The notes under the pieces were generated by a model. It was given only the letters and a program-made list of their open reading frames with translations, ran no database searches and was not told the DNA's origin. From a virus, in the IMG/VR virus record IMGVR_UViG_3300021085_000037, positions 1 to 57,145 of that record: a DNA stretch of 57,145 nt, one strand, 5' to 3'. Within the stretch, counting starts at the first letter, position 1; every line of letters begins with the position of its first letter. This document shows, piece by piece, positions 1 through 57,145 of the stretch. The translations under genes were made by a program, and so were the position numbers.

Positions 1-16
1 ACTGAAAACAGATGAT

Positions 17-298
17 GTGTATTATATAAAAGCATTTATGAAATACATAGAAAATCTTGAATCAAAGTTAAGTGAAGTTAGTAAAGCACATAGAAACATA
101 TTGAATGATTATCAGTCACCTATGTGGCTGATGACATACAACGATATGGTCGAGGGTTCACTACACGAAGTAGTGACAAACGATCCAAAATTATATCTTA
201 ATAGACTTAACAGAGATAGAGTAGCAGATGGTGAACTTCCTGATAAGATGGAAGAGTATACCAAAACATTAATTAAATTAGAAACCTTTAAAAAATAA
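17..298 (+). CDS. Hypothetical protein, possibly 5'-truncated
   Basis: I recognise no family. The frame begins at a GTG at 17 but is open back to the first base of the window, so the true start may lie outside it; an in-frame ATG at 38 is the other candidate. The product (93 residues from GTG) is charged and looks mainly helical. It stops 4 nt before the next gene, consistent with an early polycistronic unit. Confidence 0.6.
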   Translation: MYYIKAFMKYIENLESKLSEVSKAHRNILNDYQSPMWLMTYNDMVEGSLHEVVTNDPKLYLNRLNRDRVADGELPDKMEEYTKTLIKLETFKK

Positions 299-302
299 AA
301 CT

Positions 303-575
303 ATGGGAAAAACAAGAGAAGTAAAAATCAGTAGCAGAACTATATACTCAAAATATTGTGAGATATATATTGAAATACCTAAAGACTTACCTCAAGAAAA
401 AGTAGAGGAATGGTTATTCGAAAACGAAATAAAGTGGACTGATGCTATCGACAATGCAAATGGTCAAGCAACATTAGACTTTGGATTTGGATTAGGAGAT
501 GGTATGGATGAAAAGGATAGTGAACACGAGATGAGATTTGATATAGTAGGGGAACAATATGGTGGACATATATAA
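303..575 (+). CDS. Hypothetical acidic protein
   Basis: The 90-residue product has a basic N-terminal strand-rich part and a Gly/Asp-rich stretch (LDFGFGLGDGMDEKD) followed by an acidic tail. I recognise no domain. Its ATG follows an A-rich leader with no Shine-Dalgarno sequence. Its TAA stop is directly abutted by the first paired base of the hammerhead ribozyme, so a ribosome terminating here would sit on ribozyme stem I. Confidence 0.7.
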   Translation: MGKTREVKISSRTIYSKYCEIYIEIPKDLPQEKVEEWLFENEIKWTDAIDNANGQATLDFGFGLGDGMDEKDSEHEMRFDIVGEQYGGHI

Positions 576-699
576 ATACTCTGATGAGCAACACTGAAAG
601 GTGGCGAAACAATGATGGGAGTTGAATGGTGATTAGCTAACATACCAACTTAATGAGAGACAAACAAGATACCAAACTCTCTCCTATCATTGTCAGTAT
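576..699 (+). ncRNA. Type I hammerhead self-cleaving ribozyme
   Basis: All conserved hammerhead parts are present in order. Stem I 5' strand is ATACT (576-580). The core CTGATGA is at 581-587. Stem II runs 588-605: GC and CAC pair with GTG and GC around loop TGAAAG, with a bulged AA at 590-591. The core GAAA is at 606-609. Stem III CAATGATGGGAG (610-621) pairs with CTCCTATCATTG (681-692) over 12 bp with one G-U. The cleavage triplet is GTC (692-694) and stem I 3' strand is AGTAT (695-699). The open helix is stem I, which defines type I. Predicted cleavage is after C694, leaving a 25-nt A-rich leader on the next mRNA. The stem III loop is long (622-680) and may fold further (AGAG 656-659 with CTCT 677-680). 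The region is not coding. Confidence 0.9.
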
Positions 700-719
700 A
701 AATAAAATAAAATAAAACT

Positions 720-1439
720 ATGCCTAATTATGTATATGCTGGGATAACATTAGATGAAGTTTCAGCTGATCAAAAAAAGATTCTCAAAAAAATAGAAGAG
801 AAAGGATCGTTCTGTAATTATTACATAACAATGCCTGAAGAATTAAAAAATATTGTAATTGGTAAAACAATTATAAATGGAAAAGAATATAAACTATATA
901 GACAAGTAGATGGTAAAGATGTAGGAATTTCTGAAAGAGAAAAGAAAATGTTACTTGCAGTCTATGGTGCAACAAACTGGTATGACTTTAGAATGAATGC
1001 CTTTGATACTAAATGGGGAGACTGCGAACTTGAAGTAGATATTGATGGTGGTCAGCTGAATTTTAATACTGCTTGGTCACCAGTTGGTGACAAAATATTA
1101 AATATGTTTGCAGAAGACTTTCCTAATTTTAATTACTGGTACGAAGAAGAAACTGGATGGGGAGGTGAAAGAGATTATGAGAAAGGTAAAGTTGTAAGAG
1201 ATATGTTTTATGAAGAACCTGAATGGGAAGAAACAGAATATGAGATAGGTGATTCAGTATATACTATAACTGAACTTGAAAACGATCATCCAAACTATGA
1301 AGATGGTAAAGGATTCTATGTAGATTATTCTCACGAGTTTGCTGGTAAAACATTAGAAGAAGCAAAGAAGTATATTGATGAGCAACATAAAGAATGGATG
1401 AAGACAAGAGGAAAATCATTTGAAGAACTAATAAAATAG
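720..1439 (+). CDS. Api92-like / YubB-type (DUF1281) protein
   Basis: The 239-residue product carries the pattern of the Api92-like ferredoxin-fold family: an N-terminal helical part, then a conserved strand with 'TKWGDCELEVD', a 'FNTAWSPVGDKIL' segment and 'FPNFNYWYEEETGWGGE'. These proteins are common in phages and plasmids but have no settled biochemical role. The ATG lies 25 nt downstream of the predicted ribozyme cleavage site, so this gene would be translated from the 5'-hydroxyl cleavage product or from the uncleaved read-through mRNA. Family assignment is by motif recognition; the function is unknown. Confidence 0.8.
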   Translation: MPNYVYAGITLDEVSADQKKILKKIEEKGSFCNYYITMPEELKNIVIGKTIINGKEYKLYRQVDGKDVGISEREKKMLLAVYGATNWYDFRMNAFDTKWGDCELEVDIDGGQLNFNTAWSPVGDKILNMFAEDFPNFNYWYEEETGWGGERDYEKGKVVRDMFYEEPEWEETEYEIGDSVYTITELENDHPNYEDGKGFYVDYSHEFAGKTLEEAKKYIDEQHKEWMKTRGKSFEELIK

Positions 1440-1441
1440 CT

Positions 1442-1756
1442 ATGAAAAATATTTATGAAGTAATACAAAAAGAAAAAATGAAAAGTAAAAGAGACAGAGA
1501 CTACATACAACTATTACAACAAATTGCAGACAAGTCAGAGTCAGCAGTAGAATTTGTAAAAGATGTAAAGACTCAAAGATTTTTAGATAAATTATATAAA
1601 GATAATATTATAGAACTGGATGATTATTTCAAGTATAGTGGAATGAGAGAACATAAGAATAAGATTATAAATGATCCGATCAAACCAGCTGAAAAGAAAA
1701 CATTAAAAATTGAGAACGATATGAGTAAGTATAAATTAAAAAATTATAGAAAATGA
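1442..1756 (+). CDS. Hypothetical lysine-rich protein
   Basis: I recognise no domain in this 104-residue, highly charged, helical product. It starts 2 nt after the preceding stop. Its TGA overlaps the next gene's ATG (ATGA), which points to translational coupling inside the early operon. Confidence 0.65.
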   Translation: MKNIYEVIQKEKMKSKRDRDYIQLLQQIADKSESAVEFVKDVKTQRFLDKLYKDNIIELDDYFKYSGMREHKNKIINDPIKPAEKKTLKIENDMSKYKLKNYRK

Positions 1757-2028
1757 AAACAGAAGACTTAATTAAAGAAGTTGGAAGAGAAGTAGTAATG
1801 CTTCTTCTTGAAAAGAATAAAGCATACGGAGACACTGCAAATAAACCACCTAAAATATTTTCAAAACTATCAGCGAAAGAAGGAATACTGGCGAGGATAG
1901 ATGACAAGTTAAGTAGAATTAAACAAGTAGGTATCAATGATAAAACAGAAGATACTTTACTTGATCTAATTGGATACCTTATATTGTATAGAGTACAATG
2001 TAAGATGGAAGAAATTAAAAAAAGTTAA
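1753..2028 (+). CDS. DUF1599-like (nucleotide-modification-associated) protein
   Basis: The 91-residue product contains the family pattern 'LLLEKNKAYGDTANKP', 'EGILARIDDKLSRIK' and 'EDTLLDLIGYLILYRVQ', which matches the small helical phage family DUF1599 (Nmad1-like). The fold is related in style to all-alpha NTP pyrophosphohydrolases, but I see no complete set of metal-binding acidic residues, so an enzymatic role is only inferred. It overlaps the preceding gene by 4 nt (ATGA) and ends just before a strong promoter. Confidence 0.75.
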   Translation: MKTEDLIKEVGREVVMLLLEKNKAYGDTANKPPKIFSKLSAKEGILARIDDKLSRIKQVGINDKTEDTLLDLIGYLILYRVQCKMEEIKKS

Positions 2029-2034
2029 ACATAA

Positions 2035-2066
2035 TTTGCTCAAGTAATACAAAAGTATTATATTTG
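2035..2066 (+). promoter_or_regulatory. Bacteroidota-type promoter
   Basis: TTTG at 2035-2038 is separated by exactly 20 nt from TATATTTG at 2059-2066. This matches the Flavobacterium/Bacteroides primary sigma consensus (TTTG, 17-23 nt, TAnnTTTG). Predicted transcription starts around 2072, giving a short A/T-rich leader before the ATG at 2087. Confidence 0.8.
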
Positions 2067-2086
2067 CAGAACTTAAATTAAATTAA

Positions 2087-2380
2087 ATGAAGAAGAATAT
2101 ATTTGATGCATATGCATTAGCAATAGCAAAGCAATTTCATCTAACTTTGGATCAGATGTTTACTAAAACTAAACGGAGAGAAATTGTAGATGCAAGACAA
2201 ATGCTTTACTATTTATGTATGGAAAGACCTATTAGAATTTCATACATCCAAAGATTCATGGAAGAAGCTGGACTATCAGTTTGTCACTCGACTATTATAC
2301 ATGGATACAAGAAAGCAAAAGAGATGATAGATAAAGATCAAGACTTCAAAGAAGTAGTAAGTGAACTTCAAGATGTATAG
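2087..2380 (+). CDS. Stand-alone DnaA domain-IV-like DNA-binding protein
   Basis: The 97-residue product resembles only the C-terminal DNA-binding domain of the replication initiator DnaA. Residues 34-43 (VDARQMLYYL) match the first helix region and residues 67-76 (HSTIIHGYKK) match the signature that contacts the DnaA box. No AAA+ ATPase domain is present. It is first in the operon driven by the 2035-2066 promoter and precedes the recombination genes. It could mark a phage origin, recruit host replication proteins, or act as a transcription factor. A second protein of this type is at 9043-9561. Confidence 0.8.
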   Translation: MKKNIFDAYALAIAKQFHLTLDQMFTKTKRREIVDARQMLYYLCMERPIRISYIQRFMEEAGLSVCHSTIIHGYKKAKEMIDKDQDFKEVVSELQDV

Positions 2381-2792
2381 TATAGAAGATATTTATCTAC
2401 AAGCTAAAAACGATTCAGGTGCTATAAAAATTAGTATGCTTAATGGTGATAGTGTAGTAAATAACGGAGTCAAGATACAGAAGTTTCCATCTAAAATAGA
2501 ACTCTTAAATTGTGGAAGAAGTGGGGATTTCTTTCAAGAGTTTAACGAAGAAGAGTATAATGTATTCTTTAAGTATGGATGGAAAGAGGGAGGAATTAGA
2601 TTATCAATGATGAATTGTAAAAGAAAGCTGGATCTAATTGAAGATAAGATTAGAAACGAAGTCAATACAAGAAAGAATGATAAGCATATTCAAAGATTAA
2701 AGACCAGTAGAGAAAATCTACTAATTAAATACAGCAACAGAAATATTAAATTAAATAAAATCAAATCAAATGGAAAAGAAAAACATCTTTAA
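2373..2792 (+). CDS. Hypothetical basic protein
   Basis: I recognise no family. I chose the ATG at 2373 (MYSIEDIYLQAKN), which overlaps the previous gene by 8 nt; an upstream GTG at 2361 is possible but increases the overlap. The N-terminal half is mixed alpha/beta, and the C-terminal third is Lys/Arg/Asn-rich and helical, suggesting nucleic-acid contact. It overlaps the next gene by 23 nt. Confidence 0.65.
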   Translation: MYSIEDIYLQAKNDSGAIKISMLNGDSVVNNGVKIQKFPSKIELLNCGRSGDFFQEFNEEEYNVFFKYGWKEGGIRLSMMNCKRKLDLIEDKIRNEVNTRKNDKHIQRLKTSRENLLIKYSNRNIKLNKIKSNGKEKHL

Positions 2793-3369
2793 GGAACTAT
2801 CTTCCATCTCTATCAAAGGGAAAACAGATAAGAAAGGAAAGTTTGACTACTTATCTTGGGCAACTGCTTGGAGTTTAATTAAGTCACAACATCCTGATGC
2901 ACAAAGAAAAGTTTATGAATCAGAACACACTGGACTAAACTTTTTTACAGATGGTAAGACTGCATATGTAAAGGTAGGTATTACTATAAATGGTATGGAA
3001 CATATTGATTACTTACCAGTAATGGACTATCGTAATAACTCTATACCTATTGAAAAGGTTTCATCTATGGATGTAAACACTGCAATACAAAGATCAACTG
3101 CTAAAGCTATTGCAATGCATGGATTAGGTTTATCTTTATGGATAGGTGAGGATACAATAATTACAACTACAACTCCAGTTAGTAAGACTCCAGTACCAAA
3201 GAAGCCAACTCACGTTGAATTAAATATAGGAGATGAAAACTGGGTTAAAGTATTAAACTATATTGGTTCTAATAAAGAGTTAGGGTTACCTAAAATTATA
3301 AAGAACTTGGAGGTGAAATACAAGATCAAGGCAGTAGTTAAGAAAGAACTTTCAAAAGCTATTAAGTAA
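2770..3369 (+). CDS. Sak3-type (DUF1071) single-strand annealing protein
   Basis: The 199-residue product has the N-terminal pattern of DUF1071/Sak3 annealing proteins: 'GKFDYLSWATAWSLIKSQHPDA', then a substrate-type beta region 'GKTAYVKVGITINGMEH..YLPVMDYRNNSI' and 'DVNTAIQRSTAKAIAMHGLGLSLW'. Proteins of this class anneal complementary single strands during phage recombination and replication. The next gene encodes a RecE/Exo8-like exonuclease and overlaps by one base, which forms the classic exonuclease-annealase pair. The C-terminal part (about 150-199) is Pro/Lys-rich and poorly conserved. Confidence 0.85.
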   Translation: MEKKNIFKELSSISIKGKTDKKGKFDYLSWATAWSLIKSQHPDAQRKVYESEHTGLNFFTDGKTAYVKVGITINGMEHIDYLPVMDYRNNSIPIEKVSSMDVNTAIQRSTAKAIAMHGLGLSLWIGEDTIITTTTPVSKTPVPKKPTHVELNIGDENWVKVLNYIGSNKELGLPKIIKNLEVKYKIKAVVKKELSKAIK

Positions 3370-4106
3370 TGGAAAGTGTACTTGAAAAATTAAAAAGTGA
3401 TGAGCACTACTATGGAGAGTTTGGTAAACAATACTTATCTAACTCTGATATTATAACTCTGCTCAATGATCCTAAAAACTTTCGTAAGGATAAAGAAATA
3501 ACTAAACCAATGCTACTTGGAAGATACTTTCATACTGCAATGTTAGAACCTGAGAAAGTAAATTCAACAGAATTTTTAGAGATAGATGCTTCCAGTAGAA
3601 ACACAAAGAAATATAAAGAAGAAATCCTTACACATAATAAAAGTATTATGATGTTAAGTAAGGAGAAGATAGATATTGATAAAGCTATTTCTACTATGAC
3701 AAATAACTTAGAGTTCTATGAAGCTATCTATGATGAAAGAAACCTTTATGAAATTCCAGCAATAAAAGAAGTTCATGGAATGATGTGGAAAGGTAAGGCA
3801 GATATTGTTGCAGAAGATATGTTAATAGATCTTAAGACAACATCTAACATCAAAGACTTTAAGTATAGTGCAAGAAAATATAATTATGATAGTCAAGCAT
3901 ACCTATATCAAAAATTCTTTGGTAAACCTCTTGTATTCTATGTTGTAGATAAAACAACATATGAGTTAGGAATCTATCATCCATCTCAAACATTCTTGGA
4001 GTATGGTAAAGAGAAAGTAGAGAGAGCAATCGAAGTGTATAACAAATTTTATAGTAAAGATGCTGAAGAAAATATTGAATCGTACATCATTAAAGAAGTA
4101 CTTTAA
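3369..4106 (+). CDS. RecE/Exo8-like PD-(D/E)XK exonuclease
   Basis: The 245-residue product has the motifs of the exodeoxyribonuclease VIII-like (DUF3799) nuclease family: 'GRYFHTAMLEPE' at 51-62 with conserved His55, 'KGKADIV' around Asp145, and 'LIDLKTTS' with Asp154 and Lys156 forming the metal site. It should resect one strand of duplex DNA to load the annealing protein encoded immediately upstream. Its 3' end overlaps a short reading frame at 4060-4224. Confidence 0.85.
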   Translation: MESVLEKLKSDEHYYGEFGKQYLSNSDIITLLNDPKNFRKDKEITKPMLLGRYFHTAMLEPEKVNSTEFLEIDASSRNTKKYKEEILTHNKSIMMLSKEKIDIDKAISTMTNNLEFYEAIYDERNLYEIPAIKEVHGMMWKGKADIVAEDMLIDLKTTSNIKDFKYSARKYNYDSQAYLYQKFFGKPLVFYVVDKTTYELGIYHPSQTFLEYGKEKVERAIEVYNKFYSKDAEENIESYIIKEVL

Positions 4107-4224
4107 AAAGAAAAGTGTAGTGTGGTTGCAAATTCCAACCGACCTCAATACACAAGCTGAAAGAGATAATCTCATGGAAGCTACAATGAACCAGTTGGAA
4201 AAAATTATTTATAAATCATTTTAA
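4060..4224 (+). CDS. Possible small overlapping ORF (54 aa)
   Basis: A frame shifted by +1 from the exonuclease starts at ATG 4060, overlaps the exonuclease end by 47 nt and runs to TAA at 4222-4224, 2 nt before the SSB-like gene. The non-overlapping part reads like a real protein (VVWLQIPTDLNTQAERDNL), and it fills an otherwise empty gap in a tightly packed operon. No family is recognised. A frameshifted extension of the exonuclease is an alternative reading. Confidence 0.45.
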   Translation: MLKKILNRTSLKKYFKKKSVVWLQIPTDLNTQAERDNLMEATMNQLEKIIYKSF

Positions 4225-4226
4225 TT

Positions 4227-4484
4227 ATGGCAGAAGAAAAAATCTATGTAGGAAACGGGACATCAAAATTTGATGGAAACATGATCTCATGTAGCGTATG
4301 TTTAACAGACTTACCTCAAGAGCATATGTTCGAGTACAACGGAAAGAAGTACATTAAGTTAAATGTCTCGGCTAAAAGAGATGGTGCTGACGAGTATGGT
4401 AAAACACATTACTTATCAGTAGACACTTACAAGCCAGAGCCAAAGAAAGAAGAAGCACCTCAAGGTGAAGATCTTCCATTCTAA
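4227..4484 (+). CDS. Small single-stranded DNA-binding-like protein
   Basis: The 85-residue product has a beta-rich core with a Cys pair (SCSVCLTDLP) and 'YIKLNVSAKRDG', then a Lys/Pro/Glu linker ending in the acidic tip GEDLPF. That tip resembles the SSB C-terminal peptide (DDIPF type) that recruits repair and replication enzymes. Position directly after the annealase and exonuclease and before the primase-helicase supports a ssDNA-binding role. It is much shorter than bacterial SSB, so this is inference from the tail and context. Confidence 0.6.
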   Translation: MAEEKIYVGNGTSKFDGNMISCSVCLTDLPQEHMFEYNGKKYIKLNVSAKRDGADEYGKTHYLSVDTYKPEPKKEEAPQGEDLPF

Positions 4485-4508
4485 ACATTGGCTAACACAA
4501 GAAAAGTT

Positions 4509-4538
4509 AGGGGACTCGTTCCCCTTTCTTTTTCTTTT
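4509..4538 (+). terminator. Rho-independent terminator
   Basis: The stem AGGGGA (4509-4514) pairs with TCCCCT (4520-4525) around loop CTCGT and is followed by the T-rich run TTCTTTTTCTTTT. It lies 24 nt after the SSB-like gene and would end or attenuate the recombination operon before the primase-helicase. Confidence 0.8.
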
Positions 4539-4676
4539 AACTATGTCGATATGTCAATCAAAAACAATTTATAGAGTAGTACTAATATTTATTTATATAT
4601 TTATTCTTTCTTTATTTTTTTCTTTTTCTTTAACATATTAACATAAAATAATAATAATAAAATACAATAAAATTTA
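4539..4676. promoter_or_regulatory. AT-rich intergenic region with TTGACATATCGACATA element
   Basis: This gene-free stretch between a terminator and the primase-helicase gene carries TATGTCGATATGTCAA at 4542-4557. That is the exact reverse complement of 56509-56524 near the right end. Downstream, CTAATATTTATT (about 4583) also recurs in the same relative order on the minus strand near 56490. The rest is almost pure A/T. I find no TAnnTTTG promoter here. It is a candidate origin or operator; which one is unresolved. Confidence 0.5.
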
Positions 4677-7088
4677 ATGGAGATAACAATATTTAAAGAT
4701 ATTAAAGATACTGCTCAACCTTTTTATAGAGATGTATCAATAATATTAGACAGGATAAAACAGGGAGCATCACAAGAGATAGTGAGAGCAATCCGATCAG
4801 AAGGAGATAAAGAAAAAAGAAATCTAATAAAGCAGTCATTACCAGCAATTTGTTTTAGTGGTAAATTTACTAAAAGAAATGATAGTGCATTAAGTTTACA
4901 TAGTGGACTGATATGTTTAGACTTTGATAACTTCCCATCAGAGAAGTTAATGCTGGAAGAAAAAGAATTAATTACTAAAGACAGATATACTTATTCTGTT
5001 TTCGTTTCACCAAGTGGACTTGGATTAAAGGTGCTGGTAAAGATCCCAGCTGAAGAGGAAAACCACAAGAAGTTTTTTCAATCACTACAACATCATTATG
5101 GAAGCGAGTTCTTTGATGTGACATGTAAGAATGTATCAAGAGTATGTTATGAATCATATGATCCATTAATATATATCAACGAGCAATCAAGCGTATTCAA
5201 TCAAATTACAGAACAAGAATATCAAGAGGTAGTAAAACATAAAGATGTACAAACTATACCTATCACAGATGAAAACAAAATAGTAGAAATACTTATGAAG
5301 TGGTGGGAAAGAAAGTATGGATTTAAAAGTGGAGAGAGAAATAATAATGTATACATACTGGCATCAGCATTCAACGACTTCGGAGTTACACAGACTCTTG
5401 CTGAATATGTAATGAGTCCATACACCTCATCTGACTTTACAGAATCAGAGTTAAGAAGAACAATTAAATCAGCTTACGCACAAAAACAAAACTTTGGAAC
5501 TAAATATTATGAAGATGAAGAAAGAGTAAATTCTGTCAAACAAAAAATGAGAAAAGGAATGTCAAAGACAGACATCAAATCATCATTAGAAGAGTCCACT
5601 AATATAGATGATGTAGTTATTGATAATGTTCTTAGAAGATTTGAAGAAGAACAAGATGAGCAAAAATTTTGGACTAAAAGCGAGAAGGGTGTAGTAAAGA
5701 TTATTCACTTATCATTTAAAAACTTTTTAGAAGACAATGGATTCTATAAGTTTAGTCCCGAAGGAAGTAAGAACTATGTATTCGTTAGAGTAACAAACAA
5801 CCTAATCGAACATGCCTCAGAAAAAGAAATAAAAGATTTTGTATTGGAATATCTTTTAGAGATAGATGATACCAGTATATATAATTATTTTGCAGAATGC
5901 ACAAGATATTTTAGAGAAGAGTTTCTTACTTTACTTTCATCTATCAGCGTATACTTTATTGCAGATGATAAGGATACTGCTTACTTATACTACACTAATT
6001 GTGCAGTAAAGATTACTAAAAATGAGATTACTCCTATTGATTACTTAGACTTGGGTGGATATGTATGGAAGGATCATGTCATCGATAGAGTCTTTGATAT
6101 ATGTGAGATAACTGATTGTGATTTTAAAACTTTCGTATCCAATATATCAGGAAGTGATAGTAAAAGAACAAAGTCTATGGAATCCACAATAGGATTTTTA
6201 CTGCATGGGTGGAAGAATTTATCATACTGCCCAGCTACCATATTAAATGATGAGGTTATATCTGACAATCCTGAAGGTGGTACTGGTAAAGGTTTGTTTA
6301 TGACAGGGATATCTCATATGAAAAAGTTAGTAATGATTGATGGTAAATCATTTAATTTTGAAAAGTCTTTTGCTTACCAATTAGTTTCAGCTGATACACA
6401 AATACTATGCTTCGATGATGTTAGAAAACATTTTAACTTTGAAAGATTGTTTAGTGTAGTTACTGAAGGTTTAACATTAGAGAAGAAAAACAAGGATGCA
6501 ATTAAGATTCCTTTTAGTAAATCTCCAAAGGTTGCCATCACTACTAACTATGCAATTAGAGGTAAGGGTAATTCATTTGCTCGAAGAAAGTGGGACTTAG
6601 AGTTAAACCAATTCTATACTAAAGAGTTCACTCCACTGGTAGAGTTTGGTAAACTAATGTTTGGAGAATGGGATGATAATGATTGGTGTCAATTTGATAA
6701 TTATATGATTAAAAACTTGCAACTATATTTAGATAAAGGATTACTAAGAAGTGACTTTATAAATCAAAAGACAAGAGATTTTGTTGCCAATTCATCTCAC
6801 TCATTTGTAGAATGGTGCGGAGTAATAGATAACAGAAAGCATCCTAAGTTAGTAACTAAAACAACTATCTATAAGAATGATCTCTATTTAGATTTCATTG
6901 ATGAGTATCCTGACTTTGGGCCAAGAATGAAAGACTCTGTGAGTAGAAATGAATTTGGTAAGTGGTTAGTATCTTATTCTGAATTTACTTATGGATGTAA
7001 ACCATTAAGTGGAAGAGACATGATAGGAAGATGGATTGAGTTTGTAACTAAAAGCCATTATGAAAAACAAGAAAAATTAAAAATATGA
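4677..7088 (+). CDS. VirE-N/primase-like and SF3 helicase fusion (replicative primase-helicase)
   Basis: The 803-residue product begins with a BT4734/VirE N-terminal-like domain (about 1-190; 'SLHSGLICLDFDNFPSE', 'SPSGLGLKVLVKIP', 'VSRVCYESYDP'), a family linked to primase-polymerases. A PriCT-like helical part (about 200-275; 'RNNNVYILASAFNDFG') follows. The C-terminal half is a superfamily 3 helicase with Walker A GGTGKG at 534-539, Walker B ILCFDDV with Asp580/581 and motif C-like 'KVAITTNY'. It should unwind, and possibly prime, phage DNA. No phage DNA polymerase is visible, so it presumably loads host polymerase. It overlaps the SF2 helicase gene by 4 nt. Confidence 0.85.
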   Translation: MEITIFKDIKDTAQPFYRDVSIILDRIKQGASQEIVRAIRSEGDKEKRNLIKQSLPAICFSGKFTKRNDSALSLHSGLICLDFDNFPSEKLMLEEKELITKDRYTYSVFVSPSGLGLKVLVKIPAEEENHKKFFQSLQHHYGSEFFDVTCKNVSRVCYESYDPLIYINEQSSVFNQITEQEYQEVVKHKDVQTIPITDENKIVEILMKWWERKYGFKSGERNNNVYILASAFNDFGVTQTLAEYVMSPYTSSDFTESELRRTIKSAYAQKQNFGTKYYEDEERVNSVKQKMRKGMSKTDIKSSLEESTNIDDVVIDNVLRRFEEEQDEQKFWTKSEKGVVKIIHLSFKNFLEDNGFYKFSPEGSKNYVFVRVTNNLIEHASEKEIKDFVLEYLLEIDDTSIYNYFAECTRYFREEFLTLLSSISVYFIADDKDTAYLYYTNCAVKITKNEITPIDYLDLGGYVWKDHVIDRVFDICEITDCDFKTFVSNISGSDSKRTKSMESTIGFLLHGWKNLSYCPATILNDEVISDNPEGGTGKGLFMTGISHMKKLVMIDGKSFNFEKSFAYQLVSADTQILCFDDVRKHFNFERLFSVVTEGLTLEKKNKDAIKIPFSKSPKVAITTNYAIRGKGNSFARRKWDLELNQFYTKEFTPLVEFGKLMFGEWDDNDWCQFDNYMIKNLQLYLDKGLLRSDFINQKTRDFVANSSHSFVEWCGVIDNRKHPKLVTKTTIYKNDLYLDFIDEYPDFGPRMKDSVSRNEFGKWLVSYSEFTYGCKPLSGRDMIGRWIEFVTKSHYEKQEKLKI

Positions 7089-8320
7089 TAAAATTTAGAG
7101 ACTACCAAGAAGATATTATATCTAAGGGTGCAGATATACTCTGTGCCCACAAGTTCCTATACTTAGCTATGGAAGTAAGAACAGGTAAAACATTAACGAG
7201 CTTAGGAATATTAAATGAAGTACAAGTAAACAACGTATTGTTTGTTACAAAAAAGAAAGCAATATCAAGTATACAAAGTGATTATAATTTACTATCACCA
7301 TCGTTTCATTTTACAGTAATTAATTATGAGTCATTACATAAAGTAAATCAATTAGGATGGGATGCAATAGTGCTGGATGAAGCTCATGGAATGGGAGCAT
7401 TTCCTAAACCAAGTGGACGAGCAAAGAAAGTAAAAGAGTTATTTAAAAACTCCAGTCCATATGTTATACTATTAAGTGGAACACCTACACCTGAATCTTA
7501 TTCACAGATGTATCATCAAGTATATTATATTAATGGGAATCCATTTAGAATGTACAAGAACTTCTATCAATTTGCGAAGGACTTTGTGAAGGTAAAGAAA
7601 AAGAAAATAGGTGGTATGTTTATTAATGATTACTCAAAAGGAAGCGATCAGATAATAAAAGAAATGGAACGGTTTACTATTAGCCACTCTCAAAAAGAAT
7701 CTGGCTTTGTTGTATCTACAAAAGAGGTTGTATTAGAAGTAGATATGCCATCTAAAATATCTAAGATAATAAACAAACTTAAAAAAAATTTAGTAGTGGA
7801 GGGTGATAGAGAAGTTATTCTTGCTGACACATCTGTTAAGTTAATGACTAAGATACATCAGCTATGCAGTGGTACTATTAAATTTGAAAGCGGAAACTCT
7901 ATGGTACTTAGCGATTACAAAGCAGAGTTTATTAAGAATAAATTTAAAGGAAAAAGAATAGCTATATTCTATAAATTTAAACAAGAGTTAGAAGCATTAA
8001 AGTCTGTTTTTGGAGACAGGTTAGTTACAGAGTTGGAAGACTTTGATAAAGGAAGATCTAAAAAAGTAATTGCTTTACAGATATATTCAGGTAGAGAAGG
8101 TATATCATTAAAGAGAGCTGAAGCTCTTGTGTATTATAATATAGACTTCAGTGCTACAAGTTACTGGCAATCAAGAGATAGGATGACAACTAAGGATAGA
8201 TTAAAAAATGATATATACTGGATCTTCTCAAAAGGAGGTATAGAATCTGACATATATAAAGCTGTTCAAGCAAAGAAAGACTATACACTCAGACACTTTA
8301 AACGAGATTTATTATCTTAG
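7085..8320 (+). CDS. SF2 (SNF2-like) DEAH helicase
   Basis: The 411-residue product has the superfamily 2 motifs in order: motif I 'MEVRTGKTLTSL' with GKT at 34-36, motif Ia 'VLFVTKKKAI', motif II LDEAH at 97-101, motif III 'LLSGTPTPES' at 129-138, a C-terminal RecA lobe with 'QIYSGREGISLKRAEALVYY' and motif VI-like 'SYWQSRDRMTTKDR'. Phage proteins of this type are compact SNF2-like translocases thought to assist replication or recombination. ATGA overlap with the primase-helicase indicates coupled expression. Confidence 0.9.
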   Translation: MIKFRDYQEDIISKGADILCAHKFLYLAMEVRTGKTLTSLGILNEVQVNNVLFVTKKKAISSIQSDYNLLSPSFHFTVINYESLHKVNQLGWDAIVLDEAHGMGAFPKPSGRAKKVKELFKNSSPYVILLSGTPTPESYSQMYHQVYYINGNPFRMYKNFYQFAKDFVKVKKKKIGGMFINDYSKGSDQIIKEMERFTISHSQKESGFVVSTKEVVLEVDMPSKISKIINKLKKNLVVEGDREVILADTSVKLMTKIHQLCSGTIKFESGNSMVLSDYKAEFIKNKFKGKRIAIFYKFKQELEALKSVFGDRLVTELEDFDKGRSKKVIALQIYSGREGISLKRAEALVYYNIDFSATSYWQSRDRMTTKDRLKNDIYWIFSKGGIESDIYKAVQAKKDYTLRHFKRDLLS

Positions 8321-8336
8321 CACTATAAAAAAGTGA

Positions 8337-8519
8337 ATGAGATTTGTACGTTTTTTATTAATATGGATAAGTGAAAACTTAGCTATTCCTTTTTGGGTAG
8401 TAGGTCATATTCATCTTTCCATTCATAGCTATCACGATCTCGTAGAGCTTTTATCTTCCATAAGTATGAACCTTATAGTAGCTATAGGATTCATGGAGGA
8501 TTATAGAAAAAACGGATGA
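8337..8519 (+). CDS. Small predicted membrane protein
   Basis: The 60-residue product has two hydrophobic segments (about 3-25 and 40-54) separated by a His-rich stretch (GHIHLSIHSYHD). No family is recognised. The His cluster could bind metal but this is speculation. Its stop overlaps the next ATG (ATGA), supporting it as a genuine operon member. Confidence 0.6.
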   Translation: MRFVRFLLIWISENLAIPFWVVGHIHLSIHSYHDLVELLSSISMNLIVAIGFMEDYRKNG

Positions 8520-8764
8520 CTGAACAGCAAATACAAAGTAAAAGAATTAAGCAATTAGAGTCGGAAGGGTACTATGTTCTTAAGCTAATCAAGACTAATA
8601 AGAATGGTATCCCCGACTTGATTGCAATACCACCTAACTGCGATGTATTATTTTCAGAGGTTAAAAAACCAACAGGTAAGTTATCTAAACTACAAGAATA
8701 TAGATTAAAAGAATTAGAAAAACATGGAGTTAAAACAGAAGTATATAAGGGAGGCGGGGTATGA
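8516..8764 (+). CDS. VRR-NUC family PD-(D/E)XK nuclease
   Basis: The 82-residue product is a minimal VRR-NUC domain. It shows 'NGIPDLIAIPP' with Asp34, 'LFSEVKKPTGKLSKLQ' with catalytic Glu48 and Lys50, and the downstream 'LKELEKHG' helix. Phage members act as structure-specific nucleases, probably resolving branched DNA. It follows the SF2 helicase, in keeping with a recombination or replication-resolution role. Confidence 0.9.
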   Translation: MTEQQIQSKRIKQLESEGYYVLKLIKTNKNGIPDLIAIPPNCDVLFSEVKKPTGKLSKLQEYRLKELEKHGVKTEVYKGGGV

Positions 8765-9101
8765 TGTTGATGAAGCATTCGTAGAAAGCCTTCAAGGTAT
8801 GGACATAAGAACTGGAATAAAGATAGCCAACTTTATTGAGAAGCATGTAGGGTTAGTTCCTGAAAACGATCTTGTGTCTACTGTAATGGGTGGTGTTATT
8901 ATAGATGACAACAACGAACCTATTACCTTTGCTTTAGAAATGATAAGAACAGAATCTCCTTATGTAATATTATCTGATGTTCAACTAATAGATATGGATG
9001 AATACTTAGACTTAAGAAATTTAAATTTAAATATAAAATCAAATGAATCATTTAAAGGTACAAGCAATAAAGAATCTGGTAACATCCCAGACAGGACTTG
9101 A
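8724..9101 (+). CDS. Hypothetical protein
   Basis: No family is recognised in this 125-residue acidic product. The ATG at 8724 overlaps the nuclease gene by 41 nt; the next in-frame ATG is near 8799, so the start is uncertain. The C-terminus overlaps the next gene by 59 nt. The central part (GIKIANFIEKHVG, GGVIIDDNNEPITFAL) looks like a small alpha/beta fold. Confidence 0.6.
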   Translation: MELKQKYIREAGYDVDEAFVESLQGMDIRTGIKIANFIEKHVGLVPENDLVSTVMGGVIIDDNNEPITFALEMIRTESPYVILSDVQLIDMDEYLDLRNLNLNIKSNESFKGTSNKESGNIPDRT

Positions 9102-9561
9102 TTTAAATAGTAGATATAAAACAGATGCTTTAGTAAAAGCAAGAGCTATATGTTATAAGATATTAAGAGACGAATGTCTTATGTCTTATAAATATATAGG
9201 AGATAACTTTGGGAAAAATCACGCAACAATTATACATGCATGTAAAGAGTTTAAGTGGATGCTTCAATCTGATAGATCTATGGAAAGAATGTATCATACT
9301 GTGCTCAGTCTTTGGAAAGAGGAAGCACAAGATTATATAGAATTAAAACCAGCTGAACTAAAAAAAGAACTAAAAGATTTGGCTGAACAAAATAAAATGT
9401 TAAATTTGTCCTTAATTAATGTTCAAGAACAGTGCGAAGAGATACGGAGATATACCAGTAAATATTCTAACATTGTAAATCTAATTGAAGGAAGAAATTT
9501 ACCTGAACAAAAATTAAAAGAGGTTGAAACTAAGTTAAATCATGTATTAAATGGATTGTAA
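9043..9561 (+). CDS. Second DnaA domain-IV-like protein with coiled-coil tail
   Basis: Residues about 5-75 resemble the DnaA DNA-binding domain: 'TDALVKARAICYKILRDE', then 'YKYIGDNFGKNHATIIHACK' (50-68), the helix-turn-helix and DnaA-box signature. Residues about 105-170 form a predicted coiled coil (LKKELKDLAEQNKMLNLSL), probably for dimerisation. As with the 2087 gene there is no ATPase domain. The two proteins are clearly different in sequence, so they may read different sites. Confidence 0.75.
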   Translation: MNHLKVQAIKNLVTSQTGLDLNSRYKTDALVKARAICYKILRDECLMSYKYIGDNFGKNHATIIHACKEFKWMLQSDRSMERMYHTVLSLWKEEAQDYIELKPAELKKELKDLAEQNKMLNLSLINVQEQCEEIRRYTSKYSNIVNLIEGRNLPEQKLKEVETKLNHVLNGL

Positions 9562-9790
9562 ATATAAATATACAGACATCGAGAGGATAATGGGATACTC
9601 CACTTGGACTGATAAAAAGAAGGTAGACACCTTACTTCACATCGACTGTATTATGTATACAAATTTAGGGATCGACTCTTCTAAAAATGAAAGATCAACA
9701 ACAAAACAATTATCAAAAAAAATTTATAAAGCAATCAAAGAAATCAAGCCAGAACTTGGAGTATCTTTATTGTCAGCAATGGATAACTAA
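9551..9790 (+). CDS. Hypothetical protein
   Basis: No family is recognised in this 79-residue product. It has an aromatic, charged N-terminal part (YTDIERIMGYSTWTDKKK) and a Lys-rich helical C-terminus. It overlaps the previous gene by 11 nt and its TAA overlaps the next ATG (TAATG). Confidence 0.6.
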   Translation: MDCKYKYTDIERIMGYSTWTDKKKVDTLLHIDCIMYTNLGIDSSKNERSTTKQLSKKIYKAIKEIKPELGVSLLSAMDN

Positions 9791-9981
9791 TGTCAAAAAT
9801 AGCACCCGAAGATACACAGGCTATAACTCACATAACATATATATGTGACAAAGTCCACGACTTCGGTGATGAACTCTACGAAGATCTAATGGAGAGGGAT
9901 CATATCCAAGCAAAAGAAAAAGCTCAAGAGCTAATTAAAGAGTTAGCTGATCTCATTCAATCTTTATCCGATGAGATATAA
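9790..9981 (+). CDS. Hypothetical acidic helical protein
   Basis: No family is recognised. The 63-residue product is predicted to be almost wholly helical with many Glu/Asp residues (FGDELYEDLMERDHIQAKEK). It is coupled to the preceding gene through TAATG. Confidence 0.6.
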   Translation: MSKIAPEDTQAITHITYICDKVHDFGDELYEDLMERDHIQAKEKAQELIKELADLIQSLSDEI

Positions 9982-9984
9982 AAA

Positions 9985-10000
9985 ACATATAGATATATGT
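9985..10000. repeat. Perfect inverted repeat ACATAT-AGAT-ATATGT
   Basis: A 6-bp perfect inverted repeat with a 4-nt loop sits in the 41-nt gap before the HNH gene, a few nt upstream of a TAATTTG element that is one base short of the promoter consensus. It could be an operator or simply AT-rich chance. Confidence 0.3.
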
Positions 10001-10022
10001 ATTGTAATTTGGCCATCATAAC

Positions 10023-10370
10023 ATGGCTTACAAAGACAAGAAAGACCAGGCAGCATGTTCTAAAAAGCACTATGAAGCTAATAAAGAAAACATTAAGCGT
10101 AGGTCTTCTACCCGTAATAAATTACAACGAGATAAAAATATAGCTTATGTTAATGAGATAAAAAGAATAACTCCTTGTGTTGATTGTGGATGTGTTAATC
10201 CAGTACTGTTAGAGTTTGATCATGTTAGGGGAGAAAAAGAGAAGTGCATATCTGATATGGTTAGGGGAGCATATAGTATTGATACCATACAGAAGGAGAT
10301 AGATAAATGTGAAGTAAGATGTGCTAATTGTCATAGACTAATAACACATCAAAGGAGAATAAATAAGTAG
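10023..10370 (+). CDS. HNH endonuclease-like protein
   Basis: The 115-residue product has an N-terminal Lys/Arg-rich helix (about 1-40) and a zinc-binding HNH core: CVDC (Cys52, Cys55), 'LEFDHVRG' with Asp66-His67, and 'CEVRCANCHRLITHQRR' with Cys100, Cys103 and His104. Free-standing phage HNH proteins are often mobile (homing) nucleases; some help packaging. The last base of its TAG stop is also the first base of the tRNA, an unusual junction fitting an invasion or co-acquisition next to the tRNA. Confidence 0.85.
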   Translation: MAYKDKKDQAACSKKHYEANKENIKRRSSTRNKLQRDKNIAYVNEIKRITPCVDCGCVNPVLLEFDHVRGEKEKCISDMVRGAYSIDTIQKEIDKCEVRCANCHRLITHQRRINK

Positions 10371-10443
10371 GACGAGTAGCTCAACTGGACAGAGCAACAA
10401 CCTTCTAAGTTGTAGGTTGAAGGTTCGAGTCCTTCCTCGTTCA
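10370..10443 (+). tRNA. tRNA-Arg (UCU anticodon)
   Basis: The cloverleaf is complete. Acceptor GGACGAG (10370-10376) pairs with CTCGTTC (10436-10442) with one G-U. The D stem is GCTC/GAGC, the anticodon stem ACAAC/GTTGT closes loop CTTCTAA (anticodon TCT), and the T stem GAAGG/CCTTC closes loop TTCGAGT. The discriminator base is A and CCA is not encoded. It reads AGA/AGG, which dominate the arginine codons in the AT-rich genes here, so it may supplement the host pool. Confidence 0.93.
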
Positions 10444-10456
10444 CAAAACAAAAGAG

Positions 10457-10702
10457 ATGGATGAAATATTAGAAGACTTAAAAGATCATGAATGTTTGTT
10501 AGCGGATGGATTTAATGAAGCTATAGTTGGCATTAGTCTTGGTGCAAATCCAAGAGCTATATATGATAGTAGAAAATGCATTAGAATATTAGTAGCGGAT
10601 CAAGACATGACAGAGGAAGATGCTGTAGATTATTTTTACTACAACACAGTACAAGCATACATGGGAGACAACACACCAATATTTATAAACGCATATGAAT
10701 AA
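10457..10702 (+). CDS. Conserved phage hypothetical protein
   Basis: The 81-residue acidic product has the pattern 'LADGFNEAIVGISLG', 'YDSRKCIRILV', 'DMTEEDAVDYFYYNTVQAY' and 'DNTPIF'. I recognise this as a small protein recurrent in phages of many hosts, with no assigned function. It follows the tRNA by 13 nt and overlaps the next gene by 8 nt. Confidence 0.75.
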   Translation: MDEILEDLKDHECLLADGFNEAIVGISLGANPRAIYDSRKCIRILVADQDMTEEDAVDYFYYNTVQAYMGDNTPIFINAYE

Positions 10703-11087
10703 AGAAGTAGCTAAGGAACTACATAAGTTCAGTAAAGTAATAGCAGAAAGATTCTCCAGACCTGATAGAGAGGGGAATGGATCTAAAGAAACATTTAAAG
10801 TAGAGGAGGTTATACCAACATCCGAACACACAGCTGTAATTAATTTTAAAAAGAACAGTGGTAAGATAGGTGTGGCTTTCTGTTATTATATAGCAAGAGG
10901 TATGTCTAAAGGTTGGAAGTATTTCTTTCCAACTGATTCTCATCTCAATGGATTCCAAGCATTTATATATTATAAATTAGAAGCGGAAAGAAAGAACTAT
11001 GATAAAAATTTTATTGTAGATCAATACAACAGAAACAGAGATAGCAAGGATCAAATAGAACACGAATATGAAATACAAAACGATTAG
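10695..11087 (+). CDS. Hypothetical protein
   Basis: No family is recognised. The 130-residue product is mixed alpha/beta with an aromatic core (VAFCYYIARGMSKGWKYFF) and a charged C-terminal tail. It overlaps both neighbours by a few bases, as do the other early genes. Confidence 0.65.
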   Translation: MNKEVAKELHKFSKVIAERFSRPDREGNGSKETFKVEEVIPTSEHTAVINFKKNSGKIGVAFCYYIARGMSKGWKYFFPTDSHLNGFQAFIYYKLEAERKNYDKNFIVDQYNRNRDSKDQIEHEYEIQND

Positions 11088-11259
11088 GTCTGTACTCAGA
11101 CAAAACATTGAAAGAAAAGTAAACACATTATGGACGTGGGATAGGGAGGAAAAAAACTTTACTCAAATCTATCAGAACTTTAACGATAAACTCCCTATCT
11201 ACACTGCCAATCAATTACTGGAAGAAATAGAAAAAGAGATTAAGAAGACTGCTTCTTAG
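11068..11259 (+). CDS. Hypothetical basic protein, last plus-strand early gene
   Basis: No family is recognised in this 63-residue product. Its C-terminus is a charged helix (LLEEIEKEIKK). Its 3' end overlaps the convergent minus-strand gene by 20 nt. No terminator hairpin is visible at this junction, so the two transcripts would run into each other. Confidence 0.6.
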   Translation: MKYKTIRSVLRQNIERKVNTLWTWDREEKNFTQIYQNFNDKLPIYTANQLLEEIEKEIKKTAS

Positions 11260-11473
11260 CTAATATTTCTGCACACTTTTCGTACTCTTCAGTGGATGTA
11301 AAGTATTCAATAAGAACATCATACACATCATCCACCATTACAATAGTTGGCTTTTCTGGATTATGAATAAAGTACAATGTATCTTGTTCTTCTAACAATT
11401 CATCCACTGTTTTCTTTCCAAGTAGTAATTCATAACTACTTCTCATGCATAAGTCTTCATTAAATTCTGGCAT
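11240..11473 (-). CDS. Hypothetical acidic protein
   Basis: The 77-residue acidic product is last in the minus-strand virion unit and overlaps the giant protein gene at a shared base (TAATG-type junction at 11473). Segments 'PTIVMVDDVYDVLIEYF' and 'STEEYEKCAEIL' suggest a small helical fold. No family is recognised. Confidence 0.65.
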   Translation of the reverse strand: MPEFNEDLCMRSSYELLLGKKTVDELLEEQDTLYFIHNPEKPTIVMVDDVYDVLIEYFTSTEEYEKCAEILAKKQSS

Positions 11474-14400
11474 TATCTCGATTTTTGTCTTGAGTTAGTT
11501 GATCTTGCAGATCCTCTTGATCCTGTTCCCCTTGATCCTGTACTTCTTGATGTACCACCATCGCCACCATCATCAGATGGTCGGTAAGATGGACTAATAC
11601 CAAACATCATCATCACTGCTTCATCATCTGTAGTGTCTCCTATATCAGCACCCAATACATTAAACAGTCCAATGAATGGATCTAACTGAGCACCCATAGC
11701 AATCTCTAATAAAGGTTGTGCAGATTTAAAACCATTATCTTCCTTCATTCCTTTTATTACTTTTCTCATGATACTCTTATATGGATTCATTACATCATCA
11801 CCAAAACCTCTTTCGCCTCTTGCTTTAGCAATAGCAACTTCAGAAGCACCACCTATTAATGGAACTTGATATAAAAGATTTAACCCCATAGCCGCATCTT
11901 TTATTCTACTCATTGCTTCCTCCTCATCTTCATCATCTCCACTAAACTTCATCATGTTAGCAACAGCAACAAACAATACGTTGGCAACAGCAAGGTTTAA
12001 AGTAAAAGACCTTACGTCTTTTTGTAGTTGATTCTTATCAGACTTCTTACCTTCTTTTAATGCTCTCATTATATTGGTAGTAGAAGACATAACCTTATTC
12101 ATTTGTAAGAATAATGTACTACCAAACATAGTAAAGGATCGAGTAAGTTCATCACCAGATAACTGTAACATATTTTTATCACTTGATCTTCTGGACTGCT
12201 GTGTAGCATTGTAGTTATTAAATGCTTGTAGTGCATCAGCTTTACTCATACCATTAGCAATGTTTCTATTATAGTTAGCCATGTAACCCATAACACCCAT
12301 AACATCTCCAATAATAGTTGGAGAAGCAGCTGCTGTTTTTAATAGCTGTATAGTTCTTTGAACCTTACTTGCTCTTGGAGACATAGGCTTATAGGTTCTA
12401 CTACCAGCCTCTAAACCATATACATCACCCTCTAATCCTTGAGCCAAACGATTTCTAAAATCAGGAGACATTGCATATGCTTTCTTTACTTGCTTAGGAA
12501 ATGTAGCAATTACCTTTGCTATATCAGCCATAAACATAATCATATCTAAACCAGGAGTTCTTTTACCCCCCTTGCTAAATACATAATCTTCATATGCATT
12601 TACAAATGAAGTAGCCTGTTTAGGTATCTGAATAATTTTAAAGCTCAATGCATACTGAGTAAACTTACTCATGATACCAGCAAGTTTACTCGCTTGTTGT
12701 TTTAATCCAGAGTTTGGATTAACAGAAACATTAATAATATTTTTAACAACTTGTTTTACACCAAGCTCTTGCATTAATGTATCAACAGCTTTATTAGAAA
12801 ATATATTATTTAATATTTTAGTTCCTTCAGCAAACGCTTTGTATCTCTCCATGCTATCTATATGTGCACTCAATACATTAGTAAACCCTAATCCAGTTTT
12901 TAAAGTACCCTCTCTATCAACACGTTTCTTAAATGCACTATCATACTCTGCATTAAAAATACCATTAAAGTTAGCACCACCATCTTCCATGATCATTGAG
13001 TCTACGTTCTCTGATAAGGTGCTGGTAGGAAAATAGTTGGCTACATAATTAAGATTTACATCATTAACTTGTTTGTAGGTTTGATTTGTTTCTTCAAAGT
13101 ATTGGTTACTTAAAAAGTCTACTACCTTATCTACAAACTCTACAGCTATTGGCCCTATGGTTCTTTCTACCTCACTCATAACATCTGCATCGTAACCCAT
13201 CTTCTCCAGCTTAGCAGATTGAATATCATTTTTAGATAATGCATATAACCTCATCATCTCATCTATAGTTATAGTAACCTCTTTACCTTTTATATATAGT
13301 TTTCTTGTTCCTTTAGGTAGTAAGGTTAGTAACTCTTTATACCCTTTAGTAACACCCTCAATAGAATTAGCAATACCACCTAACCCTTCAGTCATAGAGT
13401 CTAACATTCTTTGCTTACCCTCAAGAGCTTTAGTCTCCATTCTGTTTATTCTATTATAAACATTATCAATAAAGAATTTATTACCCTTAGCTACATTATC
13501 CATTAGATTCATAAGAGTACCGAGGTGTGCTATCTTCTTTCTGAAGAAATCAGCAATACCTATACCGCTTGTAAATTGATACCTATTAGCCCAAGACTTT
13601 ATACCATCCCATATTTTTAGTTCTTGAAATTTATTCCAAGTTGATCGAGCATCTTGATCTAAATCATTCTCATCTTTTAAAGTTCCATCTTCATTAAACA
13701 AGAAAGGATAGTTTTCTTTTATTTCATTAGTTGCTTGTTCGTCAAGCTGTGCCTGAGCTATTGCTCTTTTTAATCTGTTGGCTGCTAATCTTTTTATAGA
13801 TTCAGCTCTAACATCTTTTACTCCAGCAAGTAATTCTGTAACATCTTCAAGACTCATGTTTTGGATATCACCAAAAGTATCTAAAGCTGTTATCATTTCT
13901 AAAACTTTAGTTTCTTTTAGTGTCAGTTTCTCACCTCTCATTTCTTTAGCTAACACATCTTTAACAGATATAACTTTACCACCAATAGTAATCTCTGGCT
14001 TATTAAGTTCATCAATTAAACTCTGTAGAGCTTCAGGTCTTTTTGTATCTAATGCTAAGTCTAATATTTTTTTAACTGTTGCGAAGAACTGTTGTCCTTC
14101 AGCATCTAATCCTTTACTTCTTTCTTTACCACTCTTAGTTAAAGTCTTACCAGCTTTCTTATCTACTATAGCTTTTATCTTTTTTATAATAGCTTTCTTC
14201 TGCTTCTCTCTTTGTGCTTCTACTATATCTAATACTATTTTAGCATCAGCTAAATATGTTGCAGCACTTGACTTCTCTATAAGATTTGATACTCTATCAA
14301 TAACAGACTTACTATATTCTCCTTTAGGAAGAGCTGTTCTTATAAATTGACGTAGTCTTGCTTTACCTTGCTGAGCAGCTTTGACACCTTGCTTAAACTT

Positions 14401-17400
14401 TAACAATCCTTTTCTGATATCATTAATAGTTTTTTGAATCTTACGATTAGCTGTTGTAGCTAATGTTCTATCAAAAGCACTAACCAATTCATCCTGAACT
14501 ATCTTAGGTTGTTTTTTAAAGTCTTCATTGTTAGTTAAAAGATCAAAAGCCTTTTGACGTAGTTCACCATTGGTAGGTTTTTTCTTTTTAAACTTTGCCA
14601 ATTGAAGTGTAACTGCTTCATAAATTCTTTTACCTACATTCATACCTCCCTCTACATTTCCAAATGCACGAGGTATACTATCAATTAAAAATCCATCTCT
14701 CGCTAATAAGACTTCTATATCATCAGCCTTAACTTTTCTAACTCGTTTAAGGTAATCACTAATTGCAGCATCAGAGAAATCCATTTGTCTTGCCTTCTCA
14801 ACTATATCTTTATTAGTATCCTCTGAACTAAATTCTACCTGTTGTAGTCTTTCATTTAATGGTGGGTTATATTTTCTACCGTTCTTAGTTATATAGTATC
14901 CTGTTAAACCACCATCACCATAAGATCTATACGCAGCTTTTAAACCATAGCCTTGTTTCTCTAATTGCTTTCTAAGTGCAGCTGGATTCCATAGTTGATT
15001 AGAAAAGAATCCAGATTGATTCATTCCATTTTGTTGTGCAAGTTTTGTTACCTTTTGTTTTGGATTTAGCTCAGCCTTCTGTTCTCTTTCATTAGGTGTG
15101 TAAGGTTTAGGTTTGTTTGCTTCTGTAAAGTATTCAATCTTACCCCTTCCAAAAACTCTGAATCCAACAACAGTAGCTTCCTCTACAGATCGTACTGGTT
15201 TACCATCCATTGTTTCAAATAAATTACCAGTCATAGGATTAAACCTAATTTCTACACCATCAAAATTTGTATCAGCAAGAGGCACTTCTTGGTAAAGCCC
15301 ATCAACTGAAGCTATAGGAGTTTTATTAGTTATACCTTCCTTTATCTTATATATACCAAGTTGACTGGTGTTAAGGTGGGCATCTTTTAATGTTACAGCT
15401 GGAGCATAGTTTATTGCTTCACCGCCAAAGAATCCTGATTTACCATCTACTCTTTTATATTTATCGCTAACCTGTCCTTTATGTACAGTTTGAATAGGAA
15501 TCCCTTTATTTTTTAATACATTTAGATTCAACCTAATTCCAACCTTTTCACCTTGTTTCGGTTGTAATCCTTTAGCTATAACTTCTACTGATCTTTTATC
15601 ACTATCTAAAGCCTTATCTACCTCGTCTTGAGTAAACTCAAAACTTCTTTGCTGACGCTCATTAGTCTCAGGATATAATAATTCTAAATCTTTCTGAGAT
15701 ATCTCTTCTCCTGTTACATCTATATTAGAAGGAACTGTATCTACATATTGACCACCCATTGCAGAACGAGCTGCTAAAGGTTTCTTTCTTTTTCCTAATG
15801 GAGTTTGATTACCAGCAACTGGTTTAGCATTAGGAAATACTTTTCGTACATCAACAGCTTTATTAAATACCATTATTGGATTACCAGGTATTGCCCATGG
15901 ATAAGCTGGGTGATATCCAGGATCTCCTTCTTTTAATTTAAATGGCTTACCTTCTTTATCAAATTGAATAGCAGAAACAATATCACCATAAGATACATCA
16001 GCTATAGATGGATCATTAACCGCACTCTCTACATCTGCATTAATAGTTTTAAGAGGTGAGAACGGATAGATACCAAACTTATCATAAGACTCTTTGCTCA
16101 TAAATGTTTTAGCAAAGCTACCTCGCTGTTCAAAGTTTAATGTTTTAAGTAAGTCTTGTAGTTCTTGAACACTTTTTATCTGAGCTGGTAATCCTTTCTT
16201 TTTTAATCCGTTAGCTACTTTAGTTAGTTTTAACTTCTCATTAATATATGCTACCATTTCTTTAGGAGATGCACCTTTCTTTATTGCATGTGCTACTTCT
16301 GCATTTAAGAAATCATAGAATTGTAGATTACCTGTAATACCATCTGAAGCCTGAGACATAACAAGTCCCACACCATCGCTTTCTTTAGCTTTATTTAAAA
16401 CTTTATTAGCAGCAGTTTCATTTGAGAATACCCATGCGGCATTACTACCTTGAGATTGTGCACCATATGGATATAAGAAACCACCATTAAACATAAATTC
16501 TAAACCTGATGGACTTTTAGTTTTACCATATGTAGCTTGATCAGCAGCAAAAACAAATGCGTTGGTTCCACTTAAATCATTTATTGAACCACGCTCTATT
16601 TCATTAGTGTTTATACCACCTCTATCTACCATAGACTTTCTTTCAGTAGCATCTAAATTTATAGGTGGCCCATTGTCTTCTATGTTGTTAGGTATATTAC
16701 CTTCAGCATTATCAACTGGTTTACCCATGTCGCTAACTTCAAAAGCATCTAAGTTAACTTCATCTATTTGTTTACCTTCTTTTATGTTTTCAGCCATAGA
16801 CTGTAACACTTCCAGAATATCATCTTCTTGTACCACTAATTTGTTAGCTACCTCTTTAGATAAACCAACCATTTGAGATACTTTAGCTATCCATTTTTTA
16901 ACAAGGCTTTTCTCAGGAGTATTTAATACCTTATAATTATCCGCTAATATTCCTATCAACTCAGACAAGTATTCTTCATTTTGATATTGTGTGTATTGAT
17001 TAGAAAACTCTTTTAACTTTTCTTTTAATGCTGGATCAGTAATTTTTTTATCTAAAGCTGCAACCATTCTTTTAGTTACATCAGCTATCTTAAGATCTGA
17101 TCCATACTTATTAAATACTACAGCATGGAATACTTCATGTGCTATTGTTTTACCATTAGCATTAGCCATATTGATATGAATATCATTTGTTCCTGGAGCA
17201 TACAAACCTCTACTTCCTTTCTTACCTTGTGATGCTCTTGATGTTTGACCAGTAGCTCTATTGTAAGATTCTTCAGTACGGTGTAATACAAAATTTACAC
17301 CAGGTAATATTTTCTTTGCTGCCTTAGCAGCCATCTTAGCTAAAGAAACAATTTTTAGTTCTTGTACTTTTTGTTGTACTTCACTACCATCATACTTAGG

Positions 17401-19764
17401 ATCCATAGAGTTCATGCTTTCGCTTTCCTCAACGATATATACATTATCGTCTTGCTTCTCTCCCTTTAACTTTACTTTTTCTTTAGACCTATTATTTACA
17501 ACATCAATAGAACCATCTTCATTTTGATTAACAGACTCCTCACCCATCATTACTTGCTGAGTATCTTCTAAATTATCAGTGGTCTGTTCTTCAGTTGTGG
17601 TTTCATCTACCGTTGTTTCATTTTCAGGAGTAGTATCTACCTCTGTTTCTTCAGTAGTTGTTTCATCAGTAACAACATTTCCTGTTGGCTCCCCATCAAT
17701 TAATGTTTCTAAGTCTGATGACTCTTGTGTTACTTCCTCTTGCGTAGTCTCGGTAGGATCGTTCTCGGTCTCTGTGATACTCTCTTCGGTAGTAGTTGTC
17801 TCGGTGTTTCCATCTCCCACTTCGCTGCTAACTTCGGCTTGTTCTGATGCATCCACGCTCTCTGTGCTTGACTCTTGAATGGCATTGTCTTCTTGTTTTA
17901 AACGGTTAATTTCATCCCTACCCTCTTGCATCAATTCAGCTTGTTTAGCATCGATCTGCTCTTGAGTAGGATTATCTATTCCCTCTTCTTTAAGTTGCTC
18001 TATAGTATACTCTTCAGAAACCTCTACTACTTCTTCAGTAGTGTTTCCTTCACCATCATCAGTTCTATTAACCTCAACATCTATAGTACCATCAAGTATA
18101 CCCTCTATTCTTTTATTAATTCTCTCTAACTTCTTTTTACTTATTGGAGTTCTTGGTGTGCCTATCTCTTCTTTTTGAGATTGCAGTTCTACCAGCTCAT
18201 CCAAAGTTTCTTCGTTAGGCATCTTTATATCAGGATTATTATTTAAATCTTGTACAAGTTTATTTCTAATCCTTAATTTCTTTTTTCTTTTTTTGGTAAA
18301 GTCTTTTACTTCTGAATCATTTTCTACTTCAAACTTCATAGCAGCAAAGTCTTTATCAGATGCTTTGTTAACCATGTCAGTATATGTTTGGAGATCAACT
18401 TCTCCTCCATTAATTTTATATACAGGTTTAGATTTTAGTTTACCATAAGCATATGTGAATGGTGCTTTACCAGTACCACCTATAGTTTCAAACCCTATCT
18501 CTCTGGCATCCATATCTTGACCAACAACAAGTCTTGCACCAGCTTCACCTACACCACCACCTATACCTTCAACAGCAGTAGCAGTTGCAAATCTTTTTCC
18601 TTTACCTACTCCTTTAGCAACTTGCTTACCAATAATCTTACCACCCATTTTCATGGTGTATCTATCAACAAGACCAATCACCGCACCACGACCAGCTGAC
18701 TTAGCTCTTATATTAAACATGGCATCTTCATCAGCTAATACTTTTTGAATACCAGCTTCATCAAAATTATCTCCATTCTTTTCTACCTCTTCTCTAAGAA
18801 ACTCTGCAAAGCTCATACCTGTTTCTAAAGCCATACCAGCAGCACCAAAAGCTGTAGGTAAAGCAGCTATTGCTCCAGGAAGAGCACCAACTCCACCAGC
18901 TAAAGCACCAACACCAGCACCACCAGCAACTACAGTTCCAGCGGCAGCAGCCGAAGCTGGGTTAACCATTTGTGTTATTGTTTGTGCAGCTAACTGAGTA
19001 GCAACAGATGGATTATATGCAAGTCCTTTTAAGAAACCAAGCACACCTCCACCAGCTTCCTCATATATTTGATTAAAGCTACGCATCTCATCAGTTTCAC
19101 CTAATGCCTGTAGCTCTTCTTGTGATTTAATAAACTCTGCTATATCTTGTGGGGATGCATCAGAACCTTTAAACATTAAGTCATAAGATTCATCAGCTGT
19201 ATTTCCTTGAACGTAACCTTGTTTACCAGCACGATAAATATCTCCTATAAAATCTGTAAGAAAGTTTTTACCTACCAGCTCTTCAAGCATGGTATCATCT
19301 TCTGCTTTATCAGCAGTAATATTATCTCTGGAATTTCCTTCTCTGGCATTAGCTATTGAATCTCTGCTCGTAGCTATTGCATCTCTTCCAGCTGCAAATC
19401 GAGTTCTTTCATCATTAACTTCTACCGTATCATACGTCCCTCCATCAACATCATATTGATCTTGAGGGTTATTTTGTGGTACGGTTGGAACTGAAACACC
19501 CGAAGAACCAGCGTCTGGATCCATAACTCCAGGAGATTCCATAACCGTTTCTTCCCCAATAACCTCGGTATCGTCTTTTTTTTTTAAGCCATAGGCTTGT
19601 TCAAAAATATCAAGGCTTTCAACCTCAAAGTTTGGTGCAATAATTTCTTCATAAAAAAGTTTACGCTTCTTGTCATCTGCCAAGTAAGCCTCAAATTCTT
19701 TAAAGGTTCCTAAATCATATTCACCTTTTAATGCGTCAAATAACTTTTGTAGTCTTTCGTTCAT
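11473..19764 (-). CDS. Giant (2763-aa) internal virion / polyvalent protein with zincin motif
   Basis: In order: an N-terminal helical region (1-70); a Gly/Ala-rich hydrophobic stretch around 255-320 that could insert in a membrane; a charged coiled part; a Thr/Glu low-complexity linker (about 630-740); and a zinc-peptidase-like domain with HEVFH at 876-880, preceded by 'GLYAPGTNDIHINMANANG'. Further on come several alpha/beta domains (about 1080-1640), long helical regions, a hydrophobic segment near 2600 and a Ser/Gly/Arg tail. Position after two gp14/gp15-like genes and the size suggest the T7 gp16-like ejection protein that enters the cell with DNA. Its domain richness resembles the polyvalent proteins of other phages. 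No lytic transglycosylase motif was found. Confidence 0.75.
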   Translation of the reverse strand: MNERLQKLFDALKGEYDLGTFKEFEAYLADDKKRKLFYEEIIAPNFEVESLDIFEQAYGLKKKDDTEVIGEETVMESPGVMDPDAGSSGVSVPTVPQNNPQDQYDVDGGTYDTVEVNDERTRFAAGRDAIATSRDSIANAREGNSRDNITADKAEDDTMLEELVGKNFLTDFIGDIYRAGKQGYVQGNTADESYDLMFKGSDASPQDIAEFIKSQEELQALGETDEMRSFNQIYEEAGGGVLGFLKGLAYNPSVATQLAAQTITQMVNPASAAAAGTVVAGGAGVGALAGGVGALPGAIAALPTAFGAAGMALETGMSFAEFLREEVEKNGDNFDEAGIQKVLADEDAMFNIRAKSAGRGAVIGLVDRYTMKMGGKIIGKQVAKGVGKGKRFATATAVEGIGGGVGEAGARLVVGQDMDAREIGFETIGGTGKAPFTYAYGKLKSKPVYKINGGEVDLQTYTDMVNKASDKDFAAMKFEVENDSEVKDFTKKRKKKLRIRNKLVQDLNNNPDIKMPNEETLDELVELQSQKEEIGTPRTPISKKKLERINKRIEGILDGTIDVEVNRTDDGEGNTTEEVVEVSEEYTIEQLKEEGIDNPTQEQIDAKQAELMQEGRDEINRLKQEDNAIQESSTESVDASEQAEVSSEVGDGNTETTTTEESITETENDPTETTQEEVTQESSDLETLIDGEPTGNVVTDETTTEETEVDTTPENETTVDETTTEEQTTDNLEDTQQVMMGEESVNQNEDGSIDVVNNRSKEKVKLKGEKQDDNVYIVEESESMNSMDPKYDGSEVQQKVQELKIVSLAKMAAKAAKKILPGVNFVLHRTEESYNRATGQTSRASQGKKGSRGLYAPGTNDIHINMANANGKTIAHEVFHAVVFNKYGSDLKIADVTKRMVAALDKKITDPALKEKLKEFSNQYTQYQNEEYLSELIGILADNYKVLNTPEKSLVKKWIAKVSQMVGLSKEVANKLVVQEDDILEVLQSMAENIKEGKQIDEVNLDAFEVSDMGKPVDNAEGNIPNNIEDNGPPINLDATERKSMVDRGGINTNEIERGSINDLSGTNAFVFAADQATYGKTKSPSGLEFMFNGGFLYPYGAQSQGSNAAWVFSNETAANKVLNKAKESDGVGLVMSQASDGITGNLQFYDFLNAEVAHAIKKGASPKEMVAYINEKLKLTKVANGLKKKGLPAQIKSVQELQDLLKTLNFEQRGSFAKTFMSKESYDKFGIYPFSPLKTINADVESAVNDPSIADVSYGDIVSAIQFDKEGKPFKLKEGDPGYHPAYPWAIPGNPIMVFNKAVDVRKVFPNAKPVAGNQTPLGKRKKPLAARSAMGGQYVDTVPSNIDVTGEEISQKDLELLYPETNERQQRSFEFTQDEVDKALDSDKRSVEVIAKGLQPKQGEKVGIRLNLNVLKNKGIPIQTVHKGQVSDKYKRVDGKSGFFGGEAINYAPAVTLKDAHLNTSQLGIYKIKEGITNKTPIASVDGLYQEVPLADTNFDGVEIRFNPMTGNLFETMDGKPVRSVEEATVVGFRVFGRGKIEYFTEANKPKPYTPNEREQKAELNPKQKVTKLAQQNGMNQSGFFSNQLWNPAALRKQLEKQGYGLKAAYRSYGDGGLTGYYITKNGRKYNPPLNERLQQVEFSSEDTNKDIVEKARQMDFSDAAISDYLKRVRKVKADDIEVLLARDGFLIDSIPRAFGNVEGGMNVGKRIYEAVTLQLAKFKKKKPTNGELRQKAFDLLTNNEDFKKQPKIVQDELVSAFDRTLATTANRKIQKTINDIRKGLLKFKQGVKAAQQGKARLRQFIRTALPKGEYSKSVIDRVSNLIEKSSAATYLADAKIVLDIVEAQREKQKKAIIKKIKAIVDKKAGKTLTKSGKERSKGLDAEGQQFFATVKKILDLALDTKRPEALQSLIDELNKPEITIGGKVISVKDVLAKEMRGEKLTLKETKVLEMITALDTFGDIQNMSLEDVTELLAGVKDVRAESIKRLAANRLKRAIAQAQLDEQATNEIKENYPFLFNEDGTLKDENDLDQDARSTWNKFQELKIWDGIKSWANRYQFTSGIGIADFFRKKIAHLGTLMNLMDNVAKGNKFFIDNVYNRINRMETKALEGKQRMLDSMTEGLGGIANSIEGVTKGYKELLTLLPKGTRKLYIKGKEVTITIDEMMRLYALSKNDIQSAKLEKMGYDADVMSEVERTIGPIAVEFVDKVVDFLSNQYFEETNQTYKQVNDVNLNYVANYFPTSTLSENVDSMIMEDGGANFNGIFNAEYDSAFKKRVDREGTLKTGLGFTNVLSAHIDSMERYKAFAEGTKILNNIFSNKAVDTLMQELGVKQVVKNIINVSVNPNSGLKQQASKLAGIMSKFTQYALSFKIIQIPKQATSFVNAYEDYVFSKGGKRTPGLDMIMFMADIAKVIATFPKQVKKAYAMSPDFRNRLAQGLEGDVYGLEAGSRTYKPMSPRASKVQRTIQLLKTAAASPTIIGDVMGVMGYMANYNRNIANGMSKADALQAFNNYNATQQSRRSSDKNMLQLSGDELTRSFTMFGSTLFLQMNKVMSSTTNIMRALKEGKKSDKNQLQKDVRSFTLNLAVANVLFVAVANMMKFSGDDEDEEEAMSRIKDAAMGLNLLYQVPLIGGASEVAIAKARGERGFGDDVMNPYKSIMRKVIKGMKEDNGFKSAQPLLEIAMGAQLDPFIGLFNVLGADIGDTTDDEAVMMMFGISPSYRPSDDGGDGGTSRSTGSRGTGSRGSARSTNSRQKSR

Positions 19765-19780
19765 CTTTATTTATATAAAT

Positions 19781-21754
19781 TTATTCATCTACCCCAGGTA
19801 ACTTCTTCTTATTACTACCACCCTTACTTCTTCCTTTCTTAGACTCAACTGCCTTGTCAATAAATATTTTTATCTGTGGCCATATGTCAGTGTTCTCATC
19901 ATATTTATTTGATGTAGCTGTCTTTCCACCATCAGGATCATACCCTTCTACATCTTGTGGATAGTTAAAAGTCATATCTCCAATTTGGAACTTTAAATTA
20001 TAACCATCTTCACCAGCTGGACTAACTTTAATTTCTTCTCCTCTAAATGCTTCCTCTAATCCAGGAGTATTTTTATTTTTAAATACTTCTTGTAAAACAT
20101 TCTGATAACTTGAAGCAGCCTCTTTTACACTTTCTCTTGCACCATACGGAGTTACACCACCCATATCAGGTATATCATCAATCACAGACTTAACACTTAC
20201 TTCTGCTCCGTCAACAAAAATCTTGGTTCCATAGTCTGGTTGCTCAATAAGATCAGTAGCTGTTTGAGTACCACTCGCATCTGATTTATTTCTATCACCT
20301 ATACTACGTCCTCCAGCAGCTTTTTCAAATGGTACGCTTCCATCAGTAACTTCATTCCAAATAGCTGCACCAATAGCATCTCCACTAAGATCCTCACCGT
20401 CTACTACTGCATCAACAGTAAATGGCTCCTTACCTTTTCTTTGAACTATAAACTGATCACCTACTCTTTTTATTGATTGAATAGGAACATAATTTTTATT
20501 ACCTGAGTTTTGCGAATTAATAGATGAAGCTAATTCAGTAGCAGCTCCTTCTGCTTCAGTCGGATCTGCTGTAATTAAAGTGTCTAATGAATTGAAAATA
20601 TTACCAGCTCTTTCATCTCGCTCACTAATAGCTATTTCATTACCACTTTTAGCTCTGTACTGGAAGGTACTTTCTTTCATAGTTTCTTCACGACCTAACT
20701 TAGCTTTAATAGATCTTATATAGTAATCTTCAGCAGCTTTTTGCTGTCCCTCAGTAATATCTGGTTCAACAAGAACACCATTCTTTTTATAACCCATAAC
20801 AATAACAGGGTTCTGGCTTTGATCTGCATCAGGATTTTCAGATGCCCACTTATCAAAGTCTTCTTGAGATCCCCCAAAGAATGATTGTCCTAAAGAATTT
20901 TGAACACCATTGTCAGCAAGTAAACTACCAGTCTCAAATGGACTTGTAGTAATTGCTTTAGCTTTATCTCTTAAATAAGTCTCAGCTTCTGGTGTCTGCA
21001 TAAAGTCATCAATAGTAACTACTGCTCTTGAGCTACCATCTTTATTCTGAGATGTAGCATTACCAGCTGTAATATAATCACCAAGCTGAGCAACAGTTCC
21101 GTCAACAGCTTTACCTAAATCTAACTTATCAATTTGTTGTTTACTAATAGCTGTCATTCTATTAATACTAATCAAATCATCTGGGCCTGTCATTAGCTCT
21201 CCAGTTTCTGGATCCATTCTTGCAAATGCTAAATTACCTGTAGTTGGATTAGTTACTAACTGCATGTTTTTTAGGTTACCAAATGACTCCATTCTTTCAC
21301 CTAAGTATTGTTCTAAAGAACTTGAAGTTCCAGCCTCAAGTCTTTCTGAATATCTTTTAAAGTCTGCATCCCATTGCTTAGCATTCTTTTGAAACTGAGT
21401 AAATCCTGAGCTAATATTTTGTTTTAGTTTTTGAAAATCTTGAGGTCTTAACTCTCCTCTTTTCATTGCTTGTTCTGCTTCGTATATTGCGTTTGCTGCA
21501 TTGTTAGATCCGTCAATGGTCATATCCATTAACGTCTGGTTGTCCATTGCATCCAGGTTATTTAACGCATCTAAATTCTTTTTAGTATCATCGTCAATGT
21601 CCTGTTTTCTTTTTGCTCTATCATCTGCAACACCAGTAAACGCATCACTTATTACCTTGGCTTGTTCTTGCCAGTTAATACTTTGTGATGGATCTGGTTT
21701 ATCATAAACATCAAAATTTATATTTCGTTTTGCTTTAGTAGGATCTACTGCCAT
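19781..21754 (-). CDS. Internal virion protein (gp15-like by position)
   Basis: The 657-residue product is hydrophilic with a long helical N-terminal half (coiled-coil-like 'KRKQDIDDDTKKNLDALNN') and a beta-rich C-terminal half ending in a Lys-rich tail (KSKKGRSKGGSNKKK-like). No enzyme motif is seen. It lies between a gp14-like membrane protein and the giant protein, the order of the T7 ejection cluster gp14-gp15-gp16. The assignment as an ejectosome or core protein is from context. Confidence 0.6.
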   Translation of the reverse strand: MAVDPTKAKRNINFDVYDKPDPSQSINWQEQAKVISDAFTGVADDRAKRKQDIDDDTKKNLDALNNLDAMDNQTLMDMTIDGSNNAANAIYEAEQAMKRGELRPQDFQKLKQNISSGFTQFQKNAKQWDADFKRYSERLEAGTSSSLEQYLGERMESFGNLKNMQLVTNPTTGNLAFARMDPETGELMTGPDDLISINRMTAISKQQIDKLDLGKAVDGTVAQLGDYITAGNATSQNKDGSSRAVVTIDDFMQTPEAETYLRDKAKAITTSPFETGSLLADNGVQNSLGQSFFGGSQEDFDKWASENPDADQSQNPVIVMGYKKNGVLVEPDITEGQQKAAEDYYIRSIKAKLGREETMKESTFQYRAKSGNEIAISERDERAGNIFNSLDTLITADPTEAEGAATELASSINSQNSGNKNYVPIQSIKRVGDQFIVQRKGKEPFTVDAVVDGEDLSGDAIGAAIWNEVTDGSVPFEKAAGGRSIGDRNKSDASGTQTATDLIEQPDYGTKIFVDGAEVSVKSVIDDIPDMGGVTPYGARESVKEAASSYQNVLQEVFKNKNTPGLEEAFRGEEIKVSPAGEDGYNLKFQIGDMTFNYPQDVEGYDPDGGKTATSNKYDENTDIWPQIKIFIDKAVESKKGRSKGGSNKKKLPGVDE

Positions 21755-21777
21755 GTCTTTTATTTTTTATTATTGCC

Positions 21778-22557
21778 CTACCCAAATAAAGTTGGGAATT
21801 TAGATTTATCTAATCCTAATCCACCGCCAAATTGTGGGGTTCCAGATCCTTGATACTGCATTCCAAACGCACCAGGTGTTTGTTTTCCAAATGCACCTGT
21901 TGTTTGTTTAAGTTGTAAGCCTGGGCCTATTGTTCCTGTTTGTAAATTTAAAGATGGAGACGGAAGTGTTGTACCAGTTGAATTTCCAGTTCCCTTACCA
22001 CCACTCTTAGGAAACAATGGTACAGCAGCTGCTACAGCATTAACAGTAGAACCTATACCTTGAATACCCTGTTGGATTGATGCTGCTCTGGCTTGTTCAG
22101 CTGCGTTCTTACGTTGTTGCTGCTCTTTTGCATTAGCAACATCCATCTGTAATAATTGCTGGTTTACAGCGTCTTTAGATTGAGCCTTAGTTTCTTGAAG
22201 ATCAGAGATTTGTTCCCCCATAGCAATACGAGTTTGCTCTGCATTTGCACCAGCTTGTGCACCTACTCTACCCACACCAGCTGCTAATGCTCTTGCATCA
22301 CCTTCTTGAAGTGCTTCTGTATTTTGTTGAGCTACAGCTAAGTTGTTTTCAAACTCAGCTTCATATGCATCTAATGGAACATTAAGTCCTTCATAAAAAT
22401 CTTTAGATGCTTTTGATTTAGCATCTGCCATAGCTTTCTTAGCTGCTTCATCAGCTTCAGCTGCGGCTCTTTTTTGTTTTGCAGCGTTAGAAAAACTCAT
22501 ACCAGTTGATACTAATGAGGTTCCTATTCCAACTACTGCTGCGGTTACTGCTGCCAT
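21778..22557 (-). CDS. Internal virion protein (gp14-like)
   Basis: The 259-residue product begins with a hydrophobic Ala/Val/Gly segment (about 1-25), followed by a long Ala/Gln/Glu-rich helical region (KRAAAEADEAAKKAMADAKS) and a second small-residue hydrophobic patch (about 165-185), then a Gly/Gln/Thr-rich tail. This matches T7 gp14-like proteins that form the outer-membrane part of the ejection channel. It is first of three consecutive ejection-type genes. Confidence 0.7.
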   Translation of the reverse strand: MAAVTAAVVGIGTSLVSTGMSFSNAAKQKRAAAEADEAAKKAMADAKSKASKDFYEGLNVPLDAYEAEFENNLAVAQQNTEALQEGDARALAAGVGRVGAQAGANAEQTRIAMGEQISDLQETKAQSKDAVNQQLLQMDVANAKEQQQRKNAAEQARAASIQQGIQGIGSTVNAVAAAVPLFPKSGGKGTGNSTGTTLPSPSLNLQTGTIGPGLQLKQTTGAFGKQTPGAFGMQYQGSGTPQFGGGLGLDKSKFPTLFG

Positions 22558-22558
22558 A

Positions 22559-22969
22559 TTATATTTTTTTAATCATTTCGTGAGTATAAGTACTCCCCTC
22601 TTCAAAACCTATCTTCTTATACACATTTATTAATGGTTTATTTTTAATTAATGCGTATATATATTTTTTACCCAACCCTTCTGCTTGGTCACTAATAGTT
22701 TGTATTAATAACTCTAATGCATCTTTTCTTTTTTGTCTATCTTTATATTTAAGATTAGATATAATCCAGTCACACCATACAGCTTTTGAGTTTGTTAAAT
22801 ACATAAACCCAGCACAAATTGGTGTGTCTCCATCATAAACAATAAAACCACCCATTCCATCTTCTGGTAAAAATTCTTTTGTAGGCGGTGTCCATCTCCA
22901 ATCTTTCCACCAATTACAGAGAATGTCTTCATAATCATTTTCTTTTAGCGGTAATATATTTAATTTCAT
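22559..22969 (-). CDS. GNAT-family N-acetyltransferase
   Basis: The 136-residue product has the layout of GNAT enzymes: 'FIVYDGDTPICAGFMYL' beta strands, an acetyl-CoA-loop-like segment 'KDRQKRKDALELLIQTI' and the closing 'LINVYKKIGFEEGS'. The canonical Q/RxxGxG/A pyrophosphate loop is degenerate. It lies within virion genes, so it may modify a virion or host protein. A TATCTTTG element ends 5 nt upstream of the ATG, so a near-leaderless transcript is likely. Confidence 0.75.
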   Translation of the reverse strand: MKLNILPLKENDYEDILCNWWKDWRWTPPTKEFLPEDGMGGFIVYDGDTPICAGFMYLTNSKAVWCDWIISNLKYKDRQKRKDALELLIQTISDQAEGLGKKYIYALIKNKPLINVYKKIGFEEGSTYTHEMIKKI

Positions 22970-22974
22970 TACAG

Positions 22975-22982
22975 CAAAGATA
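22975..22982 (-). promoter_or_regulatory. TATCTTTG -7 element upstream of GNAT gene
   Basis: On the minus strand TATCTTTG lies 5 nt before the GNAT start codon at 22969, matching TAnnTTTG. No clear TTG is seen 17-23 nt further upstream. Transcription would begin at or next to the start codon. Confidence 0.45.
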
Positions 22983-22990
22983 ATAAAAAT

Positions 22991-23755
22991 CTATGGATAT
23001 GATTTCATCACGCTACTACCGACAGAAAACAACTCAACTGGAGTTGTATTAGAGTTTGTCAACGTATATTGCATAAAATATCCACGAGCACCATGAGACT
23101 CTGCTACAGGATTTTTAATAAACAATATAAAAGATCCATTAGCAGCTAATATTCCAGGTGCACCAGTAGGATCTGGTATAGCTTCGTTAATAGTTAATGT
23201 GTTTGTTGCTTGATTAATAGCGGTAACTTGACCAAAGTAAAGAGCATTAGCTGTAGCATAAACATAATCTCCTATACTAATAATACTTCCTAACTCCACA
23301 TTAAACGGAACTGTAAAAGCACCAGGAGCACCACCTATAACAGTACAAGCTCCTATTCCATTTGCCGACCTCATATTAAAATTAACAGTATCACTATTGG
23401 CTCTAAGGAAAGTAAACCACTCTCTTTCTTTTTGTTCAAAATAAGTATTCAACATTGAGCCAGTGCTAAGCTCTGTAAATAAAGCTGTGCAAGTCCAAGC
23501 TGCATCACTTTCATAAGACATAGTTTTAAATAACTTAATAGTCTGTGGTTCTGTATTAAACACAGATGTTATCTCTGAAGCATATTGAACACCATAATAA
23601 TTATTTCTTAAAGCATTAGTATTATGTCTATATAATTGTCCATGTCTAAAACTATAAAAATAACTATTCATACCTATCATTTGATCAGGCTTGTATGAAT
23701 AAAATGAAGGCCAACCTTTGGCTTCTTCGCTATATGTTAGTGTATATGTTGCCAT
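22991..23755 (-). CDS. Tail-associated structural protein
   Basis: The 254-residue product starts 'YTLTYSEEAKGWPSFYSYKP' followed by 'MIGMNSYFYSFRHGQLYRHN'. I recognise this as a conserved phage virion pattern seen in marine and T4-like phages. A small beta-barrel-like insert lies at about 155-205 (IGDYVYATANALYFGQVTAI). It is probably part of the tail or a fibre attachment, based on its place after the stabilisation-protein and tail genes. The precise function is unknown. Confidence 0.65.
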   Translation of the reverse strand: MATYTLTYSEEAKGWPSFYSYKPDQMIGMNSYFYSFRHGQLYRHNTNALRNNYYGVQYASEITSVFNTEPQTIKLFKTMSYESDAAWTCTALFTELSTGSMLNTYFEQKEREWFTFLRANSDTVNFNMRSANGIGACTVIGGAPGAFTVPFNVELGSIISIGDYVYATANALYFGQVTAINQATNTLTINEAIPDPTGAPGILAANGSFILFIKNPVAESHGARGYFMQYTLTNSNTTPVELFSVGSSVMKSYP

Positions 23756-23756
23756 C

Positions 23757-24695
23757 TTAACAAGGTGTTATATTAATAATTACTCCATTTGCTATCTCTA
23801 AAGAGTTCCATACTCCAGCTATCTGACCTCTAACAAAACCATCTTGAATAGGTACAACTCCGTATGCATCTTGAAATACAAAATCATTTATAGCTGGTAT
23901 ACCAGGTACTCCAGAAACAGGATAATGATATCTTGGCCCAGGAGAAGGAGGACTAACAGTACAAGCCGCAACATGTGTAGGAAAACCAGCTGTTAAATTT
24001 CCAGTAAACGATGGTAATAAAGCTGGACACTCTACTTCTAATGACCATGCGTTAAGACCACCTGGAGCCATCTCTATATTAAAATTAACATTAACAGGAT
24101 TAGTATTTGGTTTTGGTATTATCATTATAACAGTTCCGTAACCACCACCTGGAGTAAGAGTTACCCCACCTGAAGGAGCATCTAAAAAAGGGCCCATTGA
24201 AATAGGAAAGTTGTTAACCCAAGCACCTTGAGAATATATGTACTGAGTACCATTATACTGAGCACCAGCACTACCAGCTGCATTAGTAAGAGGAGTTACA
24301 TTTTCGTCTCCTATAATTCCCTCACAATACCCAAAGTTTGGAGAAGAATATTCACTTGCACTTTGACCATCATATGTCCATGTACATCCAGCTACAGAAT
24401 TAGCACCCACTGTAAACTTAACCACTATTGCACCTTGAGTATTCCCGACACCAACATCAGCAACATAATTTCCAAACGCACCAGCATTATCAGCTAAAGG
24501 AGCTGATCCACAATTATATATGCAAGAAGGACACGCAACTGCATTAGATAAAATTCCTCCAGTAAGCTGTCTATATATTCCACCTTGAGCATAATACCCA
24601 TTTGGTGCTGGAGTCAAGAGCTGCTGATCTAACCACAAACCTGTAGCCATTGCAAAACTTGTTCCGTCATAATAATAATTTCCTAATGTTGCCAT
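23757..24695 (-). CDS. Tail/fibre-like structural protein
   Basis: The 312-residue product is rich in Gly, Asn, Pro and Tyr, with paired cysteines (CPSCIYNCG) and a largely beta composition. The N-terminus 'LGNYYYDGTSFAMATGLWLD' reads like a tail-protein domain describing solvent-exposed loops. It starts 13 nt downstream of the 1608-aa stabilisation gene. It is probably an exposed tail decoration or receptor-contact protein; no family assignment is certain. Confidence 0.6.
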   Translation of the reverse strand: MATLGNYYYDGTSFAMATGLWLDQQLLTPAPNGYYAQGGIYRQLTGGILSNAVACPSCIYNCGSAPLADNAGAFGNYVADVGVGNTQGAIVVKFTVGANSVAGCTWTYDGQSASEYSSPNFGYCEGIIGDENVTPLTNAAGSAGAQYNGTQYIYSQGAWVNNFPISMGPFLDAPSGGVTLTPGGGYGTVIMIIPKPNTNPVNVNFNIEMAPGGLNAWSLEVECPALLPSFTGNLTAGFPTHVAACTVSPPSPGPRYHYPVSGVPGIPAINDFVFQDAYGVVPIQDGFVRGQIAGVWNSLEIANGVIINITPC

Positions 24696-24708
24696 ATTTA
24701 TTTAATTT

Positions 24709-27700
24709 TTAACAATTGTCTGAAGCTATTACTGCTCCGTTTGCTCCAACTTGAATCCATATTTTAGGTGCTGCACTCGGTTGAACAGGAGAAACAATGT
24801 AATACCCAGGTGGCACATGTTGACTTATGTCACACGCAGTTCCTTGATAACACACTTCACCAACTTGCGGAATAGAACCTGTTCCATGGAACGACCAGAA
24901 GTTAGAACCAGGACTATTTGTATCTGTATTACACACTAAAGTTTCACTAACTTGAACTGGGCCAAACCAAGTAGTTGTACAAACTGGAGAGCAATTTCCA
25001 CAACAAACATCTGATACAGTAGCTGCTGAATAGCATAATTGAGATTGAGTTGTTTCTCTTAAATCCCAAACTAAATATAAATAGTTGTTTGCTGGTGGCA
25101 TATTTACACCAGTAGTAAGAATACTTGATTCATAAACACCAGTTGAAGGGTTTAGTATTGGAACTAAATCTATAAGGTTAGGATCTTGTAACAATAAATT
25201 CATACCCGCTGGTGTATTTGGATACAAAGCATTGGAAGATAATAATCTAAGTTTATCCTGTAAAGGATCAAAGTCATAATCATCAAACCCTTGTTTTGAT
25301 GTACTCATATTGATTGTAGATCCTGAGTATGGATATGATCCAACTGATGCCTGACCAGTTTGAGAAATATATTCCGATGGACTTCCTTGTGTTAACGAAG
25401 CCAAAGAAGTTGTTACTGGACTTATTGTAGTTCCGTCTGCCCAGTTATATCTATAATGAATAAACTTACCACTATCACTTGGAGAGTTAAGAACAATTCT
25501 AATAACAGTCAAGTCATTACTTGGTGGGCAGTCAACAGTTATACCATAAGATGCAGTACCTTGAGGTGTTACTTTTATTTCTACATCATTTGGAGTGTTA
25601 GTTGTTTTTTGGAATGAAAGTGTTCCTGAAGAATTTACTACTCCACTTGAGAAAACTGTACTATTCCATGTTGCTTCTACCAATATACTACCACTCGTAA
25701 CGGTATAAGGTATATTTATTTGACCTATAGACTGACCAAGATTAACAGTGTATGCTAATACATTTGTTGCATTAACTTGTGTTAAATTAGTTCCACATGC
25801 AGTTCCTACTGCTGGTGTTGGAATATCTCTATCGTTAGTACTTATTACATACTCATTCATATAAGGATCAAATCCACCAATCTTTTGTGTTCCCAATTGA
25901 GTTATAAACTGGTCTCTAAACCATGAACGCATACCATAAGATGAAATAATTTGAATCTGGTCATTACCTCTTGATGTTCCTCTTAGATTAATTACAGAAG
26001 ATCTTTTAGTATCAGTAAAGAACATGTCAGCTCCCCATGCAGCAAAACTTTCTGGATTAAAACTAATACCATATTCTTCAATACGAGCTACCTGTGTTCC
26101 TAAAACTTCAGGTACAGATGCTATTGCTCCTCCTCCAGTGGAATCAGTAATAACATTTTTAGATGCTAATACATAAGATATTCTATCTTCTTGTAAAGTA
26201 AGAATATCTGTTTCTCTTGAGTATAATAATTGTATTGGGCCAAATGAAGGCTCACAATCTTTATAATTAACTAAACCTAAATTAAACTCATTTAAGTTAT
26301 TAGAGTTAGCAGCACCACTGTACACACCACTATATGTCATTCCAGCAAAACGATCTGCCTCTTTATAATCTTGATTAGAAACAGCTGTTACTCTTTGTCC
26401 CATAACCATATACTTAGTTGCTGGAGAGTCTGTTATTCTAAAACTTTCTACTCCATTACCAAATGTAAAGCAGTTACCAAAAGCTAATGTTTGTATTAAA
26501 TCACTACTAACACTTGATTGATCTGTATTAGATCCCCCTGAAGACTTATGATACCTTTGACTATCAGCTGGATCAGTATATATATCCATCATTTCTGAAG
26601 CATCATAAAATAAATTTGGATCAACCTCTTCAGGTTCTGTTTCCCAAACAATCAATTGTCCTCCACGAGTTATTTCAATTTTTGTACCTACATGACCTGG
26701 TCTTTTATCTCCCCAAAAAGAACTACATCTTGGAATACCACAACGATTTCTAAACTTAAGGTCACCAGTAGATGCGGTTTCATCTCCATAGCAAAACAAT
26801 CTTGTTGTAAAACATGCAGCACTAATAGAGCCAGAAGTTGCATAAGGGCCAGATCCACTATTTAAAAATTGTTGACAAGCCATTTCATGAGAAGAACCAT
26901 CTGTCATATCTCTATTATCTCCATACCACCATCTATAAAAGTTAGGGTAATCAATAGATGATATCCATGATCTATCTAAACGATAATGTTTGTCTGTACA
27001 GTTATTTCCTTTTTGACCTCTCCAGTTATTAATAACTACTCGTATTGTAGAACCAGCTGGTAAATCATAAGGGCCAGTATTTGTTGAGGATGATGGAAAG
27101 TTTAATGAATAACTATTAGAAAGATTACAACTTGTGCTGTTAGATTTGGATGATTTATTACCGTAGTTGATATTGGCATCGTCACCTATCTCTGTGTTAA
27201 AGCCACCTGGTTTTATAGACATATATAATCCAGCTAAACTTCCTGGATTTAATAAATCACCAGCACCATATGCTTTTATCTCTAATATCTTACATATCTC
27301 TTCTTGGTTAATAGGGCCTAATGTATCCATCTTGATAATTAGGTTCATCCCAGTTTGTGCTATGTTAGTATTATCTCCTTCAAGTTTAAACCAGAAAACA
27401 GAAGCATCTTCAGGATCTTCATAATACTGACTTGAATATAATGTTTGATAAAGTCCTTCACTTGGCTTAACAACAAATTTATATTTAGTTGCCCAGTATG
27501 GAGGTAAGTTACTTAATGTAACTCTTATAGTGTTTTTATCTGGAGAAGCAGATGGTGGAACAAAAATAGTATTATCATTAGCAACTAACGCAGTAGATGC
27601 TCTACCATAATCATCCATATAAACAATTGCAGTTTCATAATCTCTATTACTATGTAAGCTCAAAGTGTTTGATACTAATAAATATCCAGCAGTACTTGAA

Positions 27701-29535
27701 AAATCTATAAAGCTAAAAAATTCATATTGTATAGAAACATCTACACCAGGTGCTGACTCTGAATAAAAAGTTATAGCTGGTGCTTGAATAGAAAACCCTA
27801 TTGCTGTTGGAGTATATCTAAAACCTTGCTGTATACAAACACTGGTAGCTGGTGGCCCAATAGCGGCACACGCACCAGAGTCTATTGCACTATTCACTAT
27901 GTCCAGACTGGTAGCTGGTGGTGCTATCATATAATTATTAAACTTATCAGTAACAGTACCTCCTTGACCAGAAAGATTTGTAGGTACTAATGGTTGATAG
28001 TTTCCAATAGCTGTAGTACCAATTGGATTCTGAAACTCTGTAGAGTTTACTAAGTCATTCATTGTGTTGTAAATCTGGTTAGCTGTAAAGCTCCAGGTTA
28101 CACTAAATGGACTTGTCTGTTGAAAAGATGTATCTACATCAACACCACCATTACTCTGTGGATTTACCATTGCTCCTGTTGAGGGTGCTGACTGTAATGA
28201 AATATCAAAATTAAGAGTAAGACCAGGTTGAATAGGGAAAGTTAATGCACTTAAATCAAACGTAATTAAAGAGTCAAGAACACTACCACCACCTGGTTGA
28301 CCTATTGCATAAGCTATTCCGTTAGAAGCAACTGGAGTGTCTAATGCTACACCGCCTACTTCTTGTACTTCATGATCTGTCCTGTAACTAATTGGTATCT
28401 TTTGACCGTTTTGATTTACTATATCATATCCATCAACATAGTTTCCATATATAAGTCTATTGCCCTGAATGGTTTGTGCCTTTGCAGTTCGAGGAACATT
28501 ATCATATTGCCTTAATAATTCATCCGATCCTAATACTGTAAATATTTTACTATTAGTAAAAACTATGGTTTGCTGTATATTATCTGACCAACCTAAATCT
28601 GCTTTATTATATCTTTCTATTACATATATAGTATTAGATGTAGATTCTTTATAAAGCAAATCAACTTGAACAACTCTTTTAGATCCTGTAGAAAAACCAA
28701 TAGTAGCACCATTATATTTATTTACCATACCTCCATTATTGAAAGTAGTCAAGTCAAATCTAAAAGGGCCAGGTTCAAACACCGCATTAGTAAATAAAGA
28801 CGTAGCACTATAACCACCATCAGTATACCTATATCTATATGCAAAAGATAAAAATCTTGTTTCCATATAATTTTCATCTCCTGGAAACATTTCAGGCTGT
28901 ACAGTTGGAACTGGTAAAGGAATATTACCACCCGCTGGAGTCTCAAATCCAGGTGGCTTAACAATAACACTTATATCTTCTTCTACAATCCCGTCTACTC
29001 CAGCAACAGGATCATCGTAATTTCTTTTTACATTTATAGTTCGAGGTGCATTTTTGTCATCAGTAAAAAACAATAAGTCTTCTATTTTATTTACACCTGT
29101 TACTAAAAACTTAGGATCAAAATTTAATGTTGTATTAACACCTCCACCATCATCTACAGAAACAACATGATATGTAGTGGTATTGTTATTAGTATTAAAA
29201 GAAACAATCATATCAACCTTACCTGTGGTAGATAATGGATTGTTAGAGTCATGAATAAACCAATATATAGTTTCATTCATTCCATCTTCAAAAGAACCAA
29301 TACAAAATGTAGTAGGTGGTGCTGGATCAGCTGGTTCTGATAACGGACTTCCATTGTAAGATAAAAATGAAAGACGAGTATTCCCCTTAGAATTTTCTAC
29401 AGCTCCAATCTCAGTTGTTTCAGTAGAACCTAAACGTACATTAAGAGCATCAACATATTCGCCTGGAGGAACTAAACGCTCATCCACACTCTTATTCATT
29501 TTACCAGCTATAAAATTTGATCTAATATCTGCCAT
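24709..29535 (-). CDS. P22 gp10-like packaged-DNA stabilisation / tail hub protein
   Basis: The N-terminus 'FIAGKMNKSVDERLVPPGEY' followed by 'VDALNVRLGSTE..EIGAVENSKGN' is the hallmark of the phage stabilisation protein family that plugs the portal-tail junction of podoviruses. The protein is 1608 residues, far longer than P22 gp10 (about 470), with beta-rich repeats through the middle and a Cys-rich C-terminal region (about 1490-1608). The extra length suggests a combined plug, hub and tail-shaft role. Genes upstream encode neck-adaptor-like proteins and those downstream encode tail proteins. Confidence 0.85.
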   Translation of the reverse strand: MADIRSNFIAGKMNKSVDERLVPPGEYVDALNVRLGSTETTEIGAVENSKGNTRLSFLSYNGSPLSEPADPAPPTTFCIGSFEDGMNETIYWFIHDSNNPLSTTGKVDMIVSFNTNNNTTTYHVVSVDDGGGVNTTLNFDPKFLVTGVNKIEDLLFFTDDKNAPRTINVKRNYDDPVAGVDGIVEEDISVIVKPPGFETPAGGNIPLPVPTVQPEMFPGDENYMETRFLSFAYRYRYTDGGYSATSLFTNAVFEPGPFRFDLTTFNNGGMVNKYNGATIGFSTGSKRVVQVDLLYKESTSNTIYVIERYNKADLGWSDNIQQTIVFTNSKIFTVLGSDELLRQYDNVPRTAKAQTIQGNRLIYGNYVDGYDIVNQNGQKIPISYRTDHEVQEVGGVALDTPVASNGIAYAIGQPGGGSVLDSLITFDLSALTFPIQPGLTLNFDISLQSAPSTGAMVNPQSNGGVDVDTSFQQTSPFSVTWSFTANQIYNTMNDLVNSTEFQNPIGTTAIGNYQPLVPTNLSGQGGTVTDKFNNYMIAPPATSLDIVNSAIDSGACAAIGPPATSVCIQQGFRYTPTAIGFSIQAPAITFYSESAPGVDVSIQYEFFSFIDFSSTAGYLLVSNTLSLHSNRDYETAIVYMDDYGRASTALVANDNTIFVPPSASPDKNTIRVTLSNLPPYWATKYKFVVKPSEGLYQTLYSSQYYEDPEDASVFWFKLEGDNTNIAQTGMNLIIKMDTLGPINQEEICKILEIKAYGAGDLLNPGSLAGLYMSIKPGGFNTEIGDDANINYGNKSSKSNSTSCNLSNSYSLNFPSSSTNTGPYDLPAGSTIRVVINNWRGQKGNNCTDKHYRLDRSWISSIDYPNFYRWWYGDNRDMTDGSSHEMACQQFLNSGSGPYATSGSISAACFTTRLFCYGDETASTGDLKFRNRCGIPRCSSFWGDKRPGHVGTKIEITRGGQLIVWETEPEEVDPNLFYDASEMMDIYTDPADSQRYHKSSGGSNTDQSSVSSDLIQTLAFGNCFTFGNGVESFRITDSPATKYMVMGQRVTAVSNQDYKEADRFAGMTYSGVYSGAANSNNLNEFNLGLVNYKDCEPSFGPIQLLYSRETDILTLQEDRISYVLASKNVITDSTGGGAIASVPEVLGTQVARIEEYGISFNPESFAAWGADMFFTDTKRSSVINLRGTSRGNDQIQIISSYGMRSWFRDQFITQLGTQKIGGFDPYMNEYVISTNDRDIPTPAVGTACGTNLTQVNATNVLAYTVNLGQSIGQINIPYTVTSGSILVEATWNSTVFSSGVVNSSGTLSFQKTTNTPNDVEIKVTPQGTASYGITVDCPPSNDLTVIRIVLNSPSDSGKFIHYRYNWADGTTISPVTTSLASLTQGSPSEYISQTGQASVGSYPYSGSTINMSTSKQGFDDYDFDPLQDKLRLLSSNALYPNTPAGMNLLLQDPNLIDLVPILNPSTGVYESSILTTGVNMPPANNYLYLVWDLRETTQSQLCYSAATVSDVCCGNCSPVCTTTWFGPVQVSETLVCNTDTNSPGSNFWSFHGTGSIPQVGEVCYQGTACDISQHVPPGYYIVSPVQPSAAPKIWIQVGANGAVIASDNC

Positions 29536-29536
29536 A

Positions 29537-30457
29537 CTATTTTATCCATTTATCCTGACCTCTTAAGTTTTGTAAGAGTCGGCCAGGGTGTATGTTACTT
29601 AATCTTAATTTAGCATTTCTAAGCAAAGAAGATTTATCTTTTCTTGCTCGATTTACTACATATTCTTGAACCCCTAACTTACCATTCAAAATAGAATATC
29701 TAATATATGCATAGATAAATTCTTCAAATAATTTGTTAACCTGTACACGAGAATCATTCCCGTTTTCTAATCCATCTGAAACATACTCTAATACCACAAA
29801 CTCTCCAGCCATCTGTGAGTTAAAAGTAATTAGACCATCTTGTTTATTAATACTGAATGTTGGGTTTATGTTTGCGGTCTCCGTATTCAAACCAAACTTT
29901 CCTCCAATCTGATAATCAAAACACCACTGTCCATTTACACACCAACCCATCTGACCAGCATAAGGGCCTGTACCTGGATACATGTTTTTTTGAGTACCAT
30001 CTAATCTTTGTATATCAAAGAAAGAATCAGCTGGTTTCAATACATTACCATCTATATCAAATAATATTCTACAGTCATGATCTTGTAAATAAGCTCCACT
30101 CCAGTTTGTTTGTATGTTTTCTGTTAAAGGAAATAACATACCACCTTTCATAAGGTTTACCCTAACCCAGTTAACATAATCAGGAGGTAAAACAAATCTT
30201 AATGTATCACAAACTTTAAGTTCTAATATTTTTATTTCTTTCATTGCATCATAATGCAACTCTTGTATACCACGCTTAGCGTGGAATAAAACTTGATAAC
30301 GATTTATATTATTAACTAACTCATGATTTCCTTGATACATCATCATGAAATTATTAACTATATCTTCTAAAGAAACATATTGGTATGATCCCCAGTTCTC
30401 GTCAGTAGGTATTATTCCACTGTTTTCGTAATATTGATAATCTGTTATATAACTCAT
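29537..30457 (-). CDS. Neck/head-tail adaptor-like protein
   Basis: The 306-residue product contains 'VLFHAKRGIQELHYDAMKEI' and 'LRFVLPPDYVNWVRVNL', a pattern shared by podovirus neck or tail-tube adaptor proteins, where a helix bundle is followed by a beta domain. It is separated from the stabilisation gene by 1 nt and from the next upstream gene by 2 nt, so they are translated together. Assignment is by motif and order. Confidence 0.65.
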   Translation of the reverse strand: MSYITDYQYYENSGIIPTDENWGSYQYVSLEDIVNNFMMMYQGNHELVNNINRYQVLFHAKRGIQELHYDAMKEIKILELKVCDTLRFVLPPDYVNWVRVNLMKGGMLFPLTENIQTNWSGAYLQDHDCRILFDIDGNVLKPADSFFDIQRLDGTQKNMYPGTGPYAGQMGWCVNGQWCFDYQIGGKFGLNTETANINPTFSINKQDGLITFNSQMAGEFVVLEYVSDGLENGNDSRVQVNKLFEEFIYAYIRYSILNGKLGVQEYVVNRARKDKSSLLRNAKLRLSNIHPGRLLQNLRGQDKWIK

Positions 30458-30459
30458 AA

Positions 30460-31413
30460 TTAACTACTTTCTTGGGTTTCTATTGTCTCTAATGAATTTC
30501 CAAATCCATATACCATTTCTTCTCTAATCTCTATACCTATGTATTGACATATCTTAGCTATCAATGTTGGCTCATCAGAATCTGGTAATTCAAACTCTTG
30601 AAAATCAGGTTGAGTTTGATCAAATAAAGGTTCACCACCGACTAAACTTAAGTAAGTCCATTTAGGATCTAATGGATACCTCACATACTGAGCTTGTATA
30701 TCTCCAGGATTCATAATAGTAGTAGGATATACCGTTACACTATTTGCATCCAAAACATAAGCTGGATATGTTTTTGTAGGATTAGTTAACATAGAATTAG
30801 TTAAATAGAATATTTTGTTTTGACTTACTCTTTCAACCTCTCTTGTATTAGTATTAGAATATATAACATAGCTATCTCCAATGTTTGGAAATATATCTGC
30901 ACTTAAATTAATTGTTGTAGAGCTTACTACTCCAGTAACATATGCTTGATTAAAGGTGCTTGTATTGACAATTATAGTACCAATATTTGGTGTTGGTGCT
31001 GAAGCTGGTATTGTAGTCCAACCTACAGCTAATGGATCAATTAATTGATTTACACCTGGCCCAGCTGATACTCCTGTAAATAAAGGAACTGAATAATAAA
31101 ATAATTTATTAATTAAGTAATAATCATTAGGCAGAGTAAATACATTAGCATTACTCTGAGCTAAAAAAACTTGAGTAGAAAAACTATCTATAACCTCTAC
31201 TAAACCTTTTACGATATTAGCATATCCTGTTCCAGATTGACGATTGTTTTCTTTATTAATCCAGTTGTTGTACTGGTAGAAATAATCTTCAAACATATCC
31301 ATCTGAGCCTGTTTAGCATATAGGTTAAAATCTTGTGGGGATATATATCCGTAATTATTTTTATTCGCTATAGCTAATACAGTGTTTCGTACTTCATTTA
31401 TTGATGCCGCCAT
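30460..31413 (-). CDS. Neck/tail adaptor-like protein
   Basis: The 317-residue product begins 'INEVRNTVLAIANKNNYGYI' followed by 'PQDFNLYAKQAQMDMFEDYF', then a beta-rich centre and 'DIQAQYVRYPLDPKWTYL'. The C-terminal helix 'EPTLIAKICQYIGIEIREE' is like adaptor proteins that bind below the portal. It is first in the unit downstream of the terminator and promoter at 31432-31478. Confidence 0.65.
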   Translation of the reverse strand: MAASINEVRNTVLAIANKNNYGYISPQDFNLYAKQAQMDMFEDYFYQYNNWINKENNRQSGTGYANIVKGLVEVIDSFSTQVFLAQSNANVFTLPNDYYLINKLFYYSVPLFTGVSAGPGVNQLIDPLAVGWTTIPASAPTPNIGTIIVNTSTFNQAYVTGVVSSTTINLSADIFPNIGDSYVIYSNTNTREVERVSQNKIFYLTNSMLTNPTKTYPAYVLDANSVTVYPTTIMNPGDIQAQYVRYPLDPKWTYLSLVGGEPLFDQTQPDFQEFELPDSDEPTLIAKICQYIGIEIREEMVYGFGNSLETIETQESS

Positions 31414-31431
31414 ATTATATAAACATTTCTA

Positions 31432-31439
31432 CAAAGATA
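31432..31439 (-). promoter_or_regulatory. TATCTTTG -7 element
   Basis: TATCTTTG on the minus strand lies 18 nt before the adaptor gene start at 31413 and immediately after the preceding terminator. No -33 TTG is evident. This tandem terminator-promoter would reset transcription for the neck and tail genes. Confidence 0.45.
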
Positions 31440-31441
31440 AC

Positions 31442-31478
31442 AAAAAAAAAGAGGTCTACTTTTTTTAGCAGACCTCTC
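31442..31478 (-). terminator. Rho-independent terminator
   Basis: On the minus strand AGAGGTCT (31477-31470) pairs with AGACCTCT (31457-31450), followed by a run of T (plus-strand A 31442-31450). It lies directly after the head-protein gene ending at 31499. Confidence 0.9.
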
Positions 31479-31498
31479 TTAATATAATGTAAACTAAC

Positions 31499-32278
31499 TT
31501 ATGCTAATACAATATTCTCACAATAAAGTACAGGAGAAATTCCTCCCGCTTTTTTTAATGGAGAATTTATCAATGGCATTTCATTTACTACATGAGTCCA
31601 TTCAGACTCCATAGTTTTAATAGCCAAATCTAAAAACGCATTAGAATAACAGTAATCAACCTGAGCCTCATTAATTGTAAAGTTTAATGTTTTAGCATTA
31701 ACGCTTTCTTTATACTCTATAGATAGAGGTGTAGTTCCACCACCACCAGCAGTAGGTATAGGCATCATGATGTCTTTTAGGTTTACTAAAATACAACCAA
31801 ATCCATTTTGTGAAATCATAACAGCTTTATCTGTACCGTTATCATCAAAAATAAGATTATCGATCATTACTTCTGTATCGCTTACTACTGATACAACTTT
31901 TGCATGTAAACCAGTGTCTTCATTTAATACAAAGTCACCAGCTCTAACATTAGACAAAAATAATCCACTTGCATACGTTAGACTGTAAGCATCTGCTGGA
32001 CTCCATATTTTGAAGTTAGCACCTGTTACTTCTAATGTTACGTTACCAGCACCAGCAATTGTAAGTAGTGTATCACTATCTACTTTAGTTACTACTGAAG
32101 TAACCCAAACATCTGTGTCTAAAACTATATCCCCAACAGAAACCGCACTTGCGAATCCTCCTGTCCCGTAAGATAACTTACCAGGAACCGAAGCACTTGC
32201 TGCACCAGCTACTAAAGGGTTAGCCATGTCCGATACAAAATCATACATCGGGATTGGCACACTAATGAACTTACCCAT
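31499..32278 (-). CDS. Head/decoration-like virion protein (paralogue of 32278 gene)
   Basis: I chose ATG at 32278 (MGKFISVPIPMYDF), which overlaps the upstream stop as TAATG; a longer upstream extension is less likely. The 259-residue product has two small beta-barrel-like inserts ('VGDIVLDTDVWVTSVVTKVD', 'AGDFVLNEDTGLHAKVVSV'). Its N- and C-terminal ends resemble the 91-residue neighbour. It follows the capsid gene block, so it may decorate or join the head. Confidence 0.65.
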   Translation of the reverse strand: MGKFISVPIPMYDFVSDMANPLVAGAASASVPGKLSYGTGGFASAVSVGDIVLDTDVWVTSVVTKVDSDTLLTIAGAGNVTLEVTGANFKIWSPADAYSLTYASGLFLSNVRAGDFVLNEDTGLHAKVVSVVSDTEVMIDNLIFDDNGTDKAVMISQNGFGCILVNLKDIMMPIPTAGGGGTTPLSIEYKESVNAKTLNFTINEAQVDYCYSNAFLDLAIKTMESEWTHVVNEMPLINSPLKKAGGISPVLYCENIVLA

Positions 32279-32553
32279 TAGGCAATTACGATTCCAGATA
32301 CTGCTTGTGGAGTAATCACAGAGTAAGTTACACGAGTCCAAGAAGTTGATAGTGCTGCCACTATTGCATCTTGAATTGCTTTTCTCATACTGAAGTTGAC
32401 TTGAGCAGCCGCAGTAATTGTTGCAGTATTACCATTTAAATAAGTAATAGTTGTTGTTGTTCCAGTAACAAGAGCTGTAACTGAAATAACGTCATTGACA
32501 TTCAAAAGAATGTCCCCAGATCCTGTCACTGGGATAGATAAGAATTTTTCCAT
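32278..32553 (-). CDS. Small head/decoration-like virion protein
   Basis: The 91-residue product starts 'MEKFLSIPVTGSGDILLNVN' and ends with the helix-strand 'AIQDAIVAALSTSWTRVTYS'. The next gene carries the same two end modules with two barrels inserted between, so the pair look like an ancestral short form and an expanded form. Its own promoter (32586-32613) suggests high expression, typical of a copy-number-rich virion protein. Confidence 0.65.
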   Translation of the reverse strand: MEKFLSIPVTGSGDILLNVNDVISVTALVTGTTTTITYLNGNTATITAAAQVNFSMRKAIQDAIVAALSTSWTRVTYSVITPQAVSGIVIA

Positions 32554-32585
32554 TTTATAAAAAGTTTTAATGGGTTAATAAAGGA

Positions 32586-32613
32586 CAAAGATAATCAAAA
32601 AAAAACACCCCAA
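32586..32613 (-). promoter_or_regulatory. Bacteroidota-type promoter
   Basis: On the minus strand TTG (32613-32611) is followed after 17 nt by TATCTTTG (32593-32586). The -33 TTG lies in the loop and stem of the upstream terminator, so terminator and promoter overlap. It would drive the 32278-32553 gene. Confidence 0.65.
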
Positions 32614-32622
32614 TTGGAGTGT
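32597..32622 (-). terminator. Rho-independent terminator
   Basis: On the minus strand ACACTCC and GGGGTGT pair around an AATT loop, followed by nine T. It lies 10 nt past the end of the 32632-33384 gene and shares bases with the next promoter. Confidence 0.85.
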
Positions 32623-32631
32623 TCTTTATTA

Positions 32632-33384
32632 CTATTTTTTCTTTAGTATCTTTTTCAAGTACTTATAGATTTCTAAGCCATCGTCACTTTGGAAATAATC
32701 AGCAAGAATATATTCTGCGTCCTCTCCATAAGGTACTGCGGTTAGTTTTTTCTTATTATCTTTTAGATTAAAGTATACATCCTTACCATTATTTCTTAAA
32801 GTAATCAATTGGTTTTGGAAAAACAATACAACATCTTCTTGTACTTGTAATGTTGGATCATTAATTACCTCCATAAAATCATTAGGATAGTTTCTTGAGT
32901 ATACTAAGATATCTCTTTTTAGTTCTGCTGTACTTAATGTATCAACATCACCACCTAAAAGAACTCTACCAACCTGAACAAGTTTATCTAAATCTAAAGA
33001 TCTTGCTGCAATTTGTGCATCTAAAGCAATGTTCTCCATTTCTAAATCTTCAGCCGCATCCTTCTGATCATTAATCTCTTCAAAGACCTGACCGTTTGCT
33101 GGATGATAAGTAAGAAATTGTTGTAGTACTTGGTTATTTTTAGGAACATGTAGAAATCCATCTTCAAATATAATTGGTTCCATAATTGCATTACCATCTT
33201 GTTCATCCTCGAAAGGAGACTTTTGGTTTCTTGCATAACGAAGAGGTCTATTGGTTCCAGTCTCTTCATCGAAATGTAGAAGAGTACTTCTCTTAGAATG
33301 ATGAGAAGATAACATGTATGCTAACGGTGTATTGTTAGACTTTAGCTTATAGCTTTTAGCTACGAATTTTTTTGTTTTTGACAT
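32632..33384 (-). CDS. Conserved virion-associated protein
   Basis: The 250-residue charged product has N-terminal basic residues, 'EPIIFEDGFLHVPKNNQVLQ' and 'AEDLEMENIALDAQIAARSL' helices, and a Lys-rich C-terminus. It lies between the capsid gene and the small head proteins, and both flanks are terminators, so it is an independent expression unit. The pattern recalls proteins found beside capsid genes in marine phages. Function not known. Confidence 0.6.
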   Translation of the reverse strand: MSKTKKFVAKSYKLKSNNTPLAYMLSSHHSKRSTLLHFDEETGTNRPLRYARNQKSPFEDEQDGNAIMEPIIFEDGFLHVPKNNQVLQQFLTYHPANGQVFEEINDQKDAAEDLEMENIALDAQIAARSLDLDKLVQVGRVLLGGDVDTLSTAELKRDILVYSRNYPNDFMEVINDPTLQVQEDVVLFFQNQLITLRNNGKDVYFNLKDNKKKLTAVPYGEDAEYILADYFQSDDGLEIYKYLKKILKKK

Positions 33385-33407
33385 TTTATTTATAATTTAA
33401 TTAGATT

Positions 33408-33438
33408 AAAAAAAAAGGGGAGGAGGTTAATCCTCCCC
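33408..33438 (-). terminator. Rho-independent terminator after major capsid gene
   Basis: On the minus strand GGGGAGGA pairs with TCCTCCCC (33438-33431 with 33424-33417) around a 6-nt loop, followed by nine T (33416-33408). This 8-bp GC stem is the strongest terminator in the window and closes the scaffold-capsid unit. Confidence 0.92.
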
Positions 33439-33453
33439 TAATTACTTACTTAC

Positions 33454-34869
33454 TTAGTCTTGGAATAAGAAGAAGTTGTTTGCACCTAAAGTACAACAAG
33501 CTCTCTCACTCAAGAAGTTTACTTGCATTGCATCAAGATCAGATGTTCTTGCACCACCAGCAGAACCAGTAATCCAAGTTTTGTAACGTCTGTCTTCAGC
33601 TTCTGAAGCTCTATATCTAACGTGTAAGAATGGACGCTTAGCGTTCTTTCCTAAGATTTGGTCATATACAGATGTAGATCCAGCTGGAACTAATAGTCCG
33701 CTAATTCCACCACCTACGATATCACCTCTCATTGAAGCATCGTTTAGATATTTCCAGTCAGACTTGTAGAAGTCATAACCTCTTCTGAATCCAGTGAATC
33801 CAAGATTTAAAGCCATGTCTTCATCATTGTCAAATAAACCATATGAAGTACCACCCGCTCCATAAGAGTTTTGAGCAGCTAACATATCGTCAATATCAAA
33901 TGAGAACTGACGGTCTACGAAAAGAACATTCTCTTCAATAGAACCTTGCTTGTCTAATCTCTGAATAACTGTATCGAATCCAGCAAGTGTTGTTGGGTTA
34001 CCACCACCCCATACATTACCTCTGTTTCCTACAACAAAGAATACACCTTCAGAACCAGCGTTGATTGTACCAGCAGCTGGAGCAGATGTAGAAAGTGCAG
34101 CTTCAGCACCAGAACCTGGAGCAGCTGGAACAGCCTCAATCATTGCAGTTTCAAGATAGTCTTCAAATCTCAATCTTGTTTCGTGCTCAGACTTCAAGTA
34201 CCATAGGTATCCTGATCCACCATTTTCAGTAGAAATTTCAACCCAACCAATTTGAGCCATGTCAGAACCACTTACCTCGTAAGTATCCTTAATGATAATT
34301 GGTTTGTTGTCAAAGAATACATCGTTTGCTTCTAATGAGTCTACCATTCCTGGAGTTCCTTTTGCAAATTCAGAACCGTAAATCATTACAGTTAAGTTTG
34401 TTGCAGCTGGAACAACACCAATAATCTCATAGTAAGATGCAGTGAATGTATTTGCAGTTACAGCAGTCACTACAGCTTTATTGCTAAGTGCAGATCCCGC
34501 AGTGTTGTCAGAAATAAATACCGTTTGTCCAACTCTAACAGCGATGTTAGAACCTACTGGATTAAGGGGATCATTTACTGTGAATACACCAGCAGTACCA
34601 CCAGCCGCAGCTACTGTTACTTGTGTGTATTTTGTGTGTAGTCTACCTTGCTCTGCCCATTTAATCATGTCAGAGTTTGAAGGCATTTCAGCACCTACCA
34701 TTCTTAAGAATGAAGCTACTGTTCTATTACCATATCTCTCAAATTCTTTCTCGTATGTATCTGGAAGATACTGATTAAGAAAATCGAAATTAGTAATATA
34801 GTTCGAAGGAAGTGCTACCCTTTCCGAAGAAGGTTGTAGATCAAATCCTGGGTTTGCTAATATTGGCAT
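33454..34869 (-). CDS. Major capsid protein
   Basis: The 471-residue product is Ala/Gly-rich with an N-terminal helix, a jelly-like insert (VAVRVGQTVFISDN at about 108-121) and HK97-fold-like patterns: 'RLRFEDYLETAMIEA', 'QRLDKQGSIEENVLFVDRQF', 'YDFYKSDWKYLNDASMRGDI'. It follows a scaffold-like gene and the portal and precedes a strong terminator, the standard capsid position. No N-terminal protease delta-domain is seen. Assembly presumably depends on the separate scaffold. Confidence 0.8.
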   Translation of the reverse strand: MPILANPGFDLQPSSERVALPSNYITNFDFLNQYLPDTYEKEFERYGNRTVASFLRMVGAEMPSNSDMIKWAEQGRLHTKYTQVTVAAAGGTAGVFTVNDPLNPVGSNIAVRVGQTVFISDNTAGSALSNKAVVTAVTANTFTASYYEIIGVVPAATNLTVMIYGSEFAKGTPGMVDSLEANDVFFDNKPIIIKDTYEVSGSDMAQIGWVEISTENGGSGYLWYLKSEHETRLRFEDYLETAMIEAVPAAPGSGAEAALSTSAPAAGTINAGSEGVFFVVGNRGNVWGGGNPTTLAGFDTVIQRLDKQGSIEENVLFVDRQFSFDIDDMLAAQNSYGAGGTSYGLFDNDEDMALNLGFTGFRRGYDFYKSDWKYLNDASMRGDIVGGGISGLLVPAGSTSVYDQILGKNAKRPFLHVRYRASEAEDRRYKTWITGSAGGARTSDLDAMQVNFLSERACCTLGANNFFLFQD

Positions 34870-34890
34870 TTCTTTTTAATTTTTAAATTA

Positions 34891-36021
34891 TTAACTTTTT
34901 TTAATACTTCTAATTTTGAGTCCTCTTCCACTACTCGTGTCACCTACAGCTCTGATTTTTAATCCATCTTTACTTAAGCTGGTTGGTGTCTTCCTCATCT
35001 CCATATTAATGTTCTTAGATTTTTTACTTACTTCATCTACAGCCGAGGTTACACCTTGATTGTAAAAGAACTCCGCAAACTTATCTAAGTTCATAGCAAC
35101 GGACATAGCCTTGTGGTATCCTTTAGCGTCTGAAATCATTCCTGTCTTTTCATCCATGAATTTCTTCGTGAAATTATTAACATCTGATTGCTTACTCTTT
35201 AGTTCACCACTGTCTCCAGGTTTGAATGTAAATTGTTTCTCTCCGATACTGAACTCAAAACCTTTGAACTCATCGTTAAAAACCTCAGCGGTTTTATCTA
35301 AGAAATAATCATACCTTCTCTGCTGTGCCTCTTGAGCATTAGTAGATTCCTCTATATAACTTTTATAACTATCAAATTTCTCTTTGTCTTCGCTTGATAA
35401 CCCACCCCCACTTGACTCAAGAGGAGCTTTATATTTATCTCGCTGTTCGTTAAGAAACTTTTTAGCTTTAACAAGTTCTCTTTTTTTAGCTAATTGCTTT
35501 TTCTTAATATCTTTTGGATCATCTAAATCTTCATCAAATGAAAACTTATCATCCATAATATCAGTAATGTCATCACTATCCAAACCTTCTTCGGTAGAAT
35601 TGTAATAAGCTCTTAGCACTTGGTCACCATCCATGTCATCATAGTTTCTTTGTAGTTTAACAAAGTCTTCAATACCACGACCAGTTTCCTTTTTATACTT
35701 AAAATACGCTGACACATCTTCTGGTAAATCTTCGTTTGAATTTTTTTGATCAAACAATCCTTCTACAGAATCTATATCTTTATCGTATCTATTTTTAATA
35801 TATTTAAGAACGTCTGCATCATTTATCTCTGATGCGGGAGTTTCTTCTTTTACTTCCTCAACTTTTTCAACCTCTTCTTCTTTAGGTTTACTATCCGTAA
35901 ACTTTTCTTCATGCTTAGCAAGTAATTGTTCTTCTACTTCAGCACGAGATTTTTCTTCTCCTGTTACTTCTTTAACAGTGAACTTTGGTTGTTCAGGTGT
36001 TTCGTTTTTGTTTTCTTCCAT
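34891..36021 (-). CDS. Scaffolding protein
   Basis: The 376-residue product is extremely charged, with an acidic N-terminal third (KPKEEEVEKVEEVKEE) and long coiled helices (DIKKKQLAKKRELVKAKKF). The C-terminus is basic with 'MRKTPTSLSKDGLKIRAVGD'. Such composition and position directly before the capsid gene are typical of phage scaffolds; the basic end would touch the capsid lattice. No protease motif is present. Confidence 0.75.
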   Translation of the reverse strand: MEENKNETPEQPKFTVKEVTGEEKSRAEVEEQLLAKHEEKFTDSKPKEEEVEKVEEVKEETPASEINDADVLKYIKNRYDKDIDSVEGLFDQKNSNEDLPEDVSAYFKYKKETGRGIEDFVKLQRNYDDMDGDQVLRAYYNSTEEGLDSDDITDIMDDKFSFDEDLDDPKDIKKKQLAKKRELVKAKKFLNEQRDKYKAPLESSGGGLSSEDKEKFDSYKSYIEESTNAQEAQQRRYDYFLDKTAEVFNDEFKGFEFSIGEKQFTFKPGDSGELKSKQSDVNNFTKKFMDEKTGMISDAKGYHKAMSVAMNLDKFAEFFYNQGVTSAVDEVSKKSKNINMEMRKTPTSLSKDGLKIRAVGDTSSGRGLKIRSIKKS

Positions 36022-36041
36022 TTTATTTAATTTAATTTGTA

Positions 36042-36049
36042 CAAAGTTA
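36042..36049 (-). promoter_or_regulatory. TAACTTTG -7 element
   Basis: Minus-strand TAACTTTG matches TAnnTTTG and lies 20 nt before the scaffold start at 36021. No -33 TTG was found. It would allow the scaffold-capsid unit to be expressed apart from portal and terminase. Confidence 0.45.
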
Positions 36050-36077
36050 ATATATTATTTAATGTTTATTTAAGGTC

Positions 36078-38513
36078 TTACCTTGGTTCAAATTCTGCCA
36101 AGTCAAACCCATCTAAACTATCTTCGTTAGATTCAAAGTTTATAGGAGCACCATTGTTTTTTCTCTGGGTGATCATTTTAGACTGCTGAGTATTACCCAT
36201 ACTTATACGAGCTGCTTTAGCATCCTCCTTCTGAGTTTCTCTTGCATCTATCTGACTTTGCTCCATTCCCCTAAGTTGCATGTTATAGTTAAATTCAACA
36301 TCCATTAATCTTCTTTTCAACTCAGCTTCATTAGTTTGCTTCTCTATTTCAAAAGCAATCTCTGCTTGTTTAATTTGAATCTTAGCTTGTAATTCAGCTT
36401 GAGTTTGTTGCATCTTAGCTTGAGCAGCTTGTTGCTGAAGAGCCTGTTGCTGCTGACCTTGCATAGCTTGTTTCTGTTGCTCTTGTTGTTGAACTTCAGT
36501 TTGTTTTTGTTTTCTCTTAACTTTTAAAAGCTGGTTAGCCATTTTTAGATTATTAAGAGTTCTAATATCAATAGCATCTTCTAAATCAATACCACCTTTC
36601 TGTAAAGCCATTTGAATGTTTTGTTCAAGTTGTGCTTTTTCTTCTTCATCTGGTGACATTTCAATATATATACCAAAGTCATATAGATAAAGATTTTTAA
36701 TCTCTTCTATAATACCTAAATTATATTTACCAATTTGCATTGCAAACTCATCTTTAAAATCTGCGTACTCTAAAATATCAGCAGTTCTAATAGATAAACA
36801 TTCAGCTAAGGTTCTTGTAATGTACAAGCTACCTTGCATAATATGTCTTGTAGCAACATTAGAATTTAATGCTGCTAACTTTTGTACACCTACTAAAGAA
36901 TTAGGATCTGGCATTGAGGCATCTCTTGCTTCATTTAATCCAGTTACCTGTCTAATCATATTTAAATAATGATTATAATTTCCAATAAGCATTTGCATTT
37001 TACTTCCACCACTATTAGAATTAAGTTGAGTAATAGGAACTTTAGCATTATTAAACTCACCATCTTGAGTATAACTTCTACCAACTACACTACCAGTTTG
37101 GAAGTATAATCGTAAAGCATCTGACGGATCATATGCATTTCCTGTTCCTAAATCCACTTCACTTAATCCATCCGCATCTATAAACACACCATCTGGAACA
37201 ACCTTAGAAACAACTTGCTGTATCTTTAAGTGTGTCATTTGAATTAAATCAGCAAAAGGAATCATTCTTCTTACTAAAGAATCTAAAGCTCCTTTATATA
37301 ATCTTGGTGCACATGCTACATAGTTTGGCATAGCATACTGATTAGCAGAATTAGGACGAACCATGTTCTCCATCATTTCCCACTTTATCAATAAGTTACT
37401 ACCCATTACCATTACACCATCATACCATACATCTATTCTTTTTTCTACTCTTTCAAAGTTCCCTTCATCCATCATTTCCTGTGGAGGATTAAACTCATCA
37501 TCTTTTTCTACAGTCTTGAATGTACCTTCAGCCATTTTCTTTTTCTTGTACACAAAACTATTTGTAGTTTTATAATTAAAAAATAATAAAGTACAAGTGT
37601 CTCTGGCAAACATACTATTTTCATACATGGCTGCTACATTATAATAGTCATACCACGATTGACTGTATTTAGATATTTCTTCTAAGTCTTCTTCTGTTAG
37701 GTCAGGATTAATTTTTATAACCTCAGTAATAGGAACAGTTTTAATTTCACCCCAATAGAAACAATCTTTAAAGTAAGGATCTTCTGTATAACTATAAACA
37801 ACATTTGCTGGATCAACATACTCAACTCTTATTCCATCTCCTTGTTGAAACATATGCTTAGTCATACCAACACCAAGAGTAGTAATATCCATATCAACTC
37901 TTTTACGAGTATCATTATAATGGTTTTCTTGTAGCATTGTATCAATAGCTATTTCGTTTGCTATTTCAATTGCTGGTTTATAATTTAGTTGCATATACAA
38001 TTCCATCTCTGTATCACTTTGAGGTAATGTTTTAGGATCAACCTGAAACACTTCCATATCAAAGTCTTTTTCTACTTGATGAAATAAATCTTGAGCAGCC
38101 ACATTAATCTCAACCATTTTCTGGAATTGATTTCTTTTCTCAGCAGACATAGCATCTGAAGCAACACAGTTTACTTTGAATAGTCTATCTGACATTCCGT
38201 TAACAACAATGTCAACAAACTTTGGAATGATAGGAATTGGAGTCCAATCTAAATTTAGGTATGACAAATCTCCGTCTACCGCTAATTCATTTTTGTATTT
38301 TGCTATTGACTGCTCTCCTCTCGCATACAATCTTAGTCTATTAAATTCTGCCCACTGATTGTAGAATCTACAACTCATGCCATCTTTTCTAAACCACTCA
38401 TATTGTATTGCTTGACCAACTTGTAAACCAAACTCTTTTGTTGCTTTAGTTTTGTCGTTTACAAATTGATCAGGAAACGCAGCAGACTGTATATCTATTT
38501 GGACTGCTTTCAT
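36078..38513 (-). CDS. Portal protein
   Basis: The 811-residue product contains portal-like segments 'MVEINVAAQDLFHQVEKDFD', 'GIRVEYVDPANVVYSYTEDP', and 'MLIGNYNHYLNMIRQVTGLN' with 'ASMPDPNSLVGVQKLAALNS', the region lining the DNA channel. The C-terminal region is a Gln/Ala coiled barrel (QQQQALQQQAAQAKMQQTQA), like the long P22-type portal barrel. The ATG overlaps the end of the terminase gene by 4 nt, so the packaging motor and portal are translated together. Confidence 0.85.
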   Translation of the reverse strand: MKAVQIDIQSAAFPDQFVNDKTKATKEFGLQVGQAIQYEWFRKDGMSCRFYNQWAEFNRLRLYARGEQSIAKYKNELAVDGDLSYLNLDWTPIPIIPKFVDIVVNGMSDRLFKVNCVASDAMSAEKRNQFQKMVEINVAAQDLFHQVEKDFDMEVFQVDPKTLPQSDTEMELYMQLNYKPAIEIANEIAIDTMLQENHYNDTRKRVDMDITTLGVGMTKHMFQQGDGIRVEYVDPANVVYSYTEDPYFKDCFYWGEIKTVPITEVIKINPDLTEEDLEEISKYSQSWYDYYNVAAMYENSMFARDTCTLLFFNYKTTNSFVYKKKKMAEGTFKTVEKDDEFNPPQEMMDEGNFERVEKRIDVWYDGVMVMGSNLLIKWEMMENMVRPNSANQYAMPNYVACAPRLYKGALDSLVRRMIPFADLIQMTHLKIQQVVSKVVPDGVFIDADGLSEVDLGTGNAYDPSDALRLYFQTGSVVGRSYTQDGEFNNAKVPITQLNSNSGGSKMQMLIGNYNHYLNMIRQVTGLNEARDASMPDPNSLVGVQKLAALNSNVATRHIMQGSLYITRTLAECLSIRTADILEYADFKDEFAMQIGKYNLGIIEEIKNLYLYDFGIYIEMSPDEEEKAQLEQNIQMALQKGGIDLEDAIDIRTLNNLKMANQLLKVKRKQKQTEVQQQEQQKQAMQGQQQQALQQQAAQAKMQQTQAELQAKIQIKQAEIAFEIEKQTNEAELKRRLMDVEFNYNMQLRGMEQSQIDARETQKEDAKAARISMGNTQQSKMITQRKNNGAPINFESNEDSLDGFDLAEFEPR

Positions 38514-40756
38514 GTAATTATTTTACTTTGAGTACTCTTATTGTTATATCTCGCAAAGTTAATACTTATTTTTGATTTTTGTTTAGATGGTGTGTATAAG
38601 TGCTTTTGGTTAGCCATTATAGCTAATCCAGAACTTATAGCCGCATCAAACTTAGTTCTATTACTAATATCAAACTTTGCCCAATCTTCTAATGTTCTTC
38701 CGAAATACATACTTCCCATATCTCCAGCATCTCTATAATCCCCTTGAAAATCTATACCCACATACTTTTCTATATAAGATTCTATAGCTGAAGCATGTGA
38801 TTGTTTTACGTCTTCTGAACTATTAGGTATACCTCCTAACTCTCTTTCTGTTTTAGATAATTTACTGTATACTTTATCTGGTCTGTTTAGTGAATAACCT
38901 CTATATCCTCTGTTTTTAAAATGGTATAATAATCTTGGTTTATTATTTTCACATAGTATTGGCATACCATAAAATATACAAGCCATTAAAACTTCTTCAA
39001 AAAATATTTCTGCTGTCTGAGGTCGTGCTATATATTCTAAAAAGAAATGGTTACTTGGAGATTCTTCCATATTAAATTTAGTTAATCCATGCAAAGCTCC
39101 ATTAGATCCTTTACCAACAACAACTCCTGATATATCATAAGAGTCACAACCAAAAGAACCCATATGTTCGTTACCAGGTTTTTTGATTCCTCTTTCAGTA
39201 ATTTGTCTATTTTGTAAATGTTTTGCTGGTAACCAAGTTGTTAAGAACCTACCATTTTTATTAGGAGTCCAAATAACCTTAGTATCTTTTACACCATTCT
39301 CCCAGTGAAACGAACCTCTGGTAGCATGATGAGACATTATTAAAGAATCATTATAATCTATTTGCTGATATATCTTTGTTAAATTAAATAAAGATTGTTT
39401 ACTCTCATCTCTAAAAGCATGAGACTCTGTTCTTGGAAACTGTCTATAAAATTCATTTAAAGCATCAGCATCTTGAGATAATGAATCAACTTCATTCTGC
39501 CAATAATTAATTGCTCCTATAGAAATTAATTCACCGTCAATCCCAACTCTTGGGTTTTTTGGAGTATGCAATACTGGCATACCATACTTATCTATGTATC
39601 CTTCAAAGTTCCATTCCATAGGAATAAAAAGACAATACAGTCCGCTTTTAGTTTGCCCGTTAGCATTTCTTTTATTAGGCATAGAATCTTCATATAAAGA
39701 TTTAAAATTACTACCACCTTTATCTAATGCGTTAGATGTAGAACCCATCATGCACTTACCAATAATTTTACTACCTAATCTTAAACATGTTTTAGTTACT
39801 CTCCAGTTATTCAATATATTATCAGGCCTTTCCCATTTACCACTTTCATCGTGTAGTAGTAGTTGTAACTTTTCACCATCATAACTATTGTCACCTGTAT
39901 TCTTCCAGTCTATAGTTGTATCTAATCCTTCAAGCTCTTCATCAGCCAAGGTGTGCATATTCTTTTTAGTAATTTTAGAAGCTGGGACTCTATAGGCTAA
40001 TTCTGTTTTAGGTTTATCCATACCATCTTGAATAGGTTTAAAAAAGAATGGATAGTTATTAGAAATAGGGACAACCTTATCGGTAAACATTTTTTTTGCA
40101 TCCGATCCAGACTTAGAAAGTATTCCTATACGAGCATCTTTAGTTATAGTTGCCTGATTAACTCCTTCACAAGAACTCATAAATGAAAATCCAGAACGTC
40201 TTATTTTTAAGTAACACATTCCAAAACTTCTTTTATCTGCTTTACAGGCCTCCCAAAAAATATAAAATACTCTATTAGCTTCTCTAAAATCTGGATTACC
40301 TACATCAATCTTTGTCCATTGTAAATACATATAATGTGTACCAGTTATATATGTTGGTACTCCATTATTCATAAACCAGTGTCCTTGCTCTCTTCTATTA
40401 AACTCCTCTTCTATATAGTCAACCCACTGTGATTTAAATTGATCTGGAGTTTCGTGCCATTGAAATATAGATTTAACTCTATTTAGTTCTTTAGATATAG
40501 GTACTGGTTCCCAATACTGTTCTTGCTTATCTTTAGATCTTTTATATACATTTTTTGGTGGCTTAGGTAATGCTATTTTTAATCCATTAATATCAATAAC
40601 ACTTTCTATTTGACCTGTTCTTGATATTACAACAACATCATATTTTTCATTATAACCATACAGCCAACTTCTCCCTCTGTTTTTACTTGCGATAACTGAG
40701 TTTGGAATAAACTTATTTAGTTTTGTATATAATTTATTTTGATCTTGACTCTGCAA
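38510..40756 (-). CDS. terL: Terminase large subunit
   Basis: The 748-residue product has an ATPase domain with a divergent Walker A (KIRRSGFSFMSS, 184-195, Arg/Ser-Gly instead of the usual GKS/T) and Walker B 'LLLHDE' (299-304). A C-terminal RNase-H-like nuclease has 'SFGCDSYDISG' and later acidic residues. This layout and length fit a divergent terminase group of marine and gut Bacteroidota phages. It cuts and pumps DNA into the head through the portal. It overlaps the small upstream gene by 23 nt. Confidence 0.88.
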   Translation of the reverse strand: MQSQDQNKLYTKLNKFIPNSVIASKNRGRSWLYGYNEKYDVVVISRTGQIESVIDINGLKIALPKPPKNVYKRSKDKQEQYWEPVPISKELNRVKSIFQWHETPDQFKSQWVDYIEEEFNRREQGHWFMNNGVPTYITGTHYMYLQWTKIDVGNPDFREANRVFYIFWEACKADKRSFGMCYLKIRRSGFSFMSSCEGVNQATITKDARIGILSKSGSDAKKMFTDKVVPISNNYPFFFKPIQDGMDKPKTELAYRVPASKITKKNMHTLADEELEGLDTTIDWKNTGDNSYDGEKLQLLLHDESGKWERPDNILNNWRVTKTCLRLGSKIIGKCMMGSTSNALDKGGSNFKSLYEDSMPNKRNANGQTKSGLYCLFIPMEWNFEGYIDKYGMPVLHTPKNPRVGIDGELISIGAINYWQNEVDSLSQDADALNEFYRQFPRTESHAFRDESKQSLFNLTKIYQQIDYNDSLIMSHHATRGSFHWENGVKDTKVIWTPNKNGRFLTTWLPAKHLQNRQITERGIKKPGNEHMGSFGCDSYDISGVVVGKGSNGALHGLTKFNMEESPSNHFFLEYIARPQTAEIFFEEVLMACIFYGMPILCENNKPRLLYHFKNRGYRGYSLNRPDKVYSKLSKTERELGGIPNSSEDVKQSHASAIESYIEKYVGIDFQGDYRDAGDMGSMYFGRTLEDWAKFDISNRTKFDAAISSGLAIMANQKHLYTPSKQKSKISINFARYNNKSTQSKIIT

Positions 40757-41012
40757 ATCCTTTTAATGTATTACTTTTTTTCTCGGTAAAATTACCATCT
40801 AACATTGCTTTCTCTTCTTCTATTCTTTTTAGTATTTCAAAAGCATCCATTATACAAAGTTTCTTTGTAGCTGCGGCATTCTTTAATCTGTCAGCTGCAA
40901 GTTCATCATCTTTATCGTACTTAATAATATCTTCTTTTGCTACTTTAATCAATTGTTTTACAGCCTTTTGACCAGCATCTATAATATTTTGTTTAAGTTC
41001 TCTTGTGTCCAT
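40734..41012 (-). CDS. Putative terminase small subunit
   Basis: The 92-residue all-helical charged product (AADRLKNAAATKKLCIMDAF followed by EILKRIEEEK) sits immediately before and overlaps the large terminase gene. Size, helicity and position suggest a small DNA-recognition subunit. No helix-turn-helix signature is certain, so this is an inference from context. Confidence 0.55.
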   Translation of the reverse strand: MDTRELKQNIIDAGQKAVKQLIKVAKEDIIKYDKDDELAADRLKNAAATKKLCIMDAFEILKRIEEEKAMLDGNFTEKKSNTLKGFAESRSK

Positions 41013-41584
41013 TATTTAAATTTATAAAAAATTACATACACCTCTCTACCTTCTTTCCAAGATTTATTAGGATACTTACTATGAAAGTAATTAGATGGAT
41101 ATGATATAATTCTATTTTGCTCATAGCCAACTACAGAAGTTAATCTCCATTTCTCAAGAATCTCAGAATCTTCTTGCAATAATAAATCAAATTCTTTATC
41201 ACTAATATCCATGGGTAATTCTTTGCCATATATATCATGTTCATAAAAAGCTGTTCCATGAAGTTCTTCTAATTCTCTTGGTGACATATAGATAACAGCC
41301 GCTCTATCTGGCTGCTCCCCGTTAATCTTAGCATCGGCATGTATTCTCCAATTAGTATCTAAATTATCATTAGACATCCTAAAGAAACTTAATATGTTGT
41401 ATAACTCTTTTCCTTCAAAGTTAGACAGTTTACTAAGTACATATTCATTAAATGATTTTGGGGATTCCTGTACATAGAAGTTTTTATCTCCAGCTTTATG
41501 AGTTACCCACTTTCCTTTTTTTAAATAGTTAGTAGCTATCTTAAATAAATCTTTATCAATAAAATCATCTATTGCATATATCAT
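41012..41584 (-). CDS. 2-oxoglutarate/Fe(II)-dependent oxygenase
   Basis: The 190-residue product has the full facial triad of the 2OG-Fe(II) family: His82-Ala-Asp84 in 'WRIHADAKING', distal His168 in 'YPSNYFHSKYP' and Arg180 in 'EGREVYVIFY' for 2-oxoglutarate binding. Double-stranded beta-helix strands flank them. Prolyl-hydroxylase-like members are frequent in marine phages and may modify proteins or DNA. It is wedged between packaging genes, sharing one base with the next gene's start and 4 nt with the upstream gene. Confidence 0.85.
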   Translation of the reverse strand: MIYAIDDFIDKDLFKIATNYLKKGKWVTHKAGDKNFYVQESPKSFNEYVLSKLSNFEGKELYNILSFFRMSNDNLDTNWRIHADAKINGEQPDRAAVIYMSPRELEELHGTAFYEHDIYGKELPMDISDKEFDLLLQEDSEILEKWRLTSVVGYEQNRIISYPSNYFHSKYPNKSWKEGREVYVIFYKFK

Positions 41585-42144
41585 ATAATCATTGTTATAT
41601 TATTAGTATACATTCGATATAGCTTTTCTCCATCTATCGTGAAAGGATAATCACTGTCAGGAGTGTAAGATATCTCATCTCCTTCCTTGACTCCCATATC
41701 TAAAAGTTCTTGATTAATATATTTTACTTTTCCAAATAAAGGTTCTTCTCCACCTGGTTTAAATATATACGAATCTTTTAATGCAATAGGTTCTATAAAA
41801 CAATACTTACCCCATGCATTCCATTGTGTACCGTTATGATACATGTAAAACTGTTCGGTATCTACTAAGAATAAGTTTTCTTTTAAAAAACTTCTTCCGC
41901 TTTTTCTTCTACCTTGCATGTCATTATAAAATTTAAAAACATTATGGTGTACTAAAAGCATGTCACCCTTTTTGATAGGGCCATTATATCCAATAGGTGT
42001 TTCAACAACTATTGCAAAACGATTAGATGATGTATGATCTTCTTCAGAAACACTGGTAATAAAGTTAACCTCGCCTATCTCTTTCTGATTATCATACCTT
42101 CTATCGTTAACTGGTGTTACGATAAAGCAGTATGGAGATTTCAT
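41581..42144 (-). CDS. GroES-like (Cpn10-fold) protein, possibly duplicated barrel
   Basis: The C-terminal half (about 115-187) has the GroES ending: 'GKYCFIEPI', then 'GVKEGDEISYTPDSDYPFTI' and 'DGEKLYRMYTNNITMI', equivalent to GroES 'VGDIVIFNDGYG...EEVLIMSESDILAIV'. The N-terminal half ('FAIVVETPIG', 'IKKGDMLLVHHNVFK') looks like a second, diverged barrel. A separate, ordinary GroES is encoded at 54384-54641. This could be a phage-specific co-chaperonin, as T4 gp31 is for capsid folding. It is inferred from motif pattern, without structural proof. Confidence 0.6.
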   Translation of the reverse strand: MKSPYCFIVTPVNDRRYDNQKEIGEVNFITSVSEEDHTSSNRFAIVVETPIGYNGPIKKGDMLLVHHNVFKFYNDMQGRRKSGRSFLKENLFLVDTEQFYMYHNGTQWNAWGKYCFIEPIALKDSYIFKPGGEEPLFGKVKYINQELLDMGVKEGDEISYTPDSDYPFTIDGEKLYRMYTNNITMII

Positions 42145-42362
42145 CAGAAGTTTATATTATATTCAACAGCTATTGGAAGTGTAGTTAAAAACTCTTTCCA
42201 AACAAATAACTTTTCATCCTTCTCCACCCATATTCTAAATGAGCTTTTTTGTGCTTGTATAAGATGTATTGTGTGTGATCCACCAAGAACTTCTTGTCCT
42301 TTTATATAGTGCATTGCACCAGACTTAAAGTCTGATCCAATTGATATTTTTCTAATGTCCAT
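42144..42362 (-). CDS. Conserved small phage protein
   Basis: The 72-residue beta-rich product begins 'MDIRKISIGSDFKSGAMHYI' and continues 'KGQEVLGGSHTIHLIQ'. I recognise this pattern as a recurrent marine-phage hypothetical usually next to packaging genes. Its stop shares a base with the next start. Function unknown. Confidence 0.7.
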   Translation of the reverse strand: MDIRKISIGSDFKSGAMHYIKGQEVLGGSHTIHLIQAQKSSFRIWVEKDEKLFVWKEFLTTLPIAVEYNINF

Positions 42363-42385
42363 TTCATTTTATTTTAATTTGATTA

Positions 42386-45253
42386 TTATGGTGCTGGGTT
42401 AAATTCTAAATCTATAGTTCCGTTCATGCCACCAAGAGTACCATCGGAAGAATGTATCGACATAAATATTGCTTCATCAGCTTGTACGTCAAGATATGAA
42501 GAAGGAGTTGCAGTTAAGTCAAGCTCACAACATAACATATTATTTAAACCTCCAGGTGATTGCACAAAGAAACATCTTGTAATAAAGTACCAGGTTGGTA
42601 CATCTAATTCGTTTTGACAAATTCTCTTTTTATATAAGTAAACTTCAAAAGTTTTCATAGTGTGAGAAACAGTAACTTTACCACTACAAAGTCTATATGT
42701 TTGCCCAAGACAATTATTATTCATTCCTCTAAATACAGAAGCGTTTATAATATTACTTCCGTTAGATGGATTTGTTAATTGTGGATCATCAATATTGTAT
42801 CCAATTAAATCCATACCTGTAAATCCAGTTGTTGGAAGAGCTTGTGTAGGATTCATTGGGTTTTCATATAACCACCAATCTAACCCAGGTGATGTTCTTT
42901 TTAGTTCTGGACTATAAAATCCTCTTGAGGCTCTTATAATATTGCTACCACCACCGCCACCACCAGTAGCGGTAACAGTTACATTTCCAGCTGCTTGATT
43001 GACACTTATACCAGCACCAGCTATAATACTTAATACACCAGTATTAGTAATAGTAACAATATCAGGATTACTCATTGCAGTTGATATCCCTGATCCTCCT
43101 AAGAATTGTAGTTTATCACCATCTACTATTGTTTCGTTACCACCAGCGTCAGCTTGTACCTCAAAAGAACTCATTGTTCCACCACCAGCACTTGAAGCAA
43201 CTGTTATTTGGTTAGCACCATTATCAGTTAAAGTTATGTTTGATCCAGCAACAAGAGATACAACATCTGTTACAGTAGGACTTGTTTGAGCATAAGTCAT
43301 ATCCACATTAGCTCCATTCTGAGCACTTGTGTAAGTAGCTGTACTACCACCACCACCAGTACCATTAGATGCTGCTGTAATTTGCCCTTGAGCATTTACT
43401 GTAATATCAGCATTTGTATAACTACCAGCTGCTACCGTTGTGTTGTCTAAATCAAAAGTAACTGTATTTACTGCTGTAACAGAAGATGTTAATCCAGTGC
43501 CTCCAACAAAAGTTATTTTATCACCATTTACTATTGTTTGACTACCAGCAGCACTATCTGCTATATCAAAAGAAGTCATTCCTCCTCCTCCACCAGCAGC
43601 GTCTATTGTTATAGCATTACCAGTATCTGTAATTGTAATATTTGTACCAGCAATAATTTGAACAGTATCTGTTGTACCATCACTACCTATTAGGTTTACG
43701 TTTGAATTACTTCCGTTCTGTTGTGAAGTTAAATCATATGTTGTGTCTGTTGGTGTCGCTCCACTAATAGCAGCAACATGACCATACTGATCAACTGTAA
43801 CAGTTGCATTAGTATATGTTCCAGCTAAGCCTGTACCCAGATCGTGATGTACCTCTACCGTATCTACTGCTACTGCCTTAGTGTATATAGGATTATTTCC
43901 TACTTGTCCTATAATAGAAAGTATATCGTTATTAGCTATTGGTAAGTTAGCACCACTATCGGCTCTAACATCAAAACCACTCATTCCACCAGGAGCATTA
44001 ACCCACTCTATACTTGCACCATTTGTTTGTAATATTTGACCAGCCGAACCTGTTCCATTGGAAGCTACAAGAAAACCTGGTGTCATAGATGGTGCTGTAA
44101 CATTTGCTGCACCACTTAATAAAATACTATTAGCAGATGTATTACCAGCTACTAAAACGTCATCTAAAGGACAACAGTTTGTAGACAATGAAGTCCATTC
44201 AACACCCGTTGCTGTAGCTGTTAGATATTGTCCTGGTGTTCCTACAGATGCGTTAGCACTAATTGTAGTATTGGCTCCTAAAACTAAACTTCCTGTTAAG
44301 TCTATTATACCTGTTAGATTAATATCTTCTGTAGCTGTATTACCAGCATCTAAAACATTTTGAAGTGTTGGTGCTGCTGTGTTGTTAATCCATGCTACAC
44401 CAGCTCCTGTGGAACTTAAGATTTGACCAGCCACACCTACTGATCCATTAACATCTTCCAGTGCACCATCTATATCTAAATCTCCAGAGAATGTATTAGT
44501 ACCAGACCACACGTTATTAGCCGCTGAAGTTATTTGAGAACTTGCGTCAAATGTAGTTGTACTTGGCCCTACAAAACTTAGTCCAATTGCTGTTAAAGTA
44601 TTTCCAGCTGTTGCTGTTGATTGTATGCTACAACAACTTCCTAAATTTGGATCTGCCCAAACAATATCACTACCGTCCCAAGTTAAAACTTGATTAACTA
44701 ATCCTGTTGATCCAGCCGCATCATTAATAGTAGTACCAGGAGATAATAAAATAGAACCTGATCCATCAATATCAAGATCGGTTCCATTTGTTAATTGAAG
44801 TAATTGATTAGCTCCAGAGAAGTACATGCTCCCTGTTGTGAGTATATCATTACCACCAGTAGTATTACCTACAGCAAGTACGTCTTTAAGTGCACAACAA
44901 CCCGCTGCTCCAGGAGTAGTCCATGTAGCACATGCACCTATACCTTGTGATGTAAGTACTTGTCCTGGTGCTCCAACATTACCAGATAAATATATTTGGC
45001 ATAGATCAAGATAAGCTACACCAGGGCCACCTAATAAACTAATGTGACCTGATAAATTTATATCTTGAGTAGCTGCATTATTTTCATCTAACACAGACTG
45101 CAATCCTTGAAGAAGTCCACCGCCACCCCCAGCTATATCACTAACTAAAAAAGTAACCGTCTTGTTATCGTCACTTACATCAGTTCCAACTATATAGTCA
45201 TCCATTGCTGGAGTGACCGTAGGGTATACCGTAGTATTCTCAATTTTTGCCAT
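42386..45253 (-). CDS. Repeat-rich tail fibre / receptor-binding protein
   Basis: The 955-residue product has about five N-terminal repeats of the type 'LQNVLDAGNTATEDINLTG...VGTPGQYLTATATGVEW' (about 45-440), with CC pairs in several. Then come repeats 'AGSYTNADITVNAQGQITAA' (about 480-800). A unique C-terminal domain (about 800-955; Trp- and Cys-containing, 'RASRGFYSPELKRTSPG') likely contacts the receptor. Repetition and Gly/Thr/Asn content are typical of trimeric fibres. The second repeat type is shared with the 694-aa fibre protein. Confidence 0.75.
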   Translation of the reverse strand: MAKIENTTVYPTVTPAMDDYIVGTDVSDDNKTVTFLVSDIAGGGGGLLQGLQSVLDENNAATQDINLSGHISLLGGPGVAYLDLCQIYLSGNVGAPGQVLTSQGIGACATWTTPGAAGCCALKDVLAVGNTTGGNDILTTGSMYFSGANQLLQLTNGTDLDIDGSGSILLSPGTTINDAAGSTGLVNQVLTWDGSDIVWADPNLGSCCSIQSTATAGNTLTAIGLSFVGPSTTTFDASSQITSAANNVWSGTNTFSGDLDIDGALEDVNGSVGVAGQILSSTGAGVAWINNTAAPTLQNVLDAGNTATEDINLTGIIDLTGSLVLGANTTISANASVGTPGQYLTATATGVEWTSLSTNCCPLDDVLVAGNTSANSILLSGAANVTAPSMTPGFLVASNGTGSAGQILQTNGASIEWVNAPGGMSGFDVRADSGANLPIANNDILSIIGQVGNNPIYTKAVAVDTVEVHHDLGTGLAGTYTNATVTVDQYGHVAAISGATPTDTTYDLTSQQNGSNSNVNLIGSDGTTDTVQIIAGTNITITDTGNAITIDAAGGGGGMTSFDIADSAAGSQTIVNGDKITFVGGTGLTSSVTAVNTVTFDLDNTTVAAGSYTNADITVNAQGQITAASNGTGGGGSTATYTSAQNGANVDMTYAQTSPTVTDVVSLVAGSNITLTDNGANQITVASSAGGGTMSSFEVQADAGGNETIVDGDKLQFLGGSGISTAMSNPDIVTITNTGVLSIIAGAGISVNQAAGNVTVTATGGGGGGSNIIRASRGFYSPELKRTSPGLDWWLYENPMNPTQALPTTGFTGMDLIGYNIDDPQLTNPSNGSNIINASVFRGMNNNCLGQTYRLCSGKVTVSHTMKTFEVYLYKKRICQNELDVPTWYFITRCFFVQSPGGLNNMLCCELDLTATPSSYLDVQADEAIFMSIHSSDGTLGGMNGTIDLEFNPAP

Positions 45254-45516
45254 TACTCAACTTTTTCTAATTTTTCTTTTTCTTTTTCGGAGATATCTCC
45301 AGTTTGAATATCGATAACAGCATCTTGTCCGTACTTCTCAGTTAATTTTTCCTCAACTGATTTATATTCTTCTTTAAGTTTTGCAACCTCACCAAGAAGA
45401 TGTTCTTTCGTTAGTACTGTATCTGCGATCTTCAGTTTAAGCTGATTAAAAGCGTTGTTCATTGATTGAACTTCTAATAATTCTGCTTCCGTAATTTTTT
45501 TTGCTGCGTTTGCCAT
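45253..45516 (-). CDS. Coiled-coil protein, paralogue of 49442 gene
   Basis: The 87-residue helical product ends with 'LTEKYGQDAVIDIQTGDI', nearly matching 'LTDKYGKDAVINLETGAI' in the 49442-49690 gene. Heptad-like Leu/Lys/Glu patterns fill the rest. Both copies sit immediately upstream of a fibre gene, so they may be fibre-assembly chaperones or virion linkers. Stop and next start share a base. Confidence 0.65.
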   Translation of the reverse strand: MANAAKKITEAELLEVQSMNNAFNQLKLKIADTVLTKEHLLGEVAKLKEEYKSVEEKLTEKYGQDAVIDIQTGDISEKEKEKLEKVE

Positions 45517-45544
45517 TTGATTTAATTTAGATTAATATATTCCA

Positions 45545-45552
45545 CAAAGATA
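45545..45552 (-). promoter_or_regulatory. TATCTTTG -7 element
   Basis: Minus-strand TATCTTTG 28 nt before the coiled-coil gene start at 45516. No -33 TTG was seen. Confidence 0.4.
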
Positions 45553-45584
45553 GTAAAAATAAAATTCTTTACTTAATAGTTGTA

Positions 45585-46592
45585 TTAAGCTATTTTATGA
45601 GCAGAGAACCTACAACCATCGGTTACTGTTGTTATTCCAGAACCGCTTGATGCTCTTCCCTCAATCCAAAATCTGGCTCTAATATATGCCTCAGTTGCTA
45701 TTGAAAAAATAAGACTACAACTTCCACTTCCTCTATACACAAATCCCCAAGTTGAAGCACCACTACTTGTAGCTGTACCTCTGTCATAATTATAAACTTG
45801 ACTTCCTTGTATAGAAGTCCAAGTTGTACCATTGGTAGAATATTCCAGATTTGCTGCGGCTAAAGTTCTATTTGGAGAAGCTGAAACTGTAGATGCAAAA
45901 TTAAAATCAATGTGGTAAAGTCCAGAAATATCAAATGCTATAGAACTACTACTTGCTGTTATGCTTTGAGCAGTGATTTGAGATGTACTTAGATTCAATG
46001 TAACCTTAGTTCCAGTCACCCCTCCAGAGTTTATTACCTGTGCTGATGGAGGACTGAAAGATCCATAAGCTGTTTCACTTGGAGCTTCAGTTATATAATT
46101 TGCATCATTTATTATAAACTTATTATTTAATGTTTGTTTTCTAATACTTGTAACACAACCCTGAACTAAGTTTACCTCTGATATAGATTCTCCTGGGCCA
46201 AGTACTCCAAAGAATTGAGTTAATCCTATAGTAGTGTTTCCACTTGTAGTTACATAACCAGCACCATTTGTTAATTGATTGTTATTGGTTATATAATTAG
46301 CATTTGATGCTCCTGTAAAACCTAAGTTAGAAAGTGTTAAAGTTCTTGTAGTTGCAGATGTAGCAACACCATTTGTAAAATTTAATGTTGCAAATACTGT
46401 AGCTGTGTTTAAAGTATTACTTTGATTGATACCTATAGTAGTATTTCCACTTGTAGTTACATAACCAGCTCCATTAGTGAGCTGGTTATTATTAGTTGGA
46501 ATAGTAGTACTTGTAAAAGCATTTGTTCCTAAAGCACTTCCGTTTATAGTTATGTCTGGGACTTGAATGTCATCCTTAAACTCTATAGCCAT
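45585..46592 (-). CDS. Tail fibre-like protein
   Basis: The 335-residue product begins 'MAIEFKDDIQVPDITINGSA', resembling the N-terminus of its 694-aa neighbour (MAIKFLDGIDFSG), probably the virion-binding end. It holds two nearly identical repeats 'NNNQLTNGAGYVTTSGNTTI' about 70 residues apart and a C-terminal C1q/TNF-like beta domain ('ISGLYHIDFNFASTVSAS', 'ANLEYSTNGTTWTSIQGS'). These features suit a receptor-binding fibre tip. Confidence 0.75.
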   Translation of the reverse strand: MAIEFKDDIQVPDITINGSALGTNAFTSTTIPTNNNQLTNGAGYVTTSGNTTIGINQSNTLNTATVFATLNFTNGVATSATTRTLTLSNLGFTGASNANYITNNNQLTNGAGYVTTSGNTTIGLTQFFGVLGPGESISEVNLVQGCVTSIRKQTLNNKFIINDANYITEAPSETAYGSFSPPSAQVINSGGVTGTKVTLNLSTSQITAQSITASSSSIAFDISGLYHIDFNFASTVSASPNRTLAAANLEYSTNGTTWTSIQGSQVYNYDRGTATSSGASTWGFVYRGSGSCSLIFSIATEAYIRARFWIEGRASSGSGITTVTDGCRFSAHKIA

Positions 46593-46601
46593 TATTTAGT
46601 T

Positions 46602-48686
46602 TTATTTTACAACTGCAATAGTGTAATTTAATGCATTAGCAGCAACCGCTGTAGATACTGCAATAGTTACAGTGTTTACACTTGGTCTTGTTACTCTTGC
46701 ATAAACAGTGTCATAATTTCCACTATTTAAATATACTCCTACTTGTACAGCTCTTGTATTGAATCCATGAGTAATAGTCCATGTAGCAGCACCACCAATA
46801 GTTCCAGATTTCTGGAAAGCAGTACCCACACATGTTTCAACTTCATCACAGAAGTTAGTTACTTGAGAAGCGGCTATCTGAATGTTTTGTTCAGCAAGAG
46901 ATGAAACTCTACCCTTAGCATCAGTTGTTACCGTAAGTGATTTAGCAGCTCCACCTTTAGTTGAAGCAGTACCTACCGCTGGTAAGCTAACAGCACCAGA
47001 TGAAACACTAAGTCCACCAGCTGTTGGGAAGTTTGCAATACCTAATACTGTAGCTGTTGCAACATCAATATTTTTGTTAATCTCTGTCCAGTCAGCTGCT
47101 GATGTAGGATTATCTTGATTAGCAATAATCAAATCACCAACTTCTAATTTAGGACTCCAGAATCCAGCTGGATTACCTGTACCAGCTACAGTAACTGCGT
47201 AAGTAAATCCTTTCTTGATTGAAGTTCCTGTTGGTGCAGCAGTTGTTGCATCATAACCACCTTGATAAATCAAAGCTCCTGATCCAGCAAATGTTGTATC
47301 TACATAGTTCTTTGTAGCTGCATCTTGAGCAGCAGTAGGATCTACAACATTAGTAACCTTGTTAGTTCCTATTGAAAGATTTGCAGTAGGAACCGCAAAA
47401 TTACTTAACGAAATGTCTGTAGATTTTATTTTTCTATTTAAATTACCATCAGCTACCGCAAAATGATCGGCAGCCTTAGTCCATGTAGTTGTAGCATTAA
47501 GACCATCTATATCTAAGTTTATATCTACAATATCACCAGCAACTCCTCTTGTTAAGATTCCATCTCCACCAGAAATAGTTAATGTATTACCATCTGAAAT
47601 AGTTTGATTAGCTCCAGAGTCACCAGCAACTATAAAATCATCCATTGTTCCTGGAGCACTACCAGCTGTAATAGCTGTAATGTGACCAGTTGCATTATAT
47701 GTAATAGAAGCTGGGTAAGCACTTGTACCAGCTGTTACACCTGATGCATCGTGAGTAATAGTAATTGTATCTACAGAAGAACCCGTTGTGCTTATTGGGC
47801 CAGTACCTAATATAGAAACAGTATTACCATCTGTAATAGATAATGATGTAGCAGAGTTGTCACCTTTAAGATTCCATGATGACATTGTACCAGCACCACC
47901 AGTTGATGCCGCTGTTATTCTACCATATGTATCTACTGTAATGTTAGCTGAAGTATAAGATCCAGCTGAAACTCCAGAAACTGGAAGTGTTACATCAAGA
48001 GTACCAGTTGTAGATGCGTCTAATTTAACAGTAGAATTAGTACTTAAAAATTCTACAGTATTACCAGAAGATACAGTAAAAGTATTTGAACCATCACTAA
48101 CATCCCAACCACTATATCCAGATGGAACACTTGCCCAAGTACCATCTTGTCTTAAGAACTGACCAGCACTACCACCAGTTAAATTAAGTGTAAGTGTGCC
48201 TCCAGATCCAGTAAGTGGAGAAGATCCAACAACGAAAGCAGCAATATTAGTAGTAAGTCCAACGCTTGTAATACCTGAGTTATTAGTAAATGGTAAATCA
48301 CTAACATTACCAAAGTTTACAACTGAAGATCCATCACTATATATGATGTCCGCAGTTGTTGGTATAGCTGTACCTTGTGCGTCTGTTGCTTTAAGAACAA
48401 TATTATTAGATGTAGCATATTGGATATTAACCGTTGCAGCTCCACTTGCTGTAGTAACTGTAATACCATTTCCAGATAATACACTTGAAATTGCTCCTTG
48501 TCCATCTAATTCTACCCAAGCTGAATTTACATCATCGTAGTACTTAATAGTACCAGCATTTGAATCATAAACTATTTGACCACCACCAAGAGGTGTCCCT
48601 GTAGGAGTACCCGCTGAATTTTGGAGTAAAACTTTAGTAATCTCATTACCACTAAAATCAATTCCATCTAAAAACTTTATTGCCAT
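46602..48686 (-). CDS. Tail fibre-like protein
   Basis: The 694-residue product starts 'MAIKFLDGIDFSGNEITKVL' followed by 'GGQIVYDSNAGTIKYYDDVN', a common phage fibre head-binding pattern. Middle repeats 'AGSYTSANITVDTYGRITAA' match those of the 955-aa fibre. Near 475-555 is 'YVDTTFAGSGALIYQGGYDA', then a ladder of short beta repeats. The C-terminus 'ATWTITHGFNTRAVQVGVYL' forms a small beta domain also seen at the end of the 244-aa neighbour. Confidence 0.75.
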   Translation of the reverse strand: MAIKFLDGIDFSGNEITKVLLQNSAGTPTGTPLGGGQIVYDSNAGTIKYYDDVNSAWVELDGQGAISSVLSGNGITVTTASGAATVNIQYATSNNIVLKATDAQGTAIPTTADIIYSDGSSVVNFGNVSDLPFTNNSGITSVGLTTNIAAFVVGSSPLTGSGGTLTLNLTGGSAGQFLRQDGTWASVPSGYSGWDVSDGSNTFTVSSGNTVEFLSTNSTVKLDASTTGTLDVTLPVSGVSAGSYTSANITVDTYGRITAASTGGAGTMSSWNLKGDNSATSLSITDGNTVSILGTGPISTTGSSVDTITITHDASGVTAGTSAYPASITYNATGHITAITAGSAPGTMDDFIVAGDSGANQTISDGNTLTISGGDGILTRGVAGDIVDINLDIDGLNATTTWTKAADHFAVADGNLNRKIKSTDISLSNFAVPTANLSIGTNKVTNVVDPTAAQDAATKNYVDTTFAGSGALIYQGGYDATTAAPTGTSIKKGFTYAVTVAGTGNPAGFWSPKLEVGDLIIANQDNPTSAADWTEINKNIDVATATVLGIANFPTAGGLSVSSGAVSLPAVGTASTKGGAAKSLTVTTDAKGRVSSLAEQNIQIAASQVTNFCDEVETCVGTAFQKSGTIGGAATWTITHGFNTRAVQVGVYLNSGNYDTVYARVTRPSVNTVTIAVSTAVAANALNYTIAVVK

Positions 48687-48700
48687 TTTCTTTTTTTTTA

Positions 48701-49435
48701 TTAATTACAGAATGCTCTACCTGAAAAAGCTGCTGTAAATGTTACTGTTAATTTATTTTTATCTATATAATCTACCTTCCCGTATACCTGTTCATCAAAT
48801 GAGTCCACAACACTTACTGAAGGGTACTTATTTAAATTATGTGTTATAACCCATACTGGTTGAGGTATTCCTTGTGTAAAAACAAAAGTTTTATCGCCAC
48901 CAGTTTGTGTAGGATTCCAACTTAGCAAAGATATAAAATATTCTTCACCCGCTTTTAGGTCTCCTTGAGAAGCTAAATGAGTTAAAGTAATATCATGAAA
49001 TTCATTTTGAGCAATATTAGGAACAGCATTGCTCCATAAGTATACACCAAATTTACTTATATCTTTTGTGTTAGAAATAAAAACACGAGAGTCTATTAGT
49101 TGAGTATAAAAAGAAGAAATATCTACAGGGTTTCCACCTTGTGCTAAATACTTTAATGAGTAATCACTAAGCATAAATTGTAGATTGGCATTTAAAGAAA
49201 CAGTCATACCTTGATTCGGATTAAAAGAAATAGTTCCTTTCTCTCTTACTTGATTAGGTTGTACAAATTGAAACTTATATCTAAGTGTCTGTGAGTCTAC
49301 AGCAGAAGTTAAATTAATAAATTCAATTACTTCGTCTACAGAAAAATTCTTAGTTAGTTCAGTACCCTGTTGAGTACCAATCCACTTATCACCAAGTTTT
49401 ACTTTTGATACTATAGGATATGTTTCAATTCTCAT
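48701..49435 (-). CDS. Tail fibre/baseplate-like protein
   Basis: The 244-residue product has an N-terminal linker (MRIETYPIVSKVKLGDKWIG) that may bind the tail, a beta-sandwich centre, and the C-terminal module 'VWVITHNLNKYPSVSVVDSF..VYGKVDYIDKN'. This module caps many phage fibres. It is 15 nt upstream of the 694-aa fibre and 6 nt downstream of a coiled-coil gene. Confidence 0.65.
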   Translation of the reverse strand: MRIETYPIVSKVKLGDKWIGTQQGTELTKNFSVDEVIEFINLTSAVDSQTLRYKFQFVQPNQVREKGTISFNPNQGMTVSLNANLQFMLSDYSLKYLAQGGNPVDISSFYTQLIDSRVFISNTKDISKFGVYLWSNAVPNIAQNEFHDITLTHLASQGDLKAGEEYFISLLSWNPTQTGGDKTFVFTQGIPQPVWVITHNLNKYPSVSVVDSFDEQVYGKVDYIDKNKLTVTFTAAFSGRAFCN

Positions 49436-49441
49436 GCTACT

Positions 49442-49690
49442 CTATTTCTTTTCTGTTACGACTTCTTTATCTTTGATCGCTCCTGTTTCTAAGTTAATCA
49501 CCGCATCTTTTCCGTACTTGTCTGTTAGACTTGACTCAAGTGCTTGAAACTCTCCCTTAATCCTTTCTACCTTTAAACACAATCCATGTTTTTGTAAAGT
49601 TAAATCTCCCAATTGAGACTTAGCATTATTAAAATCTTTGTTTAATGTTTGAAGTTGAGAAAGCTCTTGTTCAGTTAATTTCTTTTCCAT
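49442..49690 (-). CDS. Coiled-coil protein, paralogue of 45253 gene
   Basis: The 82-residue helical product with the conserved end 'LTDKYGKDAVINLETGAI' is a diverged duplicate of the gene at 45253-45516. It is expressed from the TATCTTTG at 49715 and lies at the head of the fibre block. Confidence 0.65.
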   Translation of the reverse strand: MEKKLTEQELSQLQTLNKDFNNAKSQLGDLTLQKHGLCLKVERIKGEFQALESSLTDKYGKDAVINLETGAIKDKEVVTEKK

Positions 49691-49714
49691 TATAATATAT
49701 TTAATTATTTAGGA

Positions 49715-49722
49715 CAAAGATA
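49715..49722 (-). promoter_or_regulatory. TATCTTTG -7 element
   Basis: Minus-strand TATCTTTG 24 nt before the coiled-coil start at 49690. No exact -33 TTG was seen. Confidence 0.45.
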
Positions 49723-49743
49723 ATAAAAGTTATCGAATGAGTT

Positions 49744-49878
49744 TTACTTTCCTTGACCTCGATACTTCTTAGAATAATTTTTGCTTGTTTTAAGAGTACT
49801 GCTTTTAGATTTGCTATGTACTCCAGGTCTTTTCTTTTTAGATGTAGACCTATAAACAAATGCTACTGACTTAGCCAT
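49744..49878 (-). CDS. Small basic protein (44 aa)
   Basis: A 44-residue frame starts 'MAKSVAFVYRSTSKKKRPGV' and ends 'KNYSKKYRGQGK', with about a third Lys/Arg. The pattern recurs in marine phages next to lysis genes. The start CAT at 49876-49878 follows the holin-like gene by 1 nt. It could be a nucleic-acid-binding virion or host-targeted peptide; function unknown. Confidence 0.7.
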   Translation of the reverse strand: MAKSVAFVYRSTSKKKRPGVHSKSKSSTLKTSKNYSKKYRGQGK

Positions 49879-49879
49879 T

Positions 49880-50272
49880 TTATTTTTTTATTTTTTCAAA
49901 AGTTCTTCCACCAAAATAAGAACCTATTACAACCATAAGTATAACTTCTAAAAGAGAAGTCCATTTTTCTTCTACATTAAATGAAATCGTACCAGCATCT
50001 ATAAAGATCATAAGAACTGTACACACAACAAGAAATATTAAAACCATAGGTCTTACATTCTTGCTGAGCCACGAATCGGATTTCATGTCTTGTCTCCATC
50101 GTTCAGTTACGTTTCTTTGCATCTCTGCTTCAGCTTCGATAAATAGTTTTTGCATTTCCATTTCAAAGGCTGCTTTTTCTTCCTTTGTTTGAATAAACTT
50201 ATCTGCAATGTTAGCTACTTTACCAGCTACATCTAATGCACCCTTACCAAATATTTTAGTCCATATACTCAT
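49880..50272 (-). CDS. Holin-like protein (GTA holin 3TM-type)
   Basis: The 130-residue product has an amphipathic N-terminal part with helices (about 1-55), the conserved 'ERWRQDMKSDSWLSKNVRPM' linker, and two hydrophobic segments (about 77-95 and 105-120; 'VLIFLVVCTVLMIFIDAG', 'LEVILMVVIGSYFGG'). This layout matches the 3-TM holin family of gene transfer agents and phages. It would open the inner membrane for the M15 endolysin encoded nearby. Confidence 0.8.
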   Translation of the reverse strand: MSIWTKIFGKGALDVAGKVANIADKFIQTKEEKAAFEMEMQKLFIEAEAEMQRNVTERWRQDMKSDSWLSKNVRPMVLIFLVVCTVLMIFIDAGTISFNVEEKWTSLLEVILMVVIGSYFGGRTFEKIKK

Positions 50273-50526
50273 TATCTTCTTGATTTTTTACCAACACATT
50301 TCCATCTTTTGCGAGATAAGTTATTAGCAGTATTAGGATCATTTCTTTTTCCAATAGGTAATCCCATTTTGATTCCATAGCTTCTTGCACAATATGCATC
50401 ACCCTTAGAAGTACCAGGCTTTACTCTTGGGCCTCCACCTTTAGCTTTACCAGCCTGACCATAACTAACCTTCTTTCCAGAAGAAGTTATTTTTACTCTT
50501 GCCTTTCCTTTACTTGGTTTTGCCAT
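50272..50526 (-). CDS. Conserved basic phage protein (DUF6321-like)
   Basis: The 84-residue product has a Lys-rich N-terminus then 'KPGTSKGDAYCARSYGIKMG' and 'DPNTANNLSRKRWKCVGKKS'. I recognise the 'GDAYCARS...NNLSRKRWKC' pattern as a conserved small phage protein, with cysteines that may bind metal. It shares one base with each neighbour, so it is translated in a chain. Confidence 0.75.
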   Translation of the reverse strand: MAKPSKGKARVKITSSGKKVSYGQAGKAKGGGPRVKPGTSKGDAYCARSYGIKMGLPIGKRNDPNTANNLSRKRWKCVGKKSRR

Positions 50527-50678
50527 TATCTTTTCTTAGGTAATGATTTAATCTTTCCGTTTTCTGTTCTTGCGTATCTGTGAGTTTTGGTTTCTTTACT
50601 TGCTATTAGTGTACCACAGTATTTTCCTTTACCGTACTCCCAGCATACTTTTTTTCCTGTTCTTCCTTTCTTTGCCAT
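50526..50678 (-). CDS. Small basic protein (50 aa)
   Basis: This 50-residue frame starts 'MAKKGRTGKKVCWEYGKGKY' and ends 'GKIKSLPKKR'. It contains two Cys and is very basic. It begins 1 nt after the endolysin stop and its stop overlaps the next ATG as TAATG. It belongs to the series of tiny basic late proteins. Confidence 0.7.
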   Translation of the reverse strand: MAKKGRTGKKVCWEYGKGKYCGTLIASKETKTHRYARTENGKIKSLPKKR

Positions 50679-50679
50679 A

Positions 50680-51045
50680 TTAATATAACCATATTGCGTT
50701 AGGCTTAGATGAGTCGTTGTCTACATGAACAAAAGATTTTGAAATCCCAAGTCTTGTAAAACCAACATTTATTAAAGCCTTAACTATTATTAATCTATCT
50801 GCTGAATTGTTACACCTAATATCAGCGGCACATCCTTTCATGTGCGAACTGTTCATACTTGCTTTGTAACCTCTGTTACGCAAGTCTTGATTGTGCTTTT
50901 GAGTTCTATATCCCGAAGTTACTTTGAACGGTATTCCCGCTTCTTCTCTTGCGTGATCTAATAAGTCTAAAAAATCCGCTCTCATGTTTTTACCTGATCC
51001 TGGTTCATCAGGGGAATCAAATTCCTGATAGGTAAAATATTGCAT
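50680..51045 (-). CDS. Endolysin, peptidase M15-like (D-Ala-D-Ala carboxypeptidase fold)
   Basis: The 121-residue product has the M15 zinc site: 'SSHMKGCAADIRC' giving His68 and Asp75, and 'FVHVDND' giving His107. 'TSGYRTQKHNQDL' upstream is also conserved. It should cleave peptide bonds in the cell-wall peptidoglycan at lysis. It is followed by the holin-like gene and preceded by a small membrane protein, forming the lysis cassette. No signal peptide is present, so export depends on a holin. Confidence 0.9.
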   Translation of the reverse strand: MQYFTYQEFDSPDEPGSGKNMRADFLDLLDHAREEAGIPFKVTSGYRTQKHNQDLRNRGYKASMNSSHMKGCAADIRCNNSADRLIIVKALINVGFTRLGISKSFVHVDNDSSKPNAIWLY

Positions 51046-51047
51046 GA

Positions 51048-51206
51048 TTACTTTTTAGATTTTTGTATAAACTTATAAATTGTGAATGCTATAGCAAGTG
51101 AAAGAGAGATAAACTGTAGCATCTCATTGCACTGCGTTAATGTAAGGCCTAATGCACCACCATTGGCAGCAACTACTTCTACTGTATCTTTCAATTCTTT
51201 AGTCAT
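51048..51206 (-). CDS. Small single-TM protein, second holin candidate
   Basis: I chose ATG at 51206 (MTKELKDTVEVVAANGGALG); an upstream in-frame ATG at 51236 is possible. The 52-residue product has one hydrophobic segment ('EMLQFISLSLAIAFTIYKFI') and a Lys tail, like pinholins or regulators. It lies 2 nt before the endolysin gene. The start overlaps the end of a 26-aa frame. Confidence 0.65.
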   Translation of the reverse strand: MTKELKDTVEVVAANGGALGLTLTQCNEMLQFISLSLAIAFTIYKFIQKSKK

Positions 51207-51279
51207 TTTTAAAGGATAAGGTTGATGATTGAACATATATCATTTCTCCGCTCCAAGTGTTAGTCTGTGTCCATTTCAT
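51199..51279 (-). CDS. Possible 26-aa leader peptide
   Basis: An ATG 5 nt after TATCTTTG opens a 26-residue frame (MKWTQTNTWSGEMIYV...) whose TAA lies inside the start of the small membrane protein (ATGACTAA). The -7 to ATG spacing equals that at the GNAT gene. It may be a translated leader coupling expression to the membrane protein, but could be fortuitous. Confidence 0.3.
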   Translation of the reverse strand: MKWTQTNTWSGEMIYVQSSTLSFKND

Positions 51280-51284
51280 AATTG

Positions 51285-51292
51285 CAAAGATA
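51285..51292 (-). promoter_or_regulatory. TATCTTTG -7 element
   Basis: Minus-strand TATCTTTG in the gap before the lysis genes; no -33 TTG was found. Predicted start lies close to the 26-aa frame ATG at 51279. Confidence 0.45.
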
Positions 51293-51303
51293 TAATTATT
51301 TTA

Positions 51304-51540
51304 TTATACTTTTCTGCTTGGGTTCAGAGCTTTGGTTGCGTCTCTAACTCCCTTGCTTTTCTTGTGTAAATCTGTGTGAGCCTTAACTACAGTCTTAACT
51401 ATATTATAAGCTGACTTAGCTGGATTAGGAGGACTACCAGCAAATTTTTTCTTTTTCTCTTCCTCAGTTAATCTTCGTAAATTTTTATTAGTATTACGAT
51501 GATTTTTATTTGTCTTATTATTTCCGCTTGGATTAGGCAT
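51304..51540 (-). CDS. Small Asn/Lys-rich basic protein
   Basis: The 78-residue product is polar and basic (NKNHRNTNKNLRRLTEEEKK), with a helical C-terminal part. No family recognised. It is 10 nt after the 51551 gene in transcription order and part of the basic-protein series. Confidence 0.6.
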   Translation of the reverse strand: MPNPSGNNKTNKNHRNTNKNLRRLTEEEKKKKFAGSPPNPAKSAYNIVKTVVKAHTDLHKKSKGVRDATKALNPSRKV

Positions 51541-51550
51541 AACTATATAA

Positions 51551-52111
51551 TTACCAGAGTGCTATAATATTTTCAATTGTTGTTCTCGTTCTTCTCACCA
51601 TTATAACATTAATTGGGTGATAAGATCCTGGAATACAATTTTCAAAAATCATAGGGGTTAATCCATTAACATCATCAACTGTTGTCCAAGAATGATTCAT
51701 CTCTGCCATAACAACAGATAAATCCCCACCTTCTACTGGGTTGGTAGGCCCTTGTTGACCATCAAGAAATCCTCCAGTATATAAATTACATGCCTCTGCT
51801 GCTCTATTGTAAATCTGGAATACCGCACCAGCTGATCCATTTGGATAGTCTCCTTTAATTTCTAAAGTAGTATCATCAATAACCTTAATAACATTCCAAC
51901 ATTTTTTATCTGCTGGGCAATATATGATTGCACCGTTCTGAATACCCGCTGATAAGAATGTTGCTCCAGCTACAGTAACTTGGTTTACAGTAGTAAAATC
52001 TCCTGTCTCATTTGCGTATGCAAGTATTAATGAATTTGGATCTGGGATTCTTACTGTATCACTTTTAATAACCAATAGTGATTGTCCGTAATTTAACTTT
52101 TGATATGCCAT
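51551..52111 (-). CDS. Structural-like beta-rich protein
   Basis: The 186-residue product contains an insert 'GIQNGAIIYCPADKKCWNVI' followed by 'VIDDTTLEIKGD'. It resembles the small barrel repeats of the head proteins at 31499-32278 and the tail protein at 22991-23755. A C-terminal module ends 'VRRTRTTIENIIALW'. Probably a minor virion protein; function unassigned. Confidence 0.6.
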   Translation of the reverse strand: MAYQKLNYGQSLLVIKSDTVRIPDPNSLILAYANETGDFTTVNQVTVAGATFLSAGIQNGAIIYCPADKKCWNVIKVIDDTTLEIKGDYPNGSAGAVFQIYNRAAEACNLYTGGFLDGQQGPTNPVEGGDLSVVMAEMNHSWTTVDDVNGLTPMIFENCIPGSYHPINVIMVRRTRTTIENIIALW

Positions 52112-52115
52112 TTTT

Positions 52116-52283
52116 TTATTTGTTATATGGGAATGCTCGATTCAATGTATCTTTTCTTTTGCCACAACCGCAGTCTTTACCAGTAGCTTTTGCTACAGTA
52201 TCAACTACTTTCTTTATTCCAGTAGCAGTAGTAAACTTTTCTATTGAATCTCCTAATCCTTTTGATTGTTTAGTTCTTTTCAT
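52116..52283 (-). CDS. Small conserved phage protein (55 aa)
   Basis: A 55-residue frame starts 'MKRTKQSKGLGDSIEKFTTA' and contains 'GIKKVVDTVAKATGKDCGCG', ending 'LNRAFPYNK'. The 'DCGCG' Cys pair may bind metal or a partner. The pattern recurs in Bacteroidota phages. Its ATG overlaps the previous stop as ATGA. Confidence 0.65.
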   Translation of the reverse strand: MKRTKQSKGLGDSIEKFTTATGIKKVVDTVAKATGKDCGCGKRKDTLNRAFPYNK

Positions 52284-52420
52284 TTTTTACAAGTACATAA
52301 TTTATTAGGGCATGACATTACATCAAACATCATCTTACCTACTAACCAGTTCCAACCGCATTGGAACTTGCACCATACTGACTGCATCCACAGTCCTATC
52401 TTTACTAATAATTTACCCAT
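52280..52420 (-). CDS. Small Cys/Trp-rich protein (46 aa)
   Basis: A 46-residue frame starts 'MGKLLVKIGLWMQSVWCKFQ' with CxxxC at 17 and 21 and a C-terminal 'CPNKLCTC'. Five Cys and four Trp in 46 residues suggest a metal-bound or disulphide micro-protein, or a membrane-surface peptide. Stop overlaps the next ATG (ATGA). Confidence 0.6.
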   Translation of the reverse strand: MGKLLVKIGLWMQSVWCKFQCGWNWLVGKMMFDVMSCPNKLCTCKK

Positions 52421-52423
52421 AGT

Positions 52424-52627
52424 TTATTTTGTTTTACATCCAAAGTTATTAGCATAGTTAGCCATCTTTACTACTTTACCAGAATACTTTTTTGTATTCT
52501 TCATTACAGCAGCAGCTCCACTACACGCATCTTTGAATCCATTATTCTTTGCCCACTTAGTAAAATCTCCTTCACGAGATTTTTTAATCTCAGGAAACTT
52601 TTCTTTTGTCTTTCCTTTGTAAGCCAT
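52424..52627 (-). CDS. Conserved small basic phage protein
   Basis: The 67-residue product contains 'KKSREGDFTKWAKNNGFKDA' and 'CSGAAAVMKNTKKYSGKVVK'. I recognise this as a conserved marine-phage small protein, basic and helical. No function is known. Stop shares a base with the upstream gene's frame (52627). Confidence 0.65.
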   Translation of the reverse strand: MAYKGKTKEKFPEIKKSREGDFTKWAKNNGFKDACSGAAAVMKNTKKYSGKVVKMANYANNFGCKTK

Positions 52628-52833
52628 TATTTTCTAATTCTTGCAGAGTTCTTTGCCTTTACATTATTGATACACTCATAAGACATATTGTGATCTCCAC
52701 CGTATGCATGACCGTATTCTTTTTTAGACATAGCTTTAGACTCATCTCTTCTGTCTTTCATAGACTGAGACTTCTTTCCGTTCTTAGCTCCTAATGACTC
52801 ATCAAGTCTTGAATTGTAACCTTGCTTTTTCAT
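52627..52833 (-). CDS. Conserved small basic phage protein
   Basis: The 68-residue product has 'MKKQGYNSRLDESLGAKNGK' and 'SMKDRRDESKAM', then a C-terminal Cys and basic tail. The 'NSRLDESLG' pattern recurs in phages as a small late protein. Overlaps the next gene by one base. Confidence 0.65.
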   Translation of the reverse strand: MKKQGYNSRLDESLGAKNGKKSQSMKDRRDESKAMSKKEYGHAYGGDHNMSYECINNVKAKNSARIRK

Positions 52834-52835
52834 AA

Positions 52836-53231
52836 TTATTTTTTCTTTTTAATTTTATTACCACGTTTGTCTCTACCCATTTCCTTAAACCTTGGATCAT
52901 CATAGATATAAGTCTTTGTATTAGGATTTCCAAAACCTGATGCATTAGATTTTGGCTTTAAAGATTTTACATCACTTTGTAATTTATCTCTTTTTTCCTT
53001 GAGCTTAATATATTTTCTTGTATTACGAGCTGTTTTAGATAATCCTTTAGTCTTGTCGTAGTCAATCTTTTTCTTTCCAGAATCATGGTCAGCTTGTTTT
53101 TTATTTATTTTCTCATTGACCTTAGCAATCCTTTTAGTTTTTCTTTTTATTTTTCTTGCAGTTCTTTTTGCTTTACCATCAAACTCAGATTCTGATAATG
53201 GTTGTGATAGATTTCTTCTTATGGGTGCCAT
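52836..53231 (-). CDS. Lys/Arg-rich basic protein
   Basis: The 131-residue product is about one third Lys/Arg with helical, coiled segments (KRTARKIKRKTKRIAKVNEK). No domain recognised. Composition suggests binding to packaged DNA or RNA, or nucleoid-like function late in infection. A TATCTTTG lies 22 nt upstream of the start. Confidence 0.6.
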   Translation of the reverse strand: MAPIRRNLSQPLSESEFDGKAKRTARKIKRKTKRIAKVNEKINKKQADHDSGKKKIDYDKTKGLSKTARNTRKYIKLKEKRDKLQSDVKSLKPKSNASGFGNPNTKTYIYDDPRFKEMGRDKRGNKIKKKK

Positions 53232-53252
53232 AATTTATTTTTTAATTCTTTA

Positions 53253-53260
53253 CAAAGATA
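53253..53260 (-). promoter_or_regulatory. TATCTTTG -7 element
   Basis: Minus-strand TATCTTTG between the two large basic-protein genes; no good -33 TTG (TTA seen). Confidence 0.45.
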
Positions 53261-53274
53261 ATAATATTTTAAGA

Positions 53275-53901
53275 CTAACCCCAGGTTTGATCCCAACGTC
53301 TTAGTCCCGCTCTTTCTAATGCTTTAGCTCTATTCTTTTTTCTACGAGCATTTCCTTTTTTATATCTACTGGTAGCTGATTCTTCACGTTTTTCTTGACG
53401 AGCATTTCTTTTGTTCATCTTACGATCTTCATCAACTGCTTTACGCTTAACCCTATCGGCTCTCTTTTCTGTTTTCTTAGCTATTCTTTCTGTTCTTCTA
53501 TTAGCTCTTTCAACAGCTTTCTTTTGTTTTCCAATTAACTTCTGACCTTCCTTTTCAGTAACACCTTTGTCAATTTTCTTTTGAATCTTTTCAACTTTCT
53601 TTTTAGCTTTACCTACAACTTTCTGAGATCTCTTTTCAGCATCACCATCCTTGATGTCTTGTATTCTTCCTCTCTTTCTTTTCTGCTCAATGTTCTCAAC
53701 CTTGATAGCATTTCTTACAGAAGTATTATTTCCTAACTTTTTGATTCTTCTTTTGTCAGCAGCAATTTGTTTAGCAGTTCTTCTTTTTCTAATCTTTGCT
53801 TTTCTCTTAGCAATCTTTGCATCTCTAACAGGATCTAAACTTGAAGGTCTTTTAAGTTTAACTTTCTTAACGCTACCCCTTGGGTTGTTTTTAGTTGGCA
53901 T
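53275..53901 (-). CDS. Highly basic (Lys/Arg-rich) coiled protein
   Basis: I chose ATG at 53901 (MPTKNNPRGSVKKVKLKRPS); the longer frame to 53934 would place a TATCTTTG promoter inside the gene. The 208-residue product is dominated by Lys, Arg, Glu and Ala, with repeated 'KIDKGVTEKEGQKLIGKQKK'-type helices. It looks like a histone-like or condensing protein, inferred only from composition. Confidence 0.65.
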   Translation of the reverse strand: MPTKNNPRGSVKKVKLKRPSSLDPVRDAKIAKRKAKIRKRRTAKQIAADKRRIKKLGNNTSVRNAIKVENIEQKRKRGRIQDIKDGDAEKRSQKVVGKAKKKVEKIQKKIDKGVTEKEGQKLIGKQKKAVERANRRTERIAKKTEKRADRVKRKAVDEDRKMNKRNARQEKREESATSRYKKGNARRKKNRAKALERAGLRRWDQTWG

Positions 53902-53917
53902 AATTTTAGTACTTTTG
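53885..53917 (+). promoter_or_regulatory. Bacteroidota-type promoter for the regulator gene
   Basis: TTG at 53885-53887 and TACTTTTG at 53910-53917 are 22 nt apart and match the consensus. Predicted transcription starts near 53924, just before the ATG at 53945. It overlaps the start of the divergent basic-protein gene. Confidence 0.55.
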
Positions 53918-53923
53918 TAATGA

Positions 53924-53931
53924 CAAAGATA
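53924..53931 (-). promoter_or_regulatory. TATCTTTG -7 element
   Basis: Minus-strand TATCTTTG directs transcription of the 53275-53901 gene and supports the shorter start. It faces the plus-strand promoter, so the two divergent transcripts start within about 10 bp of each other. Confidence 0.5.
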
Positions 53932-53944
53932 CAAATTTAATTTA

Positions 53945-54415
53945 ATGCCTAATATAGTCCGTAAGAACTACGATAGAGTTCAACCATCTCATGATTACAT
54001 GAAGTATTGGAGGGTGATAAGGTACTGGGCCAAAGCCAAGTACGAGATCGGAACTCCTGATATAGATATGCTATTCTTTCTATATAGTGAACAGATCTTT
54101 AATAAAACAAAGTTTAAAGAGTTTGAAGAATGTATGTCATGGGATGAACCAAGATTCCATAGACTTCTAAAAGAAGGATGGATACATATCTGGAGAAAGA
54201 GAAAGGGTAAAGAAACAACCCTATATGAATTATCATATAAAGGAAAGAGACTTATCAATACATTATACAAGAAACTTAATGGAGAAGAAATAGGGGAGAA
54301 CCCAAGAGTTAATCCCCTATTTCGAAATGATGCATCTTATATGGATAAGATATATAGAAATATGATTATAGAAATGAACGAGTTTATAAAACAACAACGA
54401 CATCTCTCTCAGTAA
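53945..54415 (+). CDS. Winged-helix-like regulator
   Basis: The 156-residue product has a tri-helical core ('YWRVIRYWAKAKYEIGTPDI'), a recognition-helix region ('MSWDEPRFHRLLKEGWIHIW') and a wing ('RKRKGKETTLYELSYKGKRL'). This matches MarR/PadR-like winged helices. It is the only plus-strand gene among minus-strand ones and has a facing promoter, suggesting a regulator controlling its neighbours, for example late genes or chaperonins. Overlaps the end of the GroES gene by 32 nt convergently. Confidence 0.7.
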   Translation: MPNIVRKNYDRVQPSHDYMKYWRVIRYWAKAKYEIGTPDIDMLFFLYSEQIFNKTKFKEFEECMSWDEPRFHRLLKEGWIHIWRKRKGKETTLYELSYKGKRLINTLYKKLNGEEIGENPRVNPLFRNDASYMDKIYRNMIIEMNEFIKQQRHLSQ

Positions 54416-54641
54416 TAACCGTATAAGGGTTATCTTCGATTAACATCTCATGTCCAGCAGCCTTATCATAATAGATAAGATCTCCTTCATTAATAACATT
54501 AACATCTGTTCCAGGTTTAACAACTTGTCCTTTACGATATCTAAAATCAGATACGTCTTGTGCTGAAAGCAAAAGTCCAGACTCAGTTTTTAATTCCTCT
54601 TTGATTGTTTTAATTACGATGTACTTTCCTATCGGTTTCAT
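54384..54641 (-). CDS. groES: Co-chaperonin GroES
   Basis: The 85-residue product is a short Cpn10: 'MKPIGKYIVIKTIKEELKTE', mobile loop-like 'SGLLLSAQD', then 'YRKGQVVKPGTDVNVINEGD' and 'LIYYDKAAGHEMLIED...TVITERDVVVV'. It caps the GroEL ring, presumably its own phage GroEL encoded 72 nt upstream in the same direction. It is slightly shorter than bacterial GroES (about 95) and sits after groEL, not before it as in most bacteria. Confidence 0.88.
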   Translation of the reverse strand: MKPIGKYIVIKTIKEELKTESGLLLSAQDVSDFRYRKGQVVKPGTDVNVINEGDLIYYDKAAGHEMLIEDNPYTVITERDVVVVL

Positions 54642-54713
54642 ATTTTTTTAAATTAGATTCAATATTATTTTCTTGGTATTTAAATATCCACCTCCATATT
54701 CTACTTAACATCA
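54642..54713. other. GroEL-GroES intergenic gap
   Basis: This 72-nt stretch is AT-rich. I see no terminator, gene or TAnnTTTG element, so GroEL and GroES probably share a transcript. Confidence 0.5.
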
Positions 54714-56363
54714 CTAAGCTCTTTTATGTGTTACGATTGCATTGGTAGTTAAGATAGTTGTAGCTACACTAATAGCATTAAGCAATGCACTCTTAGTAAC
54801 CTTAGCTGGATCAATGATCCCCATCTCAAACATATCTCCATACTCTTTCTTTACAACATCATAACCTTTATTGTTTACTGGTTGCTCAGGCTCGTCATCA
54901 ACTGTACCTAACATCTCAGGAGTATATATCTCTGACATTATTTCCTTTTCATCCAGTCCAGCATTCTTTAGTATTTGTTGTAGAGGTGCTCTCAATGCTT
55001 CACGCATCATCATCTCAGCAACCATATCCTCATCAATATGTTCATGAGAGTTATCTTCACAACTACATCCGAAGTGTCTTGCAAAATCATATAACAATAA
55101 TCCACCACCAGGAACAATACCTTCCTGTAGTGCGGAACGCACTGCACAGACAGAGTCATCGACTCTGTCGAATTTTTCTTTCTGCTCTATATCAGATGTA
55201 GCACCTACATAGATACAACCAATCCCTCCAACTAAAGAAGCTATTCTCTCATTGATAAAGTCTTTCTCATGTTTAGCTGATGTATTTTCTTGTTGAACTC
55301 GTAGCTCCGCTACTCTCTTTTGAGTTTCCTCAGTTACATCTCCATCTTTAATTATAACAGTATTGTCTTTACCTACAATAATTTTATCTGCATGTCCAAG
55401 ATCTGCTGGAGTAATAATAGATAAATCATCTCCAGTCTTTTCAGAAAAGTATTTAGCTCCAGTTGCAAAAGCAATATCTTGCATTAACTCATGAGTCTTA
55501 TATCCAAATGATGGAGGTAAGATATTACAAAACTTTAATCCATTACGAGCTACGTTAGCTGCAAGAGTATTAATAACATTACCAGAACATGTTCCTATGA
55601 TAAGTAACTTCTCTCCTGAATTGATTATTGGTTTAAGTATATTCTCAATCTGAAGTATATTATTAATCTCAGTATCGCATACTAAGATATTTACATCATC
55701 CATGATGCACTCATCTTTTCTTTGATCATTAATAAACAAAGGAGAAGTATAACCTCTATCAACTCTAATACCATTGGTAACCTCTGAATAAGTCTTATCA
55801 GTTTGAGATCTCTCAACTGTAACAAGTCCATCTTTACCAACCTTCTTATATGCGTCAGCAATTATCTCTCCAAGATCATAGTCGTTGTTAGCACTAATAG
55901 AAGCAATATGATATAACATATTATCAGTAACATCGATGGATCTTTCTTTAATGTTTTTAAGAATAACTTCACTATCATATCTAATTCCGTTTATTACTTC
56001 GAAGACATTGTGATATGGTTTGATCCATTTAAGTCCAGCTTGAACAATAGCTTCTGTTAATACAATTGCAGTGGTAGTTCCGTCACCAGCTACATTAGCT
56101 GTTTTCTCCGATGCTTGTTTAAGCATACGAACAGCAAGGTTCTCAATTGGATCATCAAGATGAATTGACTTAGCTACAGTAACTCCATCTTTAGTTACCG
56201 TTAATCCTTGTAGGTGTTCGGTTGATTCTATAAGTACTGTCTGTCCCCTTGGGCCTAATGTACTCTTTACTGCTTTTGAAATTTTAGTGATTCCGCTGAT
56301 TAGCTTCTCACGAGCCTCGCTATCGAAAGTAAGGTCTTTTGGAATGTATCCCTGTTTATCCAT
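54714..56363 (-). CDS. groEL: Phage chaperonin GroEL
   Basis: I chose ATG at 56363 (MDKQGYIPKDLTFDSEAREK); the frame continues upstream through the promoter. The 549-residue product has the nucleotide-binding motifs 'TKDGVTVAKSI' (Asp52-equivalent), 'AGDGTTTAIVL' (Asp87-equivalent) and 'FDRVDDSVCAVRSALQEGIV' with 'PGGG' (Asp398-equivalent), and the ending 'DPAKVTKSALLNAISVATTI'. The bacterial GGM-repeat tail is missing and a Cys/His-rich insert (CSCEDNSHEHIDEDM) replaces part of the C-terminal equatorial domain. It folds proteins with GroES; likely clients are phage virion proteins. Confidence 0.93.
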   Translation of the reverse strand: MDKQGYIPKDLTFDSEAREKLISGITKISKAVKSTLGPRGQTVLIESTEHLQGLTVTKDGVTVAKSIHLDDPIENLAVRMLKQASEKTANVAGDGTTTAIVLTEAIVQAGLKWIKPYHNVFEVINGIRYDSEVILKNIKERSIDVTDNMLYHIASISANNDYDLGEIIADAYKKVGKDGLVTVERSQTDKTYSEVTNGIRVDRGYTSPLFINDQRKDECIMDDVNILVCDTEINNILQIENILKPIINSGEKLLIIGTCSGNVINTLAANVARNGLKFCNILPPSFGYKTHELMQDIAFATGAKYFSEKTGDDLSIITPADLGHADKIIVGKDNTVIIKDGDVTEETQKRVAELRVQQENTSAKHEKDFINERIASLVGGIGCIYVGATSDIEQKEKFDRVDDSVCAVRSALQEGIVPGGGLLLYDFARHFGCSCEDNSHEHIDEDMVAEMMMREALRAPLQQILKNAGLDEKEIMSEIYTPEMLGTVDDEPEQPVNNKGYDVVKKEYGDMFEMGIIDPAKVTKSALLNAISVATTILTTNAIVTHKRA

Positions 56364-56397
56364 TGATGTTAAATTTAAATTAAAGTATATTGTTTGG

Positions 56398-56426
56398 CAA
56401 AGATATAAAAAAAAATATAATGTCAA
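56398..56426 (-). promoter_or_regulatory. Bacteroidota-type promoter for groEL
   Basis: Minus-strand TTG (56426-56424), 18 nt, then TATCTTTG (56405-56398). The -33 TTG is inside CGACATATTGACAT, a variant of the repeated element, so a repressor could bind across it. Confidence 0.7.
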
Positions 56427-56620
56427 TATGTCGATGGTATTTTATATTTAACTCTTATAGTACTCTATTTCTTTTTATTATTTTTCTTTTAATAAATATT
56501 AGATTTTGTTGACATATCGACATAAAAAAGTATAAGTATAAGTAAATCAATAAGTTACAAGAAAATGCTTTGACATAAAATCGACATAGATTTTAAAGTA
56601 TATTAAAAAGTCGACATAAA
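56418..56620. repeat. CGACATA/TGACATA repeat cluster in AT-rich region
   Basis: This gene-free region between groEL and the 56678 gene holds related units: CGACATATTGACAT on the minus strand at 56421-56434, TTGACATATCGACATA at 56509-56524, TGACATAAAATCGACATA at 56571-56588 and TCGACATAAA at 56611-56620. The 56509 unit recurs exactly, inverted, at 4542-4557. Long A/T runs separate the units. It resembles iterons of an origin or multiple operator sites. Confidence 0.55.
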
Positions 56621-56648
56621 AAAAAGAGCTAACTATAAAAGTCAACTC
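56618..56648 (-). terminator. Rho-independent terminator
   Basis: On the minus strand GAGTTGAC pairs with GTTAGCTC (two G-U) around TTTTATA, followed by eight T. It ends the two-gene unit at 56678-57028 before the repeat cluster. Confidence 0.8.
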
Positions 56649-56677
56649 CTTTTCACAACAGAACAAATGGGATTCTT

Positions 56678-56878
56678 TTAAAACTTAAATATCTTTTTGT
56701 GTTCCTTACGCATCTCAGCTCTTTCAATACCGTCAGCGATTTTATCTATTTCATACTGCTTCTTCATTTGGTTCCTATACATTGAAGCCTGTTGTATACC
56801 TGTCATACCAGCGGGACGATCATTAATCAATCTTCCGTTTCTAACTGATAAGCCATCCATGTCTGCGAACTTTTTCAT
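56678..56878 (-). CDS. Hypothetical basic protein
   Basis: The 66-residue product is charged and mostly helical (EIDKIADGIERAEMRKEHKK). An N-terminal 'MKKFADMDGLSVRNGRLIND' looks like a short beta-hairpin. No family recognised. It is followed 30 nt downstream by a terminator. Confidence 0.6.
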   Translation of the reverse strand: MKKFADMDGLSVRNGRLINDRPAGMTGIQQASMYRNQMKKQYEIDKIADGIERAEMRKEHKKIFKF

Positions 56879-56884
56879 ATCTAT

Positions 56885-57028
56885 TTATTTTTTAGTTTTC
56901 TTTTTTGAGGCATTAACTGTTTGTTTAAAACTTTTATTAACTGTTTTCTTATAAGCATCAAACTGACTTACCGATAAAGGTGTTCTCATGTTTCGTTTAC
57001 TTACTCTTGTTGTTTTAGGATCTGGCAT
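56885..57028 (-). CDS. Small basic protein (47 aa)
   Basis: A 47-residue frame starts 'MPDPKTTRVSKRNMRTPLSV' and ends 'ASKKKTKK'. Basic, with repeated 'KKTVNKSFKQTVNA'-like stretch. It precedes the 56678 gene by 6 nt and follows a TATCTTTG. No family recognised. Confidence 0.6.
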   Translation of the reverse strand: MPDPKTTRVSKRNMRTPLSVSQFDAYKKTVNKSFKQTVNASKKKTKK

Positions 57029-57043
57029 CTGTTTTATTTTTTA

Positions 57044-57051
57044 CAAAGATA
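57044..57051 (-). promoter_or_regulatory. TATCTTTG -7 element
   Basis: Minus-strand TATCTTTG 15 nt before the 47-aa gene start. No -33 TTG upstream. Confidence 0.4.
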
Positions 57052-57145
57052 TAAAAATTTTTTAGATGTATCGGGGTTGAGGGTTCCCCCCCATAATACA
57101 CTTCACGCATCGTTCACCAAACGAAAAAAAAAATGCACCCCACCA
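57052..57145. other. Non-coding right end
   Basis: No gene is visible. The stretch contains GGGG...CCCC (about 57073-57090), a run of A and a C/A-rich end. It does not match the first bases of the window by eye, so no terminal repeat is supported. Confidence 0.5.

Follow-up and report, generated by a model that had tools for sequence, protein, structure and literature searches.

A type I hammerhead ribozyme at a phage gene junction and its regular placement in related phages and in some Flavobacteriales chromosomes

What does a self-cleaving ribozyme do between two genes of a phage? Why bacteria should have such ribozymes close to phage genes is described as unknown even in recent work (PMC10085705). 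Hammerheads flanking prophage genes were reported in 2011 for A. tumefaciens, A. caulinodans and C. scindens (Perreault et al., PMC3088659); that paper demonstrated cleavage of prophage hammerheads both in vitro and in E. coli, and found 4 out of 18 consensus-conforming hammerheads to be inactive. We met the same question in positions 1 to 57,145 of the IMG/VR virus record IMGVR_UViG_3300021085_000037, a stretch of 57,145 nt that is called the window below. A sequence-only reading had placed a complete type I hammerhead at 576-699, with stem I starting right behind the stop codon of the upstream gene and an A-rich leader following the predicted cleavage site.

Both the element and its placement held up when the junction was read directly (Table 1). 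The core (CUGANGA, GAAA and an NUH triplet, here GUC or GTC in DNA, at the cleavage site, 692-694) and three helices are intact in type I topology: loops cap stems II and III, and stem I is left open. Stems I, II and III comprise 5, 5 (bulged) and 13 pairs. A stem III of 12 bp had been proposed; the long paired stem stands and its length is corrected to 13, one of them G-U, because the core A15.1-U16.1 pair had been omitted from the earlier count. The idea that the stem III loop might be structured was not borne out, since its degree of structure does not exceed that of shuffled sequence (z +0.74) and none of the fetched loci contains a convincing match to it. The window element is less ideal than most: stem II is bulged (a form also present in L003_1523, L087, L141 and L145), the stem III loop is long, and folding without constraint reaches an energy 1.8-2.8 kcal/mol lower than that of the hammerhead fold. 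Across the elements analyzed, the hammerhead fold is the minimum free energy (MFE) fold in 65 of 85. Fast hammerhead cleavage needs a tertiary contact between stems I and II. As stem I is short and open in the window and inspection identified no partner in it for such a contact, cleavage may be slow here.

Table 1. Features at the hammerhead junction of the window
Feature	Position	Strand	Remark
Upstream gene, 90 aa	303-575	+	stop TAA 573-575 abuts stem I
Stem I, 5' strand (ATACT)	576-580	+	pairs with AGTAT 695-699
Core CUGAUGA (DNA CTGATGA)	581-587	+	no variation at C, U, G, A, G and A among 58 relatives
Stem II hairpin, GC-(AA bulge)-CAC, loop UGAAAG, GUG-GC	588-605	+	direct reading
Core GAAA, final A = A15.1	606-609	+	direct reading
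Stem III, 5' strand	609-621	+	13 pairs with 681-693
Stem III loop, 59 nt	622-680	+	structure not above chance; no convincing match elsewhere
Stem III, 3' strand; U16.1 = 693	681-693	+	pairs with 609-621
Predicted cleavage, C17 (694) / A (695)	694-695	+	position predicted from hammerhead consensus
Stem I, 3' strand (695-699), and A-rich 25-nt leader of downstream mRNA	695-719	+	sequence reading; leaders of relatives
Downstream gene, 239 aa, DUF1281_C (Api92-like) domain	720-1439	+	ATG at 720

The two flanking genes are co-oriented. Simple scans for promoters and terminators gave nothing resembling either at the junction; their nearest matches lie at 2035-2066 and 4509. Judged by gene content, both are probably early genes. 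Pfam and PHROG searches gave no match for the upstream gene. Using the primase of the window as query we collected 80 related viral loci; the upstream gene added three and the downstream gene one, and a pattern scan contributed 61 viral contig stretches and 12 bacterial genome stretches, all 12 labelled Flavobacteriales or Bacteroidetes. Relatives of the window phage infect Flavobacteriales. DNA similar to that around the window was absent from the named phage collection.

The sequence-only reading had proposed scoring the region with the Rfam hammerhead type I model and had named a missing hit above threshold as evidence against the ribozyme; the outcome depended on the model. At the gathering score, Rfam returned no hammerhead in the window or in eight relatives, and below threshold the window yields nothing but a weak and misplaced type III match (14.4 bits). 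RF03152 (RAGATH-1-hammerhead) and RF00008 (Hammerhead_3) have the core in common with the present set, and three L016 elements match them below threshold at 21-27 bits; the RAGATH-1 model differs in its upstream hairpin and one-pair stem II, RF00008 in being open at stem III, and neither gathering score is reached. A covariance model trained on 58 relatives, with the window element left out, scored that element at 41.9 bits (E 8.6e-10, 1.28 Mb), and all of its matches in the primase loci are placed on the gene strand. A strict type I descriptor run on the window and relatives gave 40 matches (some are duplicates, and a few whose inserts are very long are probably false) vs. 0 in the Markov control run alongside. 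The missing Rfam score is a matter of the threshold of those models and not of a defining biochemical feature; the Rfam thresholds miss this hammerhead set.

Pairing in related phages, whose loss had been named as evidence against the ribozyme, is kept. In the alignment of relatives it reaches 97.8%, with 283 double changes vs. 72 in shuffles. This count is partly circular because the elements were picked by motif, and two less circular checks were therefore made. At helix positions left free by the search pattern, pairing is 94% in outer stem I, 91% in stem II and 98% in stem III, vs. 63%, 52% and 47% when partners are shuffled. In locus L003, whose primase is 90% identical, a hammerhead occupies the same gene junction as in the window; its stems II and III differ in sequence and are still paired. 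Orthologues of the upstream gene occur in L003, L010/L084 and L085, and L010/L084 keep this gene with a different gene behind it and no hammerhead there. Relatives of the downstream gene also follow hammerheads in L003, L104 and L110, and the single related locus recovered with that gene retains GTCAGTAT at the corresponding place of its contig end. L003 carries three further copies upstream of the place matching the window element. The window shows one hammerhead and its contig begins 575 bp upstream of it, so the genome may hold more copies beyond the contig start.

Could the window copy be a decayed or inactive hammerhead? The unmet Rfam thresholds and the non-optimal fold would agree with this, and a decayed-looking copy is present in the Flavobacterium elemo phages: MT497078.1 and 67 other elemo records contain one hammerhead-like match (L180:3960-4023, 40.1 bits) whose stem II pairs poorly, perhaps a decayed copy, which makes the cultured elemo phages a weak test system. 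In MW202828.1, the closest named phage by primase, no hammerhead match was found. Decay or inactivity of the window copy is nevertheless rather improbable, since its core bases, its three helices and a 13-bp stem III are all intact, the independent model recognizes it with the E-value given above, and junction and strand are conserved.

The relatives show a regular layout. We found about 96 distinct elements in phages, with a maximum of four in one genome; almost all are type I and have stem I conserved. In 84 of them an ORF stop falls between -23 and +15 nt relative to stem I, and in 80 an ATG lies 15-40 nt past the cleavage site. The full arrangement of stop, ribozyme, 15-40 nt and ATG is found in 70 of 96 elements, vs. 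1.9% of positions drawn at random on the same strand and 1 of 96 in the opposite-strand comparison. Leaders of relatives are 50% A and 6% G and mostly unstructured (median MFE 0), with a lower bound of about 18 nt and a mode of 23-27 nt, values that fit the space required by an initiating 30S subunit. At least one to four copies were found in 28 of 34 whole records; these counts are lower bounds, as the model search of whole records missed the window's own element, probably because of its long stem III. The same search showed no copy in the remaining 6 of 34 related records, so the hammerhead is not essential to the lineage. In G002, four copies lie about 0.4-0.5 kb apart with small genes between them.

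The same layout of stop, ribozyme, about 25 nt and ATG is present in some Flavobacteriales chromosomes, between the gene for a TonB-dependent receptor and that for a small CxxCH lipoprotein (L154:5186-5247, L148:2640-2699 and L159-L178). The covariance model trained on phage relatives, which contains no host sequence, matched 29 of 298 genomes of the order Flavobacteriales and 1 of 396 genomes sampled across the phylum, the latter being the query genome itself. In 19 of 20 fetched host loci the descriptor puts the hammerhead behind a long ORF, at a distance of 0-9 nt, and mostly 22-27 nt ahead of the lipoprotein gene; in both loci examined with Pfam, the gene in front of the hammerhead encodes a TonB-dependent receptor. 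Pairs of the host loci also covary in an alignment fitted to the model.

The closeness of stop codon and stem I allows a regulatory reading. The sequence-only reading had suggested that ribosomes at the stop might open stem I and so uncouple or tune expression. In the version considered here, a ribosome terminating at 573-575 would cover stem I and the core, so that heavy upstream translation would block cleavage and keep the message joined and cutting would occur when ribosomes are sparse. The stop lies directly ahead of stem I in the window and 0-3 nt ahead of it in 42 of 96 elements, and the short distance in the host copies points the same way. However, the other elements have their stops anywhere between a position within the ribozyme and one about 15 nt ahead of it, which argues that exact gating is not a general requirement; compact genomes by themselves would put stops there, and ribosomes leave quickly relative to the time available for later cleavage. 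We consider such a switch unlikely.

It might also be asked whether the unit is a selfish or recombination module that spreads among gene borders by duplication and recombination and brings no benefit in expression. Three of the four copies in L121/L183 are identical, the genes downstream of hammerheads are very diverse (70 clusters among 103 proteins), and copies of one genome tend to share stem I (24 of 45 pairs identical vs. 7.8 expected, from 21 multi-copy loci such as L016 and L121); stem II identity within genomes of these multi-copy loci shows no excess over expectation. A purely selfish origin is quite unlikely, though, given that the spacing to stop and ATG is exact, that stems II and III change while pairing stays, and that a copy is fixed at one chromosomal junction across many Flavobacteriales. 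Stem I is the sole helix joining the ribozyme to its downstream product, and its sharing within genomes also raises the thought that a single-gene RNA, once excised, might be religated end to end or joined to another such RNA, so that circular or reshuffled phage mRNAs would arise. The simplest explanation of the sharing is concerted evolution or shared descent; religation is the least simple, and we rate it as highly improbable.

We favor, with a probability of about 0.7, constitutive co-transcriptional cutting of polycistronic RNA by the type I hammerhead at the gene junction. According to this model the ribozyme would cut the transcript during its synthesis. The upstream mRNA would then have the ribozyme body at its 3' end (stems II and III with a 2',3'-cyclic phosphate), and this body should shield that end; the downstream mRNA would begin with a 5'-OH and the 25-nt A-rich unstructured leader, just enough for 30S loading. 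Neighbouring genes could in this way be uncoupled in translation, decay and dosage without added promoters or terminators. The model draws on the intact core and helices, the match to the relatives' model, the shared junction in L003, covariation, gene-strand placement and the regular layout, and also on the frequency of the MFE fold, the Flavobacteriales operon and the precedents in prophages and haloviruses. The short open stem I, the bulged stem II, the 59-nt loop, the fold above the minimum, the related records with no copy and the inactive precedents count against it.

How far do these precedents reach? In PMC3088659, prophage hammerheads likewise lie between co-oriented phage genes, several per genome and with varied neighbours, and splitting of long transcripts was proposed for them; coding-strand hammerheads between co-oriented phage genes, several per genome, are what we find in the window's lineage. 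The present set differs in its host groups, in being nearly all type I with stem I conserved, and in its constant layout of stop, hammerhead, about 25 nt and ATG, which does not appear to have been reported there for prophage hammerheads. For HHphage of haloviruses HF1/HF2, the same source maps an mRNA 5' end within 3 nt of the hammerhead cleavage site; HHphage resembles the window element in lying shortly upstream of a gene (13 nt, an early gene), but it belongs to an archaeal virus, and its core is a variant that carries a 2-nt insertion and is adapted to high salt (PMC3088659). Our literature search, with most subscription papers and preprints outside its coverage, found neither the Flavobacteriales set nor the TonB-receptor operon described. 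The type of ribozyme is an established one; its fixed order of stop, ribozyme, 25 nt and start, which recurs in a bacterial operon, appears not to have been described. A large, regular set with fixed stop and start distances, together with a conserved copy in a host operon, offers a direct test of polycistronic mRNA cutting.

Some minor observations were made on leaders and on other parts of the window. The leader AGUAUCAUAAGAUACC occurs in L006, L013, L017, L064, L091, L114 and L119, where after cleavage the stem I 3' strand could refold as a 5' hairpin (GUAUC AUAA GAUAC, -3.9 kcal/mol) that is absent in the window leader; such a hairpin might prevent reversal of the cleavage or guard the 5' end. 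The window also encodes a tRNA-Arg (TCT) at 10370-10444 (+), within a + strand gene block, and a phage GroEL-like chaperonin at 54714-56426 (-) that matches PHROG 5725 with an E-value of 5.6e-133.
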